Source: Candidatus Pacearchaeota archaeon
Lineage (GTDB): Archaea; Nanobdellota; Nanobdellia; Pacearchaeales; GW2011-AR1
Direction of reading: 5' to 3'
Assembly: GCA_017608405.1 (NCBI GenBank)
Contig: JAFCFX010000002.1
Location: 1 to 43,533, forward strand
DNA length: 43,533 bases
Shown: positions 1 to 43,533 of the stretch, one piece after another
Layout: each line of letters opens with the position of its first letter
Position numbering within the stretch: the stretch's first letter is position 1
Position numbers and translations under genes: made by a program
Notes under the pieces: generated by a model
What the model was told of the DNA's origin: nothing
The model's database searches: none
Seen by the model: the letters and a program-made list of their open reading frames with translations, nothing else

Positions 1-193
1 ATCTTATTCTTTTGTAGAGATATTCATATTGGAGAATTATATTAATACACTTAGTTAAAGCGACTTTTGTTTCCAACAGAATTTTGAGTAGTAGTTTTTT
101 GTCTTTGATTAATGGAAAAGTAACATAAATCATGTGGTCAAGAGTTTGAACTGATTTTTCTACTTCTTGAAGAGTTTCAAGGATTTTTTCCAT
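1..193 (-). CDS. Partial small hypothetical protein (continues past the left edge), MEKILETLQEVEKSVQTLDHMIYVTFPLIKDKKLLLKILLETKVALTKCINIILQYEYLYKRIR...
   Basis: Open minus-strand frame from ATG at 193 to the window edge with no stop; helical protein-like composition; missed by the ORF track because it is partial. Confidence 0.6.
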   Translation of the reverse strand, partial: MEKILETLQEVEKSVQTLDHMIYVTFPLIKDKKLLLKILLETKVALTKCINIILQYEYLYKRIR

Positions 194-312
194 GATTTTC
201 AGAGGTATTTAGAATTAATATTAATTTTGGTGTTGGAAAGTTATAACCAAAAGATTAAATAATAAGTTGCTATTATTTATGTGTATAAATATTGGCAAGG
301 GGAGACCTAAAA

Positions 313-519
313 ATGCGATCAGATGAAATTAAAAAAATAATGAAGAAATATAAGAGAGAATTTGAAATACTTGAAAATTATGATAAAAATAGAGAACTTT
401 CTTTTCAGAGAAAAAGAATAGATGTTACTTTGTCAATTGCAACCATAAACAAATTAAGAGAGTTAAAACAAAGAACCGAAAAGCCCATTTCAAGAATAAT
501 TGAAGAGAAGTTTAGTTAA
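313..519 (+). CDS. Small ribbon-helix-helix (CopG-like) putative DNA-binding protein
   Basis: C-terminal 'RKRIDVTLSIATINKLRELKQRTEKPISRIIEEKFS' fits the RHH beta-alpha-alpha pattern; start at 292 or 313. Confidence 0.5.
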   Translation: MRSDEIKKIMKKYKREFEILENYDKNRELSFQRKRIDVTLSIATINKLRELKQRTEKPISRIIEEKFS

Positions 520-534
520 GTTATCTCTAGATGA

Positions 535-765
535 TTATTTTTGAGTGTCTATTATTTCTATAGTGGTTCTGTATTTGAATTTTTTTCCTATAGGAAATTT
601 TTGGTTTTGTAAGTCCGTAGCAATTTGTTCTATTGGAGGGGGATCACCTACTCTTCTTTCATCATAATCTTTGCTATCAGTTAGTGTATATATCCTTTTT
701 GTGTTTGTTTCCAACAAAGTACACTCCCCTTCTATTTGAACTTTTTTTACTAATTTTTCTGGCAT
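535..765 (-). CDS. Hypothetical protein (76 aa)
   Basis: ORF only. Confidence 0.45.
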   Translation of the reverse strand: MPEKLVKKVQIEGECTLLETNTKRIYTLTDSKDYDERRVGDPPPIEQIATDLQNQKFPIGKKFKYRTTIEIIDTQK

Positions 766-814
766 TGTTTAATTAATTATTCCTTATTTTTAAAGAAACC
801 TATACTAGAAAATA

Positions 815-1147
815 CTATTTTGATAATTCTAGAATGGCTTCAGCAAGATCTCCTGTCTTTTCAAGAGCCGCCTTTGCTTCTTCTGCACTTTTCTTTGTTT
901 TTTCCATTACAGTTTTTATGTCATCTTTTGAAATAGTTGGAGCTTGATTTTCTTCTATAATATTTCCTACTACTTGGAAAGTATCTTGGCCCTGCATGTT
1001 GATTTTTGTTACAGAAGGATTTTCAATTATTGTTTTAGTATTGTCTTTTTTCTCAATTATGACTCGTGATGCAGGAATATCTTCTTGAGACATTCCCATT
1101 TGTTTCATTACTGCTTGAATTTTTTTTGGGTTTAATCCGCCTAACAT
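815..1147 (-). CDS. nac: Nascent polypeptide-associated complex protein (archaeal NAC)
   Basis: N-terminal 'MLGGLNPKKIQAVMKQMGM', NAC core, and C-terminal UBA-like 'DDIKTVMEKTKKSAEEAKAALEKTGDLAEAILEL'. Confidence 0.93.
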   Translation of the reverse strand: MLGGLNPKKIQAVMKQMGMSQEDIPASRVIIEKKDNTKTIIENPSVTKINMQGQDTFQVVGNIIEENQAPTISKDDIKTVMEKTKKSAEEAKAALEKTGDLAEAILELSK

Positions 1148-1148
1148 T

Positions 1149-1310
1149 TTAACTTAAAAATAAGGATAGAGCAATTCTAAATCCAATTATTAATACTATA
1201 AATACAATTACATGTGTTGGTTTTAGATTAAATTTACTTTCATATTCTTCGTTGAATCGCATCAATCCCCCGAAGCCACCAGGCATTTGTACTCTATTAT
1301 CTTGCGCCAT
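1149..1310 (-). CDS. Preprotein translocase subunit Sec61-beta/SecG (53 aa)
   Basis: Manual translation: MAQDNRVQMPGGFGGLMRFNEEYESKFNLKPTHVIVFIVLIIGFRIALSLFLS; PGGFGGLxRF..EYESKFxLKPxHVI plus one TM is typical of archaeal Sec61-beta; below the ORF-track length cutoff; stop lies just before the NAC start. Confidence 0.9.
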   Translation of the reverse strand: MAQDNRVQMPGGFGGLMRFNEEYESKFNLKPTHVIVFIVLIIGFRIALSLFLS

Positions 1311-1361
1311 AATTTAGTGAAATACAGATAGTTTTTAAAAGTTGTTATGGGTTATTTTTTC

Positions 1362-3650
1362 ATGATTAAGTATAATTCTAAGGAAGTGGAAGAAAAATGG
1401 AAAAAGTATTGGGAAAAAGAGAAGATTTACAAGTTTAATGGTAAAAGCAAGAAACCTGTTTTTAGTATTGACACTCCTCCACCAACTGTTTCTGGTAAAA
1501 TGCATATGGGTCATGCTTTTTCTTATGCTCAAGAGGATTTTATTGTTAGATTTCAAAGAATGTTTACAGGAAATGTATTTTATCCTTTTGGAACAGATGA
1601 TAATGGTTTACCTACAGAAAGACTTGTTGAAAGACTAAATAAAGTAAAGAGTAAACAAATGTTAAGGGAAAAATTCATAGATTTGTGTTTAAAGACATTA
1701 AAGAAAATAACCCCTGAATTTATTAAAGATTGGAAAGATTTGGGGATCTCTGCTGATTATGATGTTTGTTATTCCACAATTGATAGAAATTCTCAGAGGA
1801 TTTCACAAAAATCATTTATTGAGTTGTATAATAAATCAGAAGTGTATAAAAAAGAATTTCCAACAATTTGGTGTCCTGCATGCCAGACTTCTATTGCTCA
1901 AGCAGAATTAGAAGATAAGGATTTTGATGCACTTTTTTCTACTTTAAAATTTAAGTGTGATGATAAAGATTTACTTATAGCTACAACAAGACCAGAATTA
2001 TTAGGAGCATGTGTTGCAATATTTGTACACCCAGATGATAAAAGATATAAAAAATTGATTGGAAAAAAAGCTAAAGTGCCTTTATTTAACCACGAAGTTC
2101 CAATTATACAAGATAAATCTGCCGAAATTGAAAAAGGAACAGGAGTTTTAATGGTTTGTAGTTATGGGGATAAATTTGATGTTGATGCTATTAATAGGCA
2201 TAAGCTAAAGCCCAGAATTGTTTTAAATAAAGATGGGAGTCTGAACCTTGGCAACTATGAAGGATTGGGGATCAAGGGAGCTCGGAAGAAAATTCTTGAA
2301 GATTTAAAACAAGCTGATTTAATTAAACAACAAAAACAAATAGCACATGTTGTTAATGTTCATGATAAATGTGGCACTGCAATTGAGTTTCTTGAGACAG
2401 AGCAATGGTTTATTAAAATTCTTGATAAGAAAAAGAAATTTGTAGAGCAAGGCAAAAAAATTAATTGGCACCCAAAATTTATGTATAAAAGATATGGAAA
2501 TTGGGTTAGAGGGTTAGAATGGGATTGGAGTATTTCTCGAGAAAGGCATTTTGGGATTCCTATTCCTGTTTGGTATTGTAATGAGTGTAAAAAAACAATT
2601 TTACCTGATGAAAAAGAACTTCCTGTTGATCCTTTACAAACCAAGAAAAAATGTTCTTGTGGGGGACAAGCAATCCCCGAAGAGAAAGTTTTAGATACAT
2701 GGGCAACTTCTAGTTTGACCCCTGAAATTACAAGTTCATTGATTAATAATAAAGTTCAAACTCCTTATTCTTTAAGACCACAGGCACATGACATAATTAG
2801 GACTTGGGCATTTTATACTGTTGTTAAATCTTGGTTACATAAGAAGAAATTGCCTTGGAAAAATGTAATGGTTTCTGGATTTGTTAGATTAAGAGGGGAA
2901 AAAATGAGTAAGAGTAAAGGCAATGTTGTTGAGCCTCAAAAAGTAATGAGTGAATTTGGTTCTGATGCGTTAAGGTTTTGGGCTGCAGGTTCAAGACTTG
3001 GAGAAGATGTAGATTATCAAGAGAAAGATTTAATTGCAGGAAAAAAATTTATCACAAAATTGTTTAATGCTTCAAAATTTGTTTTTATGAATTTGAAAAA
3101 TTATAAGCCAAAGAAAATTAAGTTACTTGAAACAGATAGATTGTTTTTATCTAAATTAAATAAGTTAATTGAAATTTGCACCGAGAGTTTTAAAAATTAT
3201 GAATATAGTAAGGTAAAATTAGAAGCAAGTAATTTTTTCTGGCATTTGTTTTGTGATAATTATTTAGAGGTTGTTAAGAAAAGAGTTTATAATGGAACAA
3301 AACAAGAAAAAGAGTCTGCATTTTTTACTCTTTATAATTCTCTTTTAATAATCTTAAAATTAATGGCCCCAATTACCCCTTTTATTGCTGAAGAGATTTA
3401 TCAAAATTTCTTTAAAAAAACACAGAAGCATAGAAGTATTCATGTTTCTGAATGGCCTAAAAAAATTAAGATAAGCCAGAATAAAGAAGATCTTAAGCTT
3501 TTTGATGAAATAATTAAATTTAATAGCTTTGTTTGGAAAAAGAAAAAAGAAAAATCTATTTCTTTGAGAGATGAAATCTCAGGAATTAAAGTTCCAAAGA
3601 ACTTAATCAAATTTGAGAAAGATTTAATAGCTACGCATAATATTATTTAA
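1362..3650 (+). CDS. valS: Valyl-tRNA synthetase
   Basis: Class I aaRS: 'PPPTVSGKMHMGHAFSYAQEDFIVRFQRM' (HIGH-like) and 'EKMSKSKGNVVEP' (KMSKS); editing domain 'TTRPELL'; Zn-binding Cys clusters; ORF-track start 1347, MIKYNSKEVEEKW start at 1362 more likely. Confidence 0.92.
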   Translation: MIKYNSKEVEEKWKKYWEKEKIYKFNGKSKKPVFSIDTPPPTVSGKMHMGHAFSYAQEDFIVRFQRMFTGNVFYPFGTDDNGLPTERLVERLNKVKSKQMLREKFIDLCLKTLKKITPEFIKDWKDLGISADYDVCYSTIDRNSQRISQKSFIELYNKSEVYKKEFPTIWCPACQTSIAQAELEDKDFDALFSTLKFKCDDKDLLIATTRPELLGACVAIFVHPDDKRYKKLIGKKAKVPLFNHEVPIIQDKSAEIEKGTGVLMVCSYGDKFDVDAINRHKLKPRIVLNKDGSLNLGNYEGLGIKGARKKILEDLKQADLIKQQKQIAHVVNVHDKCGTAIEFLETEQWFIKILDKKKKFVEQGKKINWHPKFMYKRYGNWVRGLEWDWSISRERHFGIPIPVWYCNECKKTILPDEKELPVDPLQTKKKCSCGGQAIPEEKVLDTWATSSLTPEITSSLINNKVQTPYSLRPQAHDIIRTWAFYTVVKSWLHKKKLPWKNVMVSGFVRLRGEKMSKSKGNVVEPQKVMSEFGSDALRFWAAGSRLGEDVDYQEKDLIAGKKFITKLFNASKFVFMNLKNYKPKKIKLLETDRLFLSKLNKLIEICTESFKNYEYSKVKLEASNFFWHLFCDNYLEVVKKRVYNGTKQEKESAFFTLYNSLLIILKLMAPITPFIAEEIYQNFFKKTQKHRSIHVSEWPKKIKISQNKEDLKLFDEIIKFNSFVWKKKKEKSISLRDEISGIKVPKNLIKFEKDLIATHNII

Positions 3651-3651
3651 G

Positions 3652-4740
3652 ATGGCGGCAATAACGAGAGATGAACTTGAAGAGGTTGTTGAAAAATTAG
3701 TAGCATATAAAGGTAGGCATACTGAATTAATTACCGTGTATATTGCTGCAGGTTATGATGTAAATTCTGTGCAAAAGCAACTTGAAGCAGAAAAGAGTAC
3801 AGCCAAGAACATTAAATCAACTTCAACACGCAAAAATGTTACTGAAGCTTTAGAGAAGATTGTGCGACATCTTAAAACCTTAAAGAAAACTCCTAAAAAT
3901 GGATTAGCTTTATTTTGTGGAAATGTGTCTAAGGTTGAAGGTCAACAAGATTTGCAATTATGGGATATTGAACCTCCAATGCCGGTTAAAATTAGGTTAT
4001 ATAGGTGTGATAAAGAATTTGTTCTAGGTCCTCTGCAAGAATTGCTCGAAGTTTCTGAAATTTTTGGTTTGCTGGTTATGGATAGGAAAGAGGCAACTAT
4101 TGGACTTTTAGAAGGAAAAAGAATAGAACTTTTACAGAAAATGACTTCGGGAATTCCTTCTAAAGTTAGGGCTGGGGGCCAAAGTTCTCAGAGATTTCAT
4201 AGGATTACAGAGGGGCTTACTAAGGATTTTTACAAGAGGATTGCAGATGAAATGAAGAAAATCTTTTTTAATAATGTGAAATTAAAAGGGATTTTAGTTG
4301 GAGGACCAATTCCAACTAAAGATGAATTTTTAGATAATGAATATTTAGTTACTAAACTAAAAGAAAAAGTTATTGGGAGAATTGATTTAGGAGATACATC
4401 TGAATCTGGGCTTAAGGAACTTGTGCAAAAAGCCCAAGAGATTTTATCAGATCAAGAGATAATTCATGAAAAAAAGATTTTAGAAAGATATTTTAATACT
4501 TTAGGAGAAAAACCAGAGATGGCGACTTTAAAGGAGCCAGACACAAAACAAGCTCTTGAATATGGGGCTGTAGATGTTTTGATTTTATCTAAGAATTTTA
4601 ATAAGGCAACAGCAAAAAAATTAAGGAAGATTGCTGATAAGATTGGTTCGATTGTTGAAGTTGTTTCGATAGAGACAGAAGAAGGTCAACAATTTGATAA
4701 TTTAGGGGGAGTTGGGAGTATTTTAAGGTTTAAGGTTTAA
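3652..4740 (+). CDS. prf1: Peptide chain release factor aRF1 (eRF1 family)
   Basis: 'RAGGQSSQRFHRITEGLTKDFYKRIADEMKKIF' GGQ motif; 'NGLALFCGNV'; C-terminal eRF1 domain 3. Confidence 0.96.
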   Translation: MAAITRDELEEVVEKLVAYKGRHTELITVYIAAGYDVNSVQKQLEAEKSTAKNIKSTSTRKNVTEALEKIVRHLKTLKKTPKNGLALFCGNVSKVEGQQDLQLWDIEPPMPVKIRLYRCDKEFVLGPLQELLEVSEIFGLLVMDRKEATIGLLEGKRIELLQKMTSGIPSKVRAGGQSSQRFHRITEGLTKDFYKRIADEMKKIFFNNVKLKGILVGGPIPTKDEFLDNEYLVTKLKEKVIGRIDLGDTSESGLKELVQKAQEILSDQEIIHEKKILERYFNTLGEKPEMATLKEPDTKQALEYGAVDVLILSKNFNKATAKKLRKIADKIGSIVEVVSIETEEGQQFDNLGGVGSILRFKV

Positions 4741-4773
4741 AATATTTAAAAACTGGTTTTCATTATCTTTTCT

Positions 4774-6243
4774 ATGGCAAGGAATTATGTTGAATGGTTT
4801 GTTGATTTTGTGAAGAAAAATAAGTTTTTGTGTTTAGTATTTTTACTATCTACTCTTTTCTTATTTTTTCAACATTATAAACATTTGACATGGGATTTTT
4901 CTTCTTATGTTTTAAATGCCAAATATCTTTTTTATGGGGGAAGTTACTTTGAAATATTAAGGCCGCCTCTTGTGTCTGTAATTTTGGGCCTCTTTTTGTT
5001 TTTAGGAACAATGTCTCAATATATTTTTATCTTGATTACTTCTTTATTATTTTTTATAGCAACAGTTGTTTTGTCAGATACTATTTTTAGAGAAAAAAGT
5101 ATTAAGAAAGAAACTGCACGATTCTTATTTTATTTTTTTAGTTTGAGTGCATATGTTTTAAGTTATGCTGTGATAGCAGGTACAGAACTTCTTAGCTTAT
5201 CTTTTTTGTACCTTTTTATTGCATTTGTTTTGAAAAAGAAAGTTTCTGGGCATTTTTTAGGTTTGGGTATTTTGGCAAGATATAATTTGTTTATGTTTGT
5301 TCCTTTTTTGTTTTTTAGTAAAAGTTATAAAATTATTTTGAAAAATATTGGTCTGGCTTTTTTAGTACTTGCCCCTTGGTTGTTATTTAATTATTTTAAA
5401 TATGGAAATTTTATGGCAAGTATTATTGATTCTCTAACTTTGAATATTTTAAATAGAGATTATTTGTTTGAACCTTTTATTCTTGCTCCTTTATTTGCTG
5501 TTATAGGGGTGTTTTTGCCTTTCTTTTTAGTTGGACTTATTTTAGCCATAAAGAGGATAATTAAGAATAAAGGATATAGATATGAAAATATTGTTTTGTT
5601 ATTAATAGTATTTTTAGTGTTGTATGATTTTATTACAAATCCTCAAAAGGATGTAAGATTCTTGTTTAATTTGATATTACCTGTAGCATATTTTTCTACT
5701 CTTGGATTTTGTTTTTTGATTAATAGATTTAAAAATGTTGAAAAAGTAGGGGCTTATTCTGTTTTAGCTTTATTTGTTATTTTCTTGGTTATGGTTTTTG
5801 GTTTATTCTATAACACTAATAATTTGGACCCGAGAATTGGACTTAAAGATGCAGCAGATGATATTTACTTGTTGAAATTAGAAAATTGCGAAATTCTTTC
5901 TCCTTCCTGGGTTTCTGTCTCTTACTATACTGAGAATGTTTACCCTTTTCATGATGGTTCAATAAAAGATTTAGTTGAACAAAATAAAACTATATTGATT
6001 TTTAAAGATGAGAATTCTATAGACTTTTCTATACGCAATTTTGATAATTTTAAGGATTTGGTGTTGTATGAGACAGAAGAATATGTTTTTTATTCTAATG
6101 GACCTGATAATTGTGCAGAAAAATATGTTTATGATATTCCTTATACTCGCTATGAATTTTGTCCTAACTTAGCTAGGAAATTTGAAAAGTTTGGGTTAAA
6201 AGAGTCTTTTGAGAAAATCTGTTTTATCTTTAATAAGAACTGA
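4774..6243 (+). CDS. Polytopic membrane protein, GT39/PMT-like glycosyltransferase-like
   Basis: Many TM segments, early-loop acidic residue 'LTWDFSSYVLNAKYLFYGGSYFEILRPPL', C-terminal soluble domain; family call by architecture only. Confidence 0.55.
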   Translation: MARNYVEWFVDFVKKNKFLCLVFLLSTLFLFFQHYKHLTWDFSSYVLNAKYLFYGGSYFEILRPPLVSVILGLFLFLGTMSQYIFILITSLLFFIATVVLSDTIFREKSIKKETARFLFYFFSLSAYVLSYAVIAGTELLSLSFLYLFIAFVLKKKVSGHFLGLGILARYNLFMFVPFLFFSKSYKIILKNIGLAFLVLAPWLLFNYFKYGNFMASIIDSLTLNILNRDYLFEPFILAPLFAVIGVFLPFFLVGLILAIKRIIKNKGYRYENIVLLLIVFLVLYDFITNPQKDVRFLFNLILPVAYFSTLGFCFLINRFKNVEKVGAYSVLALFVIFLVMVFGLFYNTNNLDPRIGLKDAADDIYLLKLENCEILSPSWVSVSYYTENVYPFHDGSIKDLVEQNKTILIFKDENSIDFSIRNFDNFKDLVLYETEEYVFYSNGPDNCAEKYVYDIPYTRYEFCPNLARKFEKFGLKESFEKICFIFNKN

Positions 6244-6323
6244 AAATCAACATCTTGATAAAATAACTTCTTTGGATTGTTGATTTCAATAATCCTTATA
6301 AACAGTGTTTTTTTCTATCAAGT

Positions 6324-6902
6324 ATGAAGGTGACAAGCAAGACTTTGGGTGAGGTTGATGAAGCAAGGGAAAAAGAGGATTTAAAGAAACTTGAAGCAGT
6401 ATTTTTTGTTTCTGGGAGATTTTTAAATATGCAAGAATTGATCTCTCTTTCTGATTTAAACCCGGTTATTCTTGAAGATTTAATTTCAAAATTAAGAGAA
6501 AAATATGATCAAACTGATTCTGCAATTGAAATTATTGAAAAAGCAGGAATGTGGAAAATGGATGTTAGGCCAGATCATTCTAATATTATTAATAAACTTG
6601 CAACAGGCAAGTCAGAGTTTTCTAAAGCAGAGCAAGAAACTCTTGCAATTATTGCATTTAAACAGCCAATTAAACAGTCTGTGATAGTTAAGATTAGAGG
6701 AAATAAAGCTTATGATCATGTTAAAAAATTTGTTGATTTAGATTTAATTAGGAAGAAGAAAATGGGGCATACTAGTGAATTAAGTTTAAGAGAAGATTTT
6801 TATGATTATTTTAATGTTTCTAGTTTTGATAACCCTTTAATAGAGGTTAAAAAAAGAGACGATTTGAAAGAGGTGAATAAGATAGAAAAGGAGGAGGGAT
6901 AA
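6324..6902 (+). CDS. scpB: Segregation and condensation protein B (ScpB)
   Basis: Winged-helix ScpB features: 'LEAVFFVSGRFLNMQEL', 'SKAEQETLAIIAFKQPIKQSVIVKIRGNKAYDHVKKFVDLDLIRKKKMGHTSELSLREDFYDYF'. Confidence 0.88.
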   Translation: MKVTSKTLGEVDEAREKEDLKKLEAVFFVSGRFLNMQELISLSDLNPVILEDLISKLREKYDQTDSAIEIIEKAGMWKMDVRPDHSNIINKLATGKSEFSKAEQETLAIIAFKQPIKQSVIVKIRGNKAYDHVKKFVDLDLIRKKKMGHTSELSLREDFYDYFNVSSFDNPLIEVKKRDDLKEVNKIEKEEG

Positions 6903-8183
6903 ATGAGTTTGCATACAACCCTTATCTATATTTTATCTTTTCTTGCTTTTTTTGTTACTTCTTTTTATATCTTAAGCATGCGGGATTATTATAAAAGGAG
7001 GAAAGTTCCCCTTGAAGCGACTGATAAGACAGTTACTATTATTATCCCCGCCTATAATGAAGAGGAAAGTATTGAGAAAACAATTGAATCTGCTTTAGCA
7101 CTTGATTATCCTAAAAATAAATTTGAAATAATAGTTGTAGATGATGGGAGTAATGATAAGACTTATGAATTAGCTAAAAAATATGTTTCTTCTAAAGATG
7201 TTCGTGTTCGTGTTTTCACTAAAAAAAATAATGGAAAGGGTTCTGCATTAAATTTTGCAATTAAACGTTCTAAAAAGGATATAATTATTTCTATGGATGC
7301 TGATACTTTTGCAGAGCCTCCTGCTCTGAAAAGAATGGTTGCACAATTTTATCATGATAAAGTTATGTCTGTTGCCCCTTCTATGGGAGTGTATAAACCA
7401 AAAGGAATACTCCAGAGAATACAACATATAGAATATTATCTTGGGGTTTTTCTTAGAAAAGCTTTTGCTTCTGTAGATGCTGTTCATGTTACTCCTGGAG
7501 CTTTTTCTGCATATAGGAGAAGTTTTTTTGTTAAATATGGAGGTTATGATGAAGGAAATATTACAGAAGATTTAGAAATTGCTTTGAGAATACAAAGTCA
7601 TGATTATGTAATAGAAAATGCTGCTAGAGCCTCGGTTTATACAATTGCCCCAAAAACATTGAGGGGGGTGATTATTCAGAGAAGGAGGTGGTATGTTGGG
7701 TGGATGAGGAATTTTTGGAATTATAAAAGACTCTTTGGGATTAAAAAAGGAGTTTTGGGGACCATTACTCTTCCTATGGCATTTATTTCAATTTTTTTAA
7801 GTATTACTTTGACAATTTATTCCCTTATCAAGGTTTTAGGAGAAATAAGAAAAGAACTCTCATTTTTAGAATCAATTAATTTTGAATTTGACAATATTTT
7901 TGAACTGAGCCAATATGTTTCTAAAGAGTTTTTTGTGAAGATGTTTTACACTTTATTTACTCAACCTGTTTTTTTTATAGCTCTTTTTTCTGTGGGGATG
8001 GTGGTATTTTACTTGGTTTTTTCAAGAAAAAAAATGCATTATAAGGAAAAAATATTTTTCAATGCTTTAATCTTTGTATTTTCTTATGCTGCATCATATA
8101 GTTTTTGGTGGCTTATAGCAATTGTTTATGTAATATTTAATAGAAAAATAGTTTGGAGGGGCAAATATGGTAAAAAGGTTTGA
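6903..8183 (+). CDS. Family 2 glycosyltransferase (membrane-anchored, poly-GlcNAc-synthase-like)
   Basis: 'VTIIIPAYNEEESIEKTIESAL', 'IISMDADTF', 'EDLEIALRI', 'QRRRWYVGW' (QxxRW) and C-terminal TM segments. Confidence 0.88.
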   Translation: MSLHTTLIYILSFLAFFVTSFYILSMRDYYKRRKVPLEATDKTVTIIIPAYNEEESIEKTIESALALDYPKNKFEIIVVDDGSNDKTYELAKKYVSSKDVRVRVFTKKNNGKGSALNFAIKRSKKDIIISMDADTFAEPPALKRMVAQFYHDKVMSVAPSMGVYKPKGILQRIQHIEYYLGVFLRKAFASVDAVHVTPGAFSAYRRSFFVKYGGYDEGNITEDLEIALRIQSHDYVIENAARASVYTIAPKTLRGVIIQRRRWYVGWMRNFWNYKRLFGIKKGVLGTITLPMAFISIFLSITLTIYSLIKVLGEIRKELSFLESINFEFDNIFELSQYVSKEFFVKMFYTLFTQPVFFIALFSVGMVVFYLVFSRKKMHYKEKIFFNALIFVFSYAASYSFWWLIAIVYVIFNRKIVWRGKYGKKV

Positions 8184-8835
8184 GAGGCCAGTGATTATTA
8201 GGCTAATTTTATCCTTGATGATTGCGATAATTGTTTTTTCTGGAATTTTTTTATTAGCCAATTCAATTTCTTATCTTAATTATAAGTCTATTGGTTCTCA
8301 AAACAATCTTATTGGAGATTATGTTTCTGACATAAACAGTCGTTTAGAAAATTTTGTTTGTTCAGACACTCTTCTTTTTGAAGCTTCTCAAATGTTAGAT
8401 GATGTGGGGGTTCAGATAGGGATTTTAGAAAAACGATTTGGGAAAAATGATGAAAGAGTTCTTTCTCAAAAACAATTTTATAGCTCACTAGAACATGCCC
8501 ATTTTAAGATTGTTAATCGGCTTATTGTGGAGTGTGGTCATAACTTTACAACGATCTTGTTTTTCTATTCTAATGCAGAAGAAGTGGAGGAGGAAAGTGA
8601 GAGAACAGGATACATCTTAAGTTCTTTTAAGGAGAAGTATTTTGAGACCACCATGGTTTATTCTTTTGATTATAATATGAATTTTGAACTAATAGATGAT
8701 CTTAAGCAACAATATAATGTAACTTGGGCTCCTCTGGTTGTTGTTGATGGAGGAGAACCTTTTTATGTAGGGAATATACAAGATCTAGAAAAACAAGAAG
8801 CAGGGGGGAAACAAGGAGTAATATATCTAAATTAA
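8167..8835 (+). CDS. Hypothetical membrane-anchored protein
   Basis: N-terminal TM; overlaps the GT2 gene end by 17 nt; C-terminal 'WAPLVVVDGGEPFYVGNIQDLEK' is thioredoxin-like in style. Confidence 0.6.
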   Translation: MVKRFERPVIIRLILSLMIAIIVFSGIFLLANSISYLNYKSIGSQNNLIGDYVSDINSRLENFVCSDTLLFEASQMLDDVGVQIGILEKRFGKNDERVLSQKQFYSSLEHAHFKIVNRLIVECGHNFTTILFFYSNAEEVEEESERTGYILSSFKEKYFETTMVYSFDYNMNFELIDDLKQQYNVTWAPLVVVDGGEPFYVGNIQDLEKQEAGGKQGVIYLN

Positions 8836-8872
8836 ATATGTTTTTTCACCATATAAATCTTAAAAAAGCTTT

Positions 8873-9673
8873 ATGACAGGTAGTTTTATGACTGAATGCT
8901 GTAAATGTGGAGTTTCAGGGGAAAGAGCAAGACTTTTTGATGCAATTGGAGATGAAGGGGTTGTTCAAATTTGTGAAAAATGTTCTTTTGGAACTAGCAT
9001 GCCAATTATAAGGAAGCCTACAGATTTTCAAATTAAGAAAGCAGAAAAAAAGCAAACAGTTTATGAGAAACTTGCTGGAACTGCGGGAATTGATGTTCAG
9101 AAACACCAAGTAGCTATTTCTGGTGTGAAGACAAATGATCGTTTAGAAAAGCAAGAAACTAGCTTAAGAGATATTGTTGATAGAAATCTTGAAATGAATC
9201 TTCCAGAAAAACCAGCGCCTAATCCTAATCTTGTTGATAATTTTCATTGGATTCTTATGAGGGCCCGAAGAAAAAGGAAACTTACTCAATTTCAGATTGC
9301 TAAAGAACTTACAGAACCTATAACTGCAATTAAAATGGCAGAGCAAGGAATTTTGCCTGAAGATAATTATCAACTGTTGAGTAAACTTGAAAGTTTTTTT
9401 GGGGTTAATCTTATGAAAAGAGAAATTGTTAAGAGACCAATTCAAGAAAAACCAAAGAGACTTGGATTTGATGCAGATGCTACAAAGACTTTGACTATTT
9501 CTGATTTAAAGGAAATGGATAAAGGTCATGAAGAAGAGATTTTTGCTCAAGAGCCAACTTCTGTTGAAGAGGGGGTTGAAGATATTAATTTAATTAACCA
9601 AGAAATTGTAGATATAGAAGATGTAGAGGATATTTCTAAGGAAGATATAGATGATTTAATTCATAAGAAGTAA
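8873..9673 (+). CDS. MBF1-type transcription factor (zinc ribbon + Cro/C1 HTH)
   Basis: 'TECCKCGVSGERARLFDAIGDEGVVQICEKCSF' Zn ribbon; HTH 'MRARRKRKLTQFQIAKELTEPITAIKMAEQGILPEDNYQLLSKLESFFGVNL'. Confidence 0.85.
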   Translation: MTGSFMTECCKCGVSGERARLFDAIGDEGVVQICEKCSFGTSMPIIRKPTDFQIKKAEKKQTVYEKLAGTAGIDVQKHQVAISGVKTNDRLEKQETSLRDIVDRNLEMNLPEKPAPNPNLVDNFHWILMRARRKRKLTQFQIAKELTEPITAIKMAEQGILPEDNYQLLSKLESFFGVNLMKREIVKRPIQEKPKRLGFDADATKTLTISDLKEMDKGHEEEIFAQEPTSVEEGVEDINLINQEIVDIEDVEDISKEDIDDLIHKK

Positions 9674-9711
9674 AACACAATCTTTATAAATCAAAATAGA
9701 GACTTTTTACT

Positions 9712-9975
9712 ATGGAAATGAATATTCTTAAGAGTTCAAAAGATGAAATAGAACTTGAGTTTGAAAGCCTTACTTTAGTAGAGATTTTAAGAGTTTATCT
9801 TAATAAAGATTCTGCAGTAACTTTTACAGCATGGAAAAGAAATCATCCAACTGAGAAGCCAGTTCTTAAGGTTAAAGCGAAGGGAAAAATAGCGATTAAA
9901 GCTGTTGATGATGCTGTTTCTGCAATTTCAAAAGATTTAGATAAGTTAGGAGCTGGTTTTAAAAAGATGAAGTAA
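9712..9975 (+). CDS. rpoL: DNA-directed RNA polymerase subunit L (Rpb11 homolog)
   Basis: 'MEMNILKSSKDEIELEFESLTLVEILRVYLNKDSAVTFTAWKRNHPTEKPVLKVKAKG' matches the archaeal RpoL pattern. Confidence 0.88.
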   Translation: MEMNILKSSKDEIELEFESLTLVEILRVYLNKDSAVTFTAWKRNHPTEKPVLKVKAKGKIAIKAVDDAVSAISKDLDKLGAGFKKMK

Positions 9976-10019
9976 TTCATCATGATAATATTTATTAATA
10001 CTTGCAATTATCTTTGATA

Positions 10020-10487
10020 ATGAAGATTAAAACTCATAGTGAAATTGAGGAAAGAATTTGTGATTTAAAAGAGCAAGGTAAAAAAATTGTGGGCGTTACA
10101 GGAACTTTTGATTTGTTTCATGAGGGGCATTTAGAGATTTTAATCCAAGCAAAAACTCAAGGTGATTATTTAGTCGTGGGATTAAATTCAGATAAATCTG
10201 TAGAGTTATATAAGGGGAATGGTCGTCCAATAATCAAAGAAAAATCTAGAGCGAGGATATTATCTGCATTAGAATGTGTTGATTATGTTGTGCTTTTTGA
10301 TACGCTAGAAATTTCAATCCCTTTGGTGAATTTGATTAAGCCAGATGTTTATGTTGAGGGTTCAGAATATGGGGAAAATTGTATAGCAGCAGAAGCTTTG
10401 AAGAAATGTGGAGGTCGTTTGTATTTGGTTGATAAATTTGAAGATATTTCTACTTCTGGTTTGATTAAGAAAATTAAGAGATTGTAA
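10020..10487 (+). CDS. Cytidylyltransferase/nucleotidyltransferase (RfaE/HldE C-terminal- or FAD-synthetase-like)
   Basis: 'GVTGTFDLFHEGHLEIL' (HxGH), 'STSGLIKKI' (ISTT-like). Confidence 0.85.
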   Translation: MKIKTHSEIEERICDLKEQGKKIVGVTGTFDLFHEGHLEILIQAKTQGDYLVVGLNSDKSVELYKGNGRPIIKEKSRARILSALECVDYVVLFDTLEISIPLVNLIKPDVYVEGSEYGENCIAAEALKKCGGRLYLVDKFEDISTSGLIKKIKRL

Positions 10488-10526
10488 TATAATAATCCTT
10501 ATTAATTCTAGTTATTAGGTTATTTT

Positions 10527-11258
10527 ATGTCTCAAGATAGAATTTCTGCTGGAAGTTTTGATTTAAATAAATGGCTTTTTGGAGGATATGAAAAAGGGGT
10601 AATTAGTATGATTGCAGGACCTCCTGGAAGTGGAAAAACTAATTTTTGTATTTTAACTGCTTGTAGTCAGGCAAGAAAAGGGAATAAGGTTATATTTATT
10701 GATACAGAAGGAGGTTTTAGTCCAGAAAGAGTTAAGCAAATTGTTGGGGAAAATTATACTAATATTTTGAAACATATCTTACTCTTAGAACCAAAGAGTT
10801 TTGATGAACAAAAAAAAGTTTTTACAAAACTTTTAGAGAGAGTGAAGAAAGAACATGTTTCTTTAATAGTAGTTGATGGCATGGCTATGCTTTATAGATT
10901 AGAATTAGGAGATGCCCTTAATGTTGGAGAAAGTGATACAATTAAGGAAGTTAATAGGGAAGTTGCACAACAGATGAGGGTTTTAGCTGAAATTGCAAGA
11001 GCTCAAAATATTTCTATTATTATTACTAACCAAGTGTATAAAGGATTTCAGTCTGAAAGAGATTGGAAACGAGGCAAGCAAGCTCAGATGAATCTTGTTG
11101 GAGGAGATCTTTTCAAATACTGGAGTAAGTGTATTATTGAATTAAAAGTAGAAGGAAATAAGAAAAAAGCAGTTCTCTTAAAACACAGGAGTTTACCTAG
11201 AAAGGAATTTGTGTTTGAGATAAAAAATAAAGGGATATTTAGGAAGCGTTGGATGTAA
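10527..11258 (+). CDS. radB: DNA repair and recombination protein RadB
   Basis: RecA-like: 'MIAGPPGSGKTNFCI' Walker A, 'VSLIVVDGMAMLYRLE' Walker B, 'IIITNQVY'; short form without N-terminal HhH domain. Confidence 0.88.
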   Translation: MSQDRISAGSFDLNKWLFGGYEKGVISMIAGPPGSGKTNFCILTACSQARKGNKVIFIDTEGGFSPERVKQIVGENYTNILKHILLLEPKSFDEQKKVFTKLLERVKKEHVSLIVVDGMAMLYRLELGDALNVGESDTIKEVNREVAQQMRVLAEIARAQNISIIITNQVYKGFQSERDWKRGKQAQMNLVGGDLFKYWSKCIIELKVEGNKKKAVLLKHRSLPRKEFVFEIKNKGIFRKRWM

Positions 11259-11362
11259 TTAGTAAATAATCATCTGGTTGTTTGTTTTTTAGATTGAGTA
11301 ATTTAATCAGAACACTTGTATCTTACACTATCAATTTCAACATTTTCCAATCTTGGGCGTTA

Positions 11363-12232
11363 TTATACTATTTTGCTTTTATCTTCAACCAAATACCTTA
11401 TAATATTATAAGCATCATTTTGCTTTACTTTAAGTTGTATTAAAGGAGTTCGCAATCTAAATAAGCTAATACCTTTAATATTAAGATCTTTGTGTATTTT
11501 TAATATCATTTTAATAAAGGAATTTATTCTTTTTCTTGTATAATCTGCCTGATAACATAGTGTATCAATTTCGTGAATAAGTTTTCCCACATCCGCATGA
11601 GGGTCTGAAAATTTCATTTCATCTAAATCAATAATATATATTTTTCCTTTATTAGATACTAGAAAATTGCCAAGATGTGAATCTCCGTGAATTAAACTAA
11701 TCCATTTCGGAACATATTTTTTTACTCTTTTTTTTAATAAATTATATTCTCTTTCTTCAATTTTTCCTTTTTTATATAATCTTCTGGAATGTTTTAATAG
11801 TTTCATCTCATCTAAAGAATCTTTTCTAAGAACATACCATTTAGTTTTTTTTAAGTCAACATGGTGTAATTTTCCTAATAAAATAGCGACCCCTTTTAAA
11901 TATTTTCTTAAATTTTTAGATCTTTCTTCGATTAATGTCCTAAGAGATTTTCCATCTATGTATTCTTGAACAATTTCTTTATTTTCAATATCACTAAAGA
12001 TAATCTTCGGGGTGGGAATTTTTGAATCAACTAACTTATGATTAAAAACAGTTTTTTTAACTTCTTTCTTAGTTTTATAAAATTTTAAAACATAATGTTC
12101 TTTTTTTTTCTTGTGAACAATTAAAAGATAGACTTTGTTAACATATCCTCCACCAAGTAAAGAAAGTTCGTATTTTATTCCCTCCTTAGAAAGTTTTTTC
12201 AAATAGGTTGATTTTGGCTTGGGAACATGCAT
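11363..12232 (-). CDS. Aminoglycoside phosphotransferase-like kinase
   Basis: 'LIHGDSHLGNFLVSNKGKIYIIDLDEMKFSDPHADVGKLIHEID' = HGDxHxxN ... IDxD. Confidence 0.82.
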   Translation of the reverse strand: MHVPKPKSTYLKKLSKEGIKYELSLLGGGYVNKVYLLIVHKKKKEHYVLKFYKTKKEVKKTVFNHKLVDSKIPTPKIIFSDIENKEIVQEYIDGKSLRTLIEERSKNLRKYLKGVAILLGKLHHVDLKKTKWYVLRKDSLDEMKLLKHSRRLYKKGKIEEREYNLLKKRVKKYVPKWISLIHGDSHLGNFLVSNKGKIYIIDLDEMKFSDPHADVGKLIHEIDTLCYQADYTRKRINSFIKMILKIHKDLNIKGISLFRLRTPLIQLKVKQNDAYNIIRYLVEDKSKIV

Positions 12233-12276
12233 TGTTTAAAGAATGTTTTAAGATTTATAAAACTAACCAAACAATC

Positions 12277-12355
12277 AGGTAATTGTTTATTTTTTAGTTT
12301 TTCTTTATTCTCTATGTTTTATTATTGGGGGTAGATTATTTACTCTCTTTTTCTA
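12277..12355. repeat. Direct repeat copy 1 (79 nt)
   Basis: aggtaattgtttattttttagtttttctttattctctatgttttattattgggggtagattatttactctctttttcta; matches 13247-13323 except a 2-nt T-run indel. Confidence 0.97.
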
Positions 12356-12496
12356 ATTCTATTTCTTATTAATAAAATATTATTGCTAATTCTTGATTAA
12401 AGTTGTTAAAAATTAATTGTTTTATCGGACAGTCTCATCTGGTTGTTTGTTTTCTACTATAATAATCTTTATTAACCATAGGATAGAAATATTGAT

Positions 12497-13231
12497 ATGG
12501 GTAAAGCTGATAAGGTTTATGGTATGATTGAAAGGGCAAAAAAACCTTCAAATGCGATAACTTATGTTTATTTCTCGCTATTGAATAGATGGCATGATGA
12601 TTTTGGTGCTAAAATTCCTACTTTTGGTTTTGAACTGATGAAATCTATGTTTGAAAAAGTAGAAGACATAAGAAATTTAGATTTAAGTGTTGATGAATCA
12701 GATAGATATTTTCATGGTTATCTTGGACTTATCTCTGGAGAAAGTGATGAAGAAGTTAGGCAGGGAATATGCAAACTAGAAGATATTGCAAGAATTAATC
12801 CTTTTGAAAAAGCTTTTTTTGAGGATGCAGAGAGAAGGTTCAGAAAAGAATGTGTTTGGGAATACAAAGTTAGGGGTGCTACAGAATTAGATTCTTTAGG
12901 AGAAGAGCTTGTTCAATTTTTTCAAGTTAGAGAACATTATAGAAGGGAAGATGGACATGAACCAACAAAAAAACAAAAATATGAGGTTAGACAAATATTT
13001 GTAGTTAAAGAACCTTTGATTTTAGGTAGTAATTTGGGAATAGCTAATGAAGAAATTAGAAAATACTTTGAGAATCTTGAAGGGATTCCCTCGCTTTTTA
13101 GTGGTGTTAACTTTAATGTTCCTAAAAATTTTGATGTTGTATCAGAACTTGGGCTTAAACCATTACTTAAAAAGAAACTTACTTCTGATGATACCTTCTC
13201 AGGATTACATCATTTCGTTGTGCAAGGATGA
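12497..13231 (+). CDS. Hypothetical protein (244 aa) enclosed by the direct repeats
   Basis: Long ORF, no recognised motif. Confidence 0.8.
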   Translation: MGKADKVYGMIERAKKPSNAITYVYFSLLNRWHDDFGAKIPTFGFELMKSMFEKVEDIRNLDLSVDESDRYFHGYLGLISGESDEEVRQGICKLEDIARINPFEKAFFEDAERRFRKECVWEYKVRGATELDSLGEELVQFFQVREHYRREDGHEPTKKQKYEVRQIFVVKEPLILGSNLGIANEEIRKYFENLEGIPSLFSGVNFNVPKNFDVVSELGLKPLLKKKLTSDDTFSGLHHFVVQG

Positions 13232-13246
13232 ATTTTCTAAACAACT

Positions 13247-13323
13247 AGGTAATTGTTTATTTTAGTTTTTCTTTATTCTCTATGTTTTATTATTGGGGGT
13301 AGATTATTTACTCTCTTTTTCTA
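13247..13323. repeat. Direct repeat copy 2 (77 nt)
   Basis: Near-identical to 12277-12355. Confidence 0.97.
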
Positions 13324-13409
13324 TGGTTTTTTTAATTAAATTAATACAACCCCCAAGTAACAATAAACTAATATAAACTTCTAATGCTTTATTTTAAAGA
13401 GGTGTTTCT

Positions 13410-14615
13410 ATGCAAGATATTCGCTTTGAAGTAATAAAGAAAATAGCACAAACTAGATTTAAGTATAAAAATATTGGAAAAATATCTAAATTAAATAGTA
13501 GTTCGCCTCCTAGTGTTTTTATTGGGAGTAAGTTAAAATATCCTTTAGTAAATGTTGGGATTTTATCTCCATTAGAGCGAGATGAAGATGCTTGGGTTTA
13601 TGATGATGCTAGATATTGGGCAAAAGAAGATTTTAGTATTCATGATGTTGTTAGGCTGAGAGACAACCTTTTGAATTCAAGGTTTCAGAGTAAGGTTCAG
13701 GATTCTAGGTTGAATAAAAAGTTTGTGCAAATTGCTCAAGAAGTTGCATTAGCAAGTAAGCCAGTAGATGTTGAGATTGAACTTAAAAATAAAGTTAGTT
13801 TAGGAAGAAAAAAAGATAGGGTTATTACTCAGATGGGTATGAGGGCAGGATTAAAAAAGGCTAGAATCACAGAGAATGTTAAAATAGATAGAAAGGTAGA
13901 TAAAGTTATTAATGATGAAGTAAAATCCTCTGAAGGATTAGAGTATCTTTATAAAAATAAATTTTCAGAATATGTTCTTTCTAAGATTTTGAGTGTAGGA
14001 GTTCTAGGATTAAAGAAGAATAAAAGATTAGTTCCTACTAGATGGAGCATCACTGCTACTGATGATACTATTGGAAAACAACTCTTGAAAAAAGTTAGAG
14101 ATTATAAATGGCTTGAAGATTTTGAATTCTTTTTTGGAGAGTTTATGGGAAATCAGTATATGTTGATATTTTTTCCAGGAGTTTGGAATTATGAATTATT
14201 TGAACTATATTTTCCTGGTTCTAGTTGGAATCCGACTCAAGAATTAAAAGCTTCCACTGATTTTGAATTGTATTCTGGAAGAAAGACATATGCTTTTGCA
14301 ACAGCAGGGGGATATTATGCAACGCGCCTTCCTATTTTAGAATATTTAAATAATATTAGGAGACAAGCTAGTGTTTTAGTAATAAGATTGGAGACTGTTA
14401 CTTATTGGGCAGCACTAGGGGTTTGGGTTGTGAGAGAGTCTGTTAGAAAAGCTCTTGCGAGAGGGAAAATAAAATTTGATAGTAAAGAAGAATTATTAAA
14501 TGGTGCTAAGAAGATTGCCAAAATCAAGTATGATTTTGATGTAGGTCAAGTTTTAAAAAAGAGTAAATTACTAGAGCAGGTTAATACTCAGAAGAGGTTG
14601 GTGGAGTGGTTTTAA
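13410..14615 (+). CDS. Archaeal DNA repair protein Nre (NreA/NreB family)
   Basis: Internal Nre-like segments ('STDFELYSGRKTYAFATAGGYYATRLPILEYL', 'ATDDTIGKQLLKKVRDY'), C-terminal PIP box QKRLVEWF. Confidence 0.85.
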   Translation: MQDIRFEVIKKIAQTRFKYKNIGKISKLNSSSPPSVFIGSKLKYPLVNVGILSPLERDEDAWVYDDARYWAKEDFSIHDVVRLRDNLLNSRFQSKVQDSRLNKKFVQIAQEVALASKPVDVEIELKNKVSLGRKKDRVITQMGMRAGLKKARITENVKIDRKVDKVINDEVKSSEGLEYLYKNKFSEYVLSKILSVGVLGLKKNKRLVPTRWSITATDDTIGKQLLKKVRDYKWLEDFEFFFGEFMGNQYMLIFFPGVWNYELFELYFPGSSWNPTQELKASTDFELYSGRKTYAFATAGGYYATRLPILEYLNNIRRQASVLVIRLETVTYWAALGVWVVRESVRKALARGKIKFDSKEELLNGAKKIAKIKYDFDVGQVLKKSKLLEQVNTQKRLVEWF

Positions 14616-14655
14616 TAATTTTGGTTTATCTTTGGCATTTGAAAGCTGATGAAAT

Positions 14656-14977
14656 GCCTAAAATAGTAGATTATCAAATAGGGCAACCAAAACCAAAAGT
14701 CCTCAAACCAGAAGAAATTCTTTTACCCTCAGATATAAAGAAGATGATTCAAGCTTGTTCTAATTCTAGAGATAAAGTTCTAATCTCCATTATGTTTGAA
14801 AGTGCTTGTAGGGTAAGCGAGATAGTTAACCTAAAAATTAAAAATATTTTAGTAGATGGGTATTGGATTAAAGTATCAGTAAAAGGAAAAACAGGAGAGC
14901 GAAATATAAGGTTAATAGATAGTGTTGGTTACATTCAAAATTGGATAAATGAGCACCCAGACAGAAAAAACAAATAA
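14656..14977 (+). pseudogene. Truncated tyrosine recombinase (XerC/D-like), only the N-lobe of the catalytic domain
   Basis: 'LPSDIKKMIQACSNSRDKVLISIMFESACRVSEIVNLKIKNI' includes the RxSEI catalytic-Arg motif; terminates at 'NEHPDRKNK' before any HxLRH or catalytic Tyr. Confidence 0.75.
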
Positions 14978-15125
14978 ATTCACAGAACAACTAATGCACA
15001 CGCCAATATCTTCAAACACAGACACAAGTCAAGGGATGATGGAAACACTATATCAAACAATGAAGAATAACCTTTTAATGCTGGAAAAGTTCAAAGAGAT
15101 TTTAAAGGGAAGTGAGGAGAAATGA
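14949..15125 (+). CDS. Micro-ORF (58 aa) overlapping the end of the truncated recombinase
   Basis: Manual translation MSTQTEKTNKFTEQLMHTPISSNTDTSQGMMETLYQTMKNNLLMLEKFKEILKGSEEK; coding status uncertain. Confidence 0.35.
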   Translation: MSTQTEKTNKFTEQLMHTPISSNTDTSQGMMETLYQTMKNNLLMLEKFKEILKGSEEK

Positions 15126-15142
15126 AGTTTAAAAAATAGTAT

Positions 15143-15883
15143 TTAATTAATTAAACCAAGAAATAACACAAATAAAATACCCGCAATTAAAGAAAATATT
15201 GTTGCATGGCTCCAGTTAGAATCACATTTATTGCATGAGGTAGGAATCAACTCATCACTAGAAATATAAATCATCAGTCCTGCTGTTGCAGCCATTATTA
15301 GGCCCATAAACTGTAAAGGGATATTAGTAAAAATGAATTTTCCTATAAAAAATCCAATTAAAAGAGGAATTGCAGTTGATGAAGAAAGTAAAAAAGATTT
15401 TAGTCTTTTTTTGCTGTGTGCATAATAAGGAGCACTTGTACAGATTCCTTCAGGGATATTATGAATTGCTATTGCTAAAGCAATCACCAACATTGTTGAA
15501 CCTTCCACTACTGCACCAGACGCCATAGCCATTCCTTCTGGGAGATTATGCAAGAAAATTCCTAGGATTAAGTAAAGAGATGTTTTCTTTAATTTTTTCC
15601 CTTGCTCTTGAGTTCCTAACTCTGGGTGGATATGTGGGATTAGTTTATCCAAACCAAACATAACAGTTGCTCCGAGAACTAAGCCTATTCCGGAAATCCA
15701 AATTGAAGAAAGATTAAGACTTTCAGGAATTAATTCTAAAAAAGAAATTGCAAGCATAACTCCTGCTGCAAATGCAAGCATGACATACATGAAACTCATA
15801 GAAGGTTTTTTCAAAACTCCTATTAAAGAACAAATAATAGGACCTAACACACTGATAATTAAAATTACATACACCTCTTGCAT
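15143..15883 (-). CDS. ZIP-family metal transporter
   Basis: 'HNLPEGMAMASG' and 'HNIPEGICTSAP' metal-binding TM motifs. Confidence 0.92.
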   Translation of the reverse strand: MQEVYVILIISVLGPIICSLIGVLKKPSMSFMYVMLAFAAGVMLAISFLELIPESLNLSSIWISGIGLVLGATVMFGLDKLIPHIHPELGTQEQGKKLKKTSLYLILGIFLHNLPEGMAMASGAVVEGSTMLVIALAIAIHNIPEGICTSAPYYAHSKKRLKSFLLSSSTAIPLLIGFFIGKFIFTNIPLQFMGLIMAATAGLMIYISSDELIPTSCNKCDSNWSHATIFSLIAGILFVLFLGLIN

Positions 15884-15982
15884 GGTTAGATATATGAAAT
15901 AGTTTTTTTAAATCTAACTAAATATTTTATGTTTATTTTTTCAAAATAAAAAATTTAAATAGTTAAGAATTTAGAGGAGTAT

Positions 15983-16783
15983 ATGGAAAAAAAGGGGCAA
16001 GTTACTATTTTTATTATAATTGCAATTTTGATTATTTCAGCTATACTTCTTTTATTTTTTTTAGAAGGAGATGCTTTAAAGAGTTATTTTGGTGGAAAAT
16101 CTAGTGAAATTTCAGCTTTATCCAGGGAGGCTAATATTGTTAAAACTCATGTTGATAATTGCTTAGAAATATCTTTAGAAGAAACTATTTTTATTAATAG
16201 TTTACAGGGGGGATATTACAGGGTTCCTAAAGATTTAAAAGTCTTTTTTCAAAATTCCAATTTATTTTGGGATATTCCTTATTATTGGATAGATGAAGAA
16301 ACTTTGATTCTTTCTCAAAGCACACTAGAAAATCAAATATCATTGGGGGTCATAAATGAAATGAAAGGTTGTTTAAATTTTTCTAGATTTTCTTTTGATA
16401 CTAGGTATTCTTTAGAAAGAATGGAAGTGGAGACTTTAATTAAAGAAGAAGAAATTTATCTAAATGTTTTTTTTCCTGTTTCAGTTAAGGTGGGGGATTC
16501 TGTATCTTTGTTAGAAGAATTTGAAATTAGGGTTGACAGTAATTATCTCTCTTTTTATAACCTTGCTGTTGATCTCATTAGTGAACAAAAACAACACATA
16601 GATTCCCTTTGTATTTCTTGTTTGGGAGATCTTTCCCATATCTATGACATAGAAATAAGTACAACAGAAGTTTTTGATGATTTTGATTATATAATCATTT
16701 ATTACCTTAAAAAAGAAATTTCCAAAGAAAAATCATTTGAATTATACTCGTTTGCACATAAATTTAAATTAGAGGAGTTGTAA
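15983..16783 (+). CDS. Secreted/pilin-like protein with class III (type IV pilin-like) signal sequence
   Basis: 'MEKKGQVTIFIIIAILIISAILLLFFL' K-G-Q + hydrophobic N-terminus typical of archaeal pilin-like preproteins. Confidence 0.65.
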   Translation: MEKKGQVTIFIIIAILIISAILLLFFLEGDALKSYFGGKSSEISALSREANIVKTHVDNCLEISLEETIFINSLQGGYYRVPKDLKVFFQNSNLFWDIPYYWIDEETLILSQSTLENQISLGVINEMKGCLNFSRFSFDTRYSLERMEVETLIKEEEIYLNVFFPVSVKVGDSVSLLEEFEIRVDSNYLSFYNLAVDLISEQKQHIDSLCISCLGDLSHIYDIEISTTEVFDDFDYIIIYYLKKEISKEKSFELYSFAHKFKLEEL

Positions 16784-19167
16784 TGGAGAGATCAATAATA
16801 TTTGTTGTGGTGTTTGTTTTATTAATTGGTTTTATTAGTGCTAGCCCTTTTGCTACTATTGGTATGCAAGGATTAAGTATGGCTAGTTCTGAAGCTGCGG
16901 AAGCTATAAGTTTAATTATTTGTGCATCAAATCCTATTGTTTGTTTAGAGGGAAAAATTATTGGAGCAGTCCAAGGAGAAGCTATGGGGTTGTTAGCAGA
17001 TGCAAATCCAGAAGCCTATAATGCTGTTGTTACATATAATCAAATCCAAGGTTATGTAGATTTGGGTTCAGAAATTACAGAGGAATTGCAGATTAATGAA
17101 GAAGGTCAAATACAAGAAGGAACAATACAATTTTCTAATGAAGAAGAAAGTGAGATAGGGAACTTAGTTGGAGAAGATTTTGATCAGGATGATATCTCTG
17201 TTAAAGGTATTGAATTTACTAAAGAAGGAAATAATAGTATTTTTGTATTTACAGAAGATGAAAGCAGTATAAATATTAAAGGACACAAGTTTGAAAATAT
17301 CCAAGCCCAATCAGAATCAAAACACCCAACATATGTGGAAATAAATAACAAAGGAAAAATTTTGGGGGCAGATTTTACTACAAATGATAAGGGAGATTTT
17401 TATACTATTAACAATGATAAAATATATGTTCCCCCAAATTCAAGATTATTTTTTAATGGTGAAAAAACGGAGATACTGGTAAAAGAGGGGGGTCAATTAG
17501 AAAAATTCCCAGAATTAATAGACTCTGATTTACAAGGAAATATAATAGAGATAACCGGAAAAAACATTAAGTTACCTGAAGAGTATGTTGTATTGAATGA
17601 AGGTAAAATAACCTATTTTGATGGAAAACCTTTTATTAAAGAAGGGGATACTGTTTTAATTAATGATTTTGTTATGAAAGCGACTGATGAAGATGTTGAA
17701 TTGAGGTTTGGTGGAAGGAGTTTATTTTCATGGGGAGAAGAAAAAGGAAATTTTGTTAGAATAAAAAGAGACGAGGTAATCTTTAATGGAAAGGGTGTTT
17801 TTGAATTTAATCCTGGAAATTATGTTGAAAGATATGACAAATTTAGTAATGGGTATTTGAGATTAATGGAACTGCCAGAATCTAACAGGCCCATACAACT
17901 AGGCGATAGGGGAAAAAAGATTAAACTAATCCAAAGACTTGTTGGAGTAAAAGAAGATGGGGTTTTTGGAGAAAGCACGGAAAGAGCACTTAAAATATGG
18001 CAAGAGGAAAATGCAATACGTATTGATGGGAAGTTTGGGCAGAACTCCCTAGAAAAAGCTTTAACTTCTGATTCTACTAGAAATATAAAATTAATCCCTA
18101 AAAACGGGAAAATATTGGTTGTAAGGAAGGAAGGTAAATTAAACATAGATTTCAATGGAGATTCTATTTTTGGAATTGGATCTAAAACATTTGAAATAAA
18201 CAAAGGAACTAAAAATGAATATTTAAAGGACCTATCTTTATCAAGAGCAAATAATGAGAGATATTTCCAAAGAGGTGATAAAGGAGAAGATGTTAAGTTA
18301 ATTCAAAAGTTGGTTGGTGTAGAAGAAGATGGAATCTTTGGAAGAGATACTGAAAGGGCAGTTAAGGAATGGCAAAAAGAAAATAAAATAATGGTGGATG
18401 GGAGGTTTGGTCAACAATCCTATGCTACTTCTTTTAGAGGAGAGGCAGTTTATAAAAAAATTAAGAAAGGAATACTCAATAATTTAGAAGTTCCAGTAGA
18501 GTTAACTTTAAGAGATGGGAAGGGGGAAAAAATAAGTGTTTTATTAGAAGATCTTAATGGTCGTTTTTCCTATAAAGGATCTAAAAAAAATATTGTTGAA
18601 AGTTTTGTTACTAAAACTGTTTTGTCTTTTGTAGATTCATCACTTAATACTTTAGGATTTAAACAAGAATCTCCTTTTGCATCTGATTTTTTTACCCATT
18701 ATTTGGCAGGGAGAGGAGATTCTTTGAAAGTTGATATTCCAGGTGAATGGAAAGACTGGATAATTAGTGAGGTAGGAGACAAAACAGGGACTTTTAGATT
18801 AAATCCTTATGACTCAGAAATTTTTGATTTAAAAAATTCCTTGGGATATTTTGATGTGGAAGTACTTGAGAATGAAGATGGTTCTAAAATTTTTAAATTA
18901 CATGATAAATATGAATTTGCATTTGCAAAGAATGATCTTTCTGAAAAAGGAAGACATGGTTTTTCAGTAGGAGAATTAGATGAAGAAACAATAAAAAAAT
19001 TAAACGAAAAGTTTTTACCTAAAAGAACATTTGCAAACCCTGGTGGGTTTGAAGAAAGATTTGAAATTAAAACTATTGGGGATAAAACCTATTTCTTTAT
19101 TCCCCAAGAATGGTTAGATGAAAATGGTTATCCTTATACAATAGAAGGAGAATTTAAAATAGTATAG
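16783..19167 (+). CDS. Large predicted secreted protein with two peptidoglycan-binding (PG_binding_1-like) domains and a C-terminal domain of uncertain function
   Basis: Signal peptide 'MERSIIFVVVFVLLIGFISASP'; PGBD1 'QLGDRGKKIKLIQRLVGVKEDGVFGESTERALKIWQEENAIRIDGKFGQNSLEKAL' (~17893-18063); PGBD2 'QRGDKGEDVKLIQKLVGVEEDGIFGRDTERAVKEWQKENKIMVDGRFGQQSYATSF' (~18262-18435); start overlaps upstream stop (TAATG). Confidence 0.85.
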   Translation: MERSIIFVVVFVLLIGFISASPFATIGMQGLSMASSEAAEAISLIICASNPIVCLEGKIIGAVQGEAMGLLADANPEAYNAVVTYNQIQGYVDLGSEITEELQINEEGQIQEGTIQFSNEEESEIGNLVGEDFDQDDISVKGIEFTKEGNNSIFVFTEDESSINIKGHKFENIQAQSESKHPTYVEINNKGKILGADFTTNDKGDFYTINNDKIYVPPNSRLFFNGEKTEILVKEGGQLEKFPELIDSDLQGNIIEITGKNIKLPEEYVVLNEGKITYFDGKPFIKEGDTVLINDFVMKATDEDVELRFGGRSLFSWGEEKGNFVRIKRDEVIFNGKGVFEFNPGNYVERYDKFSNGYLRLMELPESNRPIQLGDRGKKIKLIQRLVGVKEDGVFGESTERALKIWQEENAIRIDGKFGQNSLEKALTSDSTRNIKLIPKNGKILVVRKEGKLNIDFNGDSIFGIGSKTFEINKGTKNEYLKDLSLSRANNERYFQRGDKGEDVKLIQKLVGVEEDGIFGRDTERAVKEWQKENKIMVDGRFGQQSYATSFRGEAVYKKIKKGILNNLEVPVELTLRDGKGEKISVLLEDLNGRFSYKGSKKNIVESFVTKTVLSFVDSSLNTLGFKQESPFASDFFTHYLAGRGDSLKVDIPGEWKDWIISEVGDKTGTFRLNPYDSEIFDLKNSLGYFDVEVLENEDGSKIFKLHDKYEFAFAKNDLSEKGRHGFSVGELDEETIKKLNEKFLPKRTFANPGGFEERFEIKTIGDKTYFFIPQEWLDENGYPYTIEGEFKIV

Positions 19168-19168
19168 G

Positions 19169-20314
19169 TTAGTACCAATTAGTCAAATTATCAAAATTAA
19201 AATATATGGATTTAGTTAGCAAATCATTAGAAATTCTTTTTAAATTTTTATTATCAAATAATTCTATGGCTGTTTCTACTATGCCTTGCGTGTTCTTCAA
19301 TTGATTATAAGTCGTTAAATCGCCAACAGCTTTGGCTGCTCCAACCCCAAAAGCTGTAGCGGCTGTTCCAACTCCCATGTAAATTGGGCCGGAATCAATA
19401 TTAGCAGACTTAGCAACTTCTTCTGGAAATTCTCTAAAACCAGCAAAAAAAACAAGATCTTTTTTAAAATATTTTTTGTAATTTTCCCAAAGTTCTTTTG
19501 ATTCATCTAGAGCAAAATTAGACATATATCTTACACTCCAAGAAATAGCACATCCTCTTGGAATTTTTCCGTAATCAATTCCTGCAACTTCTGAAAATGG
19601 AAGCCCTGTTTTTTCATCTGTTGCTTTATTTTGCATATATGTAAGCCATTCTTTAATGGGCCTCTCTGATAAATTTTTATCAAAATTTTTATCAAAAACA
19701 TATAAGGAATAAAGAGTTACTGTTTGATCTGCTGGCCACCTATATTTAAGATGATTATAGGATCTAACATGTTTATGTTCATCTTCTATGGTCTTTTTTG
19801 TTAGGTGTTTTGAGATTTTCTCGTTAAGTTCTTGGTATTTGTTATCCCCCTTTACTCTTTGATAAGCTCCAAGGATAACATTTAAATGACTGAGATATAT
19901 TCCGTTATTCTCTAAATCTCCAATATCTAAAATTTCTTCTTTATAAGGAGAAATTTTATCATCTAAAGTTATATTAACAACTCTTTCTAATAGAGATCCT
20001 ACTTCTTTTCTTCTGTTAGGGTTTTTTATTGAAAATCCCACAAGGCCTTCTGCCATATTAGATAAAGCATAAATTCCCATTTCTGATGTTTGTATATTGA
20101 TTTTGTTAAATCCTTCAAAAGGGGCTAATAGAAATTCTTTAATAGATTTATATTCCTCTGTATCTTGTACTTCTTTTACAACATTTTCCAACTTTAATCC
20201 TTTTTGTGAAATCTTTTGTTCTTGGATTAGAATCTTCTCTGGTCTATTAATTTGAGGATTTCCTAATAACAAAGCAGCTAATAATGATATTGTAAAAACT
20301 TTCTTTCTTACCAT
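19169..20314 (-). CDS. Predicted secreted alpha/alpha-barrel-like protein (possibly linalool dehydratase/isomerase-like fold)
   Basis: Signal-like N-terminus; 'KIPRGCAISWSVRYMSNF', 'GFREFPEEV', 'DSGPIYMGVGTAATAFGVGAAKAVGD' resemble motifs of LDI-like alpha/alpha barrels; family recalled from motif only. Confidence 0.4.
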   Translation of the reverse strand: MVRKKVFTISLLAALLLGNPQINRPEKILIQEQKISQKGLKLENVVKEVQDTEEYKSIKEFLLAPFEGFNKINIQTSEMGIYALSNMAEGLVGFSIKNPNRRKEVGSLLERVVNITLDDKISPYKEEILDIGDLENNGIYLSHLNVILGAYQRVKGDNKYQELNEKISKHLTKKTIEDEHKHVRSYNHLKYRWPADQTVTLYSLYVFDKNFDKNLSERPIKEWLTYMQNKATDEKTGLPFSEVAGIDYGKIPRGCAISWSVRYMSNFALDESKELWENYKKYFKKDLVFFAGFREFPEEVAKSANIDSGPIYMGVGTAATAFGVGAAKAVGDLTTYNQLKNTQGIVETAIELFDNKNLKRISNDLLTKSIYFNFDNLTNWY

Positions 20315-20423
20315 TTTTTCTGTAAAAGTAGTTTATATATAAAGTTTTCTATTATTGTCATTTTATAGGAGTTACATATAGGAAGATTTATAAACCTAAT
20401 ATTACTTGAAAAATTAAGTTAGA

Positions 20424-20966
20424 ATGGCAATAAAAGATTATTCATTTACAAAATACAACCAAGAATTAATAGATCACTTAGTAAGACATTTGCAAGGTAG
20501 CCAGACAGCAGGATCACATTTTATAAAAGGTGCTTTTCCAACTGCAAAATCTTTAGTTGACTATGCTCATGAGCATATTCAAGAATATGATGGGGATAAA
20601 TTAGTTAAGAGTGTTGACACTGGAAAAACAATTGGTTATGATTCCTTAGTTTCATTAGAAAATCTTCCTGAATCTGCTAGTGTATCTCAAGAACCAAGAG
20701 GTAGAGAGGGATACTTAGCTAATATGGTAAGGGGGGTGGAGAAACACCCAACAAGTAAGATGGTTATTGTTGCAGGGCCTATTGACGAAGCTAATCATGG
20801 TTTTTATACTATTTATCCTGGAGAAATCGCTCCACCTTTTCCAGCAACAAGAGAAAAATTAGAAGAAATGGGTTACTCTGGAAAAGATTTAGAAGAACAA
20901 GTTAAAGTCAATAAGGGTTATAAGGAATTTTGGGACAATCACGGATTTGTTATAGGGGAAAAATAA
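20424..20966 (+). CDS. Hypothetical protein (180 aa)
   Basis: Conserved-looking motifs 'PRGREGYLANMVRGVEKHPTSKMVIVAGPIDEANHGFYTIYPGEIAPPFP'. Confidence 0.7.
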   Translation: MAIKDYSFTKYNQELIDHLVRHLQGSQTAGSHFIKGAFPTAKSLVDYAHEHIQEYDGDKLVKSVDTGKTIGYDSLVSLENLPESASVSQEPRGREGYLANMVRGVEKHPTSKMVIVAGPIDEANHGFYTIYPGEIAPPFPATREKLEEMGYSGKDLEEQVKVNKGYKEFWDNHGFVIGEK

Positions 20967-20967
20967 A

Positions 20968-21369
20968 ATGGAAAAAGAAAAAACATTAAAAAATAAGGTT
21001 TTAAATAAAATAGGAAAAGCTACAGCCTGGACTCTTGAAAAAGGAGTTTCTGAATTAGCCTTAATTGGAGGGATTTTTTCAGCAACAAATACAGGAAATT
21101 ATTTTGAAAAAGTTGGAACAGGAATTATTGGTCCTTCCAAAGTTTTATATTCTGGAGCTAAAGCATATATTACAAATGAAGGATTTAGAGATGTTGCCAA
21201 TAATCAAATTTTAGAAGCTATGCAAGGCATAGGAAATATTGCTGGAAACATAGTTGATAGCCCTATTGAAACCGGGTTTGCTGCAGCAACAACTTGGGGG
21301 TTATATAAATCAATTCCAATAGCCTCAAAAAAGATAAGAAGACATTATTCAGATAAAAAGAGAAAATGA
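20968..21369 (+). CDS. Hypothetical protein (133 aa), possible membrane-associated
   Basis: ORF immediately after the preceding gene; glycine/alanine-rich hydrophobic stretches. Confidence 0.6.
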   Translation: MEKEKTLKNKVLNKIGKATAWTLEKGVSELALIGGIFSATNTGNYFEKVGTGIIGPSKVLYSGAKAYITNEGFRDVANNQILEAMQGIGNIAGNIVDSPIETGFAAATTWGLYKSIPIASKKIRRHYSDKKRK

Positions 21370-21767
21370 AATTTAAGATAAGGGGGCATCATTTAGAAGA
21401 ATTAGCATCAGATCTTAAATGGAATAGAGATTCTTATTTAATTGATAGTATGCGAGCTAATCCACAAGAAAAAGTTGTTGTGATTAATACTTATGATGAT
21501 TTTTGCAAAAGAATTTGTAAATTAAAATGTGATGAAAACAAAGAAAATTTACCTAATTGGGATAAGGCCTTTACTAATCTTAATGGTTTTGAGTTAAATA
21601 GGTCTTATTCTGCTGAAGAATTTCTTAATAAAATGCAAAATATGGGTAAAGAAAGAAGAGGTTTTGCCACATCTGACGTGGTTATGGAATGCGGACAAAA
21701 CATGACTTATGATGAAATACTAGAATATCTTTCTGAAGTTTATTTTGATTTTGGAAAGCTATTTTAG
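21366..21767 (+). CDS. Hypothetical protein, DUF1284-like (KIRGHHL)
   Basis: 4-nt ATGA overlap with upstream gene; 'MKFKIRGHHLEEL' and 'DDFCKRICKLKCDEN' resemble DUF1284-type N-terminal RxHHL and Cys motifs. Confidence 0.5.
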   Translation: MKFKIRGHHLEELASDLKWNRDSYLIDSMRANPQEKVVVINTYDDFCKRICKLKCDENKENLPNWDKAFTNLNGFELNRSYSAEEFLNKMQNMGKERRGFATSDVVMECGQNMTYDEILEYLSEVYFDFGKLF

Positions 21768-21864
21768 GTGGCGACATATGTCACCAGGGAGCACAGTGGA
21801 GTGGTTTTAGTTAACTTTATAATATATATTTTCCAATATATACTATCAAAAGGAGGTTAAAAAT

Positions 21865-22059
21865 ATGTGTAACCATAAATTGTGGGGTATTATTCTTGGT
21901 GTAGTAATTATCTTATTCACACTTTGGGATACTGTTGCATGGACTAGTTGGTTAGTAGTAATTGCGGGTATTATAATTTTATTTTATGCTTTTAAAGGTG
22001 ATTGTTGTACTTGTGAGACAGAGGCTCCAGTAAAAGCCAAGCCTAAGAAGAAAAAATAA
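21865..22059 (+). CDS. Small membrane protein (64 aa, two TM, Lys-rich tail)
   Basis: ORF with strong Shine-Dalgarno 'aaggaggt' upstream; 'CNHKLWGIILGVVIILFTLWDTVAWTSWLVVIAGIIILFYAF'. Confidence 0.7.
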   Translation: MCNHKLWGIILGVVIILFTLWDTVAWTSWLVVIAGIIILFYAFKGDCCTCETEAPVKAKPKKKK

Positions 22060-22061
22060 TT

Positions 22062-24392
22062 TTATTCTTTGTTTTCTAATTTTTTCTTGTAAGCTTCAAT
22101 TCTTTCTTTATTAGTAGAACATGCTGGGTTGAAACAAAAAAACCAGGGTTTTTTCGCTTTTCTTAAAGATATTAGCTTTGGAAAACCACATTCTTCGCAA
22201 ACTTTGTCTGTTTTTTTAATTACCCCCTTTGGAGGAAGACTAAAAGTAGTTTTGCAATCTGGATAAGCATTACATGCAATAAAATGTCTTCTCGTTTTCC
22301 TAGAATAAGTAATAGCTAATTCTCCTTTTTTACAGATAGGGCAAGGGCATAATGTGTTTTCTTTTTTTTGCTGTTCTCTTAATTCGAGATTTGCTTGTAA
22401 AAGTTCTTTTCCTATTTGTTTTTCATTTTTTTCAAAATCTTTTGAAATATTAGTTATTGTTTTTTTAGCCTTGTTTATGACTTTTTTTTCCTTCAAAGCA
22501 AAATCTTTTTTCGCTTCTACAATTTTTTCCATTTCTTCTTCAAAACTTCTTGTTAATTTTTCATCTATGATTATTGGGGAATATTTCTCGAGTGTTTTAA
22601 TTAATGATATTCCTAGGGCGGTGGCTTCAATAGATTTTTCTTTAATATACCCCCTATCGTAAAGAGTTTCTAAAATACTAGACCTGGTGGCCTTGGTTCC
22701 AAGATTTCTTTTTTCAAGTTCAGAAAGTATTGAAGCTGGAGAATATCTTTTTGGGGGCTGAGTTTGTTTTTCTTCTGTTTTTGCATTTATTATTTTTACT
22801 TCTCCTTCTAAATCAGGAATATCAATTTCTTTTAGTTTTATAGGATAAATTTCTGTCCAAGCTTTTTTTCTTATTGAAGAGCCCCTGGCAGTAAAAATTA
22901 AATTATCAACTTTAGCTTTCACTGTTTTATTATCAACAATTGCATTATCACAGAAAAGAGCTAAAAACCTTTTTGCAATTAAATTATATATTTTTTCTTC
23001 ATCACTTGATAAGATTTGAGTATTTCCTGTTGGATAAATTGAAGGATGTGCAGGATCTGATTTTTTGCCTTCAATTGGTTTTTTCTTTGTTATAAGATGC
23101 TCTACATTGTATTTTTTTGCAATTTTTTGCAAAATTGTTTTATAATCTACTGATTCTGGAAGTTTTTGACTTGAAGTTCTTGGATAGGAAATTAACCCAG
23201 CTAAGTAGAGGGATTGGGCTGCTTTTAGTGTGTTTGCAGGAGTTATGCCATGAAATTTATATGCTTCTATTTGCAGAGTTGTGAGATTAAAAGGGGGATT
23301 TGGAACAAGGATATTTTCTTTTTTTTCTGTTGTTGCTTGAGCTGTTTTTCCTTTTAAATCTTGAAATTTTTTTAATTCTGATTTTTTGAAAATATCTTTG
23401 TTGTGTTTTAATTCAAGAACATGTGAATTTTTGACTGTTATGAACACTTGCCAATATTTTTCTGATTTAAACCCCTGTATTGATCTTTCTTTTTGAACTA
23501 TTAAATTTAAAGCAGGACCCTGAACTCTTCCTATAGACATTATTCTAAATTTTCCTGTTGTTTTTATTGCATTCATTAATGCTCTTGAGAGATTTATTCC
23601 ATAAAACCAATCTAAATAATGCCTTGTTTCTCCTGCAATGGCCTGCCCCCAACTCAAATTTGCAGATTTTGATTCATATGCTTTGTTTAATTCTGCGTCT
23701 GTTAAAGCTGAAAATTTCATTCTATTTGCTTCTTTTTGACCACAAATAAATCTAATTACATTTAATCCGATTACTTCTCCCTCTATATCGTAATCTGTCG
23801 CGACTGTTAGACTTCCTGCATTTTTAGCTAGTCTTAAAATAGTATCATAGTATCTTTTTGTAAAATCTTTTTTTCTTACGAGATAATTTGGCATCCAGCC
23901 TATATCAAAACTGGGGATAGAAGCTCCTGAATTATTTTGACTTAAAGTAAATAAATGTCCTACTGCACAAGCCACAATTATTTTTTTTCCTTGTCTGTCC
24001 ACTTCGTAATATGGTACTTTGTTTAGTGTTTGTTGGACTGCGCTTCCTAGTGCAGCTGCGATTTTTGCTGCTGCTTGAGGTTTTTCTGTAATTACTAATT
24101 CATATCCTGATTTTTTTAAATTAATTTTTGGAGCAGAATAAGGTTCTTCTTTGGTTTTTGTTTTCTTACTATTTTTTCTTCTTTTTCTCGGTTTTGTTTC
24201 TTTCTCTATTGTTTCTATTGTTTCTCTCGATGGCTTTTTGTATTTAACTTCTATTGCTTGTTTAATTATTTCTTGTTTTGGTGGTTTTTCTTTTACAGGA
24301 ACGTCTATTGTTTTTTTTATTGTTTCAGTATCAACTGGAAAATAATTTTCTACTATTTTTTCTTCTCTGGTCTTTTTTTCCTTGCGACGCAT
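22062..24392 (-). CDS. topA: DNA topoisomerase I (type IA) with basic N-terminal extension
   Basis: Toprim 'ELVITEKPQAAAKIAAAL', 'TDYDIEGEVIGLNVI', active-site 'GLISYPRTSSQKLP', C-terminal Zn ribbons. Confidence 0.95.
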   Translation of the reverse strand: MRRKEKKTREEKIVENYFPVDTETIKKTIDVPVKEKPPKQEIIKQAIEVKYKKPSRETIETIEKETKPRKRRKNSKKTKTKEEPYSAPKINLKKSGYELVITEKPQAAAKIAAALGSAVQQTLNKVPYYEVDRQGKKIIVACAVGHLFTLSQNNSGASIPSFDIGWMPNYLVRKKDFTKRYYDTILRLAKNAGSLTVATDYDIEGEVIGLNVIRFICGQKEANRMKFSALTDAELNKAYESKSANLSWGQAIAGETRHYLDWFYGINLSRALMNAIKTTGKFRIMSIGRVQGPALNLIVQKERSIQGFKSEKYWQVFITVKNSHVLELKHNKDIFKKSELKKFQDLKGKTAQATTEKKENILVPNPPFNLTTLQIEAYKFHGITPANTLKAAQSLYLAGLISYPRTSSQKLPESVDYKTILQKIAKKYNVEHLITKKKPIEGKKSDPAHPSIYPTGNTQILSSDEEKIYNLIAKRFLALFCDNAIVDNKTVKAKVDNLIFTARGSSIRKKAWTEIYPIKLKEIDIPDLEGEVKIINAKTEEKQTQPPKRYSPASILSELEKRNLGTKATRSSILETLYDRGYIKEKSIEATALGISLIKTLEKYSPIIIDEKLTRSFEEEMEKIVEAKKDFALKEKKVINKAKKTITNISKDFEKNEKQIGKELLQANLELREQQKKENTLCPCPICKKGELAITYSRKTRRHFIACNAYPDCKTTFSLPPKGVIKKTDKVCEECGFPKLISLRKAKKPWFFCFNPACSTNKERIEAYKKKLENKE

Positions 24393-24430
24393 CTTTATTT
24401 AGAAGAAATAGGCTTTTTAAGGGTTTTTGA

Positions 24431-25099
24431 TTAAATCTCAAAAACTTTGGCCCTTCTAGATACATTAATTACCCTGGTTTTGCCAATATTTTCTTCAAGA
24501 CCAGAGGCTTCATGAATGTGTGAGCATATTGCTAAGTCTGGTTTAAATTGTTCTATTGCTTTTCTTATGCCTTTTGAACCAGGCCATCCAGAAAATTCTG
24601 ATTTACTATCTTCAGGATGCATGTGTGTAACCATTATTTTCTTTTTTAGATTTTTTACTTTGTCATGACTTTTTTTTAATAAGTTAAATATTTCAGAGTC
24701 TTTGAGCATGAAGACCCCCATATCTGCTGTGCCTGCTCCAAAAAAACCAATATTATTTTTTTTAAATGAATAACCATGTAGATGTTTTGCATAAGGTGCA
24801 TATGCTTCTGCTAAAAATTCTGTTGTAGAGATTGACTCATGATTTCCTGGAATAATTAAAACATCTTTTTTTGCTTTGGCAAAGGGGCCAACAATATCTT
24901 TAATAGATGTTTCAGCAAATGTTAGGTCTCCTGCTAAGATTATGATATCTATATTTTCTTTTTTTGCTTTTTCAGCTAATTTTTTTACAAGTCCTGTGTC
25001 TCCATGAATGTCCCCGACTGCGAGGATTTTTGTTTTGGTTTGCTTTTTAAGCGAATCAGACCGAACTTGTGAGAGTCTTTTGAGTTTTTGTTTAACCAT
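24431..25099 (-). CDS. Metallophosphoesterase
   Basis: 'AVGDIHGD', 'AGDLTFAE', 'IPGNHES', 'THMHPED', 'CSHIHEASG'. Confidence 0.88.
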   Translation of the reverse strand: MVKQKLKRLSQVRSDSLKKQTKTKILAVGDIHGDTGLVKKLAEKAKKENIDIIILAGDLTFAETSIKDIVGPFAKAKKDVLIIPGNHESISTTEFLAEAYAPYAKHLHGYSFKKNNIGFFGAGTADMGVFMLKDSEIFNLLKKSHDKVKNLKKKIMVTHMHPEDSKSEFSGWPGSKGIRKAIEQFKPDLAICSHIHEASGLEENIGKTRVINVSRRAKVFEI

Positions 25100-25170
25100 A
25101 AAATAATTAGAGAGGAGAAGTTAATAAGGGTTACGAAATTCGAATTTTCACCCATATAGAGGAATGAAAA

Positions 25171-25216
25171 TATATATTCCAAAACATTTATAAGTAAGAC
25201 CCTTTCTGAATATATA
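25171..25216. promoter_or_regulatory. Putative promoter/operator: 9-bp inverted repeat (tatatattc ... gaatatata) flanking TATA-like 'catttataa'
   Basis: tatatattc 25171-25179; TATA-like ~25185-25193; gaatatata 25208-25216; upstream of wHTH gene at 25244. Confidence 0.4.
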
Positions 25217-25243
25217 CATTGAAACACATGCATTACAATTAAA

Positions 25244-25510
25244 ATGAAAGACAATTTTGATATCTTTTTTCGAAGGAAGCCAGCCTTGATGTTGGTATCT
25301 TTAAAGAAGAATGTCAGGATGCGGTATGGTAGTATTTTGGCTAAAGAAGTGGATTGTACATACAGCCACGCAGTAAAAATTCTACAGACACTTGAGTCTT
25401 TGAAATTGGTTGATTTTGAGAAAAAGGGGCGAATTAAAATTATAAGATTGACCAAGAAAGGTAGAGTAGTTGCAGACGCAATTGAGAATATTCAAAGTTT
25501 GATTAGATGA
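25244..25510 (+). CDS. Winged-helix transcriptional regulator (88 aa)
   Basis: 'MRYGSILAKEVDCTYSHAVKILQTLESLKLVDFEKKGRIKIIRLTKKGRVVADAI' wHTH pattern. Confidence 0.75.
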   Translation: MKDNFDIFFRRKPALMLVSLKKNVRMRYGSILAKEVDCTYSHAVKILQTLESLKLVDFEKKGRIKIIRLTKKGRVVADAIENIQSLIR

Positions 25511-25626
25511 TTCTGAATTAGCCGCCCCTGAGATTTGACTTGTATTTGGGAATGTGTTAGCTAGAGGTAGAAGTGAGTGGCCCTGGACTAAAATTAAAAT
25601 TTCGTCAGAGAACCCTAATAGAATTA

Positions 25627-25700
25627 TGGCCCTGGAGGGATTTGAACCCCCGACACCCAGATTAAGAGTCTGGTGCTCTGCCAAACTGAGCTACAGAGCC
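25627..25700 (-). tRNA. tRNA-Lys (CTT)
   Basis: Revcomp GGCTCTGTAGCTCAGTTTGGCAGAGCACCAGACTCTTAATCTGGGTGTCGGGGGTTCAAATCCCTCCAGGGCCA; cloverleaf with anticodon loop CTCTTAA; CCA not encoded. Confidence 0.95.
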
Positions 25701-25745
25701 ATTAAATAACTAGAAATAATTTGTTTAAAAAAGTATTTATCGTAT

Positions 25746-26054
25746 TTATCTATACTCGCGCCAGGTGTTTTCACATTTTGTGCACTTGAAGAACTTAGTT
25801 TCTGATTCATCACCTGATCGTGTTTGGACTGTCCAAAAATATGCCTTCTCGTTTTTACATTTTCTACAGGTTTCATTGATTATTGGAAGAATCTGGGTGT
25901 CTTTATTAGAAACAACTGCAATTTCTTTTTGTTCATCTATTTTTTCAGAAGTTTTTAAATTTACTTTTTCTTTTCTAGAATAATTACACCTAGCACACCC
26001 ATAATTTTTTCTTTTCTGTATTAATACTGCACCACATTTCGGGCAAAATTCCAT
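25746..26054 (-). CDS. tfs: Transcription factor S (TFS; TFIIS/RpoM-like)
   Basis: Two zinc ribbons: 'MEFCPKCGAVLIQ...YGCARCNY' and 'CRKCKNEKAYFWTVQTRSGDESETKFFKCTKCENTWREY'. Confidence 0.95.
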   Translation of the reverse strand: MEFCPKCGAVLIQKRKNYGCARCNYSRKEKVNLKTSEKIDEQKEIAVVSNKDTQILPIINETCRKCKNEKAYFWTVQTRSGDESETKFFKCTKCENTWREYR

Positions 26055-26088
26055 CTTAGTCTTGAACTCTCTTTATTTAAAAAGCTTT

Positions 26089-26715
26089 CTAATTTGCTTT
26101 GCAAAGACCTCTTTCTGATTCTGATTTAGTCCATTCAAAGAATATTAGTTTTCCCCACCCAACATAGGGGGCTAATTTGAAAACGGCTTGACCAACTAAT
26201 TGATCTTCTGTTATTTCTTTTTCAACTTCTAATTGGCCCTTATTGTTGTCCCCTACTGTTGAAAAAGTATATGTTCCATTTTGATTTTTTATTTTTATTA
26301 TTCTATGAATCAGCGGGTTTCTATAGTTTGCTTCAAAAATTATTACATCCCCCACTTTTAATTTTTCAGGTTTAGCTTTTACAACAAACAGAATATCTCC
26401 CTTGTTAAATCCTTTTTTAAATATGTATTCTTCAAAGTCTAGTTTATTTATTATATATCTTTGATATTTGATTTCGTGATTATCCCACCACTCATCATAA
26501 TCTGAGAAGAGATTGCCTTCATGATACATTGAACAAGATTCTACAATTGCCAAGGGCAAGGCTGTTCCTGTGATAAAGCTTAGGGTTGGAAAGAAAATAA
26601 ATTTTATAAATATAAATAAAAATAAAATTGAAAATATCCACCCTTTCCAAGTATCATCTTTCCAGAGCAGATGCCAAAATTTTTTCGAATATTTTTTTAA
26701 ACTCCCTCTTTGCAT
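26089..26715 (-). CDS. Signal peptidase I (Sec11-like)
   Basis: 'IVESCSMYHEG' catalytic Ser box, 'KGDILFVVKAKPEKLKVGDVIIFE', 'PLIHRIIKI' His box, 'TVGDNN'. Confidence 0.9.
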   Translation of the reverse strand: MQRGSLKKYSKKFWHLLWKDDTWKGWIFSILFLFIFIKFIFFPTLSFITGTALPLAIVESCSMYHEGNLFSDYDEWWDNHEIKYQRYIINKLDFEEYIFKKGFNKGDILFVVKAKPEKLKVGDVIIFEANYRNPLIHRIIKIKNQNGTYTFSTVGDNNKGQLEVEKEITEDQLVGQAVFKLAPYVGWGKLIFFEWTKSESERGLCKAN

Positions 26716-26767
26716 GTGAAGGATAATTATTTATGGTTTTTAAGAGTTTTGATAAATAGTATTTATT

Positions 26768-27694
26768 TTATCTATACTGGGTTTTATCTTCTTCTTTTAA
26801 AGAATCTATGGCGGTTCCTTTCATTCCTGCTGCAAGGGGTTTAGAAGCTTCCATTAATACTTTTGAATTTTTCCAGTTTTTTACAGAATCTACTATTGCC
26901 TTGGCTCTTTTTTCAGGATCTTTTGATTTGAATATGCCGCTTCCAACAAAAACACCGTCTGAACCCAACACCATCATGTATACTGCATCTGCGGGGGTTG
27001 CTATTCCCCCTGCTGCGTAATTGAGCACAGGGAGTTTTTTTAGTTTGCCAATTTCTTGAATTAATTTCTCAGGAACACCATATTCTTTTGCTTTTTCTAA
27101 GATTTTGTGACCCATATTTTCCACACCCTGATCCCCATAGAATTCTCCTAACTCATATAGTCCAACTAGTTCTGCTATTCCTTGTCTTATTTTTCTCATA
27201 TGAATTACTGCTTCTTTAACATCCCCTGTTCCAGCTTCTCCCTTTGTTCTTATCATTACTGCTCCTTCGTTTATTCTTCTTAGGGCTTCACCTAAATTTC
27301 TAGCTCCACAAACAAAAGGTGTTTTAAATTGTGTTTTGTCTATGTGGTATGAATCTGCTGGAGTTAATACTTCACTTTCGTCTATGAAATCAACTCCAAT
27401 TTCTTCGAGTATTTTCGCTTCTGCATAATGCCCTATTCTTGCTTTAGCCATAACTGGAATTTTTACTGTGTTAATTATTTCTTCAATTTTTTTTACTGGG
27501 GCTGTTCTTGCAACTGCTTTTTCTTTTCTAATGTCTGCCGGTACTTGGTATAATGCCATTACTGAAACTGCTCCTGCATCTTCTGCTATTTTTGCTTGTT
27601 CGCCACTAGTGACATCCATGATGACTCCGTCGAGAAAACCCTCTAAGAACTTTTTGTTTTCTTTTTTTGGATGTGATTTTTTTCCTGAATTCAT
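26768..27694 (-). CDS. pdxS: Pyridoxal 5'-phosphate synthase subunit PdxS
   Basis: '[26 protein letters not shown]', 'VPADIR', '[14 protein letters not shown]', '[10 protein letters not shown]', '[11 protein letters not shown]'. Confidence 0.97.
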
Positions 27695-27803
27695 GATTAA
27701 ATTAATGCGTTGTACTTTTTAAGCATTTCTGGTTTTTTTAGGATTTTAATGGCAAGGGGTCACCAAAACATTTAAATAGTATATATTGGTCTGTGTATAC
27801 ACA

Positions 27804-28157
27804 ATGGGAGACATATTTGATAACCCAATTTTATGTAAAAAGTGTAATTCTAAGATGAAGAAGGGCAAGATTGCTAAAAATGGATTTTTATTAAGAGCAT
27901 TGGCTTGTCCAAAGTGCAGTGAAAAACTTATTCATCCTATTGATGAGCAAGAATACAATAAATTTATAAATTTAAAAAATAAAGAATTTAGAGTTAAGAT
28001 GAGGCTTGTTGGAAATAGTTATGCTGTATCAATACCCAAAGAAATAGTTTGTTTTATGAATGAACAAAAGAAAATAATGGATGATATGGTGAGATTATGT
28101 TTTGAAGAAACAGGAAGAGTCAGTTTAAATTTTGATAGATTATTAAATAGAAAATGA
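27804..28157 (+). CDS. Zinc-ribbon + AbrB/SpoVT-like domain protein
   Basis: 'CKKCNSKMKKG...LACPKCSEKL' and 'EFRVKMRLVGNSYAVSIPKEIVCFM'; ATGA overlap with the Cdc48 gene; start at 27804 (ORF-track start 27786). Confidence 0.55.
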   Translation: MGDIFDNPILCKKCNSKMKKGKIAKNGFLLRALACPKCSEKLIHPIDEQEYNKFINLKNKEFRVKMRLVGNSYAVSIPKEIVCFMNEQKKIMDDMVRLCFEETGRVSLNFDRLLNRK

Positions 28158-30454
28158 GAAACGAAAAATCAGTTCAATTAAAGGTTGTTGAAGCATTGCA
28201 AGATGATGCATATAAAGGCATTGCTAGATTAGATGCTGAGATAATGAGGGAATTGGAAATTCAAAAGGGAGATGTTATTTTAATTAAAGGAAATCGTGAA
28301 ACAGTTGCTATTGCTGATAGGGCTTATCCTGCTGATGTTGGCGAGGGAATTATTCGAATTGACGGTATTCTTAGGAAAAATGCAAAAACAGGGATGGGAG
28401 AAGCTGTTACAGTTTCTAAGGCAAAAGTTGCCCATGCAAAAAAAGTAATTATTGCTCCTGCACAAAAAGGCATCATGGTTGAAGCAGATTCTAACAATTT
28501 GAGAAGAGGTCTTTTTGGGAGAACAATGCTTAAAGGGGATATTGTTATGTTGGGAGGAGTTCAGAGACGAAGAGATTTGTTGTTAGAAGAAATGGGTGGT
28601 GCAGATTTTAATGATTTATTGGGGGATATGCTTGGAAACATGGGATTTGGAAATTTAGGTGGGGGAGTTGCACAAATTAGGTTTTTAGTTATCAATACAA
28701 ATCCAAATACTCCGGTTATTATAACTGAGCATACAGAGGTTGTCCTGAGTCCAAAAGCAGTTGAGGTTAGTGAAGAAAATATTCCTGAAATTAATTATGA
28801 AGATATTGGGGGATTAAATGATGAAATTAAAAAAATTAGAGAGATGGTAGAAATCCCTATGAAACATCCAGAGATTTTTAATCGTCTTGGGGTAGAACCT
28901 CCTAAAGGAGTTTTATTGCATGGACCTCCTGGAACAGGTAAAACCTTATTAGCAAAAGCAGTGGCAAACGAGACTGAAGCAAATTTTGTTTTATTAAATG
29001 GCCCTGAAATTATGTCTAAGTTTTATGGAGAATCTGAAAAGAAAATAAGAGATATTTTTGAAGAAGCAGAAAAAACAGCTCCGACAATTGTTTTTATTGA
29101 TGAAATTGATGCTCTTGCTCCTAAAAGAGAAGAGGTTCAAGGAGAAGTTGAAAGAAGAGTTGTTTCTCAGCTTTTAACAATGATGGATGGTTTGAAAGCA
29201 AGAGGAAAAGTTATTGTTATTGCGGCTACAAATAGAGTTAATGCTATTGACCCTGCATTAAGAAGGCCTGGAAGATTTGATAGGGAAATTGAAGTTGGTG
29301 TGCCAGATAAAGAAGGTAGATTAGCTATTTTGAAGATTCACACAAGAGGGATGCCTTTAACAAGAGGAGTTAAATTAGATGATCTTGCCTCATTAACTCA
29401 TGGTTTTGTTGGAGCAGATTTAGAAGCATTGAGTAAAGAGGCTGCAATGAATGTTTTGAGAAAATTACTTCCAAAAATGAAATTATATGTAGAAGAACAA
29501 ATTTCTCAAGAGATTTTAGAAAAATTAATTGTTAAACAAAATGATTTTATGGATGCTTTGAAAGTTGTAAGACCTTCTGCTATGAGAGAGGTTTTAGTTG
29601 AAACTCCTAATGTTGGTTGGGAAGATGTTGGGGGGTTAGATAATATTAAACAAGAATTAAATGAGGCTGTTGAGTGGCCATTAAAACATCCTGAGAGTTT
29701 TAAAAACATGGGAATTCGGCCATCAAGAGGTATTTTGCTTTATGGACCTCCTGGAACAGGTAAAACCTTATTGGCAAAAGCAGTTGCAAAAGAATCAGAA
29801 GCTAATTTTATTCAAGTTAAAGGGCCTTCGTTATTGAGTATGTGGGTCGGGAAATCAGAAGAAGGAATGAGGAAAGTTTTTGAAAGAGCAAGACAAGTTG
29901 CACCTTGTATTATTTTCTTTGATGAAATTGATGCTTTAGCAGGAAAAAGAGGAATGGATCATGGCACAAGAGTTACAGAAAGAGTATTAAATCAAATGCT
30001 TGCTGAGATGGATGGTTTAGAAGATATGAATGATGTCCTTGTTATTGCTGCAACAAATCGTCCAGATATGATTGATCCGGGTTTATTAAGGCCTGGAAGA
30101 TTTGATAAGATTTTATTAATAAGTTCTCCTGATGAAAGAGGAAGAGAAGTGATTTTGAAGATACATACAAGAAAGATGCCTTTGAACAAAAATATTAAAC
30201 TTAAAGATTTAGCTAAGAAAACAATTGGATATACTGGGGCAGACATTGAAGCATTGGTTAGGGAAGCTGCAATGATTGCTTTAAGGGAATCTATGGATTC
30301 AAAAGAAGTTAATAAAACTCATTTTGAAGGAGCTTTGAGAAAGGTTAAACCAAGTGTTACAAAATCTATGATTGAAGTTTATGAGAAGATTGAAGAAAAT
30401 TATCTAAAGACAGCAAAAGCAGCAGTTCCCTCTGATAATAGTTATTTGGGATAG
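28154..30454 (+). CDS. Cdc48/VAT-type AAA ATPase
   Basis: VAT-N-like domain then two AAA modules, each with '[18 protein letters not shown]' / '[18 protein letters not shown]', '[12 protein letters not shown]' / '[13 protein letters not shown]', and SRH arginines. Confidence 0.97.
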
Positions 30455-30456
30455 AA

Positions 30457-30903
30457 TTATCTTAGAGGATATTTTTCTATTATTTTTTGTAGGTTTGCGT
30501 CAGCTTCATCAAATTTTTCTTTGTTTGTATCATAATCTTGTGATCTAATTAATAATTCTCTTAATGAATTCATTTTAAGTTCTGAACCATGTCTTCTTAT
30601 TCTATCTATTTTGTTATCTCCATCCAAGTCTTCATGGAATTCAGAATCCCATAGTCTGTGCCCTAATCCAGGGTATATTTTAAGATCTTGAGATCCATCT
30701 TGATATTTTGTATATTCTGTATGACCTGATAAACCTGTTGCATAAGAAACAGTATATGAAGACAGTCTTTCTATTTCTTTATTATTCCATGCATTGTTAC
30801 ATCCTCTTACTCCTAATAATATCCCTCCCATTCCTACTGCTATGGTTGCTACCCCTATGGCTGTGAAGGTTTTTAATGTCTTGAATTTTCTTGGTTTTAC
30901 CAT
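30457..30903 (-). CDS. Hypothetical membrane-anchored protein with EF-hand/dockerin-like motif
   Basis: N-terminal TM; 'EDLDGDNKIDRIR' DxDxDxxxD-like calcium loop. Confidence 0.5.
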   Translation of the reverse strand: MVKPRKFKTLKTFTAIGVATIAVGMGGILLGVRGCNNAWNNKEIERLSSYTVSYATGLSGHTEYTKYQDGSQDLKIYPGLGHRLWDSEFHEDLDGDNKIDRIRRHGSELKMNSLRELLIRSQDYDTNKEKFDEADANLQKIIEKYPLR

Positions 30904-30981
30904 CCTTTTTTTTGGGGAAAATATTATTTAAATATTATGGTTAAAGCATGAGAATATTTTAGAGTTTTTGTGATGTTGTGA

Positions 30982-31782
30982 TTATAAATTAATCCTTTTA
31001 TGAGAAGCAACTCCTAAGTTATAAACTTCGGTTTTTCCAATCTTTTTCATACCTTCTCCTTCATGTATATGTCCACAAAAAGCATATTTTGGTTGGCATT
31101 TTTTGATATAATCTAAAATAGCTTTACTTCCTGCATGTTTTCCTTGATAATGTTTAGGTGCTTCAGGAAAATTGACTCTGTCTAAAATTCCATAAGGGGG
31201 TTGATGACAAACTAAGATATCCAAATCACTTCCAAATCTACTTAAAACCCTCCGAGCTTTATCTGTTTGCTTTTTTGCCTTTTTTAATTGCTTTGAATAT
31301 TCTGAAGGTTTAAATTCTCTTACCCAAGAAGTATCTGTAAAATATTCTAAGAATCCAATTCTTAAACCTTCTATTAATCTTAGCCTATTTTTAACTAAAT
31401 CAACATTTGCCATAGAATCAACTATTTTACGTGTACATGGAATTTTAACCTTATACTTTTCTTTATCTTCTCTAACTTGAGATAAAGTGGGAATTCCTAC
31501 ATTTCCCTGTATCGTGTAGACAGGGGTATATTTGGATAGATATCTTAACAAATCAATTGTAGAACTATGAATCTCCATATGGCTTGCCCTTATGAATTTT
31601 GCATCTTTTTCTAACTCTTCTAAACCCTTTCTTTTTCTTTCCACATTTTCAAAATGTCTTTTTCTTGCTAAATCTGCTTTTCCTATATCTCCAGTTAACA
31701 AAGTCAAATCAACATTGCCAAGCCCAATTTTCTTAACTTTACTTAAATTTCCGTGAGGGTCTCCTATTGCTATTATGTTCAT
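30982..31782 (-). CDS. Metallophosphoesterase
   Basis: 'IAIGDPHGNLSKV', 'LTGDIGKAD', 'IQGNVG', 'VCHQPPYG', 'CGHIHEGEG'. Confidence 0.85.
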   Translation of the reverse strand: MNIIAIGDPHGNLSKVKKIGLGNVDLTLLTGDIGKADLARKRHFENVERKRKGLEELEKDAKFIRASHMEIHSSTIDLLRYLSKYTPVYTIQGNVGIPTLSQVREDKEKYKVKIPCTRKIVDSMANVDLVKNRLRLIEGLRIGFLEYFTDTSWVREFKPSEYSKQLKKAKKQTDKARRVLSRFGSDLDILVCHQPPYGILDRVNFPEAPKHYQGKHAGSKAILDYIKKCQPKYAFCGHIHEGEGMKKIGKTEVYNLGVASHKRINL

Positions 31783-31826
31783 AATTTATACAGATATTTG
31801 CCTCTTTTAAACCTAACCATATAAAA

Positions 31827-31961
31827 TTATACAACTCCTTTATTAAAATCAGGTTTCACCTTATTTTCTTTAACTTCTTTTATTCTTTTATTTAGTAAGG
31901 GTTTTATTTCATCTTTTATATATCTAGAATATAAATCATTTTCTTTATCAGCTATTAACAT
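31827..31961 (-). CDS. Micro-ORF (44 aa) overlapping the end of the truncated recombinase
   Basis: Manual translation MLIADKENDLYSRYIKDEIKPLLNKRIKEVKENKVKPDFNKGVV; coding status uncertain. Confidence 0.35.
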   Translation of the reverse strand: MLIADKENDLYSRYIKDEIKPLLNKRIKEVKENKVKPDFNKGVV

Positions 31962-32535
31962 AAGCTCTGTCAGATTCTATTGTTAAATCTGAAACATTAA
32001 TTCTTACAATTTCAGAAATTCTGCCTCCTGTTTCTCTCATTAAAGAGATTAAGAATTTTTCCATAAAACTACGACACGCAGGGATTAGAATTTTTTGTAA
32101 TTCTTCAAATGTGATTAACTCTTTAGCGTTTATCTCCTGACATTCAAGAGTATGTAATTTCATCCAGTCAACAACTTTAGGATACTTGTCTCTCTCCTCT
32201 ATTTTGTATAGCCATTTAAAAAATAGTTTAATGTTCATCTTCATAACATTAATATAATTGGGTTTTTTATTAGAAGAGTGAATCTCTAAGAATTTCTTAA
32301 TATCTGTTTTAGTCATTTTCTTAAAAGGTTTTTTAACATCATAAGCCATCCTTTTTATCAATCCTACTTTAACGTACAAAGAAGTAATTGACATATGTAA
32401 GTTGTCCTTAACATATCTCATTATTGTATTCCCCTGCTCTTTTGTAACCCATTTATCATTCATTACAACATTGTTGATTATCCTGTTCTTAAAGACTAAA
32501 TCTTTAATCTTATCATACTTCTCTTTATTATCCAT
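31948..32535 (-). pseudogene. Truncated tyrosine recombinase (N-terminal SAM-like core-binding domain + start of catalytic domain)
   Basis: 'LITFEELQKILIPACRSFMEKFLISLMRETGGRISEIVRINVSDL' with RISEI catalytic Arg; ends at 'ESDRAYVNS' without the HxxR/Tyr half. Confidence 0.75.
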
Positions 32536-32667
32536 AAAATTTTATAATATCAGAAGTACATCAAGATTGTTGTAATATATGTTTATATTTGTCATGCTTT
32601 AAACATAAATATTTAAATATTATGGCAGATGAGTTAGTTTTATAAATCTGGTTTTTACTACATTCCC

Positions 32668-33297
32668 ATGGCTAGTGAAGTTAAACCATATAAAAATACA
32701 AATATTTTTTTCTTAGCTGGAAGGCCATTTCTTGTAAAAGAATTGTTTAAATTTGATGCAGCTTTAAGTTGTAGTTTTATTGATGTTCCTGATTTTTTTA
32801 AAAGATTTGTAAAAAAAGATCATAAAGAAGTTGATTTGTCTAATTATTCTGTGTGGAGAAGAGCAGGTTTTACTCCCCTTGAAACTGGAACAGGGAGGGG
32901 AATTACAAATATTCTTCCAGATACTAATTATCAATTTATTTTAAAACACGAAAGAGAAACAATTGCTGCCTTGGGTTTTGAAGCTTCTGAAAAAGGAGTA
33001 TTAATATCTCAAATTCAAGGAGTAAAATGTAAACAAGATTCTTTAAAACCTCTTAAGTGGCCAAATACCTTAATTAATGTGGTTTTAGAGTGGGCACCAA
33101 AAGCTAGATTATCAGAAGTATTAATTTTACCTTCTGCTAAAAATCAGTGGGAGTTGGTTAAACAGAATGTGGAGGGAGCAAAATTATACTATGATGTTGC
33201 TGCAAAAAAAGAAGGCTTTCAATATGATCAAGAAAGAAAAGTTTATGTCAAACAAATTAATAGATCTGGTTTGTTGTCACGATTTTTTCATCACTAA
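32668..33297 (+). CDS. Hypothetical protein (209 aa)
   Basis: ORF with TATA-like 'atatttaaatatt' upstream; overlaps convergent map end. Confidence 0.65.
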   Translation: MASEVKPYKNTNIFFLAGRPFLVKELFKFDAALSCSFIDVPDFFKRFVKKDHKEVDLSNYSVWRRAGFTPLETGTGRGITNILPDTNYQFILKHERETIAALGFEASEKGVLISQIQGVKCKQDSLKPLKWPNTLINVVLEWAPKARLSEVLILPSAKNQWELVKQNVEGAKLYYDVAAKKEGFQYDQERKVYVKQINRSGLLSRFFHH

Positions 33298-34141
33298 TTA
33301 ATACAGTGTGTTCTGCTTGTGCAACTTTATTATGGGATGTTTCTACAAGTTGTTGAAAATGATGTAAATTTCCATTGTCTTCTAGTTGTTTTAATCCAAA
33401 CAAGGCTTTTGTTCCAAACGTTTTTACTAACCACCTTGAACAAAAGGGGAGTGTTTGATATTCTTGGATTATGTGATTAAGAATGTCTCTTGCAATTGGA
33501 CTTCTTACATTTTTTTCATTGATTAACATGTAGATTCCAGAAGGTTTTCCATCATAGACTTTCCCATTTCCAGGAGTTGCAAAAGGTTCTATTGCATAGA
33601 GTCCTTTATTTATTGATATGTTTTTATTATCATCAAAATTAGGTATTGTTAACCCTGCATGAAGTTCATGTTGTTTCATTTCATGTCCCGATAAATTAAT
33701 TATGGGGGAAAAGTCATAAGATTCAATTATTTTGTTAATTTGTTTTCCTATTTCACTTGTTGTTGTGCCTTGTTTTATTGTTTCAATTGCTTTTTCTAAG
33801 GCTTTTTCAGCAGCTTCAATTAATTTTTTATTTTGTTCTGAATCTTCTAAATCAAGAGAAAAAGCAGTGTCTGCTGCCCAGCCATCAACATGAATTCCAA
33901 AATCTACTTTTAATAATCCGTGAGCAAGAGTTTCATCATCATGTGAAGGTGTATAATGCGCTGCTATGTCATTTATGCTTAGGTTTGTGGGAAATGCAGG
34001 CTTGCCCCCGAGTTCTGTAATTTTATCTTCTATTTTATTTGCTATTTCTAAGAGAGGCATGTCTTTTTTTATAAGAGATTTTGCAAATTTCCTTATTTGT
34101 TTTGCTATTTTTCCTGCCTTTAATATTTTTTCTTTATTCAT
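33257..34141 (-). CDS. map: Methionine aminopeptidase type II
   Basis: 'AHYTPSHDDETLAHGLLKVDFGIHVDGWAADTAFSLDL', 'NLSGHEMKQHELHAGLTIPNFD', 'YAIEPFATPGNGKV'. Confidence 0.96.
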   Translation of the reverse strand: MNKEKILKAGKIAKQIRKFAKSLIKKDMPLLEIANKIEDKITELGGKPAFPTNLSINDIAAHYTPSHDDETLAHGLLKVDFGIHVDGWAADTAFSLDLEDSEQNKKLIEAAEKALEKAIETIKQGTTTSEIGKQINKIIESYDFSPIINLSGHEMKQHELHAGLTIPNFDDNKNISINKGLYAIEPFATPGNGKVYDGKPSGIYMLINEKNVRSPIARDILNHIIQEYQTLPFCSRWLVKTFGTKALFGLKQLEDNGNLHHFQQLVETSHNKVAQAEHTVLISDEKIVTTNQIY

Positions 34142-34185
34142 ACATTTTTAATTACAGCAATATTTAAATATACTATGGTTAATGA

Positions 34186-34443
34186 TTGTTTATGAGAATT
34201 AATGATACTGAGTATGGGGGGAATTTTTTAACTCGCTGGACATATAAGTCTAGGATTGCGGTATTGACCTTGCTTAATGCAGGATTTTCTGATGTTTATG
34301 GGATTTTTTCTGACAATAATAAAGAGCCAGCAGATGATAAACCTAGTGATCCAGATTCGAATAATTTAGAAGAAGGAGTTAGGGCTTTTCCTGATTTTTT
34401 GAGATTTAGACACTTTCGTAGAGGATCATGGTTTTATTTTTAA
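34186..34443 (+). CDS. Hypothetical protein (85 aa)
   Basis: ORF with TATA-like 'tatttaaata' upstream. Confidence 0.4.
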   Translation: MFMRINDTEYGGNFLTRWTYKSRIAVLTLLNAGFSDVYGIFSDNNKEPADDKPSDPDSNNLEEGVRAFPDFLRFRHFRRGSWFYF

Positions 34444-34893
34444 TCTTCTTGATTTTGGAATAAAATTACTTATTTTGTGTTCTGATGCTTTTCCACATCC
34501 AAGAAAATCCTCTTTATGTTTCATGACTAAAAATGTTTTTTTATTTGTTTGAATATTTAATTCTTGTCCTGACATCCATTGTTGAACTTGTTCTTTGTTT
34601 AATTCAAAGATATTTTTTTTAATTTGATCTTTTAAAATATGGGTGGCTTCAATACTTAACCTTATTTCATTATTTTGGAATTTAGCAAAATAAATTCCTA
34701 TGCGCTCAAGCCCCATTCTTGAATTATCTATGTTTTTTATTTTTTTATGGCTGTATTCTCCTTGAAAAAGAAATAATCTTTCTGTTCCACTTTTTAAAAA
34801 TGTTCCAGAAATATCTGTTATTCCAAATTGTAATTTTAATTTTCTAATTATTTCTTGCTTTTCGTTTTTATTAAGTATTTTTAGATAATTCAT
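34426..34893 (-). CDS. Standalone PUA-domain protein resembling the RsmF/NSUN C-terminal domain
   Basis: 'VQQWMSGQELNIQTNKKTFLVMKHKEDFLGCGKASEHKISNFIPKSRRLK' fits methyltransferase-associated PUA. Confidence 0.75.
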   Translation of the reverse strand: MNYLKILNKNEKQEIIRKLKLQFGITDISGTFLKSGTERLFLFQGEYSHKKIKNIDNSRMGLERIGIYFAKFQNNEIRLSIEATHILKDQIKKNIFELNKEQVQQWMSGQELNIQTNKKTFLVMKHKEDFLGCGKASEHKISNFIPKSRRLKIKP

Positions 34894-35561
34894 TTTTTTC
34901 TTTTTAATACAAATTTTTCTAGCTTGTCTCTTTTTAAATACACAATAGTCATAAGAACAATTGAAATGCCTATAACGATTGTTATGAAAAGGTCATTATG
35001 TTTTATTCCAGATCCAATTATGTTGAGGATAAGGAATCCGGGAAATCTTCCTATGAATGCAACTAAAACCAGGGCCCTTATTTTTATTTTTGTGAGGCCG
35101 GCCACATAAGAAATCAAATCATCTGGAAACATTGGTAATAAATAAATTAAAAATAAAGTAGGAATTCCCCCCCTTATGATTATTTTGTCAAATTTTTTTA
35201 GAATTTTTTTATTTACTTCTTTCTCTACAAAAGGTCTTCCTAATTTTCTTGCAGAATAAAATGCAATAAAAGATCCAAGAGTTAATCCTATCATGCTATA
35301 GACAGTTCCCCATAGTGCTCCAAAAATAAAACCTCCTGCCACTCCTGCAAATTGCCCTGGAATTGGAGCCAAAAGAATTTGCAATGCTACAATTATGATG
35401 AAAATAATGGGTGCAAAAATTCCAAGATTGGATCCAATTTGTTTTATTTTTTCAGGATCTGAAATTAAATTAGATACAGGATTCCATAAGATAGCTGTGG
35501 CGATTATTATGCACAAGATAAAGATTACAAATTTTAATACAATGTTGGTGTTTTCTTTCAT
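34890..35561 (-). CDS. TVP38/TMEM64 (VTT-domain) membrane protein
   Basis: 'LLAPIPGQFAGVAGGFIFGALWGTVYSMIGLTLGSFIAFYSARKLGRPFVEK' and 'FLIYLLPMFPDDLISYVAGLTKI'. Confidence 0.93.
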   Translation of the reverse strand: MKENTNIVLKFVIFILCIIIATAILWNPVSNLISDPEKIKQIGSNLGIFAPIIFIIIVALQILLAPIPGQFAGVAGGFIFGALWGTVYSMIGLTLGSFIAFYSARKLGRPFVEKEVNKKILKKFDKIIIRGGIPTLFLIYLLPMFPDDLISYVAGLTKIKIRALVLVAFIGRFPGFLILNIIGSGIKHNDLFITIVIGISIVLMTIVYLKRDKLEKFVLKRKK

Positions 35562-35869
35562 TTTATTTTGTTTATGGCTTGTTGCAAATTAACTTCTGTA
35601 TTTTTGCAACCATCTTTTAGAAGATTTATTTCTATGGTTTCTGTGCCTTTTTTTCTTAGGTATTTTGTGTATTGTTCTGCTAGATTAATTTCATCTCGAC
35701 ATGCGATTCCGATTATTTTGTCGATTTTTTTAAATTTTTTTAAAATCTTTTTAATAATTGAACTTCCATTTGTAATATAAACTTTATAAGATGCTCTTTT
35801 CCCGGCTTTTTTTAGTTTTTCTAATTGTTCTTTGTTCAAGCAACGAGGAAGGAATAATAGTTTTGTCAT
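35558..35869 (-). CDS. DUF116-like protein
   Basis: 'LFLPRCLNKEQL', 'IIGIACRDEINLAEQY', 'LLKDGCKNTEVNL'. Confidence 0.75.
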   Translation of the reverse strand: MTKLLFLPRCLNKEQLEKLKKAGKRASYKVYITNGSSIIKKILKKFKKIDKIIGIACRDEINLAEQYTKYLRKKGTETIEINLLKDGCKNTEVNLQQAINKIK

Positions 35870-36846
35870 TTTATTTTTTTAAATTTAGCTATGAAGAATC
35901 CCTCTGTGTTGTTGTCTTGGGGATATACTCTACAAGCTTTATTTATTTGTGTTGAATATTCTTGTTCTTGCCATTTTGTTAGGCCTGGCCGGGTTTTGAT
36001 TGGGAGCCCGATTTCTTGAATCTTTATATTTTTAAATTCTTTTAAAATAGAGTTTACTATTGCTTCATTTTCTTCTGGAGCATGAGTGCAAGTACTGTAG
36101 ATTATTTCTCCTCCAGGTTTTAAAATTTCGAAAGCAGAAGCAAAAAGATTTTTTTGAAGTCTTGAAAGGTTTTTTATTGTCTTTATATTCCACATTAAAT
36201 ATGTTTTTGGAGAGCTTCTCAATGTTCCTTCTCCAGAACAAGGAGCATCTACTAATATTTTGTCAAATTCAAATCCTTTGCCTTTTAGCTTTTTACAGAG
36301 GGTTATGCCTTCTTTTCTTGTTATGAGGGTGTTTGTGACTCCACATTTTTCTAGATTTGAAGCAAGAATTTTTATTCTTCCTAGACTGATTTCATTTGCC
36401 ATTATTGTTCCCGTATTTTTCATTTCTGCTGCAATTTGTGTTGTTTTACTTCCTGGTGCAGAACATAAATCAAGAATTGTTTCATTTGGTTTTGGTTTTA
36501 AGGAAATTATTGGAAGCATGCTTGCAAGTTCTTGAATATAATAATAACCTAAGAGATGTTCTAAGGCTCTTCCAAGTTCTCCTGGTTCTAGAGAGTTTTC
36601 AACAATCATTATTTCTGGATAATTTTTCCAAGGTTGTTTTATTTTCCAACCATTAGACTCAAGTCTTTTTTTCAAATCTTTTGGAGAAATTTTTAATGTG
36701 TTACATCTAATTGATTTTACAGGAAGAACTTTTAATATGTTTAGATAGTCTTGAAAATCTTTCTTATCTGTAAGGAGTTTTTGCATTCTTTCTACGAATA
36801 ATTGTTTAAGTTCATAATTATGTTTTGTTTTCATCTTAAAAGTCAC
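35866..36846 (-). CDS. NOL1/NOP2/Sun-family RNA (cytosine-C5) methyltransferase
   Basis: 'LDLCSAPGSKTTQIAAEMKNTGTIMANE', 'ILVDAPCSGEGTLRSSP', 'GGEIIYSTCTHAPEENEAIV'. Confidence 0.95.
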   Translation of the reverse strand: MTFKMKTKHNYELKQLFVERMQKLLTDKKDFQDYLNILKVLPVKSIRCNTLKISPKDLKKRLESNGWKIKQPWKNYPEIMIVENSLEPGELGRALEHLLGYYYIQELASMLPIISLKPKPNETILDLCSAPGSKTTQIAAEMKNTGTIMANEISLGRIKILASNLEKCGVTNTLITRKEGITLCKKLKGKGFEFDKILVDAPCSGEGTLRSSPKTYLMWNIKTIKNLSRLQKNLFASAFEILKPGGEIIYSTCTHAPEENEAIVNSILKEFKNIKIQEIGLPIKTRPGLTKWQEQEYSTQINKACRVYPQDNNTEGFFIAKFKKIK

Positions 36847-39301
36847 TTAGGCTGGTTTGGCGTTTGCCGTCGATAATTTCTTTTATATTTATGTTAAAGA
36901 CTTGGAGTATGTTTTCAACTGCAGGAAGAATTTGTCTTTCAAGATAATACTTTATTTCATATTCTCCTTTTTCACCTGGAAGTTTTACTTTGTCTCTTAC
37001 CAGTTTCTTTTTACTAGAAGTTTCAGAAATATAATATTCTACTACATTTCCTTGACTTATGGGAATTTCTTTTTCTTTCATCTTTCTTGCAGCAATTACA
37101 TGTGGAGAAATTGCTTTATATTCTGCAAGTGGTTTTTTTAATTGTGTTTTTATAATTAAGTCTTGTTTGTTTATCTTTCTCTCTTTTATTTTTTTAACAA
37201 TTTCTTTAATATATTTTAAAGCTTTTTTCTCATTGCCATCTTCTAGGATTTGTCTTATTACTATGTTTTGCACTTCTCTTGCTAGTCTACACCAGTCTCT
37301 TCTAACTGTTTCAAAACCCCTGATTTTTATTTGATTTTTTTTATCTATTAAAGCATATTTCTTTTTTGCTCCTGTTTTTCCTGCTCTTGTTGTTACCCAA
37401 AGGCCTCTTTTAAAAAACCCTTCTAATTCAAGATGCATTACTCCTGGAAGTTCTGAATTTAATTTTTTTAATAATTCTTTTATTTGAGATTCTGATTTAT
37501 TTTCCATTAAAAAAGCAATAGAATCTGTGTCTCCATAGATTACTTTATATTTGTTTTTTTCAACTTTTGAAATTGTTTCTTTATTGAATTTTCTTACTAA
37601 AGATAAGATGGATGCAGAAGCTTCATGTGAATAATATCTTGCCCCAAAAAAAGCAACATACCCGTGAGCAGATGCTGATAATACTTTGAATGCATTGCTT
37701 CTTGCCTTTGTTATTGGATTTGGATTTTTTTGGTATTCTTGTTTAAATTTTTTTCTTTTTTCAAATATTTCCATTAATAAAGCAGGAAAAAATCCTTGCT
37801 TTTTTGAAAAATAATATTTTATTTTTTTGTTTTTTTCTGTTATTTCATCAGATTCATGAGCTTGTTTTTCTTTTTTTTCTAATAAAGTTGCTTTTGAAAT
37901 ATTGTGGGTGATCATTATGCTTGTATGCATAGACGTAAAATCAAAAATAGCTATTTTTTCATAGAGTCCTGGTTTAGGTTCAAGAACAAATGCTCCTTCT
38001 ACTTTGATCCCTCTTCTTTTTCCTATGTCTTCATGTCCTGGTCTTTTTTCTGGGATTTCATTGTATTTTTCCAGATTATGAAGAACATAATTTTCAGTAT
38101 ATTTTGAAAGTCCTGCTCTTGAAACATCAAATATAGGTTCTTTTATTGTTTTAGTAAATTCTAACATGTCTGGCCAGAATTTTTCAAATAATTGAAGTGT
38201 TAAAATAGAATCATGTAAATTGTATTCATAATATTTTTGCCAGTCTTTTTCTTGTAATTTTGAAGAATGTTGTATGTTAAAAGGTTTTTTTGCATCTCCT
38301 AAAAATTCTTTTGCTACTTCATTTAAAGAAAGAGTTTCGGACTTCATATATTGTGCATAAGCTGTTCTTATGAATTTTAAAATGTCTATGTGTGTGATTC
38401 CTTTTATTTTTCCTGTTAACCTAATTCCTCTTGTAAATCTTGGCTGAGAATTATCGAGTCCCAGTGTTAGTTTTACATTGAATTTTTCTGCCCTGGCTTT
38501 TAGATAGGGTAAATCAAATCCATCTGAAAAATAACCTACAAGAAAATCTGGAGAAATTTTTTTTATATATTCTACAAATTTTTCTAAAAGTTCTGCTTCA
38601 TCTTTGACATATTCCACATAATCAGGTTTTGATTTTGATTTTTTCCAAGTTATTACTTTTTTGAATTTGTTTGAAATTAAAGAAAGCATTAGTATTTCGC
38701 CTTTACCTATTTCTAATGCATCTGTTTCAATATCATAAGCTAATATTTTTGGAGCAAATGGTTTTTCTTTTATTTCTTTAGAAGAATCTAGTTTTATGCA
38801 TAGGTCTATATCTAATGCCATGTCAATTCCTCCAAATTCTTGAGAATTGTTTAACATTTCTCCTTGTATTTCGTACCAATGTAGGGGGTTGATTTTTTTT
38901 TCATTTATATAATGAGTAATAAATCCTAAATCATATCCTCTTCTTTTTTCTATTTCTGGCAAGCCCAATTTATCTGCAATATCATGTAAATCTTTGTAGT
39001 TTGTTGCAAATATTTTTAATGCTTTTACTGGCTTTCCAAGGAAGTTTTTATTATGAAGTTCTACTTTTTCAACTTTTGTTTTTCTTCCTTTAAGATTGAG
39101 CTTTATTTTTTTGATTTTTTCAATTAATTTGTTTATCTTATCTTGTTTTAGATTATCTTTTAAAATTGCCCACAAAAAGATAGGACATGAATCAATTACA
39201 CATACTCTTTTGCCCTGGCTATCTCTGCCTATTATTTTAGCATAATTTCTTCCTTGAAAGTCAAATGAGTCATAATCTATTGCAATAAAGTCTGTTTTCA
39301 T
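36836..39301 (-). CDS. Family B DNA polymerase
   Basis: Exo I 'LAYDIETDALEIGKGEI', Exo II 'FDLPYLKAR', motif A 'DFTSMHTSIMITHNIS', motif B 'KVLSASAHGYVAFFGARYY', motif C 'YGDTDSIAF'; C-terminal QTSLSDF. Confidence 0.97.
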   Translation of the reverse strand: MKTDFIAIDYDSFDFQGRNYAKIIGRDSQGKRVCVIDSCPIFLWAILKDNLKQDKINKLIEKIKKIKLNLKGRKTKVEKVELHNKNFLGKPVKALKIFATNYKDLHDIADKLGLPEIEKRRGYDLGFITHYINEKKINPLHWYEIQGEMLNNSQEFGGIDMALDIDLCIKLDSSKEIKEKPFAPKILAYDIETDALEIGKGEILMLSLISNKFKKVITWKKSKSKPDYVEYVKDEAELLEKFVEYIKKISPDFLVGYFSDGFDLPYLKARAEKFNVKLTLGLDNSQPRFTRGIRLTGKIKGITHIDILKFIRTAYAQYMKSETLSLNEVAKEFLGDAKKPFNIQHSSKLQEKDWQKYYEYNLHDSILTLQLFEKFWPDMLEFTKTIKEPIFDVSRAGLSKYTENYVLHNLEKYNEIPEKRPGHEDIGKRRGIKVEGAFVLEPKPGLYEKIAIFDFTSMHTSIMITHNISKATLLEKKEKQAHESDEITEKNKKIKYYFSKKQGFFPALLMEIFEKRKKFKQEYQKNPNPITKARSNAFKVLSASAHGYVAFFGARYYSHEASASILSLVRKFNKETISKVEKNKYKVIYGDTDSIAFLMENKSESQIKELLKKLNSELPGVMHLELEGFFKRGLWVTTRAGKTGAKKKYALIDKKNQIKIRGFETVRRDWCRLAREVQNIVIRQILEDGNEKKALKYIKEIVKKIKERKINKQDLIIKTQLKKPLAEYKAISPHVIAARKMKEKEIPISQGNVVEYYISETSSKKKLVRDKVKLPGEKGEYEIKYYLERQILPAVENILQVFNINIKEIIDGKRQTSLSDF

Positions 39302-39376
39302 TGTAATAATGTAGAAGATTGTTTATTTAAAATTTGGCATCACAAGGTTTAAATACCTCAGATAAAAGGTTATTTT

Positions 39377-39763
39377 ATGGCAAGGAAGCGGAAAAAATAT
39401 ACCTTAGAAAACTATACTCAAGAAGACTATGAAAGAGATTTTAGAATAGTTGATGCTGTGGAAGGAGACTTTCCACTTGATTTTGGAGATCCCAAAAGAC
39501 ATGCTGAAGATAAGGAAAATATACTTAGAAATGTCTTAGGATATCATGGACTAAGAATTGGTTCTAATAAGAGTGAATTAAGATTCTTGCCCCTACCTGA
39601 ATGTAGTCCATATAGGAAAAATATGGTTTTAAAAGGAATTTATTATTCTTCACTTAATAGAATTAATAGGTTTGGAAATCCTTCTGAAAGAGATAAGAAA
39701 AGAGAACCTGAAATAAAAGGCAGAATTGAATTAACAGGACAAATTAATCTTTTTGATTTTTAG
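39377..39763 (+). CDS. Hypothetical protein (128 aa)
   Basis: ORF, basic N-terminus, TATA-like 'tttaaata' upstream. Confidence 0.6.
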   Translation: MARKRKKYTLENYTQEDYERDFRIVDAVEGDFPLDFGDPKRHAEDKENILRNVLGYHGLRIGSNKSELRFLPLPECSPYRKNMVLKGIYYSSLNRINRFGNPSERDKKREPEIKGRIELTGQINLFDF

Positions 39764-39812
39764 TTAATTATTTATATTTCTTGCACCTTAATAAATATAC
39801 AAAATATGCAAA

Positions 39813-40853
39813 ATGGGACTAAACATTAGGGAAATAATACCGAGAAAAGAAATAGAAATTACTAGTTTGAGGGGTAAACTTTTGTGTGTTGATGCATTTA
39901 ATATTTTATATCAATTTTTATCTACAATTAGGCAAGTAGATGGAACTCCTTTAATGGATAATAAAAAAAGAATTACAAGTCATTTGTCTGGGCTTTTTTA
40001 TAGAAATGTGAGTTTGCTTTCAGAAGGTATGAAATTAGTTTATGTTTTTGATGGAAAGTCTCCTGCCTTGAAATCTAAGATTCACGAGAAAAGAGGGAAA
40101 TCAAGAGATTTAGCTAAAGGCAAATATGAAGAAGCAAAGCAATCTGAAGATTTGGTTTCTATGAAAAGATATAGCGGTCAATTAACAAGACTTGATGATG
40201 AAATGATAAATGAGAGTAAAGAGCTTTTAGAGGCGATGGGAATTGCTGTTGTTCAGGCTCCAGGAGAAGGAGAATCAGAAGCAGCTTATCTTTGTAGGAT
40301 TAAAGAAGAAGTTTATGCAAGTGCTAGTCAAGATTATGATAGCTTGCTTTTTGGTGCCCCCAAACTAGTTCAAAATTTAACTTTAGCAAGAAGAAGAAAA
40401 ACTTTTTCTGGTTATGTTGAAATAAAACCAGAAATAATTGAATTAGAAAAAGTAATGAATTTTTTAGAAATAAATTTAGATCAGTTAATTTGCTTAGGAA
40501 TTTTAGTTGGAACAGATTACAATCCAAGAGGAATTCCTGGAATTGGGCAAAAAAGAGCATTAGAAATTGTTAAGAAATACAAACAACCTGTTTTAATTTT
40601 CAAGAGTGTTGAAGCGCAAATTATGAGTTTGCCTGAAGAAGATCAATTTAATTGGCAAGATATTTTTGAATTATTTAAAAAACCAGAGGTTATTGATGTT
40701 GATTTTAAATTTGGTAAAGTTGATGAAGATAAAATTAAAGAAATTTTAATTGAAAGACATGATTTTTCTGAAGATAGAGTAAATAAGCAGTTAGATAAAT
40801 TAAGGGAGATTAAGGAAAAACAAAAGCAGAAAGGATTAGATAAGTGGTTTTAG
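39813..40853 (+). CDS. fen: Flap endonuclease 1
   Basis: 'VYVFDGKSPALKS', 'APGEGESEAAYL', 'SASQDYDSLLFGAPKLVQNL', 'GTDYNPRGIPGIGQKRALEIVKKY'; C-terminal PIP box QKGLDKWF. Confidence 0.97.
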   Translation: MGLNIREIIPRKEIEITSLRGKLLCVDAFNILYQFLSTIRQVDGTPLMDNKKRITSHLSGLFYRNVSLLSEGMKLVYVFDGKSPALKSKIHEKRGKSRDLAKGKYEEAKQSEDLVSMKRYSGQLTRLDDEMINESKELLEAMGIAVVQAPGEGESEAAYLCRIKEEVYASASQDYDSLLFGAPKLVQNLTLARRRKTFSGYVEIKPEIIELEKVMNFLEINLDQLICLGILVGTDYNPRGIPGIGQKRALEIVKKYKQPVLIFKSVEAQIMSLPEEDQFNWQDIFELFKKPEVIDVDFKFGKVDEDKIKEILIERHDFSEDRVNKQLDKLREIKEKQKQKGLDKWF

Positions 40854-41320
40854 TTTTTTTTCTTTATAGAAAAAAATCCTATTACTATTCCTGCAATAAA
40901 TAAAATTCCTCCAGCTCCTAGACTTATTTTAGGAGATAAATTTGCAATTGCATTTCCAGTTATATTAACTTGTAAAAAAAATATTCCTAAAAGAATGAGG
41001 AAAAAAGCAAAGGTTTTTCCTACTAAACCCAAGTCTCCGTCACGACCTATTGAACGATCTAAATGTCTTTTTTTTATTTTACCTATTATATGAGATGCTT
41101 CATTTTGAAGCTTTTCGAATTTGTCATTACTTTTTTGATAAGTAGAATTTAGTCTATCTATATCGTTCTGAAGATTTTTTTTGCCTGATTTTATGCTTTT
41201 TTGCATAGAATAAAGTTGATCTGCCATATCTTTGGTATCTTTTAATATGCTATCACATCTTCTATATAATTTATCTGCTTCTTTTGACACCTTATTTGGG
41301 GGTGTCTTATATTTTTTCAT
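40850..41320 (-). CDS. Hypothetical coiled-coil protein with two C-terminal TM segments
   Basis: ORF; convergent with FEN1 (4-nt overlap). Confidence 0.65.
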   Translation of the reverse strand: MKKYKTPPNKVSKEADKLYRRCDSILKDTKDMADQLYSMQKSIKSGKKNLQNDIDRLNSTYQKSNDKFEKLQNEASHIIGKIKKRHLDRSIGRDGDLGLVGKTFAFFLILLGIFFLQVNITGNAIANLSPKISLGAGGILFIAGIVIGFFSIKKKN

Positions 41321-41325
41321 AATTA

Positions 41326-42213
41326 TTATAGCCTTCGTAATTCATTATTTAATTTCCTATATGCTAATTGTAATTGTTGGCGTTCTCTTTCTTCTTGAAG
41401 TATTGCAGTTTGCATAGCAGTAGCTTGAGGCGAACCTGGGGGAAGTCTTCGAAGTCTTGCGCGATGGTTTCTTATGCTTTTATTTATTCTTCTCATTTGG
41501 CTAGTTAGGTCTCCTAAATCTCCTTGTAATTTTGCTCGATTTTTCTTTTTATCTTTCCTGGCTCCCCATTTTCTTCTAATAAATCCTGGGTCTCGGGATT
41601 GTCTAGGAGGTTCCCTGTCTACACCGCCTTGTTCTTTTTTTTTAGCTCTACGCAATAAGAAAAGTCCAATTAAAATAAAAGCAGCTCCAATAGAGGCTAA
41701 TAATCCTTTTGCATAAATTAAATCAGTAAAACTTAACCCAATAAATAAAGCTCCGAAAGTTAAAAAGAATCCTTTGAATTTAAACCTGTATATAAGATAT
41801 ATGGCTCCGATTAATAAGATAATTGGAACTAATGTGTTTAACATGCCCTCTGAAACCCCTATATTATAAAATAATTCTTCTACCTCAAATCCTGTTTGAT
41901 GTATCCCGTAGACAATTAATAAGGAGGTTACTATAGATATAGTAGATGCGACTCCCTTATTGGGGTAGCCAGATCTGTCTTTGAATACTCTCGATGTTGC
42001 AAAATATATAATTGCAAAGAAAATTAAAAATAAAGACCCCAATAACATTGTTGAAGAATCAATACTGTCAAATAATTCTCCAAAAGAAAAACTATTATAT
42101 GAACCATAAGCACTTGCAAAACTAATTAATATGAGTCCTAGAACGCATGTTATCACCAAGTTTTTTTGCATATTTGGATTAAGTAAATTGTTTTTATAAA
42201 TATTCCCATACAT
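41326..42213 (-). CDS. Hypothetical polytopic membrane protein with basic C-terminal coiled coil
   Basis: Several TM segments, then 'RRAKKKEQGGVDREPPRQSRDPGFIRRKWGARKDKKKNRAKLQGDLGDLTSQMRRINKSIRNHRARLRRL'. Confidence 0.7.
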   Translation of the reverse strand: MYGNIYKNNLLNPNMQKNLVITCVLGLILISFASAYGSYNSFSFGELFDSIDSSTMLLGSLFLIFFAIIYFATSRVFKDRSGYPNKGVASTISIVTSLLIVYGIHQTGFEVEELFYNIGVSEGMLNTLVPIILLIGAIYLIYRFKFKGFFLTFGALFIGLSFTDLIYAKGLLASIGAAFILIGLFLLRRAKKKEQGGVDREPPRQSRDPGFIRRKWGARKDKKKNRAKLQGDLGDLTSQMRRINKSIRNHRARLRRLPPGSPQATAMQTAILQEERERQQLQLAYRKLNNELRRL

Positions 42214-42241
42214 TTAAATTATGTTTTTGTGTTTATTTTTT

Positions 42242-43012
42242 ATGGCAAAGCATCGATCATTTGATTTTTTCGGAAATATTGTTGTTGTAAACTTTTGTAA
42301 AGATTTTAAACAAAAAGATAAAAAAAAGTTTGCTGAAAAATTACTAAAACAGCAAAGGTCGATTAAGACTGTTTTAGAAAAAGTTGGAAAAGTTAAAGGC
42401 AGATTAAGAAAACCCACAACAAAATATATTGCGGGGGAAAAAACAAAAGAAGTTTTGTATAGAGAAAATGATTGTGTTTTTAGGTTTAATATTGATAATA
42501 CTTATTTTTCTCCAAGATTAAGTAATGAGAGAAAAGAAATTGCTTTGAAAATTAAAAAGAAAGACCGTGTTTTAGTAATGTTTGCAGGTGTTGCGCCTTT
42601 TTCAATTGTTATTGCTAAGAAGTCAGGTGCAAAAGTTGTTTCTAATGAAATTAATAGGCTTGCAAATAAATATGCAAAGCTTAATGTTGAATTAAATAAA
42701 TTAAAACAGAAAATTGAGTTTTGGGATGGCAATGTTAAGAAGATTAAGAAAAAAGCCAAGTTTGATGTGATTGTTATGCCAAGGCCCCAATTAAAAGATA
42801 GTTTTTTGAAGCAAGCATTTAAGTTTTCAAAAGAAGGCACGAGAGTTTATTATTATGATTTTTGTGATATAAAGGATAAACAAGTGGTTGTTAATAAGAT
42901 TAAACAAGAAGCTAAAAAGGCAAGAAAAGAGATTAAGATATTAAAGATAAAAAAAGCAGGTGAAATTGCTCCTTATAAGATAAGGTTGAGAGTTGATTTT
43001 AGAGTTAATTAG
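42242..43012 (+). CDS. Trm5/Tyw2-like class I SAM methyltransferase
   Basis: 'VLVMFAGVAPFSIVIAKKSGAKVVSNEINRLANKYAKLNVELNKL', 'DVIVMPRPQLKDSFLKQAF'; start either 42221 or 42242. Confidence 0.85.
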   Translation: MAKHRSFDFFGNIVVVNFCKDFKQKDKKKFAEKLLKQQRSIKTVLEKVGKVKGRLRKPTTKYIAGEKTKEVLYRENDCVFRFNIDNTYFSPRLSNERKEIALKIKKKDRVLVMFAGVAPFSIVIAKKSGAKVVSNEINRLANKYAKLNVELNKLKQKIEFWDGNVKKIKKKAKFDVIVMPRPQLKDSFLKQAFKFSKEGTRVYYYDFCDIKDKQVVVNKIKQEAKKARKEIKILKIKKAGEIAPYKIRLRVDFRVN

Positions 43013-43239
43013 GAGAATTTAAGAAATTCTTGTATATCTCCTTCTTTTGCATATCCGCCTGTTTCGCACTTATTGCATCTTCCATCGTTGTATTTATTTA
43101 CTCTGTCAAATACATTACATGTTGTTTTTTCCCTATTTGCACAATCAGATATATCTGCTCCACACAATACTAACTTTTTGTCTCCTATTTCTGTGTCTAC
43201 AAAAGCTTCTCCATTGATTAAATATTTACATTTTTCCAT
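43009..43239 (-). CDS. Small cysteine-rich hypothetical protein (76 aa)
   Basis: Spaced Cys residues incl. 'CGADISDCANREKTTCNVF' and 'RCNKCETGG'. Confidence 0.6.
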   Translation of the reverse strand: MEKCKYLINGEAFVDTEIGDKKLVLCGADISDCANREKTTCNVFDRVNKYNDGRCNKCETGGYAKEGDIQEFLKFS

Positions 43240-43273
43240 GTTTCGAGGATTAATTAAGGCTATTTAAAGGTTT

Positions 43274-43533
43274 CTAAAGTCGTTTTTCAGCCTTAATAGC
43301 TGTTGGAGCTTCACCACCATGCCAAGTAAATCTTGGCCTCATTCTCATAGGATAAATCCTTTCTGAATTGTCATCAAGAATTATTGCAGAACCTTTTAGA
43401 CTAGGTAATTCATCCATGTATTTTTTTATTCCTGAAAGAAGATAACTTTGCATAATATAGTTTAATGCTTCAATATCTGGTTGTGATGTTACCCTATGAG
43501 CAATAACAAGATCTGATTGTGTCATGACATCTC
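43274..43533 (-). CDS. Partial HerA-like (DUF87) ATPase C-terminus; continues past the right edge
   Basis: 'QSDLVIAHRVTSQPDIEALNYIMQSYLLSGIKKYMDELPSLKGSAIILDDNSERIYPMRMRPRFTWHGGEAPTAIK'; frame open to window end. Confidence 0.65.
   Translation of the reverse strand, partial: DVMTQSDLVIAHRVTSQPDIEALNYIMQSYLLSGIKKYMDELPSLKGSAIILDDNSERIYPMRMRPRFTWHGGEAPTAIKAEKRL

What the first reader, a model, noticed from the sequence alone, without database searches (positions are those of the whole stretch)
16783..19167. Secreted archaeal protein with tandem peptidoglycan-binding domains
Seen: a signal-peptide-like N-terminus and two well-formed PG_binding_1-type repeats ('LGDRGKKIKLIQRLVGVKEDGVFGESTERALKIWQEENAIRIDGKFGQNSLEKAL' and 'RGDKGEDVKLIQKLVGVEEDGIFGRDTERAVKEWQKENKIMVDGRFGQQS'), in a genome that is unmistakably archaeal (aRF1, TFS, RpoL, Cdc48, FEN1). 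Known: most archaea lack murein, and PG_binding_1 domains typically target cell-wall hydrolases to bacterial peptidoglycan. Inference: the protein either acts on bacterial cell walls (predation/competition or a bacterial host/partner) or the domain has been repurposed to another surface polymer.
Basis: partly seen in the sequence, partly recalled or inferred. Interest (0 to 1): 0.8.

Follow-up and report, generated by a model that had tools for sequence, protein, structure and literature searches.

The report
Modular archaeal protein targeting bacterial walls
A tiny archaeon with no detectable genes for making a bacterial-type wall encodes an apparently exported protein with two bacterial-wall-binding modules, one member of a mix-and-match family often found beside wall-cutting enzymes, which suggests these archaea act on the walls of neighbouring bacteria.

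Summary
ORF 16783-19167(+) (794 aa) has a hydrophobic, signal-like N-terminus and two PG_binding_1 domains (PF01471, E 7.6e-15); the model matches solved PGB folds. The genome shows no Mur ligase. Chimerism is unlikely: an independent genome carries the same architecture and operon. In 40 of 49 members the gene directly upstream is a ~250 aa 'GQVTIF' membrane protein; in the window the two genes overlap (TAATG). Convergent neighbours are often murein-type enzymes (amidase_3, NlpC/P60, YkuD), and the window's own genome encodes an MltB-type lytic transglycosylase. Best explanation: an exported effector that docks on bacterial murein through its PGB domains and presents an orphan C-terminal domain (aa ~614-794) of unknown activity; a colicin M-like reading was tested and not met. 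Bacterial-wall action by Pacearchaeota was already proposed (PMC8204110, PMC12352652); the scaffold family, its partner gene and the domain swapping were not found described. There is no biochemistry.

The parts
15983..16783 (+). Partner gene c1: 266 aa membrane-anchored protein with GQVTIF-type N-terminus (class III signal/pilin-like by inference), translationally coupled to the next gene
   Evidence: Stop overlaps the start of the next gene (TAATG, SD-like GAGGAG before it). Homologue directly upstream in 40 of 49 family members versus 8 of 292 other genes. No Pfam family.
16783..19167 (+). The finding: 794 aa exported modular protein
16783..16845 (+). Signal-peptide-like hydrophobic N-terminus (aa 1-21)
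   Evidence: sequence read directly; modelled as a helix aa 2-18; no signal predictor run
16960..17817 (+). Conserved beta-rich scaffold (aa ~60-345) shared by the whole family
   Evidence: pLDDT mostly 87-98; profile A2 finds it in 43 of 206 genomes of the order and 32 of 377 of the phylum
17884..18063 (+). PG_binding_1 domain 1 (aa ~368-427)
   Evidence: PF01471 26.6 bits on its own; pLDDT ~82-95 in the core
18070..18252 (+). Beta-rich spacer between the PGB domains (aa ~430-490), conserved in L092
   Evidence: alignment with L092; model strands aa 435-472
18259..18438 (+). PG_binding_1 domain 2 (aa ~493-552)
   Evidence: PF01471 34.9 bits on its own; 53% identical to domain 1
18622..19164 (+). 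Orphan C-terminal domain (aa ~614-794), presumed effector head
   Evidence: Unrelated to the YkuD head at the same place in L092; no credible homologue; model unreliable
19169..20314 (-). Convergent 381 aa gene with signal-like N-terminus, linalool dehydratase-isomerase-like; takes the place where other members have murein-type enzymes
   Evidence: PDB 6t9h E 8.8e-5; absent from 110 relatives

Best explanation
The gene encodes an exported, modular effector of a DPANN (Pacearchaeota) archaeon that acts on bacterial peptidoglycan. Shown by computation: two PGB domains; a conserved N-terminal scaffold family with swapped C-termini; a coupled upstream GQVTIF partner gene; no Mur ligase detected in the genome; an MltB-type lytic transglycosylase in the same genome. 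Inferred: the protein leaves the cell together with, or displayed by, its GQVTIF partner; the two PGB domains dock it on the sacculus of a neighbouring bacterium; and the orphan C-terminal domain, the swappable part of the family, does the work there. The purpose is either attack (scavenging, predation, competition) or firm attachment to a bacterial host; I lean to attack because the swapped heads and neighbouring genes are mostly hydrolase-like.
For: PF01471 twice, by profile and fold. Closest relative L092: 37% identity over 616 alignment columns through scaffold, both PGBs and linker (E 6e-115), then a YkuD L,D-transpeptidase (E 6e-16), a murein-specific chemistry. Family C-termini: SLT-like plus PGB in L075, invariant HExxH, NlpC/P60-like D-C...H. 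Convergent neighbours: amidase_3 E 9e-27, NlpC/P60 E 2e-6, YkuD E 2e-16 and 3e-20. Own genome: SLT_2/MltB E 4.8e-29, PDB 5o8x E 8e-17, no Mur ligase. Upstream partner in 40 of 49 members. Independent prior inference for the lineage in PMC8204110; archaeal peptidoglycan hydrolases reported to kill bacteria in PMC12352652.
Against: No recognised catalytic domain in the window protein itself. PGB domains are found in only 10 of 206 genomes of the order, so most family members do not bind murein this way, and many heads (metallopeptidase-like) could act on proteins. Several head assignments rest on motifs only; PDB profile searches gave nothing significant. The genome is ~76% complete, so absence of Mur ligase is not proof. 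The window's convergent neighbour is LDI-like, not a murein enzyme. Export, binding and activity are untested.
Confidence: 0.62

Rival explanations
1. Attachment rather than attack: the protein is a surface adhesin that anchors the archaeon to the murein of a bacterial host, and the C-terminal domain is structural or a second binding domain.
For: The window protein has two binding domains and no recognised catalytic domain; large beta-rich scaffold; coupled membrane-anchored partner. PMC8204110 suggests bacterial episymbiosis.
Against: C-termini of relatives at the same position include enzyme families (YkuD, SLT-like, HExxH), so this position usually carries enzyme-like heads.
Confidence: 0.22
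2. The PGB domains have been repurposed to bind the archaeon's own or its archaeal host's surface glycan, or pseudomurein.
For: PGB-type domains elsewhere are not all proven murein binders; many DPANN have archaeal hosts (general knowledge).
Against: L092 fuses the same PGB pair to YkuD, whose chemistry needs D-amino-acid peptides not found in pseudomurein (general knowledge); murein-type neighbours and an MltB-type enzyme in the own genome.
Confidence: 0.13
3. The C-terminal domain is a colicin M-like lipid II phosphodiesterase.
For: A DKYEF stretch resembles the DKYDF of colicin M; 2025 survey lists colicin M homologues in some archaea.
Against: Motif DxYD(x5)HR (PMC8469651) not met: E for the second D and no HR at the required spacing. 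No Colicin_M profile match, though the whole-genome search had no positive control. No fold match, but the model is too poor to count.
Confidence: 0.04
4. Bacterial contamination or a chimeric contig.
For: PF01471 is bacterial by origin; one genome of the same order (G040) does carry a VanY-like plus PGB protein on a 56% GC stretch that looks foreign.
Against: Archaeal genes on both sides and matching GC/GC3; scaffold homologues in many DPANN genomes; the same two-gene order in independent genomes.
Confidence: 0.01

Closest known systems
Large extracellular murein transglycosylase-like proteins of Pacearchaeota and Woesearchaeota (fam00969, PMC8204110)
   Same: Same lineages, extracellular, proposed to bind and degrade bacterial walls.
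   Different: Described by a transglycosylase domain and lengths up to 3,000 aa; the window protein has two PGB domains, no transglycosylase domain and a different orphan head. Whether fam00969 overlaps this scaffold family could not be checked (supplementary tables not available).
Modular archaeal peptidoglycan hydrolases, e.g. Woldo and Danwoldo of Halogranum salarium (PMC12352652)
   Same: Exported archaeal proteins with tandem PG_binding_1 domains; that study finds such proteins prominent in Nanoarchaeota.
   Different: Those pair tandem PGBs with M23 or glucosaminidase; here the PGBs sit after a lineage-specific scaffold, with a beta-rich spacer between them and no recognised catalytic domain, so a survey that requires a known catalytic domain would miss it.
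Bacterial polymorphic toxins
   Same: Conserved N-terminal delivery part, swapped C-terminal heads, head-type-specific neighbouring genes.
   Different: No known toxin head, no demonstrated immunity gene, no known secretion marker domain.
SleB N-terminal and phage endolysin PGB modules (6tci, 3bkh)
   Same: PGB fold and DGxFG motifs.
   Different: Shorter first loop; not fused to the SleB or gp144 enzyme.

Membership tests
PG_binding_1 (PF01471) | Profile score above curated cut-off | tested here: met
   55.3 bits versus 23; each repeat separately over the cut-off
PG_binding_1 (PF01471) | PGB three-helix fold | tested here: met
   6tci TMt 0.71, 2.1 A; 3bkh 2.2 A
PG_binding_1 (PF01471) | Binds peptidoglycan | not testable with these tools
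   needs pull-down with sacculi
[quoted passage not shown]
   two PF01471
Modular archaeal peptidoglycan hydrolase (as in PMC12352652) | At least one recognised murein-cleaving catalytic domain | tested here: not met
   none by Pfam, NCBIfam, PHROGs or PDB search in the window protein
Polymorphic secreted toxin system | Conserved N-terminal part with exchanged C-terminal domains | tested here: met
   window versus L092: 37% identity then unrelated heads; family table
Polymorphic secreted toxin system | Dedicated immunity gene | tested here: inconclusive
   head-type-specific neighbours exist (clusters c2, c5, c7), but c5 and c7 are enzymes and none is shown to protect; the window's neighbour is LDI-like
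Polymorphic secreted toxin system | Toxicity to a target cell | not testable with these tools
   needs expression assays
Colicin M | DxYD(x5)HR motif | tested here: not met
   window has DKYE and no HR at x5 (motif from PMC8469651)
Colicin M | ColM catalytic fold | tested here: inconclusive
   no match, but C-terminal model pLDDT 43

The most novel reading that the evidence does not exclude
DPANN archaea possess their own polymorphic secreted effector system: a lineage-specific scaffold, delivered with or on a dedicated GQVTIF pilin-like partner, carrying interchangeable wall-binding and enzymatic heads against bacteria; the window protein carries a new type of wall-targeted effector domain.
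Probability: 0.3. Interest if true: 0.85.

Novelty: new variant of a known kind. Interest (0 to 1): 0.62.

Why it matters
Whether Pacearchaeota and other DPANN live on, or off, bacteria is open. A compact two-gene module with murein-binding domains, swappable heads and murein-enzyme neighbours gives concrete proteins to express and a marker gene pair to look for in host-association studies. It also shows that surveys which require a known catalytic domain miss such proteins, and offers an uncharacterised candidate effector domain.

Tried and rejected
Colicin M-like identity of the C-terminus: motif not met, no profile match, model too poor to use. Weak phylum-wide hits of the C-terminus (E 0.004-0.05): of the eight ORFs read, L035 is the G450 locus (match in the linker) and the other seven are unrelated cytoplasmic-type proteins, so chance; L042 was not read. 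C-terminus against phages and plasmids: nothing. Viral-contig scans of the C-terminus gave no answer from the machine; alignment A2 was not conserved enough for such scans. Genome contigs with the window protein found no relative; with a five-row scaffold alignment it gave six loci. PDB profile searches for the metallopeptidase-like and lysozyme-like heads gave nothing significant, so those labels rest on motifs only. DNA-level repeats of 40 bases or more in the gene: none, so the PGB duplication is old. Promoter and terminator scans: no more than chance.

Full report
Observation. Pfam recognises two PG_binding_1 domains (PF01471, 55.3 bits, E 7.6e-15), each above the curated cut-off on its own, and they are the only ones in the genome. 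They are 53% identical. AlphaFold2 with 33 family sequences models PGB1 and PGB2 well (pLDDT ~82-95 and ~79-89). Foldseek matches the PGB module to SleB N-terminal domain 6tci (2.1 A) and phiKZ gp144 3bkh (2.2 A) at probability 1.00. The N-terminus is a hydrophobic signal-like stretch, judged by eye.

Context. The window is a whole contig (C21) of a 535 kb, ~76% complete genome. Neighbours are ordinary archaeal genes, and the gene's GC and GC3 are those of the contig. The six relatives found in the named collection are MAGs, five labelled Candidatus Pacearchaeota and one just 'archaeon'. No Mur ligase is found, whereas the same search rings in all 14 control genomes, including archaea with Mur-ligase-like proteins. 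The same genome encodes a ~258 aa protein with a signal-like N-terminus of the MltB lytic transglycosylase family (SLT_2 E 4.8e-29; PDB 5o8x E 8e-17), flanked by archaeal-type genes.

Family. A protein search finds homologues in 25 of 187 genomes searched, the own genome included. A profile of the ~220 aa core finds it in 43 of 206 genomes of the order and 32 of 377 of the phylum. The shared part is aa ~60-345, mostly modelled at pLDDT 87-98 as a beta-rich structure, with no Pfam family above cut-off and no confident PDB match. The C-termini differ. By Pfam: YkuD in L092 (E 6e-16), SLT just under its cut-off in L075 together with a PGB, DUF4846 in L074. By conserved motifs only: HExxH metallopeptidase-like with a later invariant E-D (A6), NlpC/P60-like with invariant D-C and H (A7), caspase-like H...C (A9), lysozyme-like (A8; no PDB match). 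Other members with a PGB: L092 (two), L075 (one good, one very weak) and L090 (weak).

Domain swap. The closest architecture is L092 (genome G450): 37% identical over 616 columns, E 6e-115, covering scaffold, both PGBs and the linker. After that L092 has YkuD and the window has an unrelated domain (best E 1.4). This C-terminal domain (aa ~614-794) has no credible homologue in anything searched, and its single-sequence model is too poor to interpret (pLDDT 43).

Operon. Directly upstream in the window lies a 266 aa GQVTIF-type gene whose stop overlaps the start of the finding gene (TAATG). A profile of this gene finds a homologue directly upstream on the same strand in 40 of 49 family members versus 8 of 292 other genes in the same loci (p 3e-35). 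The members are related, so the p-value overstates independence, but they include loci from other families of the class (L150, L152, L153). Distant paralogues in the own genome precede other large exported proteins, so the pairing may be part of a wider DPANN surface or export theme. That the partner is pilin-like is inference from its N-terminus.

Neighbours. Several members have a convergent gene with a signal-like N-terminus that is a murein-type enzyme: amidase_3 (L075, E 9e-27), NlpC/P60 (L086 over cut-off, its homologues beside L107 and L097), YkuD (L085 and L092, E 2e-16 and 3e-20). Three others have a NAGPA phosphodiester glycosidase. In L092, YkuD is both the head of the protein and its neighbour. 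In the window the convergent gene is linalool dehydratase-isomerase-like (PDB 6t9h, E 9e-5) and unique among the relatives searched.

Interpretation. The most economical reading is an exported effector family whose PGB-bearing members act on bacterial murein; the window member docks by two PGBs and acts through an orphan head. Shown: domains, swap, gene pairing, no Mur ligase detected, presence of a lytic transglycosylase. Inferred: export route, binding, effect and target. A colicin M-like head was considered because of a DKYE stretch; the defining motif DxYD(x5)HR (PMC8469651) is not met and nothing else supports it.

Prior art. PMC8204110 (2021) reported large extracellular murein transglycosylase-like proteins in Pacearchaeota and Woesearchaeota and suggested bacterial hosts. 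PMC12352652 (2025) found modular peptidoglycan hydrolases in nearly 5% of archaeal genomes, prominent in Nanoarchaeota, and reports that those of Halogranum kill bacteria; it required a catalytic domain, which the window protein lacks. PMC9723730 (2022) made similar inferences for Woesearchaeota. I found no paper in the held library describing this scaffold family or its GQVTIF pairing; subscription papers and supplementary tables were not searched.

Verdict. Observation confirmed; interpretation partly supported and extended. New variant of a known kind; interest 0.62.

Noticed in passing
L158:3796-4572 (-), own genome contig C23: MltB-type lytic transglycosylase with signal-like N-terminus, flanked by HisRS-like and other archaeal-type genes. 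A murein hydrolase in an archaeon with no Mur ligase detected.
   Followed up: partly
window 19169-20314 (-): Convergent 381 aa protein with signal-like N-terminus, related to linalool dehydratase-isomerase (PDB 6t9h, E 9e-5), absent from 110 relatives. An isoprenoid-type enzyme fold exported by an archaeon is odd.
   Followed up: partly
L122:3638-9000 and L124:3718-6004, own genome contigs C19 and C6: Distant GQVTIF paralogues directly precede other large exported-type proteins (1,178 aa; Cys-rich 512 aa), suggesting a general pairing of GQVTIF proteins with exported proteins in this lineage.
   Followed up: no
L085:1621-2190 (-) and L091:5378-5938 (+): Two scaffold-family members end in a caspase-like domain by eye (HRxHS ... 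CGS), 41% identical to each other; no Pfam family.
   Followed up: no
L077:1886-2824, L088:1557-2513, L099:693-1643 (+): A NAGPA phosphodiester glycosidase gene (PF09992) always sits convergent to the same lysozyme-like head type, a head-specific pairing.
   Followed up: no
L073:4962-5558, L080:3247-3849, L087:5612-6172 and others (cluster c2): About 200 aa protein with signal-like N-terminus and C-terminal membrane anchor, downstream of metallopeptidase-type members in nine loci and apparently fused in L151; candidate inhibitor or immunity protein.
   Followed up: no
L026 / L125 (G040:C53): VanY-like plus PGB protein on a 56% GC stretch in a Pacearchaeota bin; probably bacterial contamination.
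   Followed up: partly
window 14606-14977 (+): Short tyrosine-integrase-like ORF (PF00589, 123 aa, covering only the start of the profile), a possible mobile-element remnant ~1 kb before the operon.
   Followed up: no
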